Source: Bifidobacterium breve
GTDB taxonomy: Bacteria; Actinomycetota; Thermoleophilia; Solirubrobacterales; Solirubrobacteraceae
Length of the DNA: 64,000 nucleotides
Direction of reading: 5' to 3'
NCBI GenBank assembly: GCA_945881845.1
Contig: CAMCVN010000005.1
Location: 1-64,000, forward strand
Within the stretch, counting starts at the first letter, position 1. Every line of letters begins with the position of its first letter. The notes under the pieces were generated by a model. That model did no database searches. It was not told the origin of the DNA and worked only from the letters and a program-made list of their open reading frames with translations. The position numbers and the translations under genes are program-made. This document shows, piece after piece, positions 1-64,000 of this stretch.

Positions 1-347
1 AGCACCTTCAGCGAGAGCAGCGCGCACTTCATCCGCGTCGCCGAGATGTCAATCCCGAGCAGGTCGAGGATCGCGCTGCGGTCGAGCCGCGCGAGGTCAT
101 CGAGCTTCATTCCCTTGATCTCGTCGGAGATCATCGAGGCCGAGGCTTGGCTGATTGCGCAGCCGTGACCTTCGAAGCGGACCTCTTCGACGACGTCGTT
201 GTCGTCAACCTTGAGCATTACGCGCAGCTCGTCGCCGCAGAGCGGGTTGGTGTCGAACGATTCGCGATCCGGCGCTTCCATCGGCCCGAAGTTGTGCGGG
301 CGCTTGTAGTGCTCGAGGATCTCTTCGCGGTAGAGGGCGTCGTCCAT
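1..347 (-). CDS. sufU: SufU/IscU-type Fe-S scaffold protein (3' end outside window)
   Basis: Scaffold on which SufS-derived sulfur and iron are assembled into clusters, or the zinc-dependent sulfur acceptor of SufS. The visible 115 residues have the three ligand cysteines: C37 in NPLCGD, C63 in GHGCAIS and C108 in MKCALL, and the aspartate after C37. The lysine before the last cysteine is the SufU signature (IscU has histidine there). The C63-C108 spacing is IscU-like, however, and the insertion of about 20 residues usual in SufU is missing. The ATG lies 2 bp after the sufS stop, so it is the third gene of the Rrf2-sufC-sufS-sufU operon. The C-terminus continues left of the window. Confidence 0.9.
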   Translation of the reverse strand, partial: MDDALYREEILEHYKRPHNFGPMEAPDRESFDTNPLCGDELRVMLKVDDNDVVEEVRFEGHGCAISQASASMISDEIKGMKLDDLARLDRSAILDLLGIDISATRMKCALLSLKV

Positions 348-349
348 AA

Positions 350-1570
350 TCAGTCTCCGAAGATCTCGATTACGCGGCCGAGGCTGTCAACGAGCGCGTC
401 GATGTCATCGGTCGAAGTGTGGACGGCGAACGAAGCGCGAGTCGTTGCGCCAACGCCAAGCTTCTTCATCAGCGGCTGCGTGCAGTGATGGCCGGCGCGC
501 ACACAGACCTGGTCGCGGCCGAGGATCTCAGCGACGTCGTGCGGATGGGCGCAGTCGAGCGTGAAGCTGACGAGGCCACCGCGCTGCTCCGCCAGCGGCG
601 GGCCCTGAATAGTGAGGCCGGGGATCGCCTGCAGTGAGGCGAGCGCGTAGGCCGTGATCGCCTCCTCGTGGGCGCGGACGCTTTCGATGCCGAGCCCTGA
701 GATGAAGTCAACGGCGGTACCGAGCGCGACAACCTCAGCGATCGGCGGCGTGCCGGCCTCAAACTTGAACGGGAGCTCGTTGAAGGTCGTCTCGTCGAAG
801 CTGACGGTTTTGATCATGTCGCCACCGGTCAGGAACGGCGGCATCGCCTCGAGCAGTTCACGGCGGCCGTGGAGCAGCCCGATCCCGGTCGGGCCGTAGG
901 CCTTGTGCCCGGTCCAAACGTAGAAGTCGGCGCCGATCGCATCGACGTTGACGGCCATGTGAGGGACCGCTTGGCTGCCGTCGATCAGGCTCGCGGCGCC
1001 GGCGGCGCGGGCGCGGGCGACGATCTCTTCGACCGGGTTGATCGTGCCGAGCACGTTCGAGCAGTGCGTGACGGCGACCATCTTGACGCGGCCATCGGCG
1101 AGGAACTCGTCGAGCTGATCGAGGCTGATCATCCCCTCTTCATCAACTTCGAGCCAGCGCAAGTGCGCGCCAACTTGGCTGCAGAGCTGCTGCCAGGGAA
1201 CGATGTTCGAGTGGTGCTCTGCTTCGGTCAGGACGATCGCGTCGCCGGCGCCGACGTTCACCGGGCCCCACGAGTAGCGCACGAGGTTGATCGCCTCGGT
1301 TGCGTTCTTCGTGATGATCGTCTCAGCCGGCTGAGCGCCAACGAAGGCAGCGATCTGAGCGCGGCCGATGTTGAAACGGGTGTCGGCGTCGATCGCGAGC
1401 GGGTAGACGCCGCGGTGCACATTGGCGTTGTGGTGAGCGAGGAAGTCCTCAAGCGCATCGAGCACGACGCGCGGCTTCTGTGAGGTCGCAGCGCTGTCGA
1501 GATAGACGAGCCCCTCCTGCTCCAGAATTGGAAAGTCGAGTGCCAGCGCGGTTTGCGAGGCCGTTGCCAT
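350..1570 (-). CDS. sufS: SufS cysteine desulfurase
   Basis: PLP-dependent class V aminotransferase-fold enzyme that releases sulfur from cysteine for Fe-S cluster assembly in the cytoplasm. Visible motifs are the HHSN block (119-122), the PLP lysine in TGHKAYGPTG (K223) and the active-site cysteine loop RAGHHCTQPL (C363), the short loop typical of group II SufS enzymes. The length of 406 aa is normal. The start codon shares one base with the sufC stop (TAATG), which implies translational coupling, and sufU follows after 2 bp. A SufU-like partner next door fits the family, since SufS is activated by SufU or SufE. Confidence 0.97.
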   Translation of the reverse strand: MATASQTALALDFPILEQEGLVYLDSAATSQKPRVVLDALEDFLAHHNANVHRGVYPLAIDADTRFNIGRAQIAAFVGAQPAETIITKNATEAINLVRYSWGPVNVGAGDAIVLTEAEHHSNIVPWQQLCSQVGAHLRWLEVDEEGMISLDQLDEFLADGRVKMVAVTHCSNVLGTINPVEEIVARARAAGAASLIDGSQAVPHMAVNVDAIGADFYVWTGHKAYGPTGIGLLHGRRELLEAMPPFLTGGDMIKTVSFDETTFNELPFKFEAGTPPIAEVVALGTAVDFISGLGIESVRAHEEAITAYALASLQAIPGLTIQGPPLAEQRGGLVSFTLDCAHPHDVAEILGRDQVCVRAGHHCTQPLMKKLGVGATTRASFAVHTSTDDIDALVDSLGRVIEIFGD

Positions 1571-2349
1571 TAGGCCGACGCAGGCTCCGCGAGTTCGCTG
1601 TCGCCGGTGATCCAGCCATAGCCTTCGCTCTCAAGCTGGTCGACCAACTCGGGGCCGCCCTCTTTGACGATCTTGCCGTCGGAGATGATCGAGACTCGGC
1701 CCGGCTTCACGAGGTGAAGAATCCGCTGGTAGTGGGTGATGATCAGCACGCCCATGCCGCTCTGCGCGCTGACCGTGTTGACACCCTCGGCGACGATGTT
1801 CAGGGCGTCGATGTCGAGCCCCGAATCGGTCTCGTCGAGGATTGCCACGTTCGGCTTCTGCAGTGCCATCTGAAGGATCTCGAGCCGCTTCTTCTCGCCG
1901 CCGGAGAAGCCGTCGTTGAGGTAGCGCTTTGAAAACTCGCGCTTGACTTCGGTCATCTCCATCGCCTCTTCGACAACCTGGCGGAATTCCTTGAGCGAAA
2001 TCTCATCTTCGCCGCGCGCTTGGCGGTGAGCGTTGATAACCATCCGCAGGTACTTGGTGACGGTGACGCCGGGAATTGCGACCGGGTACTGGAAGGCCAT
2101 GAACAGCCCGAGCCTTGAGCGCTCGTCGGGCGAGGCCTCGGTGATGTCTTCGCCGCGGAAGGTGATCTTGCCCTTGGTTACGTCGAGAGCAGGGTTGCCC
2201 ATGATCACGTTGGCGAGCGTGCTCTTGCCGGATCCGTTCGGCCCCATCAGGGCGTGTACCTCTCCGGCTTCAACGGTCAGGTCGAGTCCCTTGAGAATCT
2301 CCTTCTCGCCGGCGCTTACGTGCAGATTGCTGATCTCTAGTTCGGGCAT
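1570..2349 (-). CDS. sufC: SufC Fe-S assembly ABC ATPase
   Basis: ATPase subunit of the SufBCD scaffold complex. The Walker A motif GPNGSGKST lies at 36-44, the signature FSGGEKKR at about 148-155 and Walker B (VAILDETDSGLD) at about 168-179. The D-loop and the 259 aa length are typical of SufC rather than of transporter ATPases. It is the first structural gene after the Rrf2 regulator (28 bp gap) and its stop overlaps the sufS start. The partners sufB and sufD are not between the regulator and sufU, so if they are clustered they must lie left of the window. Confidence 0.96.
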   Translation of the reverse strand: MPELEISNLHVSAGEKEILKGLDLTVEAGEVHALMGPNGSGKSTLANVIMGNPALDVTKGKITFRGEDITEASPDERSRLGLFMAFQYPVAIPGVTVTKYLRMVINAHRQARGEDEISLKEFRQVVEEAMEMTEVKREFSKRYLNDGFSGGEKKRLEILQMALQKPNVAILDETDSGLDIDALNIVAEGVNTVSAQSGMGVLIITHYQRILHLVKPGRVSIISDGKIVKEGGPELVDQLESEGYGWITGDSELAEPASA

Positions 2350-2377
2350 GGTCTCCGGTCGTGCGTAGTGGTTTGAA

Positions 2378-2872
2378 TTAAGCGGCGCTGTGCAGCGGTA
2401 GGGCGCTGCCGAGCGGTACGGGGGTTTGAGCTACGTCCTGCTTGGCTGCGAAGGCCACCAGTTCGGCCAGCGTCGTGCGACGCAGCGCTTCGGTAACGCC
2501 TCCTTGCACGCGCAGCCAAAGGAACTTCGTCGCGCAGGCTTCGCCGTCGTCGACGTGCGAGCAGAGCACGCGGCCGTCATCGGTCTCATCGACGAAGCAG
2601 GACATCGGCGCGACCGACCCTTCCAGCGCCAGCACTACCTCGTCCATCGTGACGCTCTCCGGGTCACGCGAGAGGCGGTAGCCGCCGTGGGCGCCGCGCG
2701 TGCTCTCAACGAGCTCGGCGCGCTTCAGCAGCGCGACAATCCGCTCGAGGTAGGCGAGTGGCAGGCCCTCGCTCTCAGCGATCGCCTTCAGCGAGACCGG
2801 CGAGTCGTTCGATTGGCGCCCGAGCTCAACCAACAAGCGCACGCCATACTCGGCCTTTGTCGTGAAGATCAT
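2378..2872 (-). CDS. Rrf2-family Fe-S-sensing transcriptional regulator (IscR-like)
   Basis: Winged-helix regulator of the Rrf2 family, 164 aa. The N-terminus MIFTTKAEYGVRLL and the segment LPLAYLERIVALLKRAELVES.RGAHGGYRL are the family DNA-binding helices. Three cysteines at 92, 104 and 113 match the cluster-binding trio of IscR-type proteins, with wider spacing than E. coli IscR (92/98/104). It is the first gene of the suf operon, and a perfect inverted repeat lies 8 bp before its ATG, so it probably represses its own operon according to Fe-S status. Most actinobacteria use a different SufR here, so calling this sufR would be misleading. Confidence 0.93.
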   Translation of the reverse strand: MIFTTKAEYGVRLLVELGRQSNDSPVSLKAIAESEGLPLAYLERIVALLKRAELVESTRGAHGGYRLSRDPESVTMDEVVLALEGSVAPMSCFVDETDDGRVLCSHVDDGEACATKFLWLRVQGGVTEALRRTTLAELVAFAAKQDVAQTPVPLGSALPLHSAA

Positions 2873-2879
2873 GGCTTAA

Positions 2880-2898
2880 TCCTACCAATGCGGTAGGA
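2880..2898 (-). promoter_or_regulatory. Probable Rrf2 operator before the suf operon
   Basis: Perfect 7-bp inverted repeat TCCTACC-N5-GGTAGGA, ending 8 bp upstream of the regulator's ATG. On the minus strand a -10-like TAGGAT overlaps the proximal arm, which would put transcription start at or next to the ATG (leaderless or nearly so) and would let bound protein block RNA polymerase. The palindrome is seen directly; its role as an autoregulatory site is inference. Confidence 0.65.
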
Positions 2899-2923
2899 GA
2901 AGCAGGTGGTGATCCGAGCGTGT

Positions 2924-3550
2924 TCAGGCCTGCGGCATCGAGGCGCTGCCGATCAGTAGCGGCTTGACGATCTTCGGCGCCTTCGGGAAGCGGCCAATCT
3001 CGGCCTTTTCGACTGTCAGCGGTGAGCTCTCGATTGTCGCCAAGGTGTCGCGGTTGCAGTTGCAGCCACCGGAAACTCGGCGCCAGATAGGCGCCCAGCG
3101 ATCTTGCATCTGGGCGTGGTCGTGGTCGGCGCTGCGAACGTGCTCAAGGAAGAGGTAGTGGCCGCCCGGCCGCAGCACGCGGGCGATCTCGGCGAGCGCC
3201 GCCGGCGGGCTACTGGCCTCGCAGAGAACCAGCGTGCCAGTGACGCAATCGAAGCTGGCGTCCTCGAACGGCAGCCGCTCGGCGCTGGCAGCGACGACTT
3301 CGACTGCGACCGGCGCGTCGGCGCCGCGCGCCTCAAGCTGGCGGCTCATCGCAGGGTTGGGCTCGGTGCATACCAGCCGCGTAATCCCTTGACGCGGATA
3401 GGCGGCAAGGTTCAAGCCCGTCCCGGCGCCAATTTCGAGTACTTCGCCGCTTGCCTCGGCCAGCGCCTCGCGGCGTTTGTCGGCCAGTCCGGCCTGCTGG
3501 CTGGCGCCCATTAGGAAGCGGTCATAGATCAGCGCCGTAAAACGGTTCAT
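2924..3550 (-). CDS. Class I SAM-dependent methyltransferase (type 11)
   Basis: Motif I is VLEIGAGTGLNL near residues 38-49, motif II VCTEPNPAM, and LPFEDASFDCVTGTLVLCEASSP is the post-motif region of methyltransf_11 proteins. A C-terminal segment rich in cysteine (SGGCNCNRDT) resembles METTL7/UbiE-like small-molecule methylases. The acceptor cannot be told from sequence. I place the start at the ATG beginning MNRFTALIYDRF because a GGGTGG element precedes it; a GTG 9 bp upstream is possible. It stands alone between the suf operon and a divergent small gene. Confidence 0.85.
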   Translation of the reverse strand: MNRFTALIYDRFLMGASQQAGLADKRREALAEASGEVLEIGAGTGLNLAAYPRQGITRLVCTEPNPAMSRQLEARGADAPVAVEVVAASAERLPFEDASFDCVTGTLVLCEASSPPAALAEIARVLRPGGHYLFLEHVRSADHDHAQMQDRWAPIWRRVSGGCNCNRDTLATIESSPLTVEKAEIGRFPKAPKIVKPLLIGSASMPQA

Positions 3551-3606
3551 CAAGGCCACCCTAGCGACAGGTCGCGGCAGCGGAGCGGTGCGCTATTGTC
3601 GCCGAC

Positions 3607-3786
3607 ATGGTGCTCGCAATCAGTAACGCGCTGGCGATCGACATCGGCCTGATTGGCGTCTTCTTCGTGCTCTTCCCAGCGATCGTTACGGTGCTGCTGA
3701 TCTTTGCTGGCGCAGGGGTCTACGTCGAGAAGCAAGAGAACGACCGCTACCTCGAGCAGCACCGCATTCCCGGCAGCGAGCTTTAG
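3607..3786 (+). CDS. Small single-pass membrane protein, 59 aa
   Basis: Encodes 59 aa with one strong hydrophobic segment (about residues 9-40, LAIDIGLIGVFFVLFPAIV and onward) and a short charged C-terminal tail (EKQENDRYLEQHRIPGSEL). The stop is only 5 bp before the GTG of the SDR gene and both run in the same direction, which supports translation as the first gene of a two-gene unit. No family is recognised. The ribosome binding site is weak, so this rests mainly on the membrane-protein-like composition and the tight spacing. Confidence 0.6.
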   Translation: MVLAISNALAIDIGLIGVFFVLFPAIVTVLLIFAGAGVYVEKQENDRYLEQHRIPGSEL

Positions 3787-3791
3787 CCACG

Positions 3792-4691
3792 GTGGCCAAA
3801 CCGGTTGCGCTGATCACCGGGGGCGCTCGCGGGATTGGGCTGGCAACCGCACGCCGACTCGCCAGCGATCACCGGATTGCGCTGCTCGATCTCGACGCGG
3901 AGTTGCTCGAGCTGGCAGCAGCGCGCTGTGGCGCCGACACGATCACCGCCGTCTGCGACATCACTGATGAGGCTCAGGTTGAGGCTGCCGTAGCAGATGT
4001 CGTCGCCGAAGCCGGCGGGATTGACGTCGTCTTCTCAAACGCCGGGATCGGAGGCGGCGGCTCGCTTCGGCTGCTCGACCCTGACGTGCTGGCGGCGATT
4101 GTCAACGTCAACCTGATCGGCAACTGGCGCCTAATCCACGCAGCGCTCCCGCATGTAATTGAGCGGCGCGGCTACATCATCGCCAACGCCTCAGCTTCGG
4201 CGCTGATGCCAGCAATTGGATTCGGCGCATACGCCTCCAGCAAGGCGGCGCTCGAACATCTTATGAACGTGCTTCGCGGCGAGGTTGCACACCTAGGCGT
4301 TGACGTTGGCGTCTCCTACTTCTGGTTCGTCGGCACTGACATGGTTGAAGGCGCGGAGCGTGAAATGGGCCGCCTCGGTGGCCTTCGAAGCGAGATGCCT
4401 GGCCCGCTTAGAGGAATCGTCAGCGTTGAGAAGGTCGGCCAACTCCTCGCCACCGGCATCCGCGCACGAGCGCGGCGCGTCGTCGCGCCACGCTGGATCA
4501 CTCCAATCTTCTTCCTGCGCGGGATGATCGGCGGCCTCGTTGATCGCGGCACGGCCGGGATTGCCGCCGAGCTAGACGACGCGACAGCCGAACGGATTGC
4601 CGAGCAGGGCAGCTTCGCGGCCGCCTTCCGTAGCGCGCAAGCAGGCCACCGCTCTGCGGCGGGCAGCGTCGGCAAGCCGCTTGGCGACTGA
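3792..4691 (+). CDS. Short-chain dehydrogenase/reductase
   Basis: Classical SDR: the dinucleotide motif TGGARGIG at 9-16, the NAG motif (SNAGIGGGG) near residue 80, a serine within SASALMPAIGFGAYASSKAAL and the catalytic YxxxK (Y-ASS-K). The 299 aa exceed the usual 250 because of a C-terminal extension after residue 230 containing a short hydrophobic stretch (WITPIFFLRGMIGG), as in mycobacterial membrane-associated SDRs. The start is GTG, 5 bp after the small membrane protein. The substrate is unknown. Confidence 0.88.
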   Translation: MAKPVALITGGARGIGLATARRLASDHRIALLDLDAELLELAAARCGADTITAVCDITDEAQVEAAVADVVAEAGGIDVVFSNAGIGGGGSLRLLDPDVLAAIVNVNLIGNWRLIHAALPHVIERRGYIIANASASALMPAIGFGAYASSKAALEHLMNVLRGEVAHLGVDVGVSYFWFVGTDMVEGAEREMGRLGGLRSEMPGPLRGIVSVEKVGQLLATGIRARARRVVAPRWITPIFFLRGMIGGLVDRGTAGIAAELDDATAERIAEQGSFAAAFRSAQAGHRSAAGSVGKPLGD

Positions 4692-4694
4692 GCG

Positions 4695-6338
4695 CTAGAC
4701 GGGGCGCTTCTGCGACGCGCGGTAGCGGCGCGCCAACGAGTTGGTTGAGCTGTCGTGCTGGAGGTCGGGCTTGTCAGCGTCCATCAGCTGGTCGGCGAGC
4801 GTTCCGGCAAGGACCTTGCCGAGCTCGACGCCCCACTGGTCGAACGAATCGATTCCCCAGAGCACGCCTTCGGTGAAAGCGCGGTGTTCGTAGAGCGCGA
4901 CAAGAGTGCCGAGCGCGCGCGGAGTTAGCTGACCATCGATCAGCAGCGTCGTTGACGGACGGTCACCGAGGCAGATGCGGGCCGAGATCTGTGACTCAGG
5001 GCTACCGGCGGCGCGAAGCGTTTCAGCGTCGCGGCCGAAGGCCAGCGCCTCGGCCTGAGCGAACATGTTCGCCATCAGCAGATCGTGGTGATTCCCCAGT
5101 GGATAGATCGGGTCACAGAAGCCGATGAACTCGGTTGGAACGATCTCCGTTCCCTGGTGGATCATCTGGTAGAAGGCGTGCTGGCCGTTGGTGCCGGGCT
5201 CGCCCCAGAAGACGGCCGCGGTGTCCCAGCCGACTTGGTCACCGTTGAGCATCACGTGCTTTCCGTTCGATTCCATCTCGAGCTGCTGCAGGTAAGCCGG
5301 GAAGCGCGCCATCTCAGCTACGTAAGGGAGGATCGCGACCGTCGGCAGGTTCAGCAGGTTGCGATTCCAAACGCCGATCAGGCCCATCAGGACCGGCATG
5401 TTCTCTTCCAGCGGAGCGCTGCGCAGATGCTCATCGACGGCATTGAAGCCGGCCAACATCTCGGCGAAGTTCTCGCGCCCGATCGCGCACATGATCGTCA
5501 GGCCTACCGAGCTGTCCATCGAGTAGCGGCCGCCAACCCAATCCCAGAAACCGAACATGTTGTCGGTGTTGATGCCGAACTTGGCAACGCCCTCCGCGTT
5601 GGTTGAGACGGCGACGAAGTGATGCTCAACCGAATCCTCGCCTAGCGCGTCAACGATCCAGTCCCGCGCGGTGCCGGCGTTGGTCAGCGTTTCGAGCGTG
5701 ACGAAGGTCTTCGAGACGATGATGAAGAGCGTCTCCTCAGGGTCGAGGTCGAGCGTCTTCTCAGCAAAGTCGCTGCCGTCAACATTCGAGACGAAGCGGA
5801 ACTTCATCTCACGGTCGCTGTAGTGCGAGAGCGCAATCGTCGCCATTTCGGGGCCAAGGTGCGAGCCGCCGATGCCGATGTTGACGACGTTGCGGATCGG
5901 CTTGCCGGTAGCGCCCTTCCACTCGCCGGAGCGGATCTTGTCGGTGAAGTCGCCCATCCGGCCCAGAACTTCGTGAACTTGATCGACGACGTTGACGCCG
6001 TCGACGATGATCTCGTCACCCTTCGGCGCGCGCAGCGCCAAGTGCAGCACCGAGCGGTCCTCGGAGACGTTGATCGCCTCGCCGGCAAACATTGCCTTGA
6101 TCCGCTCTTCGATCCCGGCTTCACGGGCGCAGGCGATCAGCAGCTTGATTGTCTCTGGGCTGGCGAGCTGCTTTGAAAAGTCGTAGTGGTAGCCGCCAAA
6201 GTCGACCGACATCTCGTCGGCACGGCTCGCGTCGGCCTCGAACATTGAGGCCAAGCTCTGGCCTTTCAGCTCAGCGGCGTTGGCTTTGAGCGCAGCCCAC
6301 GAGGGCAGCTCATCGAGGCGGGTCTGCTTGATTTCCAT
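4695..6338 (-). CDS. pgi: Glucose-6-phosphate isomerase
   Basis: Interconverts glucose-6-phosphate and fructose-6-phosphate. Full-length family member (547 aa) with IGIGGSHLGPEMA, the sugar-phosphate loop SKTFVTLET, the GGRYSMDSSVGL block and the C-terminal SFDQWGVELGK signature. I chose the ATG of MEIKQTRL; an upstream in-frame extension of 21 residues lies inside the tal gene. It is the last gene of the rpiB-gnd-zwf-tal-pgi operon, 5 bp after tal, so fructose-6-phosphate made by transaldolase can be recycled to glucose-6-phosphate for Zwf. Confidence 0.97.
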   Translation of the reverse strand: MEIKQTRLDELPSWAALKANAAELKGQSLASMFEADASRADEMSVDFGGYHYDFSKQLASPETIKLLIACAREAGIEERIKAMFAGEAINVSEDRSVLHLALRAPKGDEIIVDGVNVVDQVHEVLGRMGDFTDKIRSGEWKGATGKPIRNVVNIGIGGSHLGPEMATIALSHYSDREMKFRFVSNVDGSDFAEKTLDLDPEETLFIIVSKTFVTLETLTNAGTARDWIVDALGEDSVEHHFVAVSTNAEGVAKFGINTDNMFGFWDWVGGRYSMDSSVGLTIMCAIGRENFAEMLAGFNAVDEHLRSAPLEENMPVLMGLIGVWNRNLLNLPTVAILPYVAEMARFPAYLQQLEMESNGKHVMLNGDQVGWDTAAVFWGEPGTNGQHAFYQMIHQGTEIVPTEFIGFCDPIYPLGNHHDLLMANMFAQAEALAFGRDAETLRAAGSPESQISARICLGDRPSTTLLIDGQLTPRALGTLVALYEHRAFTEGVLWGIDSFDQWGVELGKVLAGTLADQLMDADKPDLQHDSSTNSLARRYRASQKRPV

Positions 6339-6343
6339 TCTTG

Positions 6344-7429
6344 CTACTCCCCTGCGAGCGCCGAGCGCTTCGTATTGATCGCTTCGATCAGCGTCGTCCA
6401 CGAATTGACGAACGAGCTTGCGCCGTCGCTCTGCAGCTTCGCGGCAAGCGCGTCCAGATCAACGCCAGCGGCCTCGAACTCACTGAGAACCTCTTCGCAG
6501 TCGCCGCCGTCGGGATCCATCACAACGACCGGCGTTGGGCCGTGGTCGGCGTAATCAAGCAGCGTCCCCTCAGGCATCGTGTTGACGGTGTAAGGAGCGG
6601 CGAGCCCGGCGATGTAGAGCGTGTCAGAGGCTTCTGGATCCTTCGTGCCGGTGCTGGCCCAGAGCAGCCGCTGCGGCCGCGCGCCTTCGTTCATCAGGCT
6701 CTGAACGCGCTCCGAGGCGAGCAGGTCGCGGTAGTCGCGGTAGGCGCGTCCACCGATTGCGAGGCCGAGCTTGTCCTTCAGATTGCTCGGCACCTGGTCG
6801 GCGACGGCAACGTCCCAGCGGCTCATGAAGAGCGAAGCAACCGACTGGATGTTCGGTGAAAGGCCGTCGGCGACACGGCGCTCAAGGCCCGTGTAGTAGG
6901 CGTCGGCAGCAGCCAGCGCGTGTGCACTGTTGAAGAGCAGCGTCACGTTGACCGGAATACCGGCGTGAATCGCGGCGCTGATTGCCGGCAGCCCCTCAGG
7001 CGTGCCGGGAATCTTGATGAAGACGTTGGAGCGATCAACCTTGGCGTGAAGCACCTTCGCCTGGGCGACGGTGGCGTCGGTGTCGTAGGCCAGCTCAGGT
7101 GAAACCTCTAGCGAGACGAAGCCATCGAGGTTGTCGGTACGCGTGTGAATGTCGCCGAACAGGTCGGCGGCGCGCTGAAGGTCGGAGATCGCGGCCTCGA
7201 AGAAGACCTGCTCATCGGTCATATCGCTGCCATGGAAGCCGTGGACCTGCTCGTCGTAGCTGTCGCCGCCGGTGATCGCCTTCTCGAAGATCGTCGGGTT
7301 TGAAGTCAGCCCGGTAACGCTCAGCTCTGCGATGTACTTCGCCAGCGTGCCCTCGTCGAGCAGCGTGCGCGTGATGTTGTCCAACCAGAGGCTCTGACCC
7401 GCTTCGTGGAGGGCTTGTGTCGCTTTCAT
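6344..7429 (-). CDS. tal: Transaldolase
   Basis: Transfers a dihydroxyacetone unit between sedoheptulose-7-P and glyceraldehyde-3-P. The Schiff-base lysine is K139 in NVFIKIPGTPEG; the N-terminal VTGLTSNPTIFEKAI block and the AYLADW-like region mark the long actinobacterial and cyanobacterial transaldolase subfamily, and 361 aa fits it. The ATG is preceded by an AAGGAG ribosome binding site at good spacing. A much longer in-frame extension upstream overlaps zwf and is not coding. It lies 28 bp after zwf and 5 bp before pgi. Confidence 0.97.
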   Translation of the reverse strand: MKATQALHEAGQSLWLDNITRTLLDEGTLAKYIAELSVTGLTSNPTIFEKAITGGDSYDEQVHGFHGSDMTDEQVFFEAAISDLQRAADLFGDIHTRTDNLDGFVSLEVSPELAYDTDATVAQAKVLHAKVDRSNVFIKIPGTPEGLPAISAAIHAGIPVNVTLLFNSAHALAAADAYYTGLERRVADGLSPNIQSVASLFMSRWDVAVADQVPSNLKDKLGLAIGGRAYRDYRDLLASERVQSLMNEGARPQRLLWASTGTKDPEASDTLYIAGLAAPYTVNTMPEGTLLDYADHGPTPVVVMDPDGGDCEEVLSEFEAAGVDLDALAAKLQSDGASSFVNSWTTLIEAINTKRSALAGE

Positions 7430-7457
7430 TGCTTGTTGCTCCTTATCCGCTGGGCGG

Positions 7458-8849
7458 TCAATTGATTGGGTCGTGCATGTGCGGCGGAATCCAGCCGGAG
7501 GCAGGCGCCAGGCGATCTGCTTCCTTCGGGCCCCATGTGCCGCGCTTGTAAGGGTAAACCGGCGTCGCGTTGTCAAGGATTGGATCAACAATCCGCCATG
7601 CTTCGTCGATCGTGCCCTGCGTCGCGAAGAGGTCGTGATCACCGTCGAGCGCCGCCGAGAGCAGCCGCTGGTAGGGCGGAATCTGATGCGCGTCCTGACG
7701 AACCGCCGCCAGCTCGATGTCCTCGACCTCGAACGTGTCAACGGTTGGCTTGCGTGACTGAACTTCGATCGCAACGACCACCTGAGGGTTGATCTGGAAG
7801 CGGATCCGGTTGCCGCGCGGATGATCCTTCGGAAAGAGCTTCTCGGGCGGCGTCTTCAGCTCGACGACAATCTCGGTCGCCGTGACCGGCAACGACTTGC
7901 CAGCGCGAATCAGGATCGGCACGTCGGCCCAGCGCCAGGTGTCAATGTGGAGCTTCATCGCCGTGTAGGTCTCGGTCGTCGACTTGGGATTTACGCCCTT
8001 CGTCTTGCGATAGCCCTGGTACTGGCCACGGACGATGTCCTTCGGCTTCAGCGTCCGAACACCGCGCAGGAAGCGTGCCTTCTCTTCGCGAAGCGCGGCG
8101 TCACCGTGGCCACTGAATGGGTCCATCGCGACCAGCGTCAGTATTTGAAAGAGGTGGTTCTCAATCACGTCGCGGATCGTGCCGACAGCGTCGTAGAACG
8201 ATCCACGATTGGCGACATCAAAATCCTCAGCCATCGTGATCTGAATCTGACGAACGTGATCGCGGTTCCAGACAGGCTCAAGGAACGAGTTCGCGAAGCG
8301 GAAGAAGAGGATGTTCTCAACCGGCGTCTTGCCAAGGAAGTGGTCGATCCGAAAGATTCGATCCTCTGGGAAGACCGAGTGCAGATCAGCGTTGAGCTTC
8401 TCGGCCGAGGCAAGGTCGTGGCCGAATGGCTTCTCAACGACGACGCGGCCCTGCTCAGCGAGCCCAACGTCACCGAGGTGGCCGACTACAGGCCCGAATA
8501 GCGCCGGAGGAATCGCTAGGTAGTGAACCGGCCGCTTACAGCCCTTCAGTTCCTTCTGCAGTTCAACGAAGGTGTTGTGGTCGGCGTAATCGCCGCCGGC
8601 GTAGCGCAGCAGCGAGCTGAGCTTCTTGAATGCCGCCTTGTCGAGTCCGTCGGCGCTCGCTTCGAGGCTCGCCTTGGCGCGGGCGCGGAGCTGATCAACA
8701 TGCCCGCCTTCGCGGGCAACGCCGACAACCGGCACATCCAGCTCACCGTCGATGATCATCCGCTGCAGCGCAGGGAAGATCTGCTTGAAAGCCAAGTCTC
8801 CGGTCGCTCCGAAGACGACCAGCGCGTCACCCCTCTTCGGCTTAGCCAC
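7458..8849 (-). CDS. zwf: Glucose-6-phosphate 1-dehydrogenase
   Basis: First committed enzyme of the oxidative pentose phosphate pathway. The nucleotide-binding motif is [15 protein letters not shown] near the N-terminus and the catalytic RIDHFLGK follows in the middle; it ends in the usual [17 protein letters not shown] region. The GTG start shares one base with the gnd stop (TAGTG), giving 463 aa. OpcA, the Zwf activator next to zwf in many actinobacteria, and 6-phosphogluconolactonase are not in this operon. Confidence 0.97.
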
Positions 8850-9871
8850 TACTTGCTCCCTGCGGGCTTCTCGTCGTGGCCACCGAACTCGTTGCGCATC
8901 GCCGAGAGCAGACGATCTGCGTAGTCGGCTTCGCCACGGCTCGTGAAGCGTTCGTAAAGCGCCGCCGTCAGGACCGGGGCCGGGGTGCCTGTGTCGATCG
9001 CAGCCAGTGCAGTCCAGCGACCCTCGCCGGAGTCGGAGACGCGGCCAGCAAAGCCGCTGAGGTCGTGGTCGGCGGCGAGCGCGTCTGCGATCAGGTCGAG
9101 CAGCCAGCTGCGGATTACCGTGCCGCGGCGCCAAACCTCGGCGACGTCGGGAAGGTTGAGGTCGTACTGGTAATTCTCAGGGTTGCGCAGCGGAGTCGTC
9201 TCGGCGTCAACTTCCTGCGTGCCGCTGCCGACGTTGGCGTGCTTGAGGATGTTCAGACCCTCGGCGTACGAGGCCATCATGCCGTACTCGATGCCGTTGT
9301 GGACCATCTTGACGAAGTGACCTGCGCCGGATGGGCCGCAGTGAAGCCAGCCCTCTTCGGCTGGAGTTGGGTCACCGGTGCGGCCTGGTGTGCGCGGAGC
9401 GCTGTCAACCCCTGGCGCAAGCGACTGCAGCACGGGAGCGACCATCGCGATCGCTTCGTCGGTGCCTCCCGCCATCAGGCCGTAGCCCTCGGTCAGTCCC
9501 CAGACGCCGCCGCTGACGCCGCAATCGACGTAGTGGAGGCCCTTCTCTTTGAGCTCAGCGGCGCGACGGCGGTCGTCGATGTAGTAGCTGTTGCCACCGT
9601 CGATTACGAGGTCGCCCGATTCGAGTGCGTCGGCGGCTTCCTTCAGCACCGGATCGACGATGCCGGCCGGCACCATCAGCCAGATCGCGCGCGGAGCGGT
9701 CAGCTTTGAAGCCATGTCGGCGGCGGAGTCGGCGCCTGTGGCACCCTTCGCGACGAGCGCATCGACGGCGTCCTGGTTGGGATCAAATACGACGCAATCG
9801 TGACCGTCGAGCATCAGTCGCTCGACCATGTTGGCACCCATCCGGCCGAGGCCGATCATTCCGATCTGCAT
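8849..9871 (-). CDS. gnd: 6-phosphogluconate dehydrogenase, decarboxylating (short YqeC-type)
   Basis: Converts 6-phosphogluconate to ribulose-5-phosphate and CO2. It has the GLGRMGANM dinucleotide motif at 7-15, CGVSGGVWG substrate loop and [23 protein letters not shown] active-site helix. At 340 aa it belongs to the short YqeC-like class rather than the 470 aa dimeric enzyme; members of that class often prefer NAD+, which I infer but cannot see. The start overlaps the rpiB stop (TAATG) and the stop overlaps the zwf start. Confidence 0.95.
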
Positions 9872-10344
9872 TAGCTGTCTCCTTCGAGGTTGGCATCTAG
9901 TCCTTCAAATTCGAGCAACTCGACCTTGGCGCGGCGGCGCAGGTGGCGCGGCTCATCGCTTACTTCGGCCTGAGCGAAGGTGCGAACCAGCTCGCGGGCA
10001 ACCTCGCTGCCGATCACGCGGCCGCCGATGCAAAGCACGTTGACTGCGTCGTGCTCGACGGCTTGGTGGGCGGTGTAAGTGTCGTGAATCGTCTGCGCGC
10101 GAATCCCGGGGAGCTTGGAGGCCGCGACAGCAATACCGGCGCCGGAGCCGCAGGCGAGGATGCCTCGCTCGGCGTCGCCAGCGTCGATTACCTTGCCCAT
10201 CTTCAGTGCCATGTCGGGGTAGTCGTCGCACTGGCCGAGGTCGAGAACCTCATGCCCGAGTTCAATCAGCGTCGACGTAGCAACGTCATGAAGCGGTGCT
10301 CCGGCGTGGTCAACTCCGACGGCAAAGATCATCGGCGCGGACAC
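9871..10344 (-). CDS. rpiB: Ribose-5-phosphate isomerase B
   Basis: RpiB/LacAB-family enzyme converting ribulose-5-P to ribose-5-P. Visible are VGVDHAG (9-15), the catalytic cysteine loop ILACGSGAG (C65), AASKLPGIRA, and TAHQAVEHDAVNVLCIGGRVIG. It is the first gene of the five-gene pentose phosphate operon. About 66 bp separate it from the divergent membrane-protein gene, so the operon promoter should lie there. A second ATG four codons downstream (MIFAVG) is possible. Confidence 0.95.
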   Translation of the reverse strand: MSAPMIFAVGVDHAGAPLHDVATSTLIELGHEVLDLGQCDDYPDMALKMGKVIDAGDAERGILACGSGAGIAVAASKLPGIRAQTIHDTYTAHQAVEHDAVNVLCIGGRVIGSEVARELVRTFAQAEVSDEPRHLRRRAKVELLEFEGLDANLEGDS

Positions 10345-10410
10345 TAATGGGTTTTTTTCAATCGTGCTTGACCATTATGTGAAGGCCGCGCTCTGTAACC
10401 TCGGCAGGCG

Positions 10411-12117
10411 ATGATCGCCGACTGGTGGCAACGATCCCCTCGGCTCAGCGGCCGCGAGCTATTCATCGTCGCGCTTACGGCGGCGCTGGTTTCGATAATT
10501 CAATTCTGGCCGCTGATCCTGAACCTTGGCAGCGAGATTCCGCTCGACCTCGGCGACCCGCTGCCGCAGGCCTGGCAGGTCGCCTGGGATGGCCACGCTC
10601 TGCTGACTCAGCCGCTCAGCTTCTTCCAGAGCAACCAATTCTGGCCGCTACATGACACGCTTGCATTCTCCGACGCGCTAGTGGGCTACACGCCGGCGGG
10701 GCTAATCGGTTCCGGACCCGAGGCCGCGGTCGCGCGCTACGACCTGCTCTTCCTCTTTGCCTTCGCGCTCTGCTTCTTTGGCGCTTACTTGCTGGCGCGC
10801 GAGCTTGGCGCGCCGCCTTGGGCAGCGCTGGTCGCTGGCGCGGCATTCGCTTACGCGCCTTGGCGGCTTGAGCAGGGCGGCCACCTACACGTGATCTCCA
10901 GCGGCGGCATACCGATTGCGATCGCGCTGCTGCTGCGCGGCTACCGGCGTCAGTCTGCAGGGCTGATCCTCGGCGGCTGGGCTGTAGCCGCCTGGCAGCT
11001 CTCGCTCGGCTTCTCGCTCGGACTGCCGCTCGTCTACCTACTGGCGCTGCTGGCGTTGATCGCCGCCGTGCTCTGGTGGCGAGCCGGGAAGCCTGCGCCT
11101 GCGCGGCGCGCTCTGCTCGCAACCATGGCCGGCGGCTTACTACTGGCGGCCACCGCCTTCTTTCTCTCTCGCCCCTACCTGCGCGTGCTCGATTCCTACC
11201 CTGAGGCTGAGCGCTCGGCGAACCTCGTCAGCTACTACTCGCCGCCGCTGAAGGCCTTCATCGCCGCGCCCGAAACAAACATGATCTGGGGCTCGGTCAC
11301 AGCGCCGGTCCGCGCAGGTATCGACGCCGTAGCTGAGAAGACGCTCTTCCCCGGCTTGGCGATCTTGCTGCTGGCGCTAGTCGGCCTTAGCTGGCGCGGC
11401 TACCCGAGAGGGCTGCGAATCGGCCTTGGCGTAGCTGCGCTGCTCTGCGCGATCCTCTCTCTCGGCTTCGCTGCCGAGGGCATCGGCAGTTGGCTCCCCT
11501 ACCGCTGGCTCTTTGAGGCGCTGCCCGGGTGGCAGGGGATTCGCGTCCCCGGGCGCTTGCAGACGATCACCTCGCTACTACTGGCGCTGCTGGCAGCGGG
11601 CGGCGCGGCGCGTGTCGCGGCGGCAATCGCGGCGCGCTCAAAGAGCGAACGTTTAGCCGCCGCGAGCGGCGCACTACTGACGCTGATCGTCCTGGCCGAA
11701 GGCACTGGCCTCGTCTACCCCCATCCGCGAGTCCCAACTGCGCCAGCCTCACTGGCCGGTCTACGCCAACCGCTGCTTGAGCTGCCGGCCGAGGCGCCCG
11801 ACAACCGCCGCTACCTGCTCTGGTCAACCGACGGCTTCCCAAAGCTTCTCAACGGCCGCACTGGATTCCAGCCGCGCTACTTCGCCGAGACGCTACGCGC
11901 TGTGGACGGGCTAAGAAGCGTGCAAGCGCTCAACGACCTCCGCTCGCGCGGAGTCGCGACGATCGTGATCAACGACCAACTTCCCGGCGGCGCAGGGCTG
12001 ACCGCTGCGGCGGAGCGCCTGCTGCCGATCTCAGGCGTCACCAGCGAGCGGCGCGGGCCGCTGCTGATCCTGCGACTGCCGCCCGCCGGCGCTAAGCCGC
12101 TCGGCCCGCCGCGCTAA
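10411..12117 (+). CDS. Polytopic membrane protein, GT-C/YfhO-like
   Basis: 568 aa with roughly ten to eleven transmembrane segments and a C-terminal soluble part from about residue 440. An early extracytoplasmic loop carries LDLGDPLPQAW, a pattern common in GT-C-type and YfhO-like membrane glycosyltransferases (LGDP.L.AW). This suggests a lipid-linked-sugar-using enzyme, but no specific function is claimed. Its last 87 bp overlap the 3' end of the opposing membrane-protein gene. Confidence 0.75.
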   Translation: MIADWWQRSPRLSGRELFIVALTAALVSIIQFWPLILNLGSEIPLDLGDPLPQAWQVAWDGHALLTQPLSFFQSNQFWPLHDTLAFSDALVGYTPAGLIGSGPEAAVARYDLLFLFAFALCFFGAYLLARELGAPPWAALVAGAAFAYAPWRLEQGGHLHVISSGGIPIAIALLLRGYRRQSAGLILGGWAVAAWQLSLGFSLGLPLVYLLALLALIAAVLWWRAGKPAPARRALLATMAGGLLLAATAFFLSRPYLRVLDSYPEAERSANLVSYYSPPLKAFIAAPETNMIWGSVTAPVRAGIDAVAEKTLFPGLAILLLALVGLSWRGYPRGLRIGLGVAALLCAILSLGFAAEGIGSWLPYRWLFEALPGWQGIRVPGRLQTITSLLLALLAAGGAARVAAAIAARSKSERLAAASGALLTLIVLAEGTGLVYPHPRVPTAPASLAGLRQPLLELPAEAPDNRRYLLWSTDGFPKLLNGRTGFQPRYFAETLRAVDGLRSVQALNDLRSRGVATIVINDQLPGGAGLTAAAERLLPISGVTSERRGPLLILRLPPAGAKPLGPPR

Positions 12118-13818
12118 CACGAGCGCCGCTCCGGCCACCAAGAGCGCCAGGCCGACGACTGCGACCGGCAGGCCACCGCGGTTGATCGCGTCAGGGTCAC
12201 CGCCGAAGAAGCTGCGCTCGCCGAGCAAGCGTGAGAGTACGAGTGCCAGTAGTGCCCACAGCCCCAGCGCCCAGAGCGCGAGCCGAGTGTCGGCCGCCAC
12301 TGCCAGCACCCCGGTTGCGCGCGCGCCAAGCCAGACCGCGGTGGCGAAGATCGCCAACAAAGGAATGATTGTCAGCCAGCCGTCTCCCAAACCGAAAGCT
12401 GAGAGAATCGTGTGCTGGAACGTGTTGTCCAGCGCCCGCTCCTGCCACTGGTAGAGATTCCCGGCGCCAACCAGCGGATAGGTCACCAGCGCCGTCGTCA
12501 TCACGACGAAACCGCAGGCCGAGAGCACCAGCGTCGTCGCCGGGATTCGCCGCCAAGCCTCAGCGAAGCCGAGTGCGATGAACGGCAGTGTTGGGATCAA
12601 GAAGCGCGGCCCGGGAGTTCCGCCACCAAACGGCAGCCAGTAACCGGTGTCGTAGATGAAGAAAAGCGCGACGATCGCGATGATCGTGTTGGCCTCAGCG
12701 CGGCTGCCGTTCTTGCGCATCATCCAGACGCCGTAGAGGCCAACGATCACGACCGGAGTGATCGTGATGATCCCGCGCGGCGCCAACAGCAATTCGAGCG
12801 CGGCATGAGGGTCAGGGACGCCGATCCCGAAGAAACCGCCTGAGTTGAGGCCCAGCGTGTCGTGGCCGCTGAAGCCCTGCACGTCAACGGCGTTGCTGTA
12901 GGAGTTGGTCGCTGGCGACCCAAACGCCCACTGGTTGTAAGCGAAGAGAGGCAGCACGCCGACAATCACGCCCGCCGCGTAGACCACGCCGCGCCATAGC
13001 TTCGGCGCGAATCCGGGCTTCGGCAGATCACCGCGCAACATCGCGTAGAGCCCGATCACGATTCCCGCCAGAGCGAGTGGGTACTCGATTGTCACTGCCA
13101 GCCCGGCGAGCAACCCGGCGAGCCCGATCAGCGCCAACCGCGGCGGCCCGCGTCGCTCACGCATCAAGAGCGCGAAGGCAGCAAACGCTGCGAGTGAGGC
13201 GAGAATGTGGCCGAAGAACTGGCTGGCGAAGACCATCACCATCGTCGCCATCCCAAGCGTGAGCGCTGCCGCAGTGCCGTAGCCGGGGAGCACCCGCTCG
13301 CTAATCCTCCGAATCAGCAGCAGCAGGCCGAGCGCCGGTAGCACGCTTGTAAGCAGGCCCAGCGCCCAAACCAGCGGCGCCTGCACCTCAAGCTGCCGCG
13401 TTACCTCGCGGGCCCTCTGGGGGTTGTAACCGTAGGCCGAAATGTTCAGCGCCTTGTAGGTCCATAGCCTGGCCCCGCTTTCGCGCGCGTTGTCGGCCGC
13501 GGCGCGCGAAAGATCCTCCCCGCCGACGGCCTTTAGCACTAGGTAAGCGGGGGTTGCGAGCAGCGGCAACCCTGGCGCCTTAACGGAGAAGAACTGGCCG
13601 TTAATCCACGACTTGTCTCGCGTCTCCCAGTGGTACTTATCGATCTGGGCGGTGCCATCGCCGAGCGCTTTGACGAAGGCGAAGTAGGAGGTCTGGGCCC
13701 AGCCGAGCGACTGCATCACGAAGGCCCAGCCGAAGGCAAGGACGCAGATCGCGGCGATTCCGCTGCGCCGTCGCGACTGCGCGCGAGCATCTGAAGGGGG
13801 GCTGACGGCGACGCTCAT
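12031..13818 (-). CDS. Polytopic membrane protein, PMT/GT-C-like glycosyltransferase candidate
   Basis: 595 aa with about twelve hydrophobic segments. The first external loop has DKYHWETRDKSWINGQFFSVKAPGLP in fragments such as HWETRDKSW, a pattern shared by actinobacterial proteins annotated as dolichyl-phosphate-mannose-type mannosyltransferases; the function is inferred. I chose the ATG of MSVAVSPP because the 32 residues in front are arginine- and proline-rich and implausible. The C-terminus ends in a basic tail lying antisense to the end of the neighbouring gene. Confidence 0.7.
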   Translation of the reverse strand: MSVAVSPPSDARAQSRRRSGIAAICVLAFGWAFVMQSLGWAQTSYFAFVKALGDGTAQIDKYHWETRDKSWINGQFFSVKAPGLPLLATPAYLVLKAVGGEDLSRAAADNARESGARLWTYKALNISAYGYNPQRAREVTRQLEVQAPLVWALGLLTSVLPALGLLLLIRRISERVLPGYGTAAALTLGMATMVMVFASQFFGHILASLAAFAAFALLMRERRGPPRLALIGLAGLLAGLAVTIEYPLALAGIVIGLYAMLRGDLPKPGFAPKLWRGVVYAAGVIVGVLPLFAYNQWAFGSPATNSYSNAVDVQGFSGHDTLGLNSGGFFGIGVPDPHAALELLLAPRGIITITPVVIVGLYGVWMMRKNGSRAEANTIIAIVALFFIYDTGYWLPFGGGTPGPRFLIPTLPFIALGFAEAWRRIPATTLVLSACGFVVMTTALVTYPLVGAGNLYQWQERALDNTFQHTILSAFGLGDGWLTIIPLLAIFATAVWLGARATGVLAVAADTRLALWALGLWALLALVLSRLLGERSFFGGDPDAINRGGLPVAVVGLALLVAGAALVLARRAERLSAGGRQSQDQQRPAPLAGDA

Positions 13819-13907
13819 CGGCCGCAGACAATAGGGATGCGGCCGACAGAAGTATGCCGGGCCGACGGCGCGGCGCCAAAAAGATCGCGATCCGCCAAGA
13901 TGCGCCA

Positions 13908-14114
13908 ATGGCACTCTTCAAAGAAGGCGAAGCGGTATGGGTTCAGCAGCCTGACGGCAGCGAGCGCGCAGGCGTTTTTGTCGGCGACGGCGAGAACGCA
14001 ACTTGGTTTGGTGGAGCGCCTCTTGCCTACGTCGTCTACCCGGACACTAAGGACGGCGAAGAGGTAAACCTCGCGCGCGTAACAGCGCGTGACGAGAACG
14101 AAGAAACCGGCTAA
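13908..14114 (+). CDS. Conserved-looking small protein, 68 aa
   Basis: Small acidic soluble protein (MALFKEGEAVWV...). The pattern of short beta strands (EAVWVQQPDG, RAGVFVGDGE, LAYVVYPDTKDGEEVNLARV) resembles a compact SH3- or Tudor-like barrel, but no family is recognised. I chose the ATG of MALFKEG instead of a longer arginine-rich start 54 bp upstream. It converges on murB with a 10 bp gap. Confidence 0.55.
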   Translation: MALFKEGEAVWVQQPDGSERAGVFVGDGENATWFGGAPLAYVVYPDTKDGEEVNLARVTARDENEETG

Positions 14115-14124
14115 CGCGCGCCGC

Positions 14125-15192
14125 TCACCACTCGAGCCCGATCAGCGCGGGTTCAGGACGCAGCTGGACCGCGAAGAGCTCGTCGACGCGCGCCGCAATC
14201 TCGTGAGCGAAGGCCAGTAGCTCGGCCGCGCTTGCAGCGCCAAGATTCGTTAGCGCGAGCGTGTGCTTCGAGGAGAGCGCTACTTGACCGCGCTGCTCAC
14301 CACGGCTGAATCCAGCCTGCTCGATTAGCCAGGCCGCTGAGCTCTTCACCATGCCTCCAGCGGCGTCGAAGCGCGGCGCCTGTGCTCCGTCGCCGCAGTG
14401 CTCGCGGACACGCTGCTCGAGCTGCTCAAACTCGGCACCGCTAAGAATCGGATTGGTGAAGAACGAACCGGCGCTCCAAGTGTCACGGTCGTGCTCGTCG
14501 AGCAGCATCCCCTTCGCACGCCGCAGCTCGAGCACGGCGCTGCGCGCGGCCTCGGCCTCGGCCCGATCGCCAACCTCGACGCCGAGCTTCTCCGCCAGTT
14601 CGCGGTAGGCGATCGGCGCGCTCAGCGACGAGCGTTCAAGCAGAAAGCGGACGGCCAAGACGATTAGGTCGGCGTTCCCTTTCAGCGCGCTACTGCGGTA
14701 TGCGAAGCCGCACTGCGCCGCTGTCATCTCTTCGACCTGCTGCGTCGCGCGGTTGTATACGCGCACAGCCTCGATCGTCGTTGCAACCTCCTGGCCGTAG
14801 GCGCCGACGTTCTGGATCGGCGTTGCGCCGACCAAGCCGGGGATCCCCGCCAGGCACTCGACCCCGCTCAACCCAGCTTCGACCAGCGCGTCAACGAGCA
14901 GCGCCCAATCGTCGCCGGCGCTGGCGTCGATCGCGAAACTCTGGTCATCGCGCTGCTGGTGCTCAGCTCCTTCATAGACAAGGCGCAGCGCCGTGCCATC
15001 GAAGCCCTCGTCGGCTATCACGACGTTGCTGCCGCCGCCGAGCACGAAGAACGGTTCGCCGTCGTGATCGAGCTGCCTGATCGCCTCGACGCATGCGTCC
15101 TCGCCCTCAACAGTCCAAAGCTGTTTCGCAGCGCCGCCAATCCGCAGCGTCGTCAGTGGCGCCAGCGGCGCGTTCTCGGTGATCGGGTTCAC
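14125..15192 (-). CDS. murB: UDP-N-acetylenolpyruvoylglucosamine reductase
   Basis: NADPH- and FAD-dependent enzyme making UDP-MurNAc for peptidoglycan. It shows TTLRIGGAA, the FAD loop LGGGSNVVIAD, IPGLVGATPIQNVGAYGQEV, YRSSALKG, AGSFFTNP with the catalytic serine and the C-terminal EPALIGLEW. The YRSS loop insertion makes it a type I MurB like E. coli's, 355 aa. It lies apart from any mur/fts cluster, as a single gene after the sulfatase (34 bp gap). Confidence 0.96.
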   Translation of the reverse strand: MNPITENAPLAPLTTLRIGGAAKQLWTVEGEDACVEAIRQLDHDGEPFFVLGGGSNVVIADEGFDGTALRLVYEGAEHQQRDDQSFAIDASAGDDWALLVDALVEAGLSGVECLAGIPGLVGATPIQNVGAYGQEVATTIEAVRVYNRATQQVEEMTAAQCGFAYRSSALKGNADLIVLAVRFLLERSSLSAPIAYRELAEKLGVEVGDRAEAEAARSAVLELRRAKGMLLDEHDRDTWSAGSFFTNPILSGAEFEQLEQRVREHCGDGAQAPRFDAAGGMVKSSAAWLIEQAGFSRGEQRGQVALSSKHTLALTNLGAASAAELLAFAHEIAARVDELFAVQLRPEPALIGLEW

Positions 15193-15226
15193 GCCGATCA
15201 GGTTAGTCGCGCAGCGACAGGATCGC

Positions 15227-16915
15227 CTAAACGGCGGGGAGCGGCGGCGATGTCATGCCGGCCTCTTCGCAGGCTTGCAGCAGCAGCGCAGCGAGCCTTG
15301 GCTTCTCACGAACGGCGCGCGGCGAGCGCGGCCGACCGGTCCGCGTGTCGAGCAGGTTGTAGGCCTCATCGGGGTCGCTGCGCAGGTCATAGAGCTCGTA
15401 CTCGGGCGCCTCTACTCCATCTGGGTCGAGATAAACGGCGTACTTCCAGCCCTCGTCGCGGACGCATCGGACACGGTTTGGTTGGCCGGAACCGTTCTGC
15501 ATCGCAGTGCCCGACTGATGGTCGTCGTAGGTGAAGAGGATGTGGTCGCGGATCTGATCGGCGCATGAACTGCTGTCAACGATCGGTCCGAAATCGACGC
15601 CGCACTGCTCCAGCCGCTTCGCGTTCGGTTGCGCGAAGCTCGCGAGAACGGGGCTCAGGTCGCAGCCATCGAGCTGACTTTCGGTCTTGGCACCGGCGAT
15701 CCCAAGGAAGGTGGGAACGAGGTCGATCAGCGAGGCGAGCGTCTCGGTTTCGGCAGGCTCTGGGAAGCAGACCGGGTTGGAGAAGACGAGCGGAACGCGG
15801 ATCGTCTCCTCGTAGGCGTTGAAGATCTTCTGGCGCGCGCCGCCATGAGAGAGCCCCATGTCGCCGTGGTCCGAGGTGCGCGCGATAACTGTGCGAGAGC
15901 GAAGCGAGCTTGGGTCCTCGGCGTCGCCGAGCGCCGTCAGCAGGCGACCAACATGACGATCCACTACGCGCTGCAGGTGGGCATAGAAGTTGACGTAGTC
16001 GCGCTGCTCATCACGGTTGACCAGCGGACCGAGGTAGGCCGCCATGCCGACTAGCGCCATCGAATGGACGCCAGGCTTGTTGGCGAGCAATTCGTCGATC
16101 GTCGGCGGCAGCGGGATATCCAGATCGGCAAATTCCTCGCGCCGGTAGCCACCGACACGGAAACTTGTCGGGTAGGCGAGAACATCGTGCGGGTTGATCA
16201 ACGAGACGACGAGGCAGAACGGCTCGGGCAGGTCTTCCTGCGCGAGGAAGCGCTCAACCTGATCCATGTAAACCTTGTCCCAGCCTCCGTTGGCGGGGCC
16301 GCCTTTGCCGCCACCGAAGGTTTCCGGGAAGGTGTCGCCGCCGGCATCCGGCGGCTCCCAGCCAGCGAATCCGAAGTCGCGTTCGATTCGCTCGCCGTCC
16401 TCGGAGGTCCAGTTGGTGCCGTTTACCGGCTTCGTCAGGTGCCACTTGCCGCGCAGGGCAACGTGGTAGCCGTTGCTCCCGAGCATTGTCGCCAGCGTCT
16501 CGATGCCAGCGGGAAGCTCAGGTTCGCTGCCGGACTTCGGGCCGACCCGCGTGAGCGAGCGAACGAGGCTCTTGAAGATTCGCCTGAAGCGGACTGCGCC
16601 GCTCTTGACGGCGTTCACCGCTAACGGCAGCGCGGCGCTTGCGTTCTCCGGGTGCGGCCAGATCTGACCCTCAACGAGCGTCAGCGTGACGCCGTGACGC
16701 GAGGGGTAGGTACCGGTCAGGAATGAGGCGCGGCTCGGCGAACACATCGCCGTCGCCGTGAATGCGCGCGTGAAGTCAACTCCGGTTGCGCGAAGCGCAG
16801 CGTCGTTCGGAGTCAGTGCGTCGAGCCACTCTTGATCGTCCGGCCAGTGCTGCACCGCGCGCTGCTGGTCGGTGATCAGCAGGATCAGGTTTGGCGGGCG
16901 CTCGGTCTGTGACAT
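15227..16915 (-). CDS. Type I sulfatase (formylglycine-dependent)
   Basis: Alkaline-phosphatase-superfamily sulfatase of 562 aa. The N-terminal metal site is ILLITDQQR (D16) and the modification motif is CSPSRASFLTG with C58, the cysteine turned into formylglycine. HHis-type ligands follow in KWHLTKP and ARTSDHGDMGLSHG. There is no signal peptide, so it may be cytoplasmic. The substrate is not evident; choline- or aryl-sulfatase are possible. No formylglycine-generating enzyme gene is in the window. Confidence 0.92.
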   Translation of the reverse strand: MSQTERPPNLILLITDQQRAVQHWPDDQEWLDALTPNDAALRATGVDFTRAFTATAMCSPSRASFLTGTYPSRHGVTLTLVEGQIWPHPENASAALPLAVNAVKSGAVRFRRIFKSLVRSLTRVGPKSGSEPELPAGIETLATMLGSNGYHVALRGKWHLTKPVNGTNWTSEDGERIERDFGFAGWEPPDAGGDTFPETFGGGKGGPANGGWDKVYMDQVERFLAQEDLPEPFCLVVSLINPHDVLAYPTSFRVGGYRREEFADLDIPLPPTIDELLANKPGVHSMALVGMAAYLGPLVNRDEQRDYVNFYAHLQRVVDRHVGRLLTALGDAEDPSSLRSRTVIARTSDHGDMGLSHGGARQKIFNAYEETIRVPLVFSNPVCFPEPAETETLASLIDLVPTFLGIAGAKTESQLDGCDLSPVLASFAQPNAKRLEQCGVDFGPIVDSSSCADQIRDHILFTYDDHQSGTAMQNGSGQPNRVRCVRDEGWKYAVYLDPDGVEAPEYELYDLRSDPDEAYNLLDTRTGRPRSPRAVREKPRLAALLLQACEEAGMTSPPLPAV

Positions 16916-16933
16916 CGGGGCTAACGGTATCGC

Positions 16934-17599
16934 TTAGAAGAGGACGCTAAGACCCTGCAGCAGCAACAGCAAGGCGATCAAACCGAAGAGGCACGCAAGT
17001 ACCAGCCGCCCGTGACGCTCAAGCCACTCGCGCCAGCGATGGAGGGTCGGCAGGGAGCGCTCGCCGAACGCTGCGGCAACCGCGATCGGAGTGATGATCA
17101 GGATCGATGAGAACGCGATGAAGAAGACGGCGGCCGCAATCGTTTGCCCGAGAGCAAGCGAGTCGCCATGGATTACGGCGCCAGCCTGCAAGGCCGAGAG
17201 CAAGTCCTTGACGGCAATGATCACAAGCCCAACGCCGAGCGCGAAAGCCCGCGGCGGTGTGACGGTGTGAAGGAACTTCATCCATGGCTCGATTTTGTGC
17301 GGCTCACCATGCTTCGGTCGCAGTCGCCACTCGTGGATCGCCAACGCGAGCAGCACGAATGCGACGACGACGAAGGCAATGGCGACCGTTCTTGACGGCG
17401 TCGTGCTGACCGAGTCAACGCCGGAGAGCAGCGCCGCCGCCACCAGCACGGTCAGGATGCAAACCCAGCCGGCGAGGAAGGCGAGCGGGTTGGCCCGCTC
17501 ACGCTCGGTCAGCAGCATCATGATCACGGCCAACACTGGCACCGGACTAATCGCGATCACCGCCGCAAGCGGCAGCAGCTCTGTGAAGGTGCTCTTCAT
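16934..17599 (-). CDS. GAP/Sap-family membrane exporter-like protein
   Basis: 221 aa, six predicted membrane helices, LysE-superfamily layout. The N-terminal LLPLAAVIAISPVPVLAVIMML and the central FLHTVTPPRAFALGVGLVIIAVKDL are hallmarks of the GAP family (Sap, sulfolipid/peptidoglycolipid addressing proteins) of actinobacteria, which are linked to export of cell-envelope lipids. It lies 18 bp upstream of... the sulfatase start on the same strand, so the two may be cotranscribed. The transported molecule is unknown. Confidence 0.82.
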   Translation of the reverse strand: MKSTFTELLPLAAVIAISPVPVLAVIMMLLTERERANPLAFLAGWVCILTVLVAAALLSGVDSVSTTPSRTVAIAFVVVAFVLLALAIHEWRLRPKHGEPHKIEPWMKFLHTVTPPRAFALGVGLVIIAVKDLLSALQAGAVIHGDSLALGQTIAAAVFFIAFSSILIITPIAVAAAFGERSLPTLHRWREWLERHGRLVLACLFGLIALLLLLQGLSVLF

Positions 17600-17629
17600 T
17601 GCTTCGGGCCTAGCAGGCCTGAGCCAGGA

Positions 17630-18217
17630 TCAGGAGAGTGATCCGGTGTCGTTCCAATGCTTAAGCGCCGGACGGCCGTGCTCATGGCCGAGCACGCAGA
17701 TCGCCGCCGTTCCCAGCAGCAAGGCCGAGGCCTCGTGCGCCGGCAGGCCGGCCCAGCGTGCGCCGACGACTCGCAGCACATGGCCGTGAGCGACGAACAG
17801 CCAGCTACCGCCTGCTTCGCTGGCGCGCTTGATCAGCGGATCAACGCGCGCGCCAACCTCGGCCGCGCTCTCGCCGCCTGGGCAGCCGTCGGCGAAGAGC
17901 CACCAGTCGGGCCGCTTCTGCTGAATCTCGACCGTTGTGATCCCCTCGTACTCGCCGTAGTTCCATTCCGTCAGCTCATCGGTCGTCTGCGCACCAGCGC
18001 CGTAGCCGGCAAGCTCGCAGGTATCACGGGCGCGCTTCAGTGGGCTCGTGAAAACGTGATCGAACTCCATCCCGGCAAGCCGCTTTCCGGCCTCACGCGC
18101 CTCGTTGCGGCCGTTCTCGGTCAGTTCGATGTCACTGAGCCCGGTGTGACGGCCGTTCAGCGACCACTCAGTTTCGCCGTGGCGCAGCAGGACAACCGTG
18201 GCTTCGTTGGTCGGCAC
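17630..18217 (-). CDS. Histidine phosphatase family protein, Shb17-like
   Basis: Phosphoglycerate-mutase-fold phosphatase. The phosphohistidine motif LRHGETEWSLNGRHTGLSD is at the N-terminus, FTSPLKRARDTCELAG in the middle, EWNYGEYEGI after it, and FVAHGHVLRVVGARW carries the second histidine. The phrases GRHTGLSDIELTENG and DGCPGGES match the Shb17-type group (yeast sedoheptulose-1,7-bisphosphatase) better than cofactor-dependent mutases, so a sugar-phosphate substrate is plausible. The GTG at the start of PTNEATVV gives 195 aa; a TTG 39 bp upstream is less likely. Confidence 0.87.
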   Translation of the reverse strand: MPTNEATVVLLRHGETEWSLNGRHTGLSDIELTENGRNEAREAGKRLAGMEFDHVFTSPLKRARDTCELAGYGAGAQTTDELTEWNYGEYEGITTVEIQQKRPDWWLFADGCPGGESAAEVGARVDPLIKRASEAGGSWLFVAHGHVLRVVGARWAGLPAHEASALLLGTAAICVLGHEHGRPALKHWNDTGSLS

Positions 18218-18259
18218 AGCGCAGATCCTACGGCCTGCGCCCCTAAGATCGCTCAACAG

Positions 18260-18847
18260 ATGGACTCAGCAAACCCTGATCCCAGCCCCGAGCCCGACAC
18301 GAGCGGCTTGTTGGCGTCGCTTCACCGCGCCGATGCTTCGCTTTACGCCTCGATCGCGGCCAGCTCGACGCCGAGCCACGACGACAGGCTCGCGCTGATC
18401 TCAAACGCCGCCAACCACTCCAAGCCGTGGATCGCCAGTGCCGCGGCTCTAAGCATCTTCGGAGGGCGCCGCGGAAGGCGCGCAGCGCTCTATGGCATCG
18501 CCTCGATCGCCACCTCGGCAACGGTCGTGAACGTCGCAATGAAGCCGCTGACGCGCCGCCGTCGCCCGGACCGCGTCGCCGCCGGCGTGATCGAGGCCCG
18601 GCACGTCGAGATGCCAACCTCGACCTCGTTCCCATCCGGTCACTCGGCATCGGCCTTTGCATTCGCGACTGGCGTGTTTCACGTAATGCCGATCGCGGGA
18701 GCCCTGCTGGCGATTCCGGCCGGACTGGTCGCCTATTCGCGCATCCACACCGGCGTCCACTACCCCGGTGACGTGCTCGTAGGCAGCCTCACCGGGATCG
18801 CGCTGGCGAAGCTGACCTGCGTCGCGCTCGACCGTCGCAGCGCCTGA
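18260..18847 (+). CDS. PAP2-superfamily phosphatase
   Basis: Integral membrane lipid or polyprenyl phosphatase. The three-part signature is visible: KPLTRRRRP, TSFPSGHSAS and SRIHTGVHYPGDVLVG. There are four to five hydrophobic segments in 195 aa; the N-terminal 50 residues are soluble. It is divergent from the histidine phosphatase with 42 bp between starts. Likely substrates are phosphatidic acid or undecaprenyl pyrophosphate; sequence does not decide. The same frame stays open leftwards antisense to the neighbour, but the ATG here is where PAP2 similarity begins. Confidence 0.9.
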   Translation: MDSANPDPSPEPDTSGLLASLHRADASLYASIAASSTPSHDDRLALISNAANHSKPWIASAAALSIFGGRRGRRAALYGIASIATSATVVNVAMKPLTRRRRPDRVAAGVIEARHVEMPTSTSFPSGHSASAFAFATGVFHVMPIAGALLAIPAGLVAYSRIHTGVHYPGDVLVGSLTGIALAKLTCVALDRRSA

Positions 18848-18850
18848 CTT

Positions 18851-20061
<1,211 letters not shown>

Positions 20062-20062
<1 letters not shown>

Positions 20063-21081
20063 CAGGCACCGCCAGCCGCTGCTAGAGAGGCAGCGGTCAG
20101 CCGTGTTACGCGGGCGCGCTGCTGGCCGGTGCCGCCAAGCATCGCGGCGTCAAGCTGCGCACGCTTGAAGAACCAGTGGACGTCGGCCTCCCATGTGAAG
20201 CCGATGCCTCCGTGGACTTGGATCGACGAAGCGGTTACGGAGAGCGCCGCCTCCGATGCTGCGGCCTTCGCGAGTGCTGAACCGAGCGCAAGCTGCGACT
20301 CGTCGGCATCTGCAGCCCAGCCACCGAAGTAGGTCGCCGAACGGGCGCCCTCGGTGTCAAAGAGCATCTGTGCGCAGCGGTGCGAGACCGCTTGAAACGC
20401 GCCGATCGGCGTGTCGAACTGCTTGCGCTCCTTGGCGTACTCGATTGCCATCTCCTGCGTCCGTTGCGCGATCCCAACCATCTCGGCTGAGAGTGCGACC
20501 TCGGCGCGGGCCAGCGCGCCGGCGACGTCCCCGGGCAGCGCTTCGCCGCCGCTAGCGGTCACGCTCGCATAGCGGCGCGTCGGATCGATCGTCGAAACCG
20601 ACTCAACCTGCGCGTCGGCGCGAGCGACGAGCGTTGCCGCGTCGCCGTCGATCAGAACGATTACCGCTGCGCCATCGGCGTCAGGAACTACCGCGCTGGA
20701 ACCGCCGCTGGCGAACGCGACCGTCGCCGTCGCCTCGCCCGAGGCGATTCCGGGAAGCCACTTGGCGCGCTGATCGTCGATGCCGGCGTGCTCGATCAGC
20801 AGGCCGCCGAGCGCGTTGGAGAGGAACGGTGAGGCGGCGAGCGCGTAGCCGAGCTCCTCGCAGAGGATCATCAGCTCAACGACACCCAAACCGGCGCCGC
20901 CGTACTGCTCATCGATCGCGATCCCAGTCCAACCGAGTTCGCGCAGCTCCGTGAAGAGCGATTCGTCATAAGCCTCGGATTCGGCTGCTTCGCGAACCTG
21001 TTCGAGCCCCGAGCGCTTCGTCAGTAAGTCACGCGCCGTGCGCTTGATCTCATGCTGATCTTCTGTGAAGTCGAAATTCAT
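20062..21081 (-). CDS. Acyl-CoA dehydrogenase, small (heteromer beta-like) subunit
   Basis: 339 aa, shorter than normal dehydrogenases, with [16 protein letters not shown] at the N-terminus, [13 protein letters not shown], and [22 protein letters not shown] at the C-terminus. The substrate-side loop in the middle is reduced. This is the pattern of the smaller partner of alpha2beta2 actinobacterial dehydrogenases (as in ChsE4-ChsE5). The larger partner is the adjacent gene, 9 bp upstream. Heteromer formation is inferred from this pairing. Confidence 0.92.
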
Positions 21082-21090
21082 CTCTGTCCC

Positions 21091-22227
21091 CTACTTCTTC
21101 CTCGGAAGGCCAAGCACACGCTCGGCGATGATGTTCTTCAGCACCTCTGTCGTGCCGCCCTCGATCGAGTTACCGCGCGAGCGCAGCATCGAGCGACCCC
21201 AGTTGGAACCGCCGGCCAGAGACTGCGGCCCTAGCGCCTTGGTTGCGAACTGCATTAGCTCTTGGTTGCCCTGCGACCACATCCACTTCGTCAGCGACCC
21301 CTCCGGGCCGGGCTGGCCGTACTTCATCGTTGCTGTCAGTCCGCGGTAGGCCGTCAGGCGCAGAATCTCGCACTTGATGTGCAGCGCGCCGAGTTCATCG
21401 GCAATCATTGGATCGTCGAGCTTGCCGCTGGCGGCGAGCTCCTCCGTCAGCTCGTCAAGCGCCACCTTCATCCCAACCTGCAGCCCGAACGCGAGGCCGG
21501 CACGCTCGTTCATCAGTGTCGTCAAGGCGACCGTCCAGCCGTTGCCTTCGCCGCCGAGCACGTTGGCGGCCGGAACCCGCGCGTTCTCGAGGAAGAGCTC
21601 GTTGAACTCAGGATCGCCGGTGATCTGGCGCAGCGGCCGAACCTCAACCCCCTCCTGCTCCATGTCAAGAATGAAGTAGGTCAAACCTTTGTGCTTGGGC
21701 GCGTCGAAGTCGGTCCGCGCAACGAGCATGCACCACTTCGAGTACTGCGCGCCGCTGGTCCAGACCTTCTGGCCGGTGATCAGCCAATCGTCACCGTCAC
21801 GGACGGCCTTTGACTTCAATGAGGCGAGATCGGATCCTGCCTCCGGCTCAGAGAAGCCTTGGCACCAGATCTCGTCGCCCGACATGATCGGGTCGAGGTA
21901 ACGCTGCTTCTGCTCATCGTCGCCCCAGATCATCAGCGTCGGCCCAGCCAGCAGCAGGCCGAGGACATTCGCCGGGAACGGCGCGCGGGCGCGAGCCAAT
22001 TCCTCGTTGAAGATCGCCGCCTCTACCAGCGTCGCGTCACGGCCGCCGTACTCGGTCGGCCAATGGACTGCCGCCCAGCCGGCTTCGTAGAGCTGGCGCT
22101 GCCAGTCGCGACGGAAGGCGTAGCCCTCGTCCTCCCCAGCTGGCTCCTCGCCGGGATGGTTTGCCTTGATCCAAGCGCGCAGCTCATCACGAAATGCACT
22201 CTCAGACTCGTTGAATGTCAGGTCCAT
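21091..22227 (-). CDS. Acyl-CoA dehydrogenase, large (heteromer alpha-like) subunit
   Basis: 378 aa with WCQGFSEPEAGSDLASL (FAD loop), KVWTSGAQYSKWC, FFL-type NELFLENARVPAANVLG, and RGNSIEGGTTEVLKNIIAERVLG at the C-terminus, the usual ending of large subunits of paired actinobacterial acyl-CoA dehydrogenases that act on bulky acyl-CoAs such as steroid side chains. First gene of the operon, starting 27 bp after a large palindrome that looks like a TetR-type operator. Confidence 0.93.
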   Translation of the reverse strand: MDLTFNESESAFRDELRAWIKANHPGEEPAGEDEGYAFRRDWQRQLYEAGWAAVHWPTEYGGRDATLVEAAIFNEELARARAPFPANVLGLLLAGPTLMIWGDDEQKQRYLDPIMSGDEIWCQGFSEPEAGSDLASLKSKAVRDGDDWLITGQKVWTSGAQYSKWCMLVARTDFDAPKHKGLTYFILDMEQEGVEVRPLRQITGDPEFNELFLENARVPAANVLGGEGNGWTVALTTLMNERAGLAFGLQVGMKVALDELTEELAASGKLDDPMIADELGALHIKCEILRLTAYRGLTATMKYGQPGPEGSLTKWMWSQGNQELMQFATKALGPQSLAGGSNWGRSMLRSRGNSIEGGTTEVLKNIIAERVLGLPRKK

Positions 22228-22254
22228 CAGGCTCCAATCGAGGTCGCTGGAGCT

Positions 22255-22280
22255 GACCTTACCGAACGGTCAGTTAGGTC
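22255..22280. promoter_or_regulatory. Large palindrome, likely TetR-family operator of the acyl-CoA dehydrogenase operon
   Basis: A 26-bp imperfect palindrome in which 10 of 13 base pairs match; outer arms are GACCT and AGGTC and the core reads ACCGAACGGT. The ACCG-N2-CGGT core is common in TetR-type lipid regulators. It lies between the GMC oxidoreductase stop and the first acyl-CoA dehydrogenase start. No TetR gene is in the window, so the binding protein would be encoded elsewhere. Confidence 0.6.
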
Positions 22281-22302
22281 GCGGCGCGCCCGCCGAGGGC
22301 TC

Positions 22303-23898
22303 TCAGCCGGTTACGAAAGCCTGTTCGCGGATCAAGTCGGCGGCGCGCTCGGCGACCATGATCGTCGGAGCATTCGTGTTACCGCCGGGGATCAGGGGCA
22401 TGATCGAAGCGTCAACGACGCGCAACCCCTCGATGCCGCGCACGCGAGTCTGAGCGTCAACGACCGCCCCTTCATCGCTTCCCATCCGGCAGGTACCGAC
22501 CGGGTGATAGAGCGTCTCGACGCGGCGGCGGAGATCGGCGGCGATGTCGTCGTCATCGGTTACCGGGGATCCAGGCAACAGCTCAGCGCCGCAGAGCTGC
22601 TTCAACGGCCCGCTTGAAGCGATCTCGCGCGCGATCTTCACGCCGGCGACCATCGACGCGACGTCTTCAGGCTCGACCAGCATGTTGGTCATAATTCGTG
22701 GTGGCGCGGTCGGGTCGGCGGAACGCAGTTTCAGATGGCCACGGCTCTTTGGCGAAACGAGTACCGGCGCGATCGTCAGCGCGTGACCGTCGTAGGTCGT
22801 CGCGCCGTGGTCAACGAAGTAGCCCGGAGCGAAGTGGAACTGGAGGTCCGGCGCGGGCAGGCCAGGCCGACTGCGAACGAAGGCGAATGCTTCGGCGACG
22901 CTCGATGAGAGCGGACCGCTGCGACGCAGCAGCCACTCCAACATCGCCTTCGGTTTCTCGGCGTCGGCGAGCGAGCCGCCGCCGGGAAGATCCCAAGTGC
23001 ACACCAGCGAAGGATGGTCGTGGAGATTGGCGCCGACTCCGGGCAGGTCATGACGAAGCTCAACGCCAACCTCCGCAAGGTGGTCGGCTGGGCCAATCCC
23101 AGAGACCATCAGGATCTGCGGCGAGCCGATCGCGCCGGCGGCGAGGATCACGTCACGCGATGCGGTGAGCAGCGTCTCGCGGCCGCGGCCGTCGAGATAG
23201 CTAACTCCGACTGCGCGCTTCCCTTCCAGCTCAACACGCTGCACAGTTGCGCCGGTTATCACTTCAAGGTTCTCTCGGCCTTTGACCGGTTTGAGGTAGG
23301 CGTCGGCGGTGCTCCAGCGGCGCCCGCCCCGCTGCGTCACCTGCACCTCGGCAACGCCATCCTGCTCAGGGCCGTTGTAATCGTCGATGAAGGGAATGCC
23401 CGCAGCCTCTGCGCTGGCGATGAAGTCGCGTGTCAGCGCGCGCGGCGAGCGAGGGTTCTCAACCCGTTGCGGGCCACCAACGGCGTGGTGCTCAGAGGCG
23501 CCGCGCGAGTTGTCTTCGGACTTGAGGAAGTAAGGCTGAACATCGTTCCAACCCCACCCCGGGCAGCCTTCCGCCTCCCAAAGGTCGTAGTCGAGCGGAC
23601 GGCCGCGGACGTAAAGCATCGCGTTCATCGCGCTCGATCCGCCAAGGCCCTTGCCGCGCGGAATGAAGATCTCGCGGCCGTCGCAGCCGGGCTCGGGATC
23701 GGTGGCGAAATCCCAGTCGCGCTTGCTGTGGAACTGCTCAGAGAAGGCCGCGGGGATGATCACGCTGGGATGGCGGTTGGAACCGCCGGCCTCGAGCAAA
23801 ACCACCTTGACCGAAGGGTCTTCGGAGAGACGATTGGCCAGTACGCAACCGGCTGAACCGGCGCCAACGATCAGATAATCAGCATCGCTCATCCTCAT
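22303..23898 (-). CDS. GMC-family FAD oxidoreductase (choline-dehydrogenase-like)
   Basis: 531 aa. The N-terminal ADP-binding segment is DYLIVGAGSAGCVLANRL; the two GMC signatures are PRGKGLGGSSAMNAMLYVRG and GAIGSPQILMVSGIGP. The C-terminus has LYHPVGTCRMG and GNTNAPTIMVAERAADLI, including the active-site histidine and asparagine region. It oxidises an alcohol that cannot be named from sequence. An ATG two codons downstream (MSDADYL) is an equally good start. The 100-residue extension seen further upstream overlaps the divergent helicase gene and is not credible. Confidence 0.92.
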   Translation of the reverse strand: MRMSDADYLIVGAGSAGCVLANRLSEDPSVKVVLLEAGGSNRHPSVIIPAAFSEQFHSKRDWDFATDPEPGCDGREIFIPRGKGLGGSSAMNAMLYVRGRPLDYDLWEAEGCPGWGWNDVQPYFLKSEDNSRGASEHHAVGGPQRVENPRSPRALTRDFIASAEAAGIPFIDDYNGPEQDGVAEVQVTQRGGRRWSTADAYLKPVKGRENLEVITGATVQRVELEGKRAVGVSYLDGRGRETLLTASRDVILAAGAIGSPQILMVSGIGPADHLAEVGVELRHDLPGVGANLHDHPSLVCTWDLPGGGSLADAEKPKAMLEWLLRRSGPLSSSVAEAFAFVRSRPGLPAPDLQFHFAPGYFVDHGATTYDGHALTIAPVLVSPKSRGHLKLRSADPTAPPRIMTNMLVEPEDVASMVAGVKIAREIASSGPLKQLCGAELLPGSPVTDDDDIAADLRRRVETLYHPVGTCRMGSDEGAVVDAQTRVRGIEGLRVVDASIMPLIPGGNTNAPTIMVAERAADLIREQAFVTG

Positions 23899-23959
23899 AT
23901 CTTTATCGCACCAACGCGCCCGGTGCCACCGAAGCAGCCTGCGGGGGTACCTTGAACTG

Positions 23960-26128
23960 GTGGATCTGGCCGATGACCGAGCGAACGTGGAGCTGCGAAA
24001 CAGCGACGACAATGGCGAGATCGTCGTACTCGCGTTTCCGTACGACGCGCAGATCGTCGAGCTGGTTCGAGCGATCCCGCAGCGCCGCTTCGATTGGGAC
24101 CGGCGCGAGTGGTGGGCGCCAACCGATGACTGGGCAGCGCTGCACGTCGCCGACGTACTGGCCCGCTTCCCGGAGCTGACGGCAAGCAAAGAGGTTGACA
24201 CTTGGATTCGCGCCGTTGAGCGCAGGTGGATCGGGCTGGTCAGCACGCGCCGCTACGACGGCCGCGGCTGGTGGGCACTGACGACTCGCGCCGGAACGGT
24301 TCCGCCTGAGCTGCTCGAAGGCTCGGTCGAGGCCGAGGACGGCGCGGTGCTAGTTGAGCTGAGCGAGGCCAACGCGGCCGTTATGAGCGAGCAGCGCTCA
24401 GCGCGGCTCGACGCCGGGGCGGCGCGCTGCCTGACCGAACTTGAAGTTGGCCGCCAGCCTCCCCCGGCCCAGCTAGAGCTAATCAAGCGCGTTGACGCCG
24501 ATTACCTGCGCCTCAACGTTCTCTGGGACCCTGAGACGGGAATCGCGTTTGAGCGGATGCCGGCCTCGGCCGGAACGCGAACGGTGCCGATCGACCCTTG
24601 GCTGGTCGAACAGCTCGACGAGTTCATTGCGCTGCACGATGTCGGCGTAACCGGCGAGGCGGGCCCGGTGCTGCATCGCCTGCGCGAGGAGCACTCCGCC
24701 GCCGCAGCCGCCGTAAAGCGGTCGCGGGCTACCAGCGCTGAACCGATCGAAGGTCTTGCAGAGAAGCTCGGCGGCACTCTTGAACCATTCCAGTGGGCAG
24801 GCGTCCGTTACGCGCTCGAAGCGCGCCGCACGCTAATCGCCGACGAGCAGGGCCTCGGTAAGACGATCGAGGCACTGGCGACGATTGAGGCCGATGATGC
24901 ATACCCCGCCGTGGTCGTCTGCCCAGCCTCGATCAAGCTGGTCTGGGCGCGCGAGGCCGAGCGCTGGCTACCGCACCGCTCATTCGCCGTCGTCGAAGGC
25001 CGCTCGGCGGTACCGCCGCAGGCCGACATCACGATCCTCAACTACGAGATCGTCGCCGCCCACGGCGAGCAGTTGGCGCGCCGTAGGCCAAAGGCGCTGA
25101 TCATCGACGAGTCGCACTACTGCAAGAACCCGCGCGCCAAGCGGACCCAGGCCGTGCGTCGGCTGGCGAGCGTCATCCCGGACGACGGACTGCGCTTGGC
25201 ACTAACCGGCACGCCGGTGCTCAACCACGCCGAGGAGCTGATCGCGCAGCTGCGCGTGATCGGCAGGCTCGACGACTTCGGCTCCGGCGCTCAATTCGCT
25301 AGGCGCTTCGGCCCCGACCACTCGCGCAGCGAGGAGCGGCTCCACTGGCACCTGCGCCGCCACTGCTTCCTGCGGCGCGTCAAGGCCGACGTGCTGCCGC
25401 AGCTCCCAGCCAAACGACGCAGCATCGTGCCGATCGCGCTAACCAACCGCGCCGAGTACCGCAAGGCCGAGACCGACATCATCGCCTGGCTGCGCGACCA
25501 GCCGCTCGACCTCAGCGAACTCGACGCCAAGATCGCCGCAACCCTGCGCGCCGAACGGCTCGCTCAGCTCGGCGTGCTGCAGCGACTGGCCGGCAGCGGC
25601 AAGCTCGACGGCGCGCTCGGCTGGATCCACGACTTCCTCGCCTCGGGGGAAGCACTCGTCGTCTTCGCCCGCCACCGCGAAGTGCAGCAGGCGGTAATCG
25701 AACGCTTCCCGAATGCCGTGCACCTAGTCGGCAGCGACAGCGCCGCCGCGCGCCAGAAGGCGATCGACGCTTTTCAGGAGCCCGATGGGCCGCAGCTGAT
25801 CATCTGTGCGACGCGCGTCGCGGCGCAAGGGATCACGCTGACGCGCGCCTCGAACGTCGCCTTCCTTGAGCTCGAGTGGACGCCAGCGATGCACGAGCAG
25901 GCCGAGGACCGCTGCCACCGGATTGGCCAGCGCGACGCCGTTACCGCTTGGTACCTGCTGGCAGCAGAGACAATCGACGAGCGGATGTCACGGCTTATTG
26001 AGCGCAAGCGCGCGAGCATCGCCGCAGTAACCGACGGCAAGCAGGTCGACGGCGACAGCGTCGTTGAGGCGATCGTGCGCGAGCTGCGCGAAGGCGAGCC
26101 GTTTAAGCGGCTGCGCTCAGTCGCCTGA
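23960..26128 (+). CDS. SNF2-family helicase with HARP-like N-terminus (SMARCAL1-like)
   Basis: 722 aa from a GTG. Residues about 20-75 (VVLAFPYDAQIVELVRAIP..RFDWDRREWWAP) resemble the HARP domain that gives SMARCAL1 its annealing-helicase activity. The SNF2 core has FQWAGVRYALEARRTLIADEQGLGKT (Walker A K301), DESH box at 383-386, LTGTPVLNH, the RRVK segment and motif VI EDRCHRIGQ. These proteins translocate on double-stranded DNA and rewind single-stranded bubbles at stalled forks. It is a single gene whose 3' end overlaps the convergent membrane-protein gene by 12 bp. Confidence 0.88.
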   Translation: MDLADDRANVELRNSDDNGEIVVLAFPYDAQIVELVRAIPQRRFDWDRREWWAPTDDWAALHVADVLARFPELTASKEVDTWIRAVERRWIGLVSTRRYDGRGWWALTTRAGTVPPELLEGSVEAEDGAVLVELSEANAAVMSEQRSARLDAGAARCLTELEVGRQPPPAQLELIKRVDADYLRLNVLWDPETGIAFERMPASAGTRTVPIDPWLVEQLDEFIALHDVGVTGEAGPVLHRLREEHSAAAAAVKRSRATSAEPIEGLAEKLGGTLEPFQWAGVRYALEARRTLIADEQGLGKTIEALATIEADDAYPAVVVCPASIKLVWAREAERWLPHRSFAVVEGRSAVPPQADITILNYEIVAAHGEQLARRRPKALIIDESHYCKNPRAKRTQAVRRLASVIPDDGLRLALTGTPVLNHAEELIAQLRVIGRLDDFGSGAQFARRFGPDHSRSEERLHWHLRRHCFLRRVKADVLPQLPAKRRSIVPIALTNRAEYRKAETDIIAWLRDQPLDLSELDAKIAATLRAERLAQLGVLQRLAGSGKLDGALGWIHDFLASGEALVVFARHREVQQAVIERFPNAVHLVGSDSAAARQKAIDAFQEPDGPQLIICATRVAAQGITLTRASNVAFLELEWTPAMHEQAEDRCHRIGQRDAVTAWYLLAAETIDERMSRLIERKRASIAAVTDGKQVDGDSVVEAIVRELREGEPFKRLRSVA

Positions 26129-27208
26129 GCTGCCGCCGAGCGCGGCCGCGGCCGTCGCACCCTTCGGCTGCTGCTTGATCGCCACGCCGGAGCGGTGCAG
26201 CAGGTACATGGCGACGAGGCCGACGATGTTGACGATCCAGAAGCTGATCACGCGGTAAGCGATCACGGCCAATGCGGCGAGCGTCGCGTTGACGCCAAAG
26301 GCTGTGAGGATCGCCGTTGCAGCAACCTCGACGATGCCGATCCCGCCTGGAGTGATTGGGATTGTCGCCAGCAGGCGACCGACCGTTGAAGCCAACAACA
26401 CCGCCCCAATGTGCGGTGTCTGGTTGAGCCCCCAGAGCATCGCGTAGAGAACAGCGGTGTCGAGAATCCAATAACCGAACGAGAAGCCGAGCGTCGGCCA
26501 AGCTTGCCGACCTCTCAGCATCTGCTGCGACTGCAGCGCGATCGCCTCGGCGCGACTGCGGACGTGGTGAGGGTTGATCTTCTTGACGACGCGCTTGGCC
26601 AGCTTTGCGCCGCCGCCAGCGAGCGAGCCGGCGATCTTCGGCCAGATGATCGCCGCCGCAAGCGCGCCAAGCGCCACGATCAGGAACGGCATACCGATCG
26701 CCACTGCGTTGACGTACCCGGACGAACTGTCTGGCTGACCGGAAGAGAGCCCGAAGCCGATCACGAAGAGGACGATCAGCGTGACGATCGAGAGCGCCTT
26801 CGTCAGCGTCGCTGCCGTTACCGCTTCAGCCGGCTCGACGTTGCGCTTGCGTAGAGCGTCGGCAACCATCACCGTCGCCGTCACCGACCCGCCTGGCAGC
26901 AGCACGGCGACCGCCATCTGCGCGTACCAGACCTGCCCCAGCACCCAGTTTGGCGGCGACGGCTGCTTCAGCGCCTCTAGCGAGCGGCGAAGTACCAGCA
27001 TCCCGCTCAGCTGAGCTACAAACTCAAGGCCTAACCCGATCAGCAAGGCATATGGATGAACCTGCTCAAGGCTCTCTTTTGCCTGCTTCGGCATCTCCGT
27101 TAGCGTCGGCAGCAGCGTGTAAACGACGCCGGCGATCACCAGCATCCAGGTGATCCGCCAGACGAGGCGCCAGTTGATTCGCTTGATTAGTGGCTCAGCA
27201 TTGCTCAT
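26117..27208 (-). CDS. YbhN/UPF0104-type flippase-like membrane protein
   Basis: 363 aa with about eight transmembrane helices. The segments LLPGGSVTATVMVADALRKRN, TKALSIVTLIVL and the C-terminal TPGGIGIVEVAATAIL are the signature of the lysylphosphatidylglycerol-synthase TM/UPF0104 family, whose membrane part acts as a lipid flippase in MprF; no synthetase domain is fused here. The ATG of MSNAEPLIK is chosen; the preceding in-frame residues run antisense into the lipase leader. Divergent from the first lipase. Confidence 0.85.
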   Translation of the reverse strand: MSNAEPLIKRINWRLVWRITWMLVIAGVVYTLLPTLTEMPKQAKESLEQVHPYALLIGLGLEFVAQLSGMLVLRRSLEALKQPSPPNWVLGQVWYAQMAVAVLLPGGSVTATVMVADALRKRNVEPAEAVTAATLTKALSIVTLIVLFVIGFGLSSGQPDSSSGYVNAVAIGMPFLIVALGALAAAIIWPKIAGSLAGGGAKLAKRVVKKINPHHVRSRAEAIALQSQQMLRGRQAWPTLGFSFGYWILDTAVLYAMLWGLNQTPHIGAVLLASTVGRLLATIPITPGGIGIVEVAATAILTAFGVNATLAALAVIAYRVISFWIVNIVGLVAMYLLHRSGVAIKQQPKGATAAAALGGSSGD

Positions 27209-27251
27209 AACGGGTGCTGACGGAACGCTACCGGCAGCAACGCTACAAACG

Positions 27252-27330
27252 GCGCATCGCTGCCCAGATCGGAGTAAAGTCCTTTCACAAGTTGGCCGCC
27301 CGCCAGCATTTTCGATCTCGGGGAGTAACG
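27252..27330 (+). promoter_or_regulatory. Leader/promoter of lipase 1, duplicated before lipase 2
   Basis: About 75 bp that recur before the second lipase gene. Shared words are GGCGCATCGCTG, GATCGGAGTAAA and AGTTGGC, then CTCGGGGAG as ribosome binding site. A -10-like TAAAGT lies inside the shared part. Similarity of the two leaders starts abruptly at GGCGCATC, marking the left edge of the duplicated unit. Confidence 0.6.
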
Positions 27331-28557
27331 ATGTCACTGAAGAACCGCAGCATCCGTTTGCTGATCCTGACCGTCTCAGCGACAGCGATGCTGCTGCCAG
27401 GCGCGTCGCTGGTTCAGGCCCAAGCGATCAAGAAGGCGCCGGCCGGAAACGCCTTCTACAAGGCCTCGGCCAAGCAGATCAAGTCCGGCAAGCCCGGCAC
27501 GGTCATCTGGGCACGCCAGGTCAAGTACACGGCCAACGGCCGCGTTGCGCTTGCCTCAGCCTCGAAGACGATGCTCGTCCTTTACCGCTCGCTCGATCCA
27601 AAGGGCAAGCCAATCGCCGTCTCCGGAATGGTTGACCTACCTAAGGGCAAGGCTCCAAAGGGCGGCTTCAAGGGCATCTCTTGGGCTCACGGCACGACCG
27701 GTGCGGCCGACATCTGCGCGCCATCGCGCGACGTCGCTGGCGGACCGGCTGACAGCTACATCACCTACGCGACCGCGAGCTACAACAGATGGCTCAAGGC
27801 CGGATACGCCGTTTTTCGTACCGACTATCCAGGGCTCGGCGTTGCAGAGCCACCGGCTCCCTACCTAATCGGCGCCTCAGAGGGCCGCAGCGTAGTGGAC
27901 ATCACACTGGCCGCACGCCAGCTCTACCCGAAGCTAAGCAAGGACTATCTAATCGGCGGCCACTCACAGGGCGGCCAGGGATCTCTCTTCGCTGCGTCGC
28001 TCGCTCCGAAGCTGGCGCCGAAGCTCAACATGAAGGGTGTCTTCTCCTACGCTCCGGTCTCGCACCTCTACGAACAGGGTCAACTAGTCAGCAGCCTTGG
28101 CGATGATTTCAAAGGGCTGACAGCGCTGGTCGTGATGATCCTGAACAGCGCCATGCGCGAAGCTCGAGTTCAGCCAAGCACGCTTGTCACTCCTCAGATC
28201 GAAGCCCTGCTGCCGAAGATTGAGCAGGTCTGCCTCGCGCAGCTCAGCGGCGATGACATTTTCGGCAATATCGCGCCGAATGAAGTACTCAAGCCAGGCG
28301 TAACGACGGCCAGCATTGATGCCGCGCTGAAGGCGATGAACCCGAACTTGAAGATCAAGGCTCCGGTTCTAATCGCTCAAGGACTCGACGATACGACCGT
28401 CTTCCCATTCTACACTGCTGATCTTGTTGCTGAGCTGAAGACGAGCGGTGACAACGTCACCTACGACACATTCCCGGGGCTAACGCACTCCGGTGTCGTA
28501 ACCGATCCCGCAGCAGGGGCAGTCGTCCTGGATTGGATCAAGGCGCGACTGCGCTAA
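27331..28557 (+). CDS. Secreted lipase/esterase, copy 1
   Basis: 408 aa alpha/beta-hydrolase of the secretory lipase (LIP) type. A signal peptide covers roughly residues 1-30 (LLILTVSATAMLLPGASLVQAQ). The nucleophile elbow is GGHSQGG with S212; D354 (GLDDTTVFP) and H386 (LTHSG) complete the triad. C129 and C301 could form a disulfide. GGGGAG lies 5-6 bp before the ATG. The protein is nearly the same as the next gene's product over its whole length, including the signal peptide. It probably hydrolyses lipids or esters outside the membrane. Confidence 0.9.
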   Translation: MSLKNRSIRLLILTVSATAMLLPGASLVQAQAIKKAPAGNAFYKASAKQIKSGKPGTVIWARQVKYTANGRVALASASKTMLVLYRSLDPKGKPIAVSGMVDLPKGKAPKGGFKGISWAHGTTGAADICAPSRDVAGGPADSYITYATASYNRWLKAGYAVFRTDYPGLGVAEPPAPYLIGASEGRSVVDITLAARQLYPKLSKDYLIGGHSQGGQGSLFAASLAPKLAPKLNMKGVFSYAPVSHLYEQGQLVSSLGDDFKGLTALVVMILNSAMREARVQPSTLVTPQIEALLPKIEQVCLAQLSGDDIFGNIAPNEVLKPGVTTASIDAALKAMNPNLKIKAPVLIAQGLDDTTVFPFYTADLVAELKTSGDNVTYDTFPGLTHSGVVTDPAAGAVVLDWIKARLR

Positions 28558-28596
28558 ACAACGCGAAGCGGCCTGCTCGATTCGCTGAGCAGGAGG
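28554..28596 (-). pseudogene. Remnant of the SRPBCC gene 3' end (duplication scar)
   Basis: The 39 bases after lipase 1 match the bases after lipase 2 at about 31 positions. After lipase 2 these bases are the last codons of an intact SRPBCC gene (LLSESNKPLRVG, stop TAG); here they would encode LLSESSRPLRVV and the same TAG, then similarity stops and the lipase leader begins. It is a 12-13 codon fragment, the scar of a tandem duplication, not a gene. Confidence 0.65.
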
Positions 28597-28675
28597 CGCA
28601 TCGCTGGACCGATCGGAGTAAAATTTTGTTCACGAGTTGGCTTTGCGCCAACCTGTTCAATCTCGGGGAGAGAAG
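28595..28675 (+). promoter_or_regulatory. Leader/promoter of lipase 2
   Basis: Copy of the lipase 1 leader: GGCGCATCGCTG, GATCGGAGTAAA and GAGTTGGC are kept, and CTCGGGGAG gives the ribosome binding site 6-7 bp before the ATG. The -10-like hexamer is TAAAAT, closer to consensus than the TAAAGT of copy 1. Confidence 0.6.
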
Positions 28676-29896
28676 ATGTCACTGAAGAACCGCAGCGTCC
28701 GTTTGCTAATCCTGACCGTCTCAGCGACAGCGATGCTGCTGCCGGGCGCGTCGCTAGCTCAGGCCGGCATGCGAAAGGTGCCATTGGGAGACGCCTTCTA
28801 CACGGCCACGGCCACGCAGATCAAGGCCGGAAAGCCCGGCACGGTCATCTGGTCGCGCGAAGTGAAGAAGACAGCCAACGGCCGCGTTGCCCTTCCCTCA
28901 GCGTCGAAGACGATCCTTGTGCTCTACCGCTCGCTCGATCCAAAGGGCAAGCCAATCGCCGTCTCCGGCACAATCGACCTACCCAAGGGCAAGGCTCCAA
29001 AGGGTGGCTTCAAGTTCATCTCATGGGCCCACGGAACAGTTGGCGCTGCAGACGTCTGCGCGCCATCGCGCAACGTGGCTGGCGGACCGGCTGACGACTA
29101 CATCACCTTCACGAACGGGCGGGGCGACGGCTGGCTCAAGGCTGGATACGCCGTCCTGCGTACCGACTACGAAGGGCTCGGCACACCAAGGCGGCACCCC
29201 TACCTAATCGGCGCCTCAGAGGGCCGCGGCGTAGTTGACATCGCACTCGCTGCACGCCAGCTCTACCCGACGCTAAGCAAGGACTGGCTAATCGGAGGCC
29301 ACTCACAGGGCGGCCAGGCATCTCTCTTCGCTGCGTCTCTCGCTCCGAAGCTGGCGCCGAAGCTCAACATGAAGGGCGTCTTCTCCTACTCTCCGGCCTC
29401 GCACCTCTACGAACAGGGCAACGCAGTCAGCAACCTTGGCGATGATTTCAAGGGGCTGACAGCGCTGGCCGTGATGATCTTGTACAGCGCTGCGCGCGAA
29501 TCGGGAGTTGATCCGAGCACGCTCGTCACTCCTCAGATCGCTGCCCTGCTGCCGAAGATTGAGCAGGTCTGCTCCTCGCAGCTCGGCGGCGTCGACATCT
29601 TCGGCGATATCGCGCCGAAGGACGTGCTCAAGGCAGGCGTAACGACGGCCAGCATTGATGCCGCGCTGAAGGCGATGAACCCGAACGTGAAGATCAAGGC
29701 TCCGGTTCTCATCGCTCAAGGACTCGGCGATACGACTGTCTTCCCGTTCTATACCGACCTTCTGGTCAATGAGCTGAAAAAGAGCGGCAACAAGGTCACC
29801 TACGACACATTCCCGGGGCTAACGCACTCCGGTGTCGTGACCGATCCAGCAGCAGCGGCAGCTGTCTTGGCTTGGATCAAGGCGCGACTGCGCTAA
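28676..29896 (+). CDS. Secreted lipase/esterase, copy 2
   Basis: 406 aa paralogue of the preceding gene with the same signal peptide, GGHSQGG nucleophile elbow, VFSY..SHLYEQG block, GLGDTTVFP acid loop and LTHSG histidine. Differences cluster in the mature N-terminus and in the region around YEGLGTPRRH, where copy 1 has YPGLGVAEPP, near the probable substrate cleft. All triad residues are kept, so both copies should be active. The stop overlaps the convergent SRPBCC stop by four bases (CTAA). Confidence 0.9.
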   Translation: MSLKNRSVRLLILTVSATAMLLPGASLAQAGMRKVPLGDAFYTATATQIKAGKPGTVIWSREVKKTANGRVALPSASKTILVLYRSLDPKGKPIAVSGTIDLPKGKAPKGGFKFISWAHGTVGAADVCAPSRNVAGGPADDYITFTNGRGDGWLKAGYAVLRTDYEGLGTPRRHPYLIGASEGRGVVDIALAARQLYPTLSKDWLIGGHSQGGQASLFAASLAPKLAPKLNMKGVFSYSPASHLYEQGNAVSNLGDDFKGLTALAVMILYSAARESGVDPSTLVTPQIAALLPKIEQVCSSQLGGVDIFGDIAPKDVLKAGVTTASIDAALKAMNPNVKIKAPVLIAQGLGDTTVFPFYTDLLVNELKKSGNKVTYDTFPGLTHSGVVTDPAAAAAVLAWIKARLR

Positions 29897-30297
29897 CCAA
29901 CGCGAAGAGGTTTGTTCGATTCGCTCAGCAGACGGCTCAGCAGAAGATCGACCAGCGGCCGGTAGCCGATCCGAAGCGCAGCTTCGATCGGCGCCGGCGC
30001 ACTGATTTCGACGGCAACAGTGCAGCCCTCGACCGTCGGCTCGACGCGGTGGACCATCGCGGCCGGGCCAACCTGCCAGGTCCATGAGCGGCCCGGATCA
30101 ACGGCAGTAATCGTCGCCGGTATCGGAACCACTCCGAGCAGCCGCGCGTAACCGCGCGCCCCGACTCGCACCTCGCCGTCCCCCAGCCCCCAAGCACCGC
30201 GAACGTGCGGCGCCCAACGCGACCATTCTTGGGGGCGTGAGATCAGCTCCCAGGCTCGCTGCTGATCGCCTCGGCCGCTGCGTTCGCAGACGAACAC
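29893..30297 (-). CDS. SRPBCC (START-like) superfamily protein
   Basis: 134 aa, GTG start. The order of an opening strand, AWELISRPQEWSRWAPHVRGA helices, and WTWQVGPAAMVHRVEPTVEGCTVAVEIS strands followed by a long C-terminal helix is the polyketide-cyclase/dehydrase pattern of SRPBCC proteins, which bind hydrophobic ligands. It follows the tocopherol-cyclase-like gene after 3 bp, so the two are cotranscribed and may share a lipid-like ligand. The ligand is unknown. The last codons recur as a remnant between the two lipase genes. Confidence 0.8.
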   Translation of the reverse strand: MFVCERSGRGDQQRAWELISRPQEWSRWAPHVRGAWGLGDGEVRVGARGYARLLGVVPIPATITAVDPGRSWTWQVGPAAMVHRVEPTVEGCTVAVEISAPAPIEAALRIGYRPLVDLLLSRLLSESNKPLRVG

Positions 30298-30300
30298 GGA

Positions 30301-31347
30301 TCAATCCTCGATAGCTGCGGCGTCCGCTGCATCGGCCGCCCCGCCGCGGCGCGTCACTTCTGCGCGAGCACGGTCTACTCCACCATGCTCGAGCGCCGCA
30401 AGTTCGCTAGTTCCGCGCCAGTGCACACGGCCGTGGCGGCGGACGGTGACGTGCATCTGGCCGCCAAGGTGCTCGATCGCCCCCGGCACGTTGCGCCGCT
30501 CGGCCGGCAGCGGCACCGGCAGCACGTGCGCCGCGCCAAGCGGTGCGTAGCCGTCGATCTCAACCTGCCACCGGGCACTACGGCCTCTAAGCCGCCAGTG
30601 CTCGTCGCCGACCTCGGCCTCAACCGGCGAGAAGCCTGGGTCGCCCAAGCGAATCAGCGTTCCATCTGGAAGCGAGACGACGATCGCAGTGACCTCGACG
30701 CTCAGCGGCCCGGGTTCGATAATCCCGCCGGCAAAGGCGACGCAGACCTGCGGCTCGGCGAAGCCCTGCGCCTGCCCCCACCACCATGCTGGCGGAAAGC
30801 CGCCCTTGCCCCAGTTCTTCTCGGCGTAGACCTGAGCGCCCTCGAACTCCCAAAGATCGTCGCCCAGTCGCGCGCTGCCGCTGGCACTGCCACCAAGCAG
30901 CCACGGATGCCAGTACTGGTTGAGCGCCGGCACCGACTGGAAGATGCTCGAGCCGCCGAGCACTTGGCGCGGCCAAGGGCGCGCGTTGTCGATCCGTAGG
31001 TCCAGCTGAGCGTCTGGACCAAGGTCAACCTTCACGCGGTCCGGGCCGGCAACGAAGGCTTCTCCGGCCGACGCGCCGAGCTGGTCCCAGTCGGCCGCGG
31101 CCTGCGGATGGGCGACGGTTCGCAGGAACCGATTCGGGTAGCCGGCAAGGCCCAAAGTTGCCCAGTGGCCGTCGGCGGCGCGGTTGACTCCGATCAGAGC
31201 GATCACTACGCGCCCGCTCTCGGGGTCGGTGATGCGCCAGAAGTAACCCTCCATCGCGACGCCGTGGTAGGCGAGCTGATCACCGAAGGGAAGATCGGCG
31301 CCGCCGCCGCGGTAGGCGCGCAGTAGAGCTTGAAGTGGAGATGCCAT
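30301..31347 (-). CDS. Tocopherol-cyclase-like protein
   Basis: 348 aa. The N-terminal LAYHGVAMEGYFWRITDPESGRVV and the central AEKNWGKGGFPPAWWWGQAQGF are the characteristic blocks of the tocopherol cyclase family (Pfam Tocopherol_cycl), a lipocalin-like double domain. In plants and cyanobacteria it closes the chromanol ring; in heterotrophic actinobacteria the role is not established, and a quinone or carotenoid ligand is possible. It is the first gene of a two-gene operon with the SRPBCC protein and divergent from the acidic repeat protein. Confidence 0.85.
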   Translation of the reverse strand: MASPLQALLRAYRGGGADLPFGDQLAYHGVAMEGYFWRITDPESGRVVIALIGVNRAADGHWATLGLAGYPNRFLRTVAHPQAAADWDQLGASAGEAFVAGPDRVKVDLGPDAQLDLRIDNARPWPRQVLGGSSIFQSVPALNQYWHPWLLGGSASGSARLGDDLWEFEGAQVYAEKNWGKGGFPPAWWWGQAQGFAEPQVCVAFAGGIIEPGPLSVEVTAIVVSLPDGTLIRLGDPGFSPVEAEVGDEHWRLRGRSARWQVEIDGYAPLGAAHVLPVPLPAERRNVPGAIEHLGGQMHVTVRRHGRVHWRGTSELAALEHGGVDRARAEVTRRGGAADAADAAAIED

Positions 31348-31452
31348 ATGTGAAACCTAAGGGAACTCGCCCTTCCCTATGCGCCCAGTCTGCCGTAGGT
31401 TGTTGGAGCAGTTAGAACTTTCGCAACCGAAACCCACTAGGAGGACAAAGAT

Positions 31453-31932
31453 ATGACTGATGACCGGATTGAAGACGACATCGAAATCGTCGCCGCAGCA
31501 GAAGACCAGCTTGAAGCCGACGCCGACCTCGTCGCCGAGGCAATTGTTGGTCTAGAGGTCGAAGCTGAGATCGTCGCAGCGGCCGAAGATGAGCTGCTGG
31601 CCGAAGCTGAGATCGTCGCTGGCGCAGAAGAACAGCTACTCGCTGACGCGGCGTTGGTCGAGGCCGTGGCCGCCGACCCTAACGCTGACCCGGCGCTGGT
31701 TGCAGCCGCCGAGGGTGCACTACTCGAAGAGGCCGAGATTGTCGCCGCCGCCGAAGATCAGCTGATCGAAGACGCCGTGATCGTCGCCGCCGCAGAGGAA
31801 CAGCTGCTCGAAGACGCCGAAGCGGTCGCCGAAGGGATCGAAATTGTCGAAGCCGAGGCTGAGATCGTTGATGCTGCCGAGAAGGAGCTAACGGCCGAGA
31901 TCATCGAAGACGCGCTCGACGAGAAGGAGTAA
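31453..31932 (+). CDS. Highly acidic 14-residue repeat protein, unknown family
   Basis: 159 aa containing about 53 Asp/Glu and only three Lys/Arg (R5, K144, K158), with no Cys, His, Trp, Phe or Tyr. Residues 11-150 divide into exactly ten units of 14 residues without a gap; the best units read EIVAAAEDQLLEDA. Unit 5 (residues 67-80) has proline and DPN and may be a hinge. A period of 14 equals four helical turns, so a long helical bundle or coiled coil is likely. A very strong ribosome binding site (AGGAGG, 8-9 bp from the ATG) suggests high expression. No signal peptide. No function is recognised. Confidence 0.85.
   Translation: MTDDRIEDDIEIVAAAEDQLEADADLVAEAIVGLEVEAEIVAAAEDELLAEAEIVAGAEEQLLADAALVEAVAADPNADPALVAAAEGALLEEAEIVAAAEDQLIEDAVIVAAAEEQLLEDAEAVAEGIEIVEAEAEIVDAAEKELTAEIIEDALDEKE
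31483..31902 (+). repeat. Ten in-frame 42-bp units encoding the 14-residue repeat
   Basis: Ten consecutive 42-bp units with no insertion or deletion. Units 1, 3, 4, 7 and 8 are clearly alike at DNA level (GAxATCGTCGCxGCxGC then GAAGA); units 2, 5, 6, 9 and 10 have diverged. Synonymous differences between units show that the array is old and kept by selection on the protein. Confidence 0.8.
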
Positions 31933-31941
31933 CGGCGGCGG

Positions 31942-33363
31942 CTAAACGCCGCTATTGACCTCGACGCGGCCGCTCTTTGCAGCCGCCTTCAGGGCTTCGA
32001 AGTCGCGCTCGTTCTGATCTGCGTAAGCGTCGCCGAACGCTGCCAGTGATTCAGCGAAGATTGCCCCGCTACCGAGGTAGCCGGCGATCATCGCTGCGTC
32101 ACCGGAGCGCGCGTGCGCGTGCGCCAAGACGCCGCCGCAGAGAGCGCCGTAGCGGGCCAGGCGCACGGCGTCCATCTTCTCAACGTCGACCGAGCCCTTC
32201 ATGTCGCGGAGCTGGCGCATGTAGTAATGCTTCTTCGCGCCGCCGCTGCCGGTAGCCCAGCCGAGGAAGGGGTCGCTCGCCGACTGCATGATCCGCTGGC
32301 CGCGTACGACGCGCTCACCTTCCTGCTTGTAATCACTCTTGCCGGCGTAGGGGGCGAGAACCGACTGCTGCGCCTCCTTGAACTGCAGGAATAGTGGATC
32401 TTGATCGCTGTCACCCATCAGCAGCATCATGAAGGCCTGCGTACCTACCGAACCGACGCCGACGACCTTGCGCGCAAAGTCGGCGCGGCGGTAGCGGCTA
32501 ATCACGATTCTGCGATCCGCTTCGAGCGTATCGAGGTAGTCGCTGTAGGCCGTGTCGACGAGCTTCTCGAGCTCCTTGACCATCCCAAGCGGGATCGGAA
32601 CAATCACCGGCGGGTCGGGCATGATCTTGAAGCCGTCCTTGGTCTTCGTGGCAAAACGCGCGAGCGCGCCGAGGTTGGTCTTGGTCTCGGCCTTGGCGGC
32701 GATCTTGCCGATCCGCTTCGCAGCGTCTTCGTCGCCGCTCTCGCCAACTGCGGTGAGGATGTTCGACATATCGACGCGGTCGTACCAGACCTGAAGGAAC
32801 GGCAGCTCGGCAAGCTCCGCCATCCGAGCCTGGTACCTGGCTGCCGTTGCCTGAGCTGCGTTGCGGGCTTCATTCGCCTTCAAGCCGTTGTCGCGGGCAG
32901 CGATCGTGATGCTGGCAACGAGCCGCTTGAGATCCCACTCGAACGGGGCCGGGAGCGTCTCATCGAAGTCGTTAAGGTCGAAGACAAGGCTGCGGTCGGG
33001 GGCGGCGTAGGTGCCGAAGTTGAGCAGGTGCGCGTCACCGCAGCACTGCACACGCATCTCTGTCGTCGGCGTGTGGGCAAGGTCCCAGGCCATGATTCCA
33101 GCGCCGCCGCGGTAGAAGGTGCCTGGCGTGACAAGCATCCGGCCGTAGCGGATCGGAACGAGGTCGGGCACGCGCTGGGCGGCCTGCGCTTCAAGAATTG
33201 TGACCGGGTCGGGGCGGTCTGCCGGAGCCGTCCATTCGGCGTGAGCACTGCGCGGGACGTCCTTGCGCAGCGCTGCTCCGGCCTCGTACTTGGCTTCAGT
33301 AATCGGCGACAGCGAAACCGGCTCTTCGCTCTGCTCTGACTTGTTCTTCTTCTTCTTGGCCAT
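31942..33363 (-). CDS. DUF2252 family protein
   Basis: 473 aa. RVPIRYGRMLVTPGTFYRGGA-type start (VPIRYGRMLVTPGTFYRG), QCCGDAHLLNFGTYA and VFDLNDFDETLPAPFEWDLKRL are the conserved blocks of DUF2252, a family with a kinase-like fold of unknown substrate; the D-H-N and DFDE segments would be its catalytic and metal loops. The lysine-rich N-terminus (MAKKKKNK) precedes the domain. GGAGG lies 12 bp before the chosen ATG, inside the end of the glycosyltransferase gene. It converges on the acidic repeat gene with a 9 bp gap. Confidence 0.88.
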   Translation of the reverse strand: MAKKKKNKSEQSEEPVSLSPITEAKYEAGAALRKDVPRSAHAEWTAPADRPDPVTILEAQAAQRVPDLVPIRYGRMLVTPGTFYRGGAGIMAWDLAHTPTTEMRVQCCGDAHLLNFGTYAAPDRSLVFDLNDFDETLPAPFEWDLKRLVASITIAARDNGLKANEARNAAQATAARYQARMAELAELPFLQVWYDRVDMSNILTAVGESGDEDAAKRIGKIAAKAETKTNLGALARFATKTKDGFKIMPDPPVIVPIPLGMVKELEKLVDTAYSDYLDTLEADRRIVISRYRRADFARKVVGVGSVGTQAFMMLLMGDSDQDPLFLQFKEAQQSVLAPYAGKSDYKQEGERVVRGQRIMQSASDPFLGWATGSGGAKKHYYMRQLRDMKGSVDVEKMDAVRLARYGALCGGVLAHAHARSGDAAMIAGYLGSGAIFAESLAAFGDAYADQNERDFEALKAAAKSGRVEVNSGV

Positions 33364-33371
33364 TGGGCTGA

Positions 33372-34064
33372 TCAACCTCCGAATCGGAAACGAATTAGCG
33401 CTGCGACGGCCGCAAAGCCATCTCGCCACGTGATCTTCTTGCCTTCCTCATAGGTACGACCGTAGTAAGAGATTGCCACCTCAAAGAGGCGGATGTTCTT
33501 GTGGCGCAGAACCTTGGCCGTCACTTCAGGCTCGAAGGCAAAGTCGTTCGAAACAAGCTTGATCGAGCGGACCAAGTCGCCGTTGAAGGCCTTGTAGCCA
33601 ACCTCCATGTCGCTGATCGTCGTGTTGTAGAGAATGTTCGTCAGCAGCGAAAGGAAGCGATTGCCCGCGTAGTGCCAGAAGAGGTGCGCTCGCTGAGTCT
33701 CGCCGCCACGGAAGCGCGTGCCGTAGACAACATCGGCAACGCCGTCAAAGAGCGGCGCCAGCAGCTTCGGAATGTCCGACGGGTCGTACTCAAGGTCGGC
33801 ATCCTGAATCATCACGAAGTCGCCGGTCGAGGCGTTGATCCCGGTACGCACGGCGGCACCCTTGCCCTGGTTGCGTTCGTGGACGATCAGGCGCAGCCCA
33901 GGGATTTCCGACTCGAGCCCACCGACGACCTCGACGGTTTCATCGATCGACCCGTCATCAACGACGAGGATCTCAAGATCGAAGTCAAGTTCCGTCAGCC
34001 GGCGCAGAACCTGCTCTATGGTCCTGGCCTCGTTGTAGGCCGGAACAATCACGGTGACGCGCAT
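33372..34064 (-). CDS. GT2 glycosyltransferase, dolichyl/polyprenyl-phosphate hexose synthase type
   Basis: 230 aa GT-A fold enzyme: VIVPAYNEARTI, LVVDDGSIDET, NQGKGAAVRTG, the DAD motif in MIQDADLEYDP and YGTRFRGG. The block YNTTISDMEVGYKAFN is typical of DPM1/polyprenyl-phosphate-glucosyl synthases without membrane anchor. The ATG has GAGG five bases upstream; an 18-residue longer start is unlikely. It probably loads a sugar on polyprenyl phosphate, which would serve GT-C enzymes such as the two candidates at 10.4-13.8 kb. It precedes the DUF2252 gene by 8 bp. Confidence 0.88.
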   Translation of the reverse strand: MRVTVIVPAYNEARTIEQVLRRLTELDFDLEILVVDDGSIDETVEVVGGLESEIPGLRLIVHERNQGKGAAVRTGINASTGDFVMIQDADLEYDPSDIPKLLAPLFDGVADVVYGTRFRGGETQRAHLFWHYAGNRFLSLLTNILYNTTISDMEVGYKAFNGDLVRSIKLVSNDFAFEPEVTAKVLRHKNIRLFEVAISYYGRTYEEGKKITWRDGFAAVAALIRFRFGG

Positions 34065-34139
34065 TTGATCCTCTTCGTGCTTGGTCGCTGACGGTCTTTG
34101 CGAAACAGGACAAGCCAACGAACCGCCAGCTTCCCTAAA

Positions 34140-34213
<74 letters not shown>

Positions 34214-34262
34214 ACGTGTTGCTAAGGCTAGCAGCGAAGTGAACGCGGCGTAGGCAGTGAAA

Positions 34263-35654
34263 TTAGACGACCGCGACGCGCGCGATTGTCGTTGCCGACT
34301 GGTAATAGAGGTCGCGGCCGAAGCCCGGCGCCGGAAAGAGGTAGCCCTGGCAGGGCGACGGCACATCAACGCGCGCTTTGTCAACGCCGCTGTCGAGGTC
34401 GAGCACGACTAGCTGATCATTGCCGAGCGCGACAGCGTTCTTGCGTACCAGCGCAAACTTGCCAAGCGCTTGCAGCATTGGGCGCGTGACGCGCCGCACC
34501 AGCGGGTGGCGCATCAGCTTCGGCTGCTTCCAATCCTGCACAACAAGCTCGCGCGTGTCGGGGTAGAGAATCAGATGGCCGGCGTGGGCGAAACCGTCGC
34601 GGCGCCAGAGCTCTTCCATCCGGTCGCCGACGAGCCGCCAAGCGCGCAGCACGGCGTTACCAGCGTCGTAGGCGATCACAACGCCACCGACTGGATCCCA
34701 AGCCGGCGGGTTCGATTCAGTTCCGTACGCCAGCCCGCTGATCTCGGTCGAGTCGATCTTTGAAGCATCGTCGCGCCGCGCCCACCAGAGGCGTACAGGG
34801 TCAGGGGCTGTGCCGCAGTCGAGCATCGTCACGTCGGTGTCGTTCTGACCGTTGTCCATCCAGAGCACGTGCTCGTCGGTAATCACCGGATCCCAGCCGA
34901 AGCTGCGGCCGGGCGCGGGGCCGTAGGAAGGCTGCCAATCCTCGTCGACGACGATCTTGCCTGCGGCGCGATCGAGATGGAGGCGGAAGACCTTCGTCGT
35001 GCCGATCACAAAGACGTTCTCGCCGTCGCTGCAGAGCCTGCCGATCGAAGGTTCCGGCAGCGTCAGCGGCTCGGCGACCGGCAGCAGCGTCAGCGGGTCG
35101 AGGATCGAGACGGTCGACGGGGCAAGGCCGACCGGCGCGTCGCAATCCTTCGTCACCAATTCGCCGCCGTTCAGGATCACGAACGAGTTGTGCGGCCTAG
35201 CGACGGGAAGCTTGTGCGAGGCGAGAACTTCAAGCTCGGGCGTTAGCCGGTGCGCCCAGCCACCAAAAACCATGTAGATGTCGCCGTTGGCGTGGCAGCC
35301 AATTCCACCGGGCCAGTAAGGGCCACCGGGAAGCTTCGGCGTTGAGGCGGTCACTTCAAGCGTGATCGGATCGAGCTTCTCGGTCCAGCCGCGCACCGGC
35401 GCCGCCTGCGCGCCACCGGTCCATGGCATCTCATGGCGCAGCGCGTAGAGCTCGCCTTCGTTGCGGCGGATCACCATGTCGCTGGCGAAGGCGTCCTTGA
35501 CCGCGGTTACCTCGAGTCGCTCGCCGGGCTGAATTCCAAGACCAGGCTGGCCGCCGGCGCAGCACCAGCGCTGTGAGCCGCCGTCCTCGCTGCTCCATGG
35601 CGTTGGCCAGTACTGACCAACCTCGTCTACTGGAATCTGCGCTTGGTCGGTCAT
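34263..35654 (-). CDS. Beta-propeller-like protein of unknown function
   Basis: 463 aa, soluble, no signal peptide. Repeated strand patterns ending in GDIYMVFGGWAHRL, ENVFVIGTTKVFRL, GVVIAYDAGNAVLRAWRL and DQLVVLDLDSG suggest a six- or seven-bladed propeller of the YVTN/NHL kind. An N-terminal WCCAGGQPGLG segment holds adjacent cysteines. It faces the initiator tRNA on the same strand, 49 bp before it. No enzyme family is recognised; I considered carotenoid oxygenase and rejected it for lack of the four iron-ligand histidines. Confidence 0.6.
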   Translation of the reverse strand: MTDQAQIPVDEVGQYWPTPWSSEDGGSQRWCCAGGQPGLGIQPGERLEVTAVKDAFASDMVIRRNEGELYALRHEMPWTGGAQAAPVRGWTEKLDPITLEVTASTPKLPGGPYWPGGIGCHANGDIYMVFGGWAHRLTPELEVLASHKLPVARPHNSFVILNGGELVTKDCDAPVGLAPSTVSILDPLTLLPVAEPLTLPEPSIGRLCSDGENVFVIGTTKVFRLHLDRAAGKIVVDEDWQPSYGPAPGRSFGWDPVITDEHVLWMDNGQNDTDVTMLDCGTAPDPVRLWWARRDDASKIDSTEISGLAYGTESNPPAWDPVGGVVIAYDAGNAVLRAWRLVGDRMEELWRRDGFAHAGHLILYPDTRELVVQDWKQPKLMRHPLVRRVTRPMLQALGKFALVRKNAVALGNDQLVVLDLDSGVDKARVDVPSPCQGYLFPAPGFGRDLYYQSATTIARVAVV

Positions 35655-35698
35655 CGGCCAGCGAGGCTATTCGAGCCCGCTGGCAAGGTGCGTCGCGG

Positions 35699-37120
35699 TC
35701 AGCCGACCTTCGTGACCGACGGTTCCTTCCAGGTGCCGTTCAGAATCGACTTCGACGGCAGGTAGAGGCGCATGTTGAGGCGGAATCCGGCCGCCGGTGA
35801 AGGCAGCCAATTGACGCCCTTCTCGGTCGGCTTGGTCTGCTGAATCGCAATAACGACCGACCCATCCTTGCGGGTGATCATTCCCGGATGGTCAGGACCG
35901 ATCGCGTAGATCTTCGCTGCGTTCGGAACGAGGTAGCCGTCAGAGTCATACATCGTCAGCGACCAAAAACCGGCGACCGGCGGCAGCTTGCCTGGCTTAA
36001 AGACCATGCGGTAGTTGTTGGCGCCGTTGAGCATGCCGCCAGCCACATCGGTCAGAGCGATCGGGTAGGTCGATTCGATAACCGTGTTGATCCCGATGCC
36101 AAGTAGCGCGGTCCGAGCCCGTAGCGTGTAGTCGGTTCCGAAAATGCCGGACTTCGCCGACGGGTTGAACCAGCCACCGTTGGCCTGTGCCTGAACCAGC
36201 ACCGGCAGCTTCGAGTCGACTGGGAGCGCTGCCGCGGCGGCGTCAACGCCTGCCGCAAGCCCTTCGAGAACCGCGTCGGGAAGCCCGGAGGTGCTGGGCT
36301 TCAGGCCCACGCCAATGCCGAACTGCTGCATCCGCGCAACGATCACGGCGTCGCGCACTGGTGGCGGGTCGGCAGTCATTGCGGCGCTCAGCCTGTCGAG
36401 GAAAGCGATGCCGGTTGGCTCAACGGTCTTTGCCCGCCCAGGGGTCAGGGGCCGCGGCTTCGGAAGCGGCTTACCGGCCCTAAGGTCGGCGAGCGTGCCG
36501 AGCCGATACTGCGCCATCAGCTTCTTGGCTTTCGCCTCGTCCTGCTTGCCGCTGACCAACGTGCGTCCGATCAGCCAAAGGCTGCGAGCCGATGACTTGA
36601 AGCGCTTGACGCCCTTAGGTAGCGGCTTCTTCGACTTCGCGCCGCTCCACTCCAGCGCCCACGTACCCCCGGCAGAACCGTTGAGGCGGCGGCCGATGTA
36701 GCCGACGACATTGGTGTAGGGCTCAACAAACTCAAAGGTCCAGTAGCGGCCGTCAGTCTTCGGCATCTTCACGACAACCGGGCCCTTGGTGAGATCAATC
36801 TGAGCGAGCGAATAGAGCGTGTCTGTGTTTGGTGCGACGACGCCCTGGGCCGATGGCCCCGCAAGCTTCTGAGCGTTGGCGAGCACGTTCATTGGAGCCA
36901 TCGTCTTCAGATCCGCTTCACGGATCAGATTGAACTCATTGATTGGGTAGCCGTAGATGTAGGCGTCCTTGCCCATTGCGACACCAGCGGCGCGCTGCTC
37001 GGCCTCGCTCATGAGGGAAAAGTCGCCCGGCAAGGCGATGCCAGCCGAAGCGGGAGCAGCGGCGGCTGCGAGTACGGCAGCGGTAGCGAATCCCAACAGA
37101 AAAACTCTCTTAATCTCCAT
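35699..37120 (-). CDS. Secreted DUF1254/DUF1214 protein
   Basis: 473 aa with a signal peptide (VFLLGFATAAVLAAAAAPASAG). DAYIYGYPINEFNLIREADL and the APNTDTLYSLAQIDLTKGPVVVKMPKTDGRYW block define DUF1254; YPIALTDVAGGMLNGANNYRMVFKPGKLPP and FWSLTMYDSDGYLVPN define DUF1214. These two usually occur together in exported proteins without known activity. The start is set at MEIKRVFLL, four residues inside the longest frame, because it leads directly into the signal peptide. Confidence 0.9.
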   Translation of the reverse strand: MEIKRVFLLGFATAAVLAAAAAPASAGIALPGDFSLMSEAEQRAAGVAMGKDAYIYGYPINEFNLIREADLKTMAPMNVLANAQKLAGPSAQGVVAPNTDTLYSLAQIDLTKGPVVVKMPKTDGRYWTFEFVEPYTNVVGYIGRRLNGSAGGTWALEWSGAKSKKPLPKGVKRFKSSARSLWLIGRTLVSGKQDEAKAKKLMAQYRLGTLADLRAGKPLPKPRPLTPGRAKTVEPTGIAFLDRLSAAMTADPPPVRDAVIVARMQQFGIGVGLKPSTSGLPDAVLEGLAAGVDAAAAALPVDSKLPVLVQAQANGGWFNPSAKSGIFGTDYTLRARTALLGIGINTVIESTYPIALTDVAGGMLNGANNYRMVFKPGKLPPVAGFWSLTMYDSDGYLVPNAAKIYAIGPDHPGMITRKDGSVVIAIQQTKPTEKGVNWLPSPAAGFRLNMRLYLPSKSILNGTWKEPSVTKVG

Positions 37121-37196
37121 GACGAGAAACATTACAGGCTGCGCTGACGGGAGGTCGCAGTTGCCTTCTCGCCCGCGCTAGGTATCGTGCCGCGCG

Positions 37197-38132
37197 ATGG
37201 CGAAGATCTTTGTCGCCCGGGCACTGCCGGGAAACGCAATCGAACGGCTGCGCGAAGCCGGCCACGAAGTGACCATTCATGGTGGCTCGATGCCGCCGAC
37301 GCGCGAGCAGCTGATCGCCGGGGTTGCCGAGGCCGACGGGTTGCTCTCGCTACTAACCGACCGCGTCGATGGCGAGCTGCTCGACAGCGCGCCGCAGCTC
37401 AAAGCGGTCGCCAACTTTGCCGTCGGCTGCGACAACATCGACCTCGCCGCCGCCGCTGAGCGCGGGATTCCGGTCGGCGTCGCCGCCCACGTGTTGACCG
37501 ATGCGACCGCCGACCTGACGATGGCGCTGCTGCTAGCCGCGGCGCGCAACCTTCCCGAAGGCGAGCGCGACGCACGCGAGGGCCGCTGGAAGACCTGGGA
37601 GCCGGAAGGTTGGCTTGGGCGCGAGCTGCGCGGCGCCAAGCTGCTGATCATCGGCCGCGGGCGGATCGGCCAGGCGGTCGCCGACCGCGCCGAGCCGTTC
37701 GGAATGCAGATCAGCTTCGTCGGCCGCAACGACGACCTCCACGCCGCACTTGCCGAGGCCGACATCGTCAGCATCCACTGCCCGCTAAACGATCAGACCC
37801 GCCACATGATCGACGCCGCGGCGCTCGCGGCGATGAAGCCGGACGCGCTGCTGATAAACACGACACGCGGCGGCGTCGTAGACCAGGCAGCGCTGATTGA
37901 GGCGCTCCACGCTGGGACAATTGGCAGCGCCGCGCTCGACGTCACCGATCCCGAGCCACCGCCTGCAGATGACCCGATTTACTCCGCGCCTAACTGCCTG
38001 ATCGTGCCTCACATCGGCTCGGCGACGGCAACGACGCGCGCCGCGATGGGCAACTGCGCCGCCGACAACCTGCTCGCAGCGCTGGCCGGCGAGCCGATGC
38101 CGACACCCGCACCATCGCCGCCATCAGCGTAA
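37197..38132 (+). CDS. D-isomer-specific 2-hydroxyacid dehydrogenase (glyoxylate/hydroxypyruvate reductase-like)
   Basis: 311 aa NAD(P)-dependent reductase. VGCDNIDL is the substrate-side block, GRGRIGQAVADRA the Rossmann motif, and the catalytic R-E-H set appears in NTTRGGVVD (Arg), DVTDPEPPP (Glu) and PHIGSAT (His). It most resembles GyaR-type glyoxylate reductases. The arginine after the Rossmann strand (FVGRNDD) favours NADPH. It is 10 bp upstream of the exopolyphosphatase gene, likely one operon. Confidence 0.9.
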   Translation: MAKIFVARALPGNAIERLREAGHEVTIHGGSMPPTREQLIAGVAEADGLLSLLTDRVDGELLDSAPQLKAVANFAVGCDNIDLAAAAERGIPVGVAAHVLTDATADLTMALLLAAARNLPEGERDAREGRWKTWEPEGWLGRELRGAKLLIIGRGRIGQAVADRAEPFGMQISFVGRNDDLHAALAEADIVSIHCPLNDQTRHMIDAAALAAMKPDALLINTTRGGVVDQAALIEALHAGTIGSAALDVTDPEPPPADDPIYSAPNCLIVPHIGSATATTRAAMGNCAADNLLAALAGEPMPTPAPSPPSA

Positions 38133-38142
38133 TCTCGTTGCG

Positions 38143-39072
38143 GTGAGAATCGCCGTCGTTGACATCGGAACGAACTCGACTCGGCTGCTACTGGCCGACG
38201 TAGCCGCCGACGGCTCGATCACCGAGCTGGCGCGGCGCAGCGAGGTCACGCGGCTTGGCGTCGGCGTTGACTCCAGCGGCGTCCTTTCTGAGGAAGCGAT
38301 GGATCGCGTCTTCGCGACGCTTGATGACTACTCAGCGATGATCGAAGAGCTTGGCGGCGCCGATAAGCGGCGCGCTGTGCTGACCAGCGCGACCCGTGAT
38401 GCAGCCAACGGCGGCGAGTTCACGCGGCAGGTCGCGGAGCGCTACCAGCTCGACGCGCGAGCGATTGCAGGAGAGCAGGAGGCACAGCTTTCTTTCCTCG
38501 GCGCCACCAGCGGCCGCGACCCCGACGACGGTTCGCAAATCGTCGTCGTTGACATCGGCGGTGGCTCGACCGAGCTGATCATCGGCCACGGCCGCACAGT
38601 TGGCTTCCATGTATCGACCCAGCTTGGCGTAGTAAGGCAGAGCGAACGCCACATCGCTCACGACCCGCCGACGACGGCCGAGATTGCCGAACTGAACGCC
38701 GAGATCGACGAAGTTCTCGCCGCTGGGGTACCGCAGGCCGAGCGGGAGCACGTTACGACAATCATCGCCGTCGCCGGAACGGCAACATCGATGGCCGCGA
38801 TCGACCTCGAGCTCGAACCCTACGACCCTGAGGCGGTCCATGGCCACCGCGTCTCACTGCAGCGCTGCCGCGAGATCGCCGAGCGGATGGCGTCGATGCC
38901 GGAAACCGAGCGTCGCAAGGTCGCCGGCCTCCACCCTGACCGCGCGCCAACAATCCTCGCCGGAACTCAGATCCTCGTCCGCGTGATCGAAGCCTTCGGG
39001 CTTGACGCGATCGAAGTTTCCGAGCACGACATCCTCTACGGCGTCGCGCTCGACGCCGCCTTTAACTCCTAA
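38143..39072 (+). CDS. ppx: Ppx/GppA exopolyphosphatase (short form)
   Basis: 309 aa, GTG start. The actin-like ATPase motifs are VVDIGTNSTRLLL at the N-terminus, the catalytic glutamate in GEQEAQLSF, and the phosphate 2 loop VVDIGGGSTELI. It lacks the C-terminal HD domain of longer forms and matches the Ppx1-type of actinobacteria. It hydrolyses terminal phosphates of polyphosphate or pppGpp. The stop lies 9 bp before the convergent TPP enzyme's stop. Confidence 0.92.
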   Translation: MRIAVVDIGTNSTRLLLADVAADGSITELARRSEVTRLGVGVDSSGVLSEEAMDRVFATLDDYSAMIEELGGADKRRAVLTSATRDAANGGEFTRQVAERYQLDARAIAGEQEAQLSFLGATSGRDPDDGSQIVVVDIGGGSTELIIGHGRTVGFHVSTQLGVVRQSERHIAHDPPTTAEIAELNAEIDEVLAAGVPQAEREHVTTIIAVAGTATSMAAIDLELEPYDPEAVHGHRVSLQRCREIAERMASMPETERRKVAGLHPDRAPTILAGTQILVRVIEAFGLDAIEVSEHDILYGVALDAAFNS

Positions 39073-39081
39073 GCGCGCCGC

Positions 39082-40731
39082 TCAGGCGAGGTTCGACTTG
39101 CGTGGATAGATCACGTCAGGGTCCTGCAGCACATTGACGAGCGCTGGCAGGCCGGAGGCGAAGGCTCGCTCCAGCGCGGGGCGCAGGTCGGCCGGCTTCT
39201 CAACTAGTTCGCCGTAGCCGCCGAGCGTCGTGACGATCTCGTCGTAGCGCGTGCCGGGGCGCAGCTCGGCAGCGACCGAGTAGCCGTAGAGGAACTCCAT
39301 TGGATGCTTCTCGAGCGCCCAGATGCCGTTGTTGCCCATCACGGCGACGACGTTGACGCCATGACGGGCGAGCGTGTCGAACTCCATCCCGCCGAAGCCA
39401 AAGGCGCCGTCGCCGACGATCAGCACAACCTGACGATCGGGGAAGGCGAGCTTCGCGGCCAGCGCGTAGCCGGTTCCCGAGCCGAGGCAGCCGAACGGGC
39501 CGGGGTCGAGCCAGCAGCCCGGCTCATAGGAGTTGATCATCTTGCCGGCGAACGAGACGAAGTCGCCGCCATCGCCGATCACGATCGCGTCACGGCCGAG
39601 GAACTGGTTCAGCTCGTGGTAGATCCGCATCGGGTGCAGCGGTGCGCGATCGTCTTCAAGCTCCGGTAGCTCGGCGGCGCGCTTCTCGTCTTCGATCTCA
39701 CGCAGCTTTGTGGCCCAAGCGCCGGTCGCATCTTCGAGCCCAGCGGTTCCCTCGCGCAGCGCAGCCAGCGTCGCGGCAATGCCGCCGTAACACTCGGCGG
39801 CAACCTCGCGCGGGTTCGGGCGCAGCGGCTCGGCGCGGTCAACGACGATCAGCTTCGTCGCTTCGCCAAATGAGCCGCCAAATCCGAGCCGGAAGTCCAT
39901 CGGCACGCCGATCACGAGCGCAACATCGGCCTCCTGCAGCGCCTGGCCGCGAGCGCGAGCGAAGAAGAGCTCGTGGTCGGCCGGCACGCAGCCGCGCGCC
40001 AAACCGTTGAGGAAGACCGGGATCCGTCGCTCGTTGACGAGTTCCAACAGTGCCTTCTCGCCGTGCCCCCACCAGAGGTTGGTGCCGGCCATGATTACTG
40101 GGCGCTCGGCCGCGGCAAGCAGCGCTATTGCTTCCTCTATTCCGCTCGCTGCGGCCGGCTCTGCCTCGGGGTCGGGCAGCGGCGCAGCCGGGGGCGACTC
40201 CTCGCCCTCGGAGAAGACGATGTCGAGCGGGAAGTCGATGAAGGTCGGGCCAGAGTGCGGCGCCAGCGCCGTCGTCAGCGCTTCGTCGATCAGTCCGGGG
40301 ATCGCATCAGGGCTCTCGGCCGTGGCGGCGAACTTCGTCAGCGGAGCGACAAACGGAATGTGGTCGATCTCTTGGAGCGAACCCATTCCCCAGCGCAGTG
40401 CGGGCGCACGGCCGCCGAGAACCATGATCGGCGACTGGTTCTGCAGCGCTGAGCCGATCGCGCTAAGGCCGTTGGTAACGCCTGGGCCCGCTGTCAATGC
40501 GGCGACCCCCGGCTGGCGCGTGACTTTGGCCCAACCTTCAGCAGCGAATGTGGCGGCCTGCTCGTGGCGCGTGTCGACAATCTCGATCCCCTCCTCGCGA
40601 CAGCCGTCGTAGATCGAGAAGAGGTGGCCACCGGAGAGCGTGAACAGTTTCGAAACCCCGTACTGCTTCAGCCGCCGCGCTACAAGGCGGCCGCCGTGGA
40701 ACATTTTCGTCGAGCCAGTTTCGGTTTCCAT
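39082..40731 (-). CDS. TPP-dependent acetolactate synthase-like enzyme
   Basis: 549 aa three-domain ThDP enzyme. The catalytic glutamate is in [35 protein letters not shown] is the pyrimidine-domain loop; the cofactor motif is [31 protein letters not shown]. The family includes acetolactate synthase, 2-hydroxyacyl-CoA lyase and oxalyl-CoA decarboxylase; the small regulatory subunit is absent next door, so a role in branched-chain synthesis is doubtful. It resembles mycobacterial IlvG/IlvX-type proteins. Convergent with ppx. Confidence 0.88.
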
Positions 40732-40804
40732 CGCGCAACCCTACCGGCGATCGGGAGCGCTGCGGCGCCCGCACCGGCGGCTTACGTGGGGTCGGCTCGC
40801 TACC

Positions 40805-40950
40805 CTCTGCAGAGTTGAAGACCAGCCGAGTCGTGGCCGCCCAGTGTGGCCTCGAGCGGGGGAACCAGGTTGTTGGGGCTAAGCGCTCGCAGTTCGGAGC
40901 GCCGCGCAGACTCTTAATAGCGCGCGCCCGTCAGCTCACCTCGTAGGCAC
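40805..40950 (+). ncRNA. Cyclic di-AMP riboswitch (ydaO/yuaA leader)
   Basis: Two conserved blocks of the ydaO motif are visible in the right order: GAGCGGGGGAACCAGGTT with GGGGC downstream (40853-40879) and CCGTCAGCTCACCTCGTAGG (40928-40947). Between them is a hairpin-forming variable segment. The motif ends about 25 bp before the GTG of an M23 peptidase gene, as expected for actinobacterial c-di-AMP riboswitches that control cell-wall hydrolases. The outer boundaries are approximate. Confidence 0.85.
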
Positions 40951-40972
40951 AAACAAGAGTGGTCAGCGGTTC

Positions 40973-42109
40973 GTGTCCGTACTTAGACGATCAACTTCCC
41001 CCCTGCTTCGCAGAGGCCTTCCGGCCTTCTTAGCGCTGCTCGCCTTCAGTGCCCCTGTTGCGCTCGCGGCGAGCGGGCCCGGCGGCGCCGAGGTTCCGGG
41101 CCAACCTCTGGTCACTTCGATCGCCTGCCCGCTACAGCCCGTCAGCAGCTGCGCCGCCGGGCAACTGATGACTGTTCGTGGCAGCAACCTGCAAAGCGCG
41201 CAACAGGTCACCTTCGTCGGCTCCAGCAGCAGCCGCGACAACGTCGTAGTCAAGCTCTCGGCTCGCGCCGCTCAGCCGACCGCGATCACTGTCACGGTGC
41301 CAAGCCGCGCGAAGAGCGGCGCGGTACGCGTCAGCGGCACGATCGCCGCCGCGGTGAGCTCACCGCAGCCGGTCAAGATTGTCGCTGGCCTTCCTGCGGC
41401 CGATGATGCCAGCGGCTCGACGAAGCTGATCGCCGGCGGCAAGCGCGAGGCGCACTTCGGCTACCACGTGAACAGCAGCGCGGCAGTTGGTTCACGGGTC
41501 GAAGCGGTCAGTGGCACGACCGGCAAGGTCGTGCGTAGTTGGCCATTGGTTAAGTCTGGCGAAGGCAGCGTCAACTGGGACGGATTTGTGGGCAAGGAGC
41601 CAGCTACGAGCGGCACGTACGTGCTGCGACTCAATGATTCAGCAAGCGCGAGCGCGGAGACGACGACTGGCAGCGACACGCAGTTCGAGCTGGCTGAAGG
41701 CTTCTTCCCAGTTCGCGGCGCGCACACCTTGGCAGCGAGCGAAATGCAGCGCTTCGGTGGCTCACGTAACCACCAAGGGACCGACCACTTTGCCAAGTGC
41801 GGCACGCCTCTGGCAGCTTTTACCAGCGGCGTAGTCCAGTTCAACGCCTTCCAAGGCGCGGCCGGCAACTACGTCGTCGTTCAGCGCGCCAACGGTGAGT
41901 CGTACGCCTACATGCACATGCGCGAGCGTTCACCGGTCAAGGTCGGCGCGAAGGTTTTCGCCGGCCAGCGACTCGGCCGCGTCAGCGACAGCGGCCACGC
42001 CAGCGGCTGCCACCTGCACATCGAACTGTGGACCGCGCCGGGCTGGTACAAGGGCGGCCACGCCTACGATTCGCTGCCTTTGATGAAGCGCCTCGACAAG
42101 CTCAACTGA
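40973..42109 (+). CDS. Secreted M23 peptidase with IPT/TIG-like domain, c-di-AMP-controlled
   Basis: 378 aa from a GTG. Signal peptide about 1-33; IPT/TIG-like Ig fold about 45-138 (VTSIACPLQPVSSC..GQLMTVRGSNL..QQVTFVG); a second beta domain about 150-240 with FlgD-like GSVNWDGFVGKEPATSGTYVLRL; LytM/M23 domain about 255-378. Zinc and catalytic residues are H267 and D271 (NHQGTDHF), H315 (YMHM) and H347/H349 (GCHLHIEL). It should cleave peptidoglycan cross-bridges outside the membrane. A c-di-AMP riboswitch immediately upstream would tie its expression to osmotic or wall stress. Confidence 0.92.
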   Translation: MSVLRRSTSPLLRRGLPAFLALLAFSAPVALAASGPGGAEVPGQPLVTSIACPLQPVSSCAAGQLMTVRGSNLQSAQQVTFVGSSSSRDNVVVKLSARAAQPTAITVTVPSRAKSGAVRVSGTIAAAVSSPQPVKIVAGLPAADDASGSTKLIAGGKREAHFGYHVNSSAAVGSRVEAVSGTTGKVVRSWPLVKSGEGSVNWDGFVGKEPATSGTYVLRLNDSASASAETTTGSDTQFELAEGFFPVRGAHTLAASEMQRFGGSRNHQGTDHFAKCGTPLAAFTSGVVQFNAFQGAAGNYVVVQRANGESYAYMHMRERSPVKVGAKVFAGQRLGRVSDSGHASGCHLHIELWTAPGWYKGGHAYDSLPLMKRLDKLN

Positions 42110-42128
42110 GCAAAACGGCAGAGTTCGA

Positions 42129-42214
42129 TGCCCGGGGAGGGGCTCGAACCCCCACGTCCCTTGCGGGACAGCCGGTTTTAAGCCAGCCGCGTCTACCGGT
42201 TCCGCCACCCGGGC
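42129..42214 (-). tRNA. tRNA-Leu (TAA)
   Basis: 86 nt on the minus strand, starting GCCCGGGTGGCGGAACCGG. The anticodon loop CTTAAAA gives anticodon TAA. A long variable arm (TGTCCCGCAAGGGACG) and the class II D-loop identify a leucine tRNA. T loop TTCGAGC, discriminator A, no encoded CCA. It is 19 bp downstream of the M23 stop on the opposite strand. Confidence 0.95.
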
Positions 42215-42302
42215 GGGCGCTGAAGACTAGCCTGTAGGTGTGGGAAAACACAGCTCGAGGCGCGGAAAAAAAGCGAAACCTTTTGCCTCCAGCGGTGTTG
42301 GT

Positions 42303-43649
42303 ATGTCTGAAGAATCTATGGAAGCTTCCGCAATCACACAATCCGACCTTGTAGGTCTGCGCGCCCCGAGCGCCTTCTTGCGGCTTCAGTCGGATGAGAA
42401 GCTCGTCACGCTGACGCGCCGCGGCAACCAATCGGCGTACGAGGCTCTGGTCGGTCGCTACCACGCGCGGATCCTCGGTTTCACGCGCCACATGCTGGCC
42501 TCGAAGGAGGACGCCGAGGACGTAACGCAAGAGAGCTTCGCCGCCGCTTACAGCGCGATGATGGCCGACGAGCGCGCGATCAACGTCAAGCCTTGGCTCT
42601 ACCGCATCGCCCGCAACCGCTCGCTCAACCACCTGCGCCGCCAAACTGCGATCGGCGTCGACGACTTCGACCACCACGTTGCCAACCAGGGCCGGACGAC
42701 CGAGGATGAAGTCAGCCAGCGCGAAGATCTGCGTCAACTGATGACAGACGTGCGTGAGCTTCCCGAGTCGCAGCGCACGGCGCTGCTGCTGCGTGAGATC
42801 GACGCCCTCTCCTACGACCAGATCGCCGAGGCGATGGAGACGACCGTGCCGAGCGTCAAGTCGCTGCTGGTTCGCGCCCGCGGTGGCCTTGCCGAAGCGG
42901 CCGAGGCGCGCCAGATCTCCTGCGAAGAGGTTCGGATCGAACTTGCTGAAGTTGCCGAAGGGCTAACCAAGCTCTCTCCCCCGGTTCGTCGCCACACGCG
43001 CGAATGCGAACGCTGCAAGGGCTTCCAGGCAACGTTGAAGCAGAACAACAAGGCGCTCGCGATGTTGCTGCCGATCGGGCCGCTGCTGGTACTGAAGAAG
43101 GTCGTCCTCGCTCATATCGGCACAACTGCCAGCGCTGGTGGAACCGCTTCGGCGACCGCTGGCGGCGGGCTGCTCTCCGGCGCCGTTGGCTCAGTAGCGA
43201 CAAAGGCTGCAGCAACGATGGCGGCAGCCGCGATCGTCACGACCGGCGCAGTTGAGGTCAACAAAGCAACGACTGCCGCGCCGACGCGCGAGTCGGCCGC
43301 GGCGATCACGCAGACCGCTCCGGCCCCCGTTGCCGCCCTCGCCACGGTGACGAAGCCCCAGCTCCCGGCCAAAGCAGCGAAGCTCGTCGCTGCTGCCCCG
43401 GTCGTAGCGGACGTCGTCGTGCCAGCAGTCGTCGATCCGGCGTCGCTGCCGGTCACCGTTGACCCAACGCCCGTCACGCCACCGGTTGTTCCTGAAGAGC
43501 ACCACGACGATGTGACGCTTGCGCCGCCGGTTGCCGATACGCCCGTTGCGCCGCCGGTTGTCGATACGCCTGTTGCGCCGCCGGTTGTCGACACCCCTGT
43601 CTCGCCGACGGTCGTAGAGACCCCAGTCGCCCCGACGGCGACTCCTTAA
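42303..43649 (+). CDS. ECF sigma factor fused to zinc-binding anti-sigma-like and membrane regions
   Basis: 448 aa. Sigma region 2 spans about 42-112 (YHARILGFTRHMLASKEDAEDVTQESF, KPWLYRIARNRSLNHLRR) and sigma region 4 about 145-195 (LPESQRTALLLREIDALSYDQIAEAM..SVKSLLVRAR). Next comes a ZAS motif H231-x3-C235-x2-C238 preceded by C207, hydrophobic segments near 252-272 and 295-325, and a Pro/Val-rich tail with 9-residue repeats. Sigma and anti-sigma parts in one chain are known from a few actinobacterial ECF groups. An in-frame GTG at 42240 would add 21 lysine-rich residues; I prefer the ATG because the upstream DNA probably holds the tRNA-Leu promoter. Confidence 0.85.
   Translation: MSEESMEASAITQSDLVGLRAPSAFLRLQSDEKLVTLTRRGNQSAYEALVGRYHARILGFTRHMLASKEDAEDVTQESFAAAYSAMMADERAINVKPWLYRIARNRSLNHLRRQTAIGVDDFDHHVANQGRTTEDEVSQREDLRQLMTDVRELPESQRTALLLREIDALSYDQIAEAMETTVPSVKSLLVRARGGLAEAAEARQISCEEVRIELAEVAEGLTKLSPPVRRHTRECERCKGFQATLKQNNKALAMLLPIGPLLVLKKVVLAHIGTTASAGGTASATAGGGLLSGAVGSVATKAAATMAAAAIVTTGAVEVNKATTAAPTRESAAAITQTAPAPVAALATVTKPQLPAKAAKLVAAAPVVADVVVPAVVDPASLPVTVDPTPVTPPVVPEEHHDDVTLAPPVADTPVAPPVVDTPVAPPVVDTPVSPTVVETPVAPTATP
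43530..43637 (+). repeat. Four 27-bp tandem units in the sigma factor tail
   Basis: Four adjacent 27-bp units encoding VADTPVAPP-like 9-residue repeats (VADTPVAPP, VVDTPVAPP, VVDTPVSPT, VVETPVAPT). The first two are nearly identical in DNA, the last two diverged. Such a Pro-rich rod would follow the membrane segment and probably span the cell wall. Confidence 0.8.
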
Positions 43650-43651
43650 GC

Positions 43652-44305
43652 TCAGTTACCGACGACGAGCGACTGGAACGCCTCACGCAGCGGAGGATGC
43701 TGAGCGAGTGCCGGTGCCGTCAACGCGCCCTCGCCACGAACCGCCGTCATCGTCACATCAACGCCGGCGCGCGCGCCGGGATCGGCTGGGAAGAGGATCA
43801 CACGCCGCCCGTAGAAGCTGCGCCCACCGCGACTGAAGCGGTAGAGAATCTCGTAGCCGGGCTGCTTCTCGAGCAGCACGGGGGCCTCCGCGACGGTCGC
43901 GTAGCTCGGATCACCGGCGCTCATCTGACGCGTCATCTCCTCGGCCCGCAGCGGCAGAACGCCCTGAATCGATCCCTTGTAGGCAGGAAGTAGCGCCGGT
44001 TGGACGACGAAGCTGCGTTTCGCGGCAACGCCGGCAGGGCTCTCTAGGCGTAGCGATTCGCGACCAACAGCAAGCCGCTGCTGCAACAGATCACTGTCGT
44101 AGTGAAGTTGGAACGGAACCGGGGCAGCGACCTCGACCTTCCGAGTTGGCGAGCCGACGCCAAGCAGGAGCGCGGCAACGACGATCACGACGACGGCCGC
44201 GGCGGCGAAAATCAGCGCCCGTGGCAGCCGCCCGAGCGCGCGCCACTTCGGACCAAGCATCGTCGGTAATGACTCACCGAACTCTGGACGGACAATCGAG
44301 CTCAT
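43652..44305 (-). CDS. Single-pass membrane protein of unknown function
   Basis: 217 aa with a short cytoplasmic N-terminus, one membrane helix near residues 31-50 (ALIFAAAAVVVIVVAALLLGV) and an extracytoplasmic domain of about 165 aa with strand-rich patterns (FQLHYDSDLLQQR, GYEILYRFSRGGRSFYGRRVILFPAD). No family recognised. Its stop is 2 bp from the end of the convergent sigma factor gene. Whether it works with the membrane-bound sigma factor is open. Confidence 0.7.
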   Translation of the reverse strand: MSSIVRPEFGESLPTMLGPKWRALGRLPRALIFAAAAVVVIVVAALLLGVGSPTRKVEVAAPVPFQLHYDSDLLQQRLAVGRESLRLESPAGVAAKRSFVVQPALLPAYKGSIQGVLPLRAEEMTRQMSAGDPSYATVAEAPVLLEKQPGYEILYRFSRGGRSFYGRRVILFPADPGARAGVDVTMTAVRGEGALTAPALAQHPPLREAFQSLVVGN

Positions 44306-44327
44306 CGCAGCTCAGCGTAGCTGCCGC

Positions 44328-44603
44328 TCAGGATCCGTCGGCGAAGAGTTGATCAAGATCTAGGTCGGTGAACGAATCGAACGCAACCATTGTCTGTGAG
44401 CGGCTAACGCCTTCTAGCGCAGCGACATTCTCAGCCAGCGCTTCGGCCAATTGCTCGTGGCGCTCAACGCGCACGATCGCAACGAAATCCCAAGCCCCGG
44501 TAACCGAGTAGACCTCGGCGACGCCTTCGATCTGGTTCAGTTGCCCGCCCAGCTTGGCAAGAGCCGTGCGCTCCGATTCAACGAGAATGAATGCCGTGAT
44601 CAT
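44328..44603 (-). CDS. Stand-alone Lrp/AsnC ligand-binding (RAM) domain protein
   Basis: 91 aa consisting only of the effector-binding domain of Lrp/AsnC regulators: ITAFILVE first strand, LGGQLNQIEGVAEVYSVTGAWDFVAIVRVE and GVSRSQTMVAFDSF. There is no DNA-binding helix-turn-helix. Such SARD/RAM proteins bind small molecules, often amino acids, and may modify other proteins. It overlaps the preceding metal hydrolase gene by 4 bp (ATGA), so the two are translationally coupled. Confidence 0.88.
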   Translation of the reverse strand: MITAFILVESERTALAKLGGQLNQIEGVAEVYSVTGAWDFVAIVRVERHEQLAEALAENVAALEGVSRSQTMVAFDSFTDLDLDQLFADGS

Positions 44604-45295
44604 CTGAGCTCCAAACTCTGGCCGGGATCGAGGACGGTAACGCTCGCGTTGCCTTCGATCGCAACGTCGGCGGCGAACGCTGCGGCATCGGTCTCGATCG
44701 GCGGGAAGGTGTTGTAGTGAATCGGAACCACCTGCGGGGCGCCAACCAGCGCAGCGGCACGGACGGCGTCGTGGCGATCCATTGTGTAGTGGCCGCCGAT
44801 CGGGATCAACGCTAGATCGAGCGAGTGACGCTGGCCAGGCAAGGCGAGATCGCTAAATAGCGCTGTGTCACCGAGGTGGTAAATCGTCTTACCGCCAATC
44901 GTGATCACAATTCCAGCCGGCGTACTGACCGCGCCACGCTCCGTTGTCGAGGTGTGCCAGGCGGGAACCCACTGCGCCCAGCCCCAGTCGAACTCGATCG
45001 TGCCACCGAGGTTAGGGTCGTGGATCACGTGGTCGGGCCCGAGCTCCTCGGTCAGCTCGGCGGCGATCTCAACGATGGCCGCGACAGGCGCGCCGGTGCG
45101 CGAGGCGATCGCGGCAGTGTCGCCGAGGTGATCGCTGTGCCCGTGCGTAACGAGAATCGCGTCGGCCTCAATCTCTGCGGCGTCGGCCGTTGCCTTCGGG
45201 TTACCGGTAAGAAACGGGTCGACGAGAACCTTCGTGCCGTCGTGCTCAATCGAAAAGGCCGAATGGCCGAGGTAGTGAACTTCAACGCTGCTCAT
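44600..45295 (-). CDS. UPF0173-type metallo-beta-lactamase-fold hydrolase
   Basis: 231 aa. The metal motif is LVTHGHSDHLGD (HxHxDH), with VEVHYLGHSAFSIEHDGTKVLVDPFL at the N-terminus and IPIGGHYTMDRHDA and VVPIHYNTFPPI near the end, as in UPF0173/UlaG-like proteins. The substrate is unknown. I take the ATG of MSSVEVHYLG, preceded by AAGGGA; it overlaps the end of the upstream small gene by 14 bp. Confidence 0.9.
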   Translation of the reverse strand: MSSVEVHYLGHSAFSIEHDGTKVLVDPFLTGNPKATADAAEIEADAILVTHGHSDHLGDTAAIASRTGAPVAAIVEIAAELTEELGPDHVIHDPNLGGTIEFDWGWAQWVPAWHTSTTERGAVSTPAGIVITIGGKTIYHLGDTALFSDLALPGQRHSLDLALIPIGGHYTMDRHDAVRAAALVGAPQVVPIHYNTFPPIETDAAAFAADVAIEGNASVTVLDPGQSLELR

Positions 45296-45632
45296 CTTGA
45301 GTCCCTTGTTCGTCGTTGGCTGCTGCAAGCTCCTCTGCCAGCGCCAGGCCGACGGCGACGCCGACGAGCATCGCCAGTCGCGACTCCTCAGCGACCAGTT
45401 CGGCGAGGGCAACGCGGCGCTGCTCGGGATCGCCGATCTCGCCGACGCGGCTGATCTCACCTTGATGGGCTGAATCGAAGAAACCGCCAGCATCCAGCGC
45501 GGCGCCAAGGATCTGCTGCAGCCCGGGAGCGGCGTGGGTTACCAGCTCCTGCGCGCCGGCAAAACGCTCGCCGTCGGCGATCGCTGCAACCGCTGCATCT
45601 ACCTGCTCAGCGCTGTAACGGTGCTCGGACAT
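45282..45632 (-). CDS. Hypothetical alanine-rich protein
   Basis: 116 aa, almost all helical (YSAEQVDAAVAAIADGERFAGAQELVTHAAPGLQQILGAALDAGGFF..). No known domain; probably cytoplasmic. It lies between the rhomboid-like gene and the UPF0173 gene on the same strand, with an 11 bp gap and a 14 bp overlap, so it is part of one operon. A start three codons earlier (MEAMSEH) is possible. Confidence 0.65.
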   Translation of the reverse strand: MSEHRYSAEQVDAAVAAIADGERFAGAQELVTHAAPGLQQILGAALDAGGFFDSAHQGEISRVGEIGDPEQRRVALAELVAEESRLAMLVGVAVGLALAEELAAANDEQGTQDEQR

Positions 45633-45643
45633 CGCTTCCAAGC

Positions 45644-46378
45644 CTACCGGCGCGCGAGAATTGCGCCAGCCACCAGCCCTATCACGAGGCCGCCAGCTCC
45701 GGCCGTGGAGCTGGCTTCGACCGCGGCCAGCGGCATCAGCACCAGAACGGCGGCGCAGACAGCGGCGCCGATCAGGTCGGCCGACGGCTGCTCGCCGCGG
45801 CGCGTTTCAACCACCGGGCTTACGACCCACGCGCCGATCAGCCCGAGCGCGGCAGCGTTGCCGCCGAGCGCCAGCGGGATGCTCTCGAGCCCGGCAGCCG
45901 CTGCCATTCCGCCGACCGCGCAGATCGCAAAGCAGGCGCCAGCGACAATCGGGCCGTGTTGGCGTTCGATTAGCCCGCCGAATAGCGCGATTGCGACGAC
46001 GCTGGCGGCCGTGTACCAGAGATTGTCTGCGAAGAATGAGGTCGTGACCAGCCGCCACCATTGGCCGTCTAGCTGCCCGACGACCCCGACCTGGCTGGCC
46101 GTGAGCACGCCCGGCACGAGCAGAACCGCGCCGACAGCGCAGGCAGTCGCGAGCGTGATCGAAACGATCGGTTGGTTTGGCCATGAGAGCTCGGCGCGCG
46201 AGCGCTGGCGACGCTTTCGCTGGCGCTTCGGCTTCCCGCTCGCGGCGATCTGGCCACGCGCGATCTTCGGTGCGCGCTGCTGCATCCGTGAACCGCAATA
46301 GGGGCATTCGGTTACGTACTTCGAAACCTCCGCGCCACATGAACGGCAGACGACGAACAGATCAGTGGCTTCAGGCAT
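45644..46378 (-). CDS. Rhomboid-like membrane protein with zinc ribbon, catalytic residues missing
   Basis: 244 aa. An N-terminal zinc ribbon uses C11, C14, C25 and C28 (CRSCG, CPYCG), followed by a basic linker ([13 protein letters not shown]) and about six helices with the rhomboid [33 protein letters not shown] loop. At the nucleophile position the usual GxSG reads GGNAAALG with N174, and the last helix has no histidine ([15 protein letters not shown]). So it has rhomboid shape but no Ser-His dyad: probably a pseudoprotease. The 87 residues of frame upstream of MPEATD are antisense to the aldolase gene. Confidence 0.82.
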
Positions 46379-46481
46379 CGACGTTGCGATCTTACCCGGA
46401 CCGTGCGCTCGGCAGTCAGGGGCCATCGCAGGTACGCTTGGCCGAGCTGCTTTCCCGCTACCCGATACGGAGATAACTGAC

Positions 46482-47570
46482 GTGGCCACTGAATCGATGA
46501 CCTCTTCCCAGCTCGAAGAGCTGCTCGGCGACAACGCCAAGACGCTGCTCGACCACAAGTGCACAACGATCGACGCTTCGATGCTGCACCTGCCGGGTCC
46601 TGACTTCAACGAGCGGGTCGTCGCCGACAGCGACCGCAACGCTCAGGTGATGCGCAACCTTCAGCAGATGTGGGACCACGGCCGCTTGGGCGGCACCGGC
46701 TACCTCTCGATTCTTCCCGTAGATCAAGGGATCGAGCACTCCGCCGGCGCCAGCTTCGCGCCCAACCCGGAGTACTTCGATCCGGGCAAGATCGTCGAAC
46801 TTGCGGTTGAAGGCGGCTGCAACGCGGTCGCTTCCACGGTCGGCGTGCTCGGCGCCGTTTCGCGCAAGTACGCACACCGGATTCCGTTCATCGTCAAGCT
46901 CAACCACAACGAGTTCCTGACCTATCCGAATACGTACGACCAGATCATGTTCGCGTCGGTCCAGCGTGCGTTCGACATCGGTGCAGCCGGCGTTGGCGCG
47001 ACGATCTACTTCGGCTCAGAGGAGTCCCACCACCAGATCGTTGACGTGGCGGCGGCCTTCGAGGAGGCCCACCGGCTCGGAATGTTCACTGTCCTCTGGT
47101 GCTACCTGCGCAACAGCGCCTTCGTCGTTGACGGCACCGACTACCACGTCTCGGCCGACCTAACAGGCCAGGCAAACCACATCGGCACGACGATCGAGGC
47201 CGACATCATCAAACAGAAGCTGCCGGAGAATAACGGCGGCTACCTCGCGCTAAACGCTGACGGCGTCTCCTACGGCAAGACCAGCCCGCTGGTCTACGAC
47301 AAGCTGACGACCGACAACCCGATCGACCTGACCCGCTACCAGGTAGCGAACTGTTACATGGGCCGCTCAGGGCTGATCAACTCCGGTGGCGCTTCCGGCG
47401 GCGCCAGCGACAAGGCCGAGGCCGTGACGACCGCCGTAATCAACAAGCGCGCCGGCGGTACCGGCCTAATCACCGGCCGCAAGGCCTTTCAGCGTCCGAT
47501 GAACGAAGGGATTGAGATCCTCAATGCCGTTCAGGACGTCTACCTCTCAGACGACATAACGATCGCTTAA
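46482..47570 (+). CDS. Class I fructose-bisphosphate aldolase (DhnA/FbaB-type)
   Basis: 362 aa Schiff-base aldolase of glycolysis and gluconeogenesis. [33 protein letters not shown] and [15 protein letters not shown] are the archaeal/FbaB-type class I blocks; a lysine in [10 protein letters not shown] and a [14 protein letters not shown] phosphate loop follow. The GTG start has GGAG at 9 bp; the ATG five codons later is too far from it. Divergent from the rhomboid-like gene with about 100 bp between. Confidence 0.93.
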
Positions 47571-47674
47571 GGCGGAGCGCCCCGCGCGCAAGCGCGCAGC
47601 ATTGCTCCCAGATTGAGGCGAAAGTGGTTCACGGGGGGCTTGACCCGGCCGAGCCGTACTAGCGTCGAGCACCG

Positions 47675-48199
47675 ATGCCAATCAGCGCCAAATACCGCGG
47701 CGCGGCCTGCGCGGCTCTCGCGGCAGCGTTGCTACTGGCCGCTGGCGGCTGCGGCTCGAGCGAGGCGGGGCCAAACGACGAGATCGACGGCACCGTTTCG
47801 CGGGTCGTCGACGGCGACACGATCGTGGCTGAACTCGGTGGCCGCGAAGAACGCGTCCGCTACATCGGGATCGACACCCCCGAGAGCGTAAAACCGAACG
47901 CGCCGGTCGAATGCTTTGGCCCTGAGGCCAGCCACGCCAACGAACAGCTACTGCCGAGCGGCAGCCCGATTCGGCTCGTCGTCGGCGCTGAGCCGCGCGA
48001 CCGTTACGGGCGCCTGTTGGCCTACATCTACCGCCTCGATCAAGGCGGCCAGCAGCTATTCGTCAATGCTGAACTTCTCAGGCGCGGCTACGCCGACACG
48101 CTCGTATTCCCACCAAACACGCGCCATGCGGCCGAATTCGCGAAATTGCGCAGTGAAGCTCGCCGCGCAGGGCTCGGTCTCTGGCAGTACTGCCGCTAA
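47675..48199 (+). CDS. Exported thermonuclease (SNase) family protein
   Basis: 174 aa with a signal sequence ending in LLLAAGGCGSS, which resembles a lipobox and suggests a lipoprotein anchored at C26. The SNase fold shows RVVDGDTIVAEL, VRYIGIDTPES (catalytic Arg and Asp), and EPRDRYGRLLAYIY (Arg, with the calcium-site region), ending in AGLGLWQYC. It would degrade DNA and RNA outside the cell. It is followed by a small membrane protein 11 bp downstream. Confidence 0.9.
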   Translation: MPISAKYRGAACAALAAALLLAAGGCGSSEAGPNDEIDGTVSRVVDGDTIVAELGGREERVRYIGIDTPESVKPNAPVECFGPEASHANEQLLPSGSPIRLVVGAEPRDRYGRLLAYIYRLDQGGQQLFVNAELLRRGYADTLVFPPNTRHAAEFAKLRSEARRAGLGLWQYCR

Positions 48200-48210
48200 T
48201 ATCGGCCTCG

Positions 48211-48456
48211 ATGGCTACTCACCTCCGTCAAAGTCTGCGCGACTTTGAGGCCAAGTTCCGTGCCGAAATCCGCGCCGACCGCGTCCGTCGTCATGAGATC
48301 AATGAGCGCGCTGAAACGCGCATCAGGGTTCGACGGCTCGACCGCCAACACCGCCACGGCACGCTGCGCTTCGCGATGCTCGTGCTGCTGCTGATCGCCA
48401 CCGCCGTTGTTGTCACCGTGGCGATGTTTGAAACGCTCTACATCGTTATGGGGTAG
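48211..48456 (+). CDS. Small single-pass membrane protein
   Basis: 81 aa with a basic, charged helical N-terminal half (LRDFEAKFRAEIRADRVRRHEINERAE..) and one membrane helix near residues 55-75 (MLVLLLIATAVVVTVAMF). Unknown family. It follows the nuclease gene at 11 bp and overlaps the end of convergent csrA by 11 bp. ATG start. Confidence 0.65.
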   Translation: MATHLRQSLRDFEAKFRAEIRADRVRRHEINERAETRIRVRRLDRQHRHGTLRFAMLVLLLIATAVVVTVAMFETLYIVMG

Positions 48457-48643
48457 GGCCAGCCGGGTCAGCTTCGCGCTGCTGCGCATTGACCTCGTTG
48501 TAGACCTCATCGCGATAGACGGGAATCTCTCGCGGCGCTTTGATGCCGAGCCGTACCTTCTCTCCGGCGACAGAGAGCACGGTGATCTCGATCTCGTCGC
48601 CGATCATGATGCTCTGGTTCGCTTTTCTCGACAACACAAGCAC
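48446..48643 (-). CDS. csrA: CsrA translational regulator
   Basis: 65 aa RNA-binding dimer that blocks or stabilises target mRNAs by binding GGA motifs. Full family match: LVLSRKANQSIMIGDEIEITVLSVAGEKVRLGIKAPREIPVYRDEVYNEV with the RNA-contacting Arg in VRLGIKAPREI. GTG start with GGAGAG seven bases upstream. In Gram-positives it usually sits beside fliW in flagellar loci; here no flagellar gene and no fliW is in the window. Confidence 0.95.
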   Translation of the reverse strand: MLVLSRKANQSIMIGDEIEITVLSVAGEKVRLGIKAPREIPVYRDEVYNEVNAQQREADPAGPTP

Positions 48644-48785
48644 CGGCCGCTCTCCTGACGTAGTCCGTCTCTTCGTTTCGCGAACCTACCAGCGGCACGC
48701 GCACGACTGCAAGTGGTGTTTTGTACGCGACTGCGCAGCGCCGGGCGACGCGTTACCGCGCCGCTCCGATAGGGTCAGGCGCCTA

Positions 48786-49364
48786 ATGGCTAGAAAATCT
48801 TTGAAACCACAACTCAACCAAATCCGCGTCTGGGTCGGCCAAGGCCGCACCGATGCTTGGATCGCCCACCAGCTTGAGGTTCCTGTTGCACAGCTCGAAA
48901 CCTTCAAGCAGGAGTTCGAACTAACCAGCTCCGAAGGCGCTGTCGCAGGCTTCGACGAGGTCGTCGACCTCCGCGCCGCCGATGACGCGCAGGTCGCAGC
49001 AGCGTTGGAGATCGAGGAGGCCGAGCAGGCAAAGGCTGCCGAAGAAGAGGCCCGCCTGCGCGCCGAGCGGATCGCCGCCGGCGAAGAAGAACCCGACGAT
49101 GCTGAATCCGATGACGACGGCGGCGACGGGAACGGCGACGGAACAGGACGCGCGCGCCGTGGGCGTCGAGGTGGCCGCGGACGCCGCAGCCCAGCGAAGA
49201 CGCTCGAAGGAAGCTTTGATCACGGCGAAGAGGGCTACGGCCTCTGGCTCGACCCCGCGATCGCCGAGAACGCTGTCTACGCCGAGCACTGGGCAGGCAA
49301 GCGCTCCGTCACGGTGACCGTCGAAGCGGACCGGATCGTTATCCGCCGCGCCGACGACGACTGA
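48786..49364 (+). CDS. Acidic/RGG-linker protein with helix-turn-helix-like N-terminus
   Basis: 192 aa in three parts. Residues 1-45 (LNQIRVWVGQGRTDAWIAHQLEVPVAQLETFKQEF) look like a small helix-turn-helix. Residues about 60-115 are a highly acidic coil (ALEIEEAEQAKAAEEEARLRAERI). Then an Arg/Gly-rich stretch (GRARRGRRGGRGRRSPAK) leads to a C-terminal domain (GYGLWLDPAIAENAVYAEHWAGKRSVTVTVEADRIVI). RGG stretches often bind RNA. No family recognised. It is divergent from csrA, with 142 bp between starts. Confidence 0.7.
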   Translation: MARKSLKPQLNQIRVWVGQGRTDAWIAHQLEVPVAQLETFKQEFELTSSEGAVAGFDEVVDLRAADDAQVAAALEIEEAEQAKAAEEEARLRAERIAAGEEEPDDAESDDDGGDGNGDGTGRARRGRRGGRGRRSPAKTLEGSFDHGEEGYGLWLDPAIAENAVYAEHWAGKRSVTVTVEADRIVIRRADDD

Positions 49365-49373
49365 TCCGCCGCC

Positions 49374-49697
49374 CTACGGCTTCTTTTCTAGGCGCCGGCC
49401 GCCAGCAAAGTCAACGGCGCCGCGGACGTAGCGGGCGTAGGCGGCATCAGCGATTCGCGCGTCCCAGGCCTGCGGCAGCTCCGGTTCGAGCCGCAGTGCT
49501 ACTTCCATGCACCATGAGCTGTCCTGCTCGTAGAACTCAACTAGCTCGTCAACGGTAAAGGCGCCGCCGAGACGGCGCCGAAGCTCAGCGACAAGCCCCT
49601 CCTCGACGCGCAGCAGCGCTGGCTGCTGCTCTGGCGGTGCGGCGGCAAGTACCCGCTCGCCCTCGCGCCACTGCTCGATCGCGGTTTCAAACGACAC
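49374..49697 (-). CDS. Hypothetical helical protein
   Basis: 107 aa, all-helical and acidic (MSFETAIEQWREGERVLAA..LLRVEEGLVAELRRRLGGAFTVDELVEFYEQDSSWCMEVALRLEP). No domain recognised. It follows the FtsB-like gene by 24 bp in the same direction and is probably the last gene of the eno-ftsB unit. It converges with the RGG-linker gene, 9 bp apart. Confidence 0.65.
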   Translation of the reverse strand: MSFETAIEQWREGERVLAAAPPEQQPALLRVEEGLVAELRRRLGGAFTVDELVEFYEQDSSWCMEVALRLEPELPQAWDARIADAAYARYVRGAVDFAGGRRLEKKP

Positions 49698-49721
49698 GCG
49701 GCGCAGCGTAGCGCCGCTGAC

Positions 49722-50099
49722 TCAAGGACTGTCCGGCAGACCCTTGATCACGTAAGCCTTCTCGCCCGGCTTGACCATCCCGAGGCTCCGCGCTTCACGC
49801 TCCAACGCGGCCGGGTTCTTCAACGCCTCGACGCGCCCGGCAAGCTGGTTATGTTCGCGCTGAAGTTTCGTTAGTTCAGCGCGGCGCGTTGATGCCTCGC
49901 CCCGAGCCGACCAGATTTCGGCAAGCGGACGGGCGTAGAGCAAGACGACGAGCATGCAGACGCCGAGCACGACGAAGCGGCCAACGCGATCCCAGCGAAT
50001 CCCATGCGAGCCGGCCGGGCGCCCTTCGATCAGCCGTGGGCGCGGCAGTAGCTGACGATGTTCTGGCCGTTGACGGGCGGTCGCGCTGCGGGAAGTCAT
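49722..50099 (-). CDS. FtsB/DivIC-type septum formation initiator
   Basis: 125 aa divisome protein. A basic, proline-containing cytoplasmic tail, one membrane helix near residues 41-57 (VVLGVCMLVVLLYARPL), then a coiled coil (EASTRRAELTKLQREHNQLAGRVEALKNP) and the conserved LEREARSLGMVKPGEKAYVI ending. It would act with FtsL and FtsQ to activate septal peptidoglycan synthesis. The enolase-FtsB order is common in actinobacteria and firmicutes. Confidence 0.88.
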   Translation of the reverse strand: MTSRSATARQRPEHRQLLPRPRLIEGRPAGSHGIRWDRVGRFVVLGVCMLVVLLYARPLAEIWSARGEASTRRAELTKLQREHNQLAGRVEALKNPAALEREARSLGMVKPGEKAYVIKGLPDSP

Positions 50100-50170
50100 A
50101 AGCGCACGTTCGCGCTCGCCGGCGAGACTCCTTCAGGAAAATTATTCGTGGGCGAGACGCTGCGCGCCAG

Positions 50171-52230
<2,060 letters not shown>

Positions 52231-52272
52231 GGAGCTAAAGCTAGCGCCGCGAGGCCGACGGCTGCTCGGCGA

Positions 52273-53427
52273 TCAGCCGCCAGCTGGCGGCGTCACAGGC
52301 GCTGCAGGCTGCCCGGGGGTTGTTGCCGGAGTCTTCGGCGCCTTGTAGTTGTTGCAGTCGGCGACGATGAAGCCGGTCTGACACTCGGTCAGCTCCTTCC
52401 AGCGCGTCTGGTACGACTTGCCGAAGGCTTCGAGTGACTTCTGCCCCTTCTCAGCAACCACGATCTGCTTGATCGTCTTCTGCGCCTCAGCCTCTGTCTG
52501 AACCTTCTTCTCCGTCTCCTTCGTTACCTGGAAGACGTAGTAGCCGAGGCTGGTCTTGACCGGACCGGCAACCTTGTTCAACGGAGCGTCGAAGATTGCC
52601 TTGTCGAAGGCGCCTTCCTGCGAGCCCTGCGCGACGGCCGGAAGCTTGCCGCCGGCCTTCTTCGACGTTGCGTCGATCGAGTATTCATTTGCAACCGAAG
52701 CAAACGATTGACCGTCTTCGAGCGCTGCCTTGGCCTTGTTGGCCTCAGCCTCGGTCTTCGTCAGAATCACGTTCAGGTCGCGCGTTGCCGGCTGCGTGAA
52801 CTGGGCCAGGTTCTTCTTGTAGTAGGCCGAAATCTCCTCCGGCGTAGCCTTCTTCGACGCCTTCTGGACCTGCTCGGTGATCGCCTTCTCAAGCATCTGT
52901 GAGCGCTGGCGGAAGAGCAGGTCGGCCTCAGTCTGGCCTGAGCTCTTGAGGAAGTCTGCGTACTGCTTGGCAGTTGGGAAGGCCTGCTTGCGGGCCTTGT
53001 CAAACTCGGCTTGAACCTTGGCGTCAGAGATGTCGATGCCTTCCTCGTTGGCCTGAAGCTCTAGCCAGGTCGAGCGGATCAGGAAGGTCATGACCTGATC
53101 CTTCAGCTGCGTGAATTGTTCGGCGCACTGCTTCTTGTAGTCGGCGTCGGTGGGGTCGGGCTGACCCTTCACCGGCTCAGGCGCAGCGGCCTTCTTCGAG
53201 GCGATGCACTTGACGTAGTTTGGCGGGTCAGGGACGCCAGCTGCCTTGGCAGTTGGATCCTGCGAAGCGCTGGCGGCGACCGAAACCCAGTGGTTGAAAG
53301 TCTTCTTCGAGATCGTCGTGCCATCGATCGAGGCGACGTCGCTGTCCGAGACACCGCCGCATGATGCGAAGGCAAGGGCTGAAATGGCTGCGGCGCCGAG
53401 CGCCAGAAAGCGATGAGAATGGTTCAT
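52273..53427 (-). CDS. SurA/PrsA-like peptidyl-prolyl isomerase lipoprotein
   Basis: 384 aa. The start MNHSHRFLALGAAAISALAFASCGG is a lipoprotein signal with C23 as anchor. A SurA-N-like helical part about 35-200 is followed by a parvulin rotamase domain about 215-320 (DLNVILTKTEAEANKAKAALEDGQSFASVANEYSID..GGKLPAV..GPVKTSLGYYVFQV). It folds exported proteins at the outer face of the membrane. Pro/Ala-rich C-terminus. It follows mfd by 43 bp. Confidence 0.88.
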   Translation of the reverse strand: MNHSHRFLALGAAAISALAFASCGGVSDSDVASIDGTTISKKTFNHWVSVAASASQDPTAKAAGVPDPPNYVKCIASKKAAAPEPVKGQPDPTDADYKKQCAEQFTQLKDQVMTFLIRSTWLELQANEEGIDISDAKVQAEFDKARKQAFPTAKQYADFLKSSGQTEADLLFRQRSQMLEKAITEQVQKASKKATPEEISAYYKKNLAQFTQPATRDLNVILTKTEAEANKAKAALEDGQSFASVANEYSIDATSKKAGGKLPAVAQGSQEGAFDKAIFDAPLNKVAGPVKTSLGYYVFQVTKETEKKVQTEAEAQKTIKQIVVAEKGQKSLEAFGKSYQTRWKELTECQTGFIVADCNNYKAPKTPATTPGQPAAPVTPPAGG

Positions 53428-53470
53428 AAGTTCCTTGATAGTAGGCGCTGGGAGGCTGCTGCGCGCCACG

Positions 53471-56821
<3,351 letters not shown>

Positions 56822-56833
56822 CGCGACGCTCCC

Positions 56834-57436
56834 CTAGCCCGAGCCGCTTAGCGCGGTCTGGCCGAGCACGATTTGCTCGGCCAAGTCGCTGGCGGCAGCG
56901 ACCAGCGCGTTGACCTCGGCGTCCGACTGCTGCCAGCGGCCGAGAACGTAATCGGAGACGCTCGCTGAATCGGTTGCAGCGGGCCGTCCGACGCCGATCC
57001 GCAGCCGGCCAAAATCCTCAGACCCAAAACCTTTGCGCAGCGACTTGAGGCCATTGTGGCCAGCAAGGCCGCCGCCGAGCCGCGCCTGAAGTTGGCCGAA
57101 CGGAAGGTCAATCTCATCGTGGATTACGAGCACGTGGTCAAGCTCGAGTTTCAGAGCGCCGCGCGCCGGCCCGGCCGAGCTGCCCGACTCGTTCATGTAA
57201 GTCAGCGGTTCGAGCAGCGCAACACGTACCGCCGGGCCACCAAGCGGACCGACGCGGCCGCTCACGATCAGTCCGTTGAAGCTCTTCTTCGGGCGGCCTA
57301 GCTCCCAGCGCCGGGACAGCTCCGAGATGACTTGGAAGCCAACGTTATGCGGCGTCGATTCGTAGCCAGCGCCAGGATTGCCGAGACCAACGATCAGCCA
57401 GTCGACGGGTTCGGAGCGTGAGAAGAAGCGGCCCAC
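56834..57436 (-). CDS. pth: Peptidyl-tRNA hydrolase
   Basis: 200 aa. LIVGLGNPGAGYESTPHNVGFQVI contains N20 and catalytic H30; FNGLIVSGRV, TYMNESG, VIHDEIDLPFGQLQARLGGGLAGHNGLKSL and RLRIGVGRP complete the family. It releases tRNA from prematurely dropped peptides. It sits 12 bp before mfd and 29 bp after rplY, a usual rplY-pth-mfd order. Confidence 0.96.
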   Translation of the reverse strand: MGRFFSRSEPVDWLIVGLGNPGAGYESTPHNVGFQVISELSRRWELGRPKKSFNGLIVSGRVGPLGGPAVRVALLEPLTYMNESGSSAGPARGALKLELDHVLVIHDEIDLPFGQLQARLGGGLAGHNGLKSLRKGFGSEDFGRLRIGVGRPAATDSASVSDYVLGRWQQSDAEVNALVAAASDLAEQIVLGQTALSGSG

Positions 57437-57465
57437 TGAGTTGATGCTACGGCGAGGAGCGCGGA

Positions 57466-58167
57466 CTAGCCAGCGTCGTCGCCGGACTCGCCGCCCGACT
57501 CGTCGCCGCCACCATCGCCGCCGTCACCCTCGTCGGAAGCGCCCTCTGCCGGCGCGCCCTCGTCACCGATCAGCGCGGTCTCCTCCTCGATCGTCTCCTC
57601 AACCTCGAGACGCGGAGCGAGCATCGATACAACTACAAGGTCGGCCTCGTCGAGCAGCGTCACACCTGGCGGAACCACGGCCGCCGAGAGCGGCGCGGTC
57701 TCACCGATGTTGAGCCCGGCAGCTGAGATCTCGATCGATTCCGGGATCTCGTTCGGCAGCGCTTCAACGTTAACCTCACGGATTGGCTGGTCGACGACTC
57801 CGCCTTCGACAATGCCGGGGGACTCCTCAGCGCCAACGACGATCAGTGGCACGACGGCCTGAATCGCAACATTTAGGTTGACGCGGACGAAATCAACGTG
57901 CGTCATCTCGCCGCGCACCGGATGGCGCTGAGCGTCCTTGAGGACGGCCGGTTCGCTGGTGCCGCCGACGACGAGGTCAACAACGGCGCCGGAGGCGTGG
58001 AGCGCTGCCCGTAGCTCGCGGCCGTCAACCGAAAATGAGACCGGCTCACCTTCGCCACCGTAGAGAACGCCAGGAACCTGGCCCTCACGGCGCAGCCTGC
58101 GCGTGGCGCGCGAGCCGTCGGGGTCACGTGGGGATGCGTTGAGAGTTGAGCTAGTCGATTGAGCCAT
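57466..58167 (-). CDS. rplY: 50S ribosomal protein L25/Ctc (long form)
   Basis: 233 aa. The L25 5S-rRNA-binding domain occupies about 1-95 (GSRATRRLRREGQVPGVLYGGEGEPVSFSVD, HPVRGEMTHVDFVRVN) and the Ctc/TL5 C-terminal domain about 100-195 (VVPLIVVGAEESPGIVEGGVVDQPIREVNVEALPNEIPESIEI). The last 35 residues are an unusually acidic Gly/Asp/Glu tail (DEGDGGDGGGDESGG). Common in actinobacteria. Confidence 0.95.
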   Translation of the reverse strand: MAQSTSSTLNASPRDPDGSRATRRLRREGQVPGVLYGGEGEPVSFSVDGRELRAALHASGAVVDLVVGGTSEPAVLKDAQRHPVRGEMTHVDFVRVNLNVAIQAVVPLIVVGAEESPGIVEGGVVDQPIREVNVEALPNEIPESIEISAAGLNIGETAPLSAAVVPPGVTLLDEADLVVVSMLAPRLEVEETIEEETALIGDEGAPAEGASDEGDGGDGGGDESGGESGDDAG

Positions 58168-58233
58168 CAGCGGCGCTCGATGGTAGCGCGATCGCGCCGC
58201 GCAGGCGCTCCGGCGGGCCGAGAGTCGACACCA

Positions 58234-60126
58234 CTACCGCGTCGAGCCGACCTGGCGGACGGCCTTGAAAGCCCTCGCGACAGGGGCGAATATCGGCTTC
58301 TTGGCCCCTGCGAAGCTGACTAGTCCCTTCTGATGAAGCGGCGGCGCCGGGAACGGGTTGCCGCCATCCCAGCCGGGTCGAACCCAAAACTCCTGCAGCG
58401 CCCAGTAGAGCGAGCCTGAGAGCCACGGCTTGGTCGCATACACGTCGAGGTGGAACTTGATCAGCTCGTTGGCGAAGGTCCAGGTGCCACGATCCTCAGG
58501 CTGCCCGGCGGTGCTGGCCTCGGCGCCGTACTCGGTGATCATCAGCGCCTTTGTCGGGTAGCACTTACGGGCGACGTCGAGCGTCTCCGAGAGCAGGTCG
58601 CGGTCGGCAATCGAACCGCTCTCGCCGGTGTACCAGCCGAAGTAGTCGTTGAGCCCGATCAAGTCGAGCGGGTCGTAAGCGCTCTGACAATTATTGCCAG
58701 GGCCGCCAGCTGCGATCCCAACCGGGCGGCTTGGATCGAGCGCCTTCGCCTTCTCCGTCGCGGCAGCGATGTAACTGGCCTGCGAATCGTCGGCAGTAGA
58801 GGCCATCTCATTGCCGACCGACCAAACCATCACCGACGGGTGGTCACGGTTTACCTCAACCATCGAAGCGACGGAAGCGACGTAGCGCGCGCGGTTGGCC
58901 GCAATAGCAAGCTGCGGATTAGGAATCTGATAGACCGGAACCTCCGACCAGACCAGCATTCCGAGCTGGTCGGCGCGCTGCAGCGTGTACGGATGGAGCG
59001 GGTAGTGCGCTCGCAGCACAAGGCCGCCGAGCTCGCGCGCCCAGCCGATCTGTTTGTCGCGGAACGCATTGTCGATCGCGAAGCCGCGGCCCGGAGCGTC
59101 TTCATGCATTCCGACGCCACGCAGATCAAGCCGCTGACCGTTGAGAGTTAGACGGCCGGTGCTATCGACCTTGATTGAGCGGACACCAACATGGCGCGTA
59201 TAGCGCTGCACAGTTCGGGCACCGACCGCCGCGACGAGCGAGGCGTCATAGAGGTAGGGGCGGGCCGGCGACCAGAGCTTCGGCTTAGCGACGGTCAGCC
59301 TCTTCGTCAGTGTCGCCGATGCTCCCGGGGGCAGGGTTGCCTTCCCGATCGTCAGCCGCTTCGGCCCGAAGCGGCCGGCGACTGTGACGGTTCGCGTTGC
59401 GCTACCGAGATTGCTCACCTTGACCTGCCAGTTGACGTCGGCGGCGCAGGTCGGGCAGCGCAGGTCGGGTCGCACGTTTACCGACGTGATGTCGATCTGA
59501 TTGACAGCGCGAAGGTAAACCTCACGCAGAATTCCAGCGTAGTTCCACCACCCGCCCTGCGGCTGCCCGAACTCATCGTTACGGGCCGGCGGAATGTCGT
59601 TGATCGTCCGCCTGCTGTCGATCCGCAGCACCAAGCTGTTGTCCGCTCCAGCTTTGACGAGCGCCTTCGGCAGACGCAGCTCAAAGGGTTCGTAGGCGCC
59701 GGCGTGAGCGCCAATCTGGACGCCGTTGAGCCAGACCGTCGCCGAGTAGTTGACCTCCTCGAAGCGGATCACCCAGGAGCGGCCGCTTGCCCCAGGCGGG
59801 ATGCGGAAATCCTTGCGGTACCAACCAACCGAGCCGAGGTAGGAGGTGATGCTGTCGTCGCCTGCGTTCCAGGCGTTCGGCACCGCTGTTGGCCTCCAGT
59901 CGGCGATTGATGGCTGCTTCTGCCAGCCCGCGGCTAGGCCGACGTTGCTTGGATCAAGCCGCCGTAGCCACGTCCCGTCTACGAGGTAGCGGCCCGAGGG
60001 TCCATCGCTGTAGAGCGTCTTCGCGCTAGGAACCGCGCCGGCTGCGCTGCTGGCGGCTTGGGCGCCCGCGACGGGCAGGGCAGCGACTGCGATCAGCGCG
60101 GCGCAGAGGCGAATTAGCTTGGGCAC
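58234..60126 (-). CDS. Secreted glycoside hydrolase family 2 enzyme
   Basis: 630 aa with a signal peptide (1-24). Domain order: sugar-binding jelly roll about 60-210 (RFEEVNYSATVWLNGVQIGAHAGAYEPFEL), Ig-like domain about 215-315, and TIM barrel about 320-610. The acid/base glutamate is E440 in VMVWSVGNEM and the nucleophile E532 in ALMITEYGAEAS. It looks like a beta-galactosidase or beta-glucuronidase; substrate not defined. It overlaps the upstream membrane-protein gene by 13 bp. Confidence 0.93.
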   Translation of the reverse strand: MPKLIRLCAALIAVAALPVAGAQAASSAAGAVPSAKTLYSDGPSGRYLVDGTWLRRLDPSNVGLAAGWQKQPSIADWRPTAVPNAWNAGDDSITSYLGSVGWYRKDFRIPPGASGRSWVIRFEEVNYSATVWLNGVQIGAHAGAYEPFELRLPKALVKAGADNSLVLRIDSRRTINDIPPARNDEFGQPQGGWWNYAGILREVYLRAVNQIDITSVNVRPDLRCPTCAADVNWQVKVSNLGSATRTVTVAGRFGPKRLTIGKATLPPGASATLTKRLTVAKPKLWSPARPYLYDASLVAAVGARTVQRYTRHVGVRSIKVDSTGRLTLNGQRLDLRGVGMHEDAPGRGFAIDNAFRDKQIGWARELGGLVLRAHYPLHPYTLQRADQLGMLVWSEVPVYQIPNPQLAIAANRARYVASVASMVEVNRDHPSVMVWSVGNEMASTADDSQASYIAAATEKAKALDPSRPVGIAAGGPGNNCQSAYDPLDLIGLNDYFGWYTGESGSIADRDLLSETLDVARKCYPTKALMITEYGAEASTAGQPEDRGTWTFANELIKFHLDVYATKPWLSGSLYWALQEFWVRPGWDGGNPFPAPPLHQKGLVSFAGAKKPIFAPVARAFKAVRQVGSTR

Positions 60127-60566
60127 GCCGACTCACCCCCGATCGGGCGGCTGATCGAATGGAGCACGATGCTGCCGCCAAAGAAGACGATCCCGCGGCG
60201 CTCTACTGAGACGCACTGGACGACCACTGGGGTCGCTCCGCCACGATCCCATGCGATCCGCGAATTGCCACTGGCGTCGCCAAATGCGTATGAAGTTCCT
60301 GAGTCGTAGCGCACGATCATTAGCGGGCTCGAGCCGCGTAGACGACGCGCGTTCGACTCGACGTCGGCTCGGCACTGCGGCTTCTGCGCGCAGCCCTCGA
60401 GTTGAGCCAACATTCCGGCCGCGTCGCCCTGCTTCTGAAGCTGGAGCAGCTCAACGACGGCGCTGCGCTCGCGATTTTCGGCCGTCAGCCACCGCGCCGC
60501 GAAGAACGAAGCGGCTAGGAACAGCAGAATGAGCAGGGCTATAACCCAGATTCGCCGACGAATCAC
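60114..60566 (-). CDS. Single-pass membrane protein of unknown function
   Basis: 150 aa from a GTG (IRRRIWVIALLILLFLAASFFAARWL is the membrane anchor). The external part has a CAQKPQC cysteine pair and FGDASGNSRIAWD..GATPVVVQCVSVERRGIVFFGGSIVLHSISRPI. No family recognised. It overlaps the GH2 gene by 13 bp and is therefore cotranscribed with it. The alternative start further upstream overlaps the divergent gene. Confidence 0.65.
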   Translation of the reverse strand: MIRRRIWVIALLILLFLAASFFAARWLTAENRERSAVVELLQLQKQGDAAGMLAQLEGCAQKPQCRADVESNARRLRGSSPLMIVRYDSGTSYAFGDASGNSRIAWDRGGATPVVVQCVSVERRGIVFFGGSIVLHSISRPIGGESACPS

Positions 60567-60646
60567 GTCCGCAGAGGGTAATGACCCGCCGGGCGTGCGG
60601 CGCCGGTCGAGCGCGCCGAACGTCGCTCTGGCGGTAGTCTGGCAGC

Positions 60647-60955
60647 GTGATCGCAAAGATTCTCTTTATGCCGATCGGCCTTCTGCTCGGCACCGTGCTG
60701 GCTAAGCGCGTCGGAGAGACGACCTTCATCGACGGCTGGGAGCGAACGCGCGGAAGCGAACCGCCGGGCGCCACAACCGAGCTGGCAAGCTGGCCGGAGG
60801 TGATCGCGGCGGCCGCGATCAAGGGTTCAATCATCGCCGTTACGACGGCCACCTTCACGCGCGCCGGTGCGACTGGCTTCCGCTACATCACCGGCTTCTG
60901 GCCCGGCGAGCAGAAGCGTGAGCCGGCCGCACGGCTTCAGGCCCGCGGCGACTAG
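60647..60955 (+). CDS. DUF4235-like small membrane protein
   Basis: 102 aa, GTG start. A short N-terminal hydrophobic stretch (ILFMPIGLLLGTVLAKRV), a PPGATTELASWPEVIAAAAIKGSIIAVTTATFTRAGATGFRYITGFWPGE segment and the RAGA..FRYITGFWPG ending fit DUF4235, an actinobacterial membrane family of unknown role. It is the first of two plus-strand genes, 12 bp before the ParS-like gene. Confidence 0.65.
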   Translation: MIAKILFMPIGLLLGTVLAKRVGETTFIDGWERTRGSEPPGATTELASWPEVIAAAAIKGSIIAVTTATFTRAGATGFRYITGFWPGEQKREPAARLQARGD

Positions 60956-60967
60956 AGCGCCGGGGCG

Positions 60968-61279
60968 ATGGAGACCGCAGCCGTACTCCTGATGGGGCAG
61001 CTTGGCCTCAGCGACGAAGAGCTCTGCGCGGTGCTCGACAGCAACCCGATCGAGATCATCTCCGACAGTCTCGACCACCGCCCCGAGCTGCCAATCCTGC
61101 TCCAGCTGACGCAAGAGGCGCAGGCCTGCGTCGGCCCTGACGTGCTGAAGCTTTGGGTCCGTACAGAAGGGCCTAGCGGGCGCCCGATCGAGCATCTTCT
61201 GGCGCGCGACTTCGCGGCCTTCGAGTCGGCCGTAGTGACGCTCGTCGAGCGCGGCTTCGTTATCGGCGGCGGGAGCTAG
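60968..61279 (+). CDS. MbcA/ParS/Xre-type toxin-binding domain protein (unpaired)
   Basis: 103 aa. After an N-terminal helical part (LLMGQLGLSDEELCAVLD) the segment QLTQEAQACVGPDVLKLWVRTEGPSGRPIEHLLARDFAAFESAVVTLVERG matches the C-terminal toxin-binding domain of ParS/MbcA antitoxins (helix, L..W.RT.....G..P...L). No RES-domain toxin lies beside it, so an orphan or regulatory role is possible. Its TAG stop overlaps the convergent prs stop within CTAG. Confidence 0.5.
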   Translation: METAAVLLMGQLGLSDEELCAVLDSNPIEIISDSLDHRPELPILLQLTQEAQACVGPDVLKLWVRTEGPSGRPIEHLLARDFAAFESAVVTLVERGFVIGGGS

Positions 61280-62331
61280 AAGAGCTGATTTTCGCCGCCG
61301 AAGACTTCGCTGACGGAGTCGTCGGTGAAGATCCGGCGGATTGAATCGGTCAGCACGTCGGCGCAGGTCAGCACACGGACGTTCTCGGGCGCGCCGGGCC
61401 GCAGTGGCACTGTGTCGGTAACGACGATCTGTTCGAAGTTGGCGCTGGCAAGGTTCTCCCATGCGGCGCCGCTGAAGAGTCCGTGCGTGGCAGCGGCGTA
61501 GACGCTGGTCGCGCCGGCTTCAAGCACGGCCTGGCCGGCGACGGCGAGCGTGCCGGCGGTGTCGATCATGTCGTCAACCAGAAGCGCTGTTTTACCGGCA
61601 ACGTCACCGATCACGTAACCAACTTCGGCGACTTGGTGTTCGGGGCGTTCCTTGTCGAGGATCGCCAGCTCAGCGCCAATCTTGGAAGCGAACTTCTTGT
61701 TCAGCTTGACGCGGCCTGCATCTGGAGAGACGACGACTAGATCATCGAGTCCGAGGTCTTGGAAGTACTGCGTCAGCATGAACATCGCAGTCATGTGGTC
61801 GACCGGGATTTGGAAGAAGCCTTGGACCTGCCCGGCGTGGAGGTCCATCGTTAGTACGCGGTCGGCGCCGGCCGATTCGAGCATCCGTGCCACGAGCCGC
61901 GCACTGATCGGTTCGCGCGGGGCCGACTTCTTGTCCTGGCGCGAGTAGCCGTACCAAGGTGTTACGGCGATCACGCGGTGGGCTGAGGCGCCAACGGCGG
62001 CGTCGATCATCACCATCAGTTCCATCAGCGCGTCGTTCGCGGTCACGCCGGTAGCGGCGTTGCCGCAGGTCGGCTGAACGATGAAAACGTCGGCGCCTCG
62101 GATCGACTCGTCGAAGCGGCAGTAGACCTCTCCGTTGGAGAAGGTCTTCAGCGTTACCGGGCCGAGGTCAACGCCAAGGCGGTCGGCGATCTTCGACGCT
62201 AGCTCCGGGTGAGCGCGGCCGGAGACGACCATCATCCGCTTGTCGTAATCGATCGGGATGCTGGTCGCTGGCTGCAGGCCGCTCTGTGTCGTCACCATTT
62301 CGATCGGGAGTCTAGGTGCGAGATCGGTCAT
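61276..62331 (-). CDS. prs: Ribose-phosphate pyrophosphokinase
   Basis: 351 aa. Makes PRPP from ribose-5-phosphate and ATP. LKTFSNGEVYCRFDESIRGADVFIVQP, VTPWYGYSRQDKK (flexible loop), TMDLHAGQVQGFFQIPVDHM and the PRPP loop ALLVDDMIDTAGTL are intact. The N-terminus is about 20 residues longer than most (MTDLAPRLPIEMVTTQSG). It overlaps glmU by four bases (ATGA), the standard actinobacterial glmU-prs pair. Confidence 0.97.
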   Translation of the reverse strand: MTDLAPRLPIEMVTTQSGLQPATSIPIDYDKRMMVVSGRAHPELASKIADRLGVDLGPVTLKTFSNGEVYCRFDESIRGADVFIVQPTCGNAATGVTANDALMELMVMIDAAVGASAHRVIAVTPWYGYSRQDKKSAPREPISARLVARMLESAGADRVLTMDLHAGQVQGFFQIPVDHMTAMFMLTQYFQDLGLDDLVVVSPDAGRVKLNKKFASKIGAELAILDKERPEHQVAEVGYVIGDVAGKTALLVDDMIDTAGTLAVAGQAVLEAGATSVYAAATHGLFSGAAWENLASANFEQIVVTDTVPLRPGAPENVRVLTCADVLTDSIRRIFTDDSVSEVFGGENQLF

Positions 62332-63722
62332 TTCTTATCCGCTCCGTCCAGCTTGATGCGGGCGTCGTAGCCTTCCTTGCTCTCCTGCCGCGCGCGGCCG
62401 ATCGCCAGAGAGCCCGGTGGCACGGCGTCGGTGATCACGCTGCCAGCGGCCGTCCAAGAGTCGTCGCCAACCTCAACCGGAGCGATGTAGGAGACGTGGA
62501 CACCGCCGTGGACGCGCTCGCCGAAGACTGTGCGGTGCTTATTGACGCCGTCGTAGTTGGCGGTGATCGTCCCGGCGCCGAGATTGGCGTCCGCGCCGAC
62601 CTCGGCATCGCCGACGTAGGAGAGGTGAGGCACCTTCGCGCCCTCGCCGATGTCGGCGTTCTTCAGTTCGACATAAGCGCCAACCTTGGCGCGCTCGCGC
62701 ACCAACGAGCCTGGCCGCAGGTGTGAGAAGGGGCCGATCGTCGCCTGGCTGCGCACTTCGCAGTCGGTCAGGTGGCTGCGCAGCACCGTCACCTCGTCGC
62801 CGATCGTGGCGTCGGTCAGCGTCGAGTCGGGGCCGATCGTCGAGCGCTCGCCAATGCTTGTTGCGCCGCAGAGCGCGGTGAACGGTTCGATCACGCTGTC
62901 GGAGCCGATCTCAACGCCAACATCGATCTGGGTTGAGGCTGGGGCGACAATGTCAACACCGTTAAGCAGGTGCGCTTCGATGATCTGCATCTGCGCGAGG
63001 TCGCGCAGCTCAGCTAGGTCGACGCGATCGTTGACGCCCAGCAGCATCGACGGATCATCGACGACGTGGGCGACAACCTTGCCGCCGTTAGCTGCGATCA
63101 GTGGGAGAACGGCCGGCAGATATCGCTCGCCTTGGCTGTTGTCGCTCCCTACATCGGGGAGCGCGGCGGCGAGCGCGGCTGGATCGAAAACGTAGATGCC
63201 GCTGTTGACCTCGCTGATCAGAAGTTCCTCTGCCGTCGCGTCGCCGTCGGTCTTCGTCTCAACGATCTTTTCAAGCGACCCGTCGGCGCTGCGCACAACA
63301 CGCCCGTAGCCGCTCGGGTCGTCGAGTAGCGCGGTCGCGACGGTGACGGCGGCGGCACCCTGCTCGTGGACCGCGAGAAGTTCGCCGATCGTCTCCGAAC
63401 TGATCATCGGCACGTCGCCGCTAAGGATCACGACCGGGCTGCCGCCCGGCAGCGAGTCGATTGCCGCCGCTACTGCGCCAGCCGTTCCATCGGCCTGAGG
63501 CTGGACGACAATCTCAACATCGTCGCCGAGCAGACCGTCAAGCGGACGGGCAGGAGCATCGACAACGATCAGCTTCGTGCAGCCAGCATCGCGAGCGGCA
63601 ACGAGCACCCATTCGATCAACGGGCGGCCGCACAGGTCGTGCAGAACCTTCGGCGTGCGCGAACGCATGCGTGTCCCTTGGCCGGCGGCCAAAATGACGG
63701 CTGTGGGAGCGGACACGTTCAC
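62328..63722 (-). CDS. glmU: Bifunctional GlmU (UDP-GlcNAc pyrophosphorylase/acetyltransferase)
   Basis: 464 aa. The N-terminal uridyltransferase starts VILAAGQGTRMRSRTPKVLHDLCGRPLIEWV and has LSGDVPMI; the C-terminal left-handed beta helix carries the hexapeptide repeats (RPGSLVRERAKVGAYVELKNADIGEGAKVPHLSYVGDAEVG, NYDGVNKHRT). It makes UDP-GlcNAc for peptidoglycan, the step before MurB's pathway. It is the first gene of glmU-prs, after tRNA-Gln on the same strand. Confidence 0.97.
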   Translation of the reverse strand: MNVSAPTAVILAAGQGTRMRSRTPKVLHDLCGRPLIEWVLVAARDAGCTKLIVVDAPARPLDGLLGDDVEIVVQPQADGTAGAVAAAIDSLPGGSPVVILSGDVPMISSETIGELLAVHEQGAAAVTVATALLDDPSGYGRVVRSADGSLEKIVETKTDGDATAEELLISEVNSGIYVFDPAALAAALPDVGSDNSQGERYLPAVLPLIAANGGKVVAHVVDDPSMLLGVNDRVDLAELRDLAQMQIIEAHLLNGVDIVAPASTQIDVGVEIGSDSVIEPFTALCGATSIGERSTIGPDSTLTDATIGDEVTVLRSHLTDCEVRSQATIGPFSHLRPGSLVRERAKVGAYVELKNADIGEGAKVPHLSYVGDAEVGADANLGAGTITANYDGVNKHRTVFGERVHGGVHVSYIAPVEVGDDSWTAAGSVITDAVPPGSLAIGRARQESKEGYDARIKLDGADKK

Positions 63723-63780
63723 ATCGTAGAGCGCAGGCGCGAAAAGCGCAGCTCCGGGTGAACACCTGCAGGCCTTCTAG

Positions 63781-63851
63781 CTGGGGGGCAGGGATTCGAA
63801 CCCCGACTAACGGCGCCAAAGGCCGTTGTGCTGCCGTTACACCACCCCCCA
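63781..63851 (-). tRNA. tRNA-Gln (TTG)
   Basis: 71 nt on the minus strand, TGGGGGGTGGTGTAACGGC at the 5' end. Anticodon loop CTTTGGC gives TTG. T arm with TTCGAAT, acceptor TGGGGGG/CCCCCCA and discriminator G73, as expected for glutamine. No encoded CCA. It lies 58 bp upstream of glmU in the same direction. Confidence 0.93.
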
Positions 63852-63903
63852 TTGGGGTTGCAAAGATAATAAGCGCTGGCAGCCGTCAGCGACCCGCCAG
63901 GGA

Positions 63904-64000
63904 TCAGCGCGGCTTCGAAACGCGGCCAGCGCTAAGCCCCGGCTCAGCGGCAGGGCCGCCGCGGCGTGGAATTCCAAGCACGCGCATCGCTTTGAGCCCG
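63904..64000 (-). CDS. Possible C-terminal end of a gene entering from the right
   Basis: An open frame runs from the right edge to a TGA, encoding 31 residues ending LGIPRRGGPAAEPGLSAGRVSKPR. Composition fits a basic C-terminus of a protein, and the next 50 bases before the tRNA are AT-richer and non-coding. Too short to identify; could be chance. Confidence 0.3.
   Translation of the reverse strand, partial: GLKAMRVLGIPRRGGPAAEPGLSAGRVSKPR

What the first reader, a model, noticed from the sequence alone, without database searches (positions are those of the whole stretch)
40805..42109. c-di-AMP riboswitch directly controls an M23 peptidase with an IPT/TIG-like domain
The conserved ydaO blocks (GAGCGGGGGAACC.. 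and CCGTCAGCTCACCTCGTAGG) lie upstream of a GTG-started secreted M23 gene with only about 25 bp between. This RNA class is known to control wall hydrolases in actinobacteria, and the order here is consistent. The block has GCTCAC where the common form is GCTAAC, and the short spacing suggests control of translation instead of a terminator.
Basis: partly seen in the sequence, partly recalled or inferred. Interest (0 to 1): 0.6.

Follow-up and report, generated by a model that had tools for sequence, protein, structure and literature searches.

The report
c-di-AMP riboswitch before wall-cutting enzyme
An environmental actinobacterium controls a secreted cell-wall-cutting enzyme with an RNA switch that senses the signal c-di-AMP; this is a known kind of control, one of seven such switches in this genome, and the sequence evidence suggests the RNA shuts the gene by folding over the place where the ribosome must land.

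Summary
Confirmed. A full-length c-di-AMP (ydaO, RF00379) aptamer lies at 40814-40964 (67.1 bits, cut-off 38, E 2e-13); its conserved 3' block ends 25 nt before the GTG (40973) of a secreted M23 endopeptidase. It is one of seven such aptamers in a 2.07-Mb Solirubrobacterales genome; all seven precede wall hydrolases (2 M23, 2 RlpA-type DPBB, 3 NlpC/P60-like). All 61 genomes searched in the order carry the class (1-12 copies). Streptomyces already shows the same logic (6-7 hydrolases), so the kind is known.

The added result concerns mechanism. The pseudoknot known in this aptamer class is present (ACUCUU 40910-40915 with AAGAGU 40955-40960). Across 129 distinct loci it covaries strongly (mean 6.16 bp against 5.01 for mismatched partners; 44 different helices), and its 3' strand ends a median of 8 nt before the start codon. 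Terminator-like sites are essentially absent. This favours a translational OFF switch whose aptamer is its own expression platform. That is inferred, not shown; Streptomyces rpfA has been reported as transcriptional. In passing: an RlpA gene under the same control appears to start with AUC in most of its genus.

The parts
40801..40806 (+). -10-like element TACCCT (TANNNT), putting the likely transcript start at about 40812-40814, the first base of the aptamer
   Evidence: CGCTA invariant in 10 M23 orthologues; TANNNT starts 18-32 nt before P1 in 75 of 103 riboswitch loci, 77 occurrences against about 12 expected. Inferred; the sigma-70 consensus scan found nothing.
40814..40964 (+). c-di-AMP (ydaO/yuaA) riboswitch aptamer, RF00379
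   Evidence: cmscan 67.1 bits, E 2.3e-13, full model
40825..40827 (+). P1, 5' strand (GCC)
   Evidence: Rfam structure line
40946..40948 (+). P1, 3' strand (GGC)
   Evidence: Rfam structure line
40854..40866 (+). conserved core block GAGCGGGGGAACC
   Evidence: sequence; near-invariant columns of alignment A1
40928..40947 (+). conserved core block CCGTCAGCTCACCTCGTAGG
   Evidence: sequence; near-invariant columns of alignment A1
40910..40915 (+). pseudoknot, loop strand ACUCUU
   Evidence: Watson-Crick complement of 40955-40960; covariation over 129 loci
40955..40960 (+). pseudoknot, tail strand AAGAGU, next to and partly overlapping the weak ribosome-binding site, ending 12 nt before GTG
40820..40823 (+). 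GACC, possible outer helix P0 with 40961-40964 (special to this M23 family, fixed, no covariation)
   Evidence: inconclusive
40961..40964 (+). GGUC, 3' partner of possible P0
   Evidence: inconclusive
40973..42109 (+). secreted M23 metallo-endopeptidase: signal peptide, TIG-like and FlgD-Ig-like beta domains, M23 domain with HxxxD (H267, D271) and HxH (H347, H349)
42129..42214 (-). tRNA (long variable arm, Leu-like), convergent, so the M23 unit is probably monocistronic
   Evidence: same order in orthologues

Best explanation
This is a c-di-AMP riboswitch that turns the M23 wall endopeptidase OFF when c-di-AMP is high. Transcription starts at or next to the first base of the aptamer. When DisA-made c-di-AMP binds, P1 and the aptamer's own pseudoknot (ACUCUU with AAGAGU) lock. 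The tail that holds the ribosome-binding region, 12 nt before the GTG, is then held in structure and the 30S subunit cannot load. Without ligand the tail is free and the hydrolase is made. No separate terminator or anti-terminator is used. Six more copies put other wall hydrolases under the same signal. Shown here: aptamer, gene, DisA, regulon, covarying pseudoknot, its position, lack of terminators. Inferred: ligand binding, OFF direction, block of translation.
For: Aptamer. M23 orthologues keep it: 10 of the 11 Solirubrobacterales relatives, the eleventh cut off at the contig end. DisA; a 329-aa DHHA1 protein is a candidate c-di-AMP phosphodiesterase. Seven copies, all before wall hydrolases. 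Pseudoknot: in 129 distinct loci the best loop-tail helix averages 6.16 bp against 5.01 (sd 0.09, maximum 5.27 in 1000) when tails are dealt to other loci; with one entry per distinct loop sequence 6.10 against 4.84; 87% have 5 bp or more; 44 different helices, such as CUCUUUC/GAAAGAG, CUCCUU/AAGGAG, CUCGUU/AACGAG, GUUCGUU/AACGAAC. In 79 loci with a clear signal peptide and canonical start the pseudoknot ends a median of 8 nt before the start codon (-1 to 18). No terminator in 40600-41200; loose terminator-like sites in 3 of 129 loci, while same-class relatives L198 and L199 have obvious ones, e.g. CCGCTGCGTTGCCAGCGGTTTTTTTT. A C. glutamicum c-di-AMP riboswitch before nlpC is an OFF switch acting on translation, and its authors suggested an RBS pseudoknot (PMC9960051).
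Against: The pseudoknot is a known part of the aptamer in other bacteria too (PMC5393176), so its presence alone does not make it the expression platform. The window's own Shine-Dalgarno sequence is weak, and over all loci the best SD overlaps the pseudoknot strand by 2 nt or more in only 65 of 112 cases. S. coelicolor rpfA has been reported to end transcription early on c-di-AMP (PMC10117811), without a canonical terminator (PMC9960051). Three seemingly real aptamers (L005, L007, L029) have no clear pseudoknot of 5 bp. The M23 family departs from consensus at GGGGCUAAG and GCUCAC; whether the binding pockets tolerate this was not tested. Sequences are related, so the permutation z values are inflated.
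Confidence: 0.7

Rival explanations
1. The riboswitch works at transcription: c-di-AMP causes early termination by a non-canonical or Rho-dependent route, as proposed for Streptomyces rpfA.
For: rpfA transcripts rise five-fold in a disA mutant of S. venezuelae and termination was reported for the S. coelicolor leader (PMC10117811); same-class relatives L198/L199 have intrinsic terminators behind the aptamer.
Against: No intrinsic terminator in the window leader and 3 of 129 loose hits in the order; only 25 nt lie between aptamer block and start codon, leaving no room for a separate platform.
Confidence: 0.2
2. It is a c-di-AMP ON switch or a constitutive leader that has lost ligand response.
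For: The M23 family has fixed departures from consensus (GGGGCUAAG, GCUCAC).
Against: Score is far above threshold, the aptamer is kept in orthologues down to 39% protein identity, and known members of the class are OFF switches (PMC9960051).
Confidence: 0.08
3. The match is chance or a decayed remnant.
For: Minimum free energy of the leader is not lower than that of shuffles (z -0.14), although that test cannot see pseudoknots or ligand.
Against: E 2.3e-13, conservation in every testable orthologue, seven copies all before wall hydrolases.
Confidence: 0.01

Closest known systems
c-di-AMP riboswitch (ydaO/yuaA leader, RF00379)
   Same: Full covariance match, core blocks, P1, loop-tail pseudoknot (known from the solved structure, PMC5393176)
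   Different: No downstream terminator; the start codon sits right behind the pseudoknot; GGGGCUAAG and GCUCAC variants in this M23 family
C. glutamicum nlpC riboswitch (PMC9960051)
   Same: c-di-AMP class, wall peptidase, no canonical terminator, translation proposed, DisA organism; authors suggested CUCC of the riboswitch pairing with the GGAG of the RBS
   Different: M23 instead of NlpC/P60; here the pairing strand is the aptamer's own pseudoknot and is supported by covariation
Streptomyces ydaO-controlled hydrolases incl. rpfA (PMC10117811)
   Same: Six to seven wall hydrolases per genome under the same riboswitch; pseudoknot next to the start codon also seen in four long-genome loci, L195-L197 and L201, which I take to be Streptomyces-like
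   Different: Different hydrolase set; rpfA reported as transcriptional; genome about four times larger for a similar number
M23 endopeptidases (ShyA 6ue4, LytM, lysostaphin)
   Same: M23 catalytic domain, HxxxD and HxH motifs
   Different: Preceded by TIG-like and FlgD-Ig-like domains; the sequence match to those enzymes covers the M23 domain only

Membership tests
c-di-AMP riboswitch RF00379 | Covariance score above the curated cut-off over the whole model | tested here: met
   67.1 bits vs 38, positions 1-134
c-di-AMP riboswitch RF00379 | Pseudoknot between hairpin loop and tail after P1 | tested here: met
   ACUCUU/AAGAGU in the window; covariation in 129 loci
c-di-AMP riboswitch RF00379 | c-di-AMP synthase in the genome | tested here: met
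   DisA, DAC 95.8 bits, linker 161 bits
c-di-AMP riboswitch RF00379 | Binds c-di-AMP and changes expression | not testable with these tools
   needs in-line probing and reporters
translational (terminator-free) c-di-AMP switch | No intrinsic terminator; start region within reach of ligand-stabilised structure | tested here: met
   pseudoknot ends 12 nt before GTG
translational (terminator-free) c-di-AMP switch | Shine-Dalgarno itself inside the pseudoknot | tested here: inconclusive
   overlap of 2 nt or more in 65 of 112 loci; window SD weak
Peptidase M23 | M23 domain above cut-off with HxxxD and HxH | tested here: met
   71.6 bits vs 28.7; H267, D271, H347, H349 invariant
IPT/TIG domain | Profile match above cut-off | tested here: not met
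   17.5 bits vs 20.9; best Foldseek match of the model is the glycan-binding protein SGBP-B 6e57, which I recall as built of Ig-like domains, with low TM-scores. Call it TIG-like only

The most novel reading that the evidence does not exclude
In this actinobacterial branch the c-di-AMP aptamer is its own expression platform: the conserved loop-tail pseudoknot is the device that closes the ribosome landing site, with no added hairpin. Some of the controlled hydrolases add a second brake, a near-cognate AUC start codon, so that a wall-cutting enzyme is made only when c-di-AMP is low and initiation is permissive.
Probability: 0.35. Interest if true: 0.6.

Novelty: new member of a known kind. Interest (0 to 1): 0.38.

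Why it matters
Whether actinobacterial c-di-AMP riboswitches act on transcription or translation is unsettled: rpfA of Streptomyces is reported as transcriptional and nlpC of C. glutamicum as translational. The 129 loci give a compact, compensable six-base helix that can be swapped to decide it. They also show a whole order that has put many of its secreted wall hydrolases under c-di-AMP, in genomes as small as 2 Mb.

Tried and rejected
Free-energy folding of the leader was uninformative (z -0.14). A MAFFT alignment of 85 aptamers did not register the tail, so the pseudoknot was tested without alignment by permuting tails among loci. An outer helix GACC/GGUC looked attractive but is confined to this M23 family and never varies, so it is left inconclusive. 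The AlphaFold model was poor for the M23 domain (pLDDT under 50, shallow alignment) and was used only for the two beta domains. Enrichment of weak start codons (ATG 28, GTG 26, TTG 25 of 79; crude control ATG 47, GTG 29, TTG 13) is suggestive but not independent of relatedness. Nelson 2013, two structure papers and St-Onge and Elliot 2017 were not held, so what they say is taken from papers that cite them.

Full report
What is there. Infernal places a complete RF00379 aptamer at 40814-40964 on the + strand (67.1 bits, gathering score 38, E 2.3e-13). The upstream neighbour is a divergent thiamine-diphosphate enzyme whose start is at 40731, and the downstream neighbour is a convergent tRNA at 42129-42214, so the M23 unit probably stands alone.

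The protein. Peptidase_M23 matches residues 266-354 (E 6e-20), and a profile search finds ShyA, LytM and lysostaphin among solved relatives. HxxxD and HxH are invariant in ten orthologues. The first half is beta-rich; TIG and FlgD_ig profiles match below their cut-offs, and a model shows strands at pLDDT mostly 65-93 for residues 41-138 and 158-240. I call it TIG-like, not TIG.

The organism and signal. Named relatives of the M23 gene are mostly Solirubrobacteraceae/Solirubrobacterales MAGs. The genome (2.07 Mb, 92.8% complete) has one DisA, after a RadA-like ORF and before a CarD-like ORF (the two neighbours were named by eye), and a 329-aa DHHA1 protein that may be a phosphodiesterase.

The regulon. 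Seven RF00379 matches above cut-off precede, in order of score, DPBB/RlpA with a peptidoglycan-binding domain, DPBB/RlpA, NlpC/P60-like with peptidoglycan-binding domains, this M23, a second M23 with a PcsB-like coiled coil, NlpC/P60-like, and NlpC/P60-like with peptidoglycan-binding domains (the NlpC matches are below Pfam's cut-off). They take two of five M23 proteins and both DPBB proteins of the genome. All 61 genomes of the order searched have matches, 1 to 12 each, against 46 of 246 drawn from the phylum. Of 92 riboswitch-controlled proteins scanned, 25 match M23, 20 NlpC/P60, 16 DPBB, 4 transglycosylase and 36 PG_binding_1 (one protein can match several). Streptomyces has six or seven hydrolases under this class (PMC10117811), so the logic is known.

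The pseudoknot. The solved ydaO aptamer has a loop-tail pseudoknot (PMC5393176). Here ACUCUU (40910-40915) is the exact complement of AAGAGU (40955-40960). In 129 distinct loci the longest Watson-Crick loop-tail helix averages 6.16 bp; when tails are dealt to other loci it averages 5.01 (maximum 5.27 of 1000), and with one entry per loop sequence 6.10 against 4.84. There are 44 different helices, many changed on both sides. The loci are related by descent, so the z values (13 and 11) are upper bounds, but the number of distinct compensated helices is hard to explain otherwise.

Where the pseudoknot sits. In 79 loci with a hydrophobic signal peptide and a canonical start, the helix ends -1 to 18 nt before the start codon, median 8. 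Its 3' strand overlaps the best Shine-Dalgarno match by 2 nt or more in 65 of 112 loci. So in these loci it lies inside the ribosome footprint, though not always on the SD itself. A TANNNT -10-like element lies 18-32 nt before P1 in 75 of 103 loci, which puts transcript starts at the aptamer. Terminator-like sites follow in 3 of 129 loci, while two genomes of the same class have plain terminators. Four loci from genomes of 8-10 Mb, taken here for Streptomyces, and two from a genome of another family (L203, L204) show the same pseudoknot-start closeness, so the arrangement is not private to this order.

How it most likely works. High c-di-AMP closes P1 and the pseudoknot and blocks 30S loading; low c-di-AMP frees the leader and the endopeptidase is made. 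Class identity and DisA are shown; the OFF direction follows from the class; the block of translation is inferred from anatomy and from the C. glutamicum nlpC case (PMC9960051). Transcriptional control, as reported for rpfA, is the main rival.

A side result. The RlpA gene behind the second aptamer (L002) has no ATG, GTG or TTG in frame before its signal peptide; an ATC stands 21 nt after P1, where other loci have their start. The same holds, with ATC 15 to 21 nt after P1, in eleven further loci of the genus (L145-L151, L153, L154, L157, L158), while L152 has ATG. One orthologue without the aptamer has ATG (L156), and another shows only ATT/ATC (L155). In NlpC-like L003 and L056 ATC stands where L049 and L055 have TTG. 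AUC starts are very rare in bacteria as far as I know; this needs protein evidence.

Verdict. The finding is real and correctly named. It is a new member of a known kind. Its value lies in the comparative case for the aptamer's own pseudoknot as the expression platform, and in the possible AUC starts.

Noticed in passing
L002 (G000:C26) 1680; orthologues L144-L158: RlpA-type lytic transglycosylase gene under a c-di-AMP riboswitch seems to start with ATC, conserved in most of the genus; one orthologue has ATG.
   Followed up: partly
L003 and L056 versus L049 and L055: NlpC/P60-like gene has ATC at the place where relatives have TTG.
   Followed up: partly
window 40973 and related riboswitch loci: Riboswitch-controlled hydrolases seem rich in weak start codons (TTG 25 of 79) compared with a crude genome control (13 of 89).
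   Followed up: partly
L198, L199 (same class), L189, L190, L193, L194: c-di-AMP aptamers in other actinobacterial lineages are followed by intrinsic terminators or long alternative hairpins, so the phylum seems to hold both designs.
   Followed up: partly
window 42303-43649: ECF sigma factor with a long C-terminal extension: a cysteine-pair stretch (ECERCKGF), a possible membrane segment and a Pro/Val repeat tail, looking like sigma and anti-sigma in one protein.
   Followed up: no
L022, L024: Public MAG contigs titled Bifidobacterium breve carry relatives of this M23 gene at 79% and 65% identity, with the same riboswitch and tRNA; the record names look wrong.
   Followed up: no
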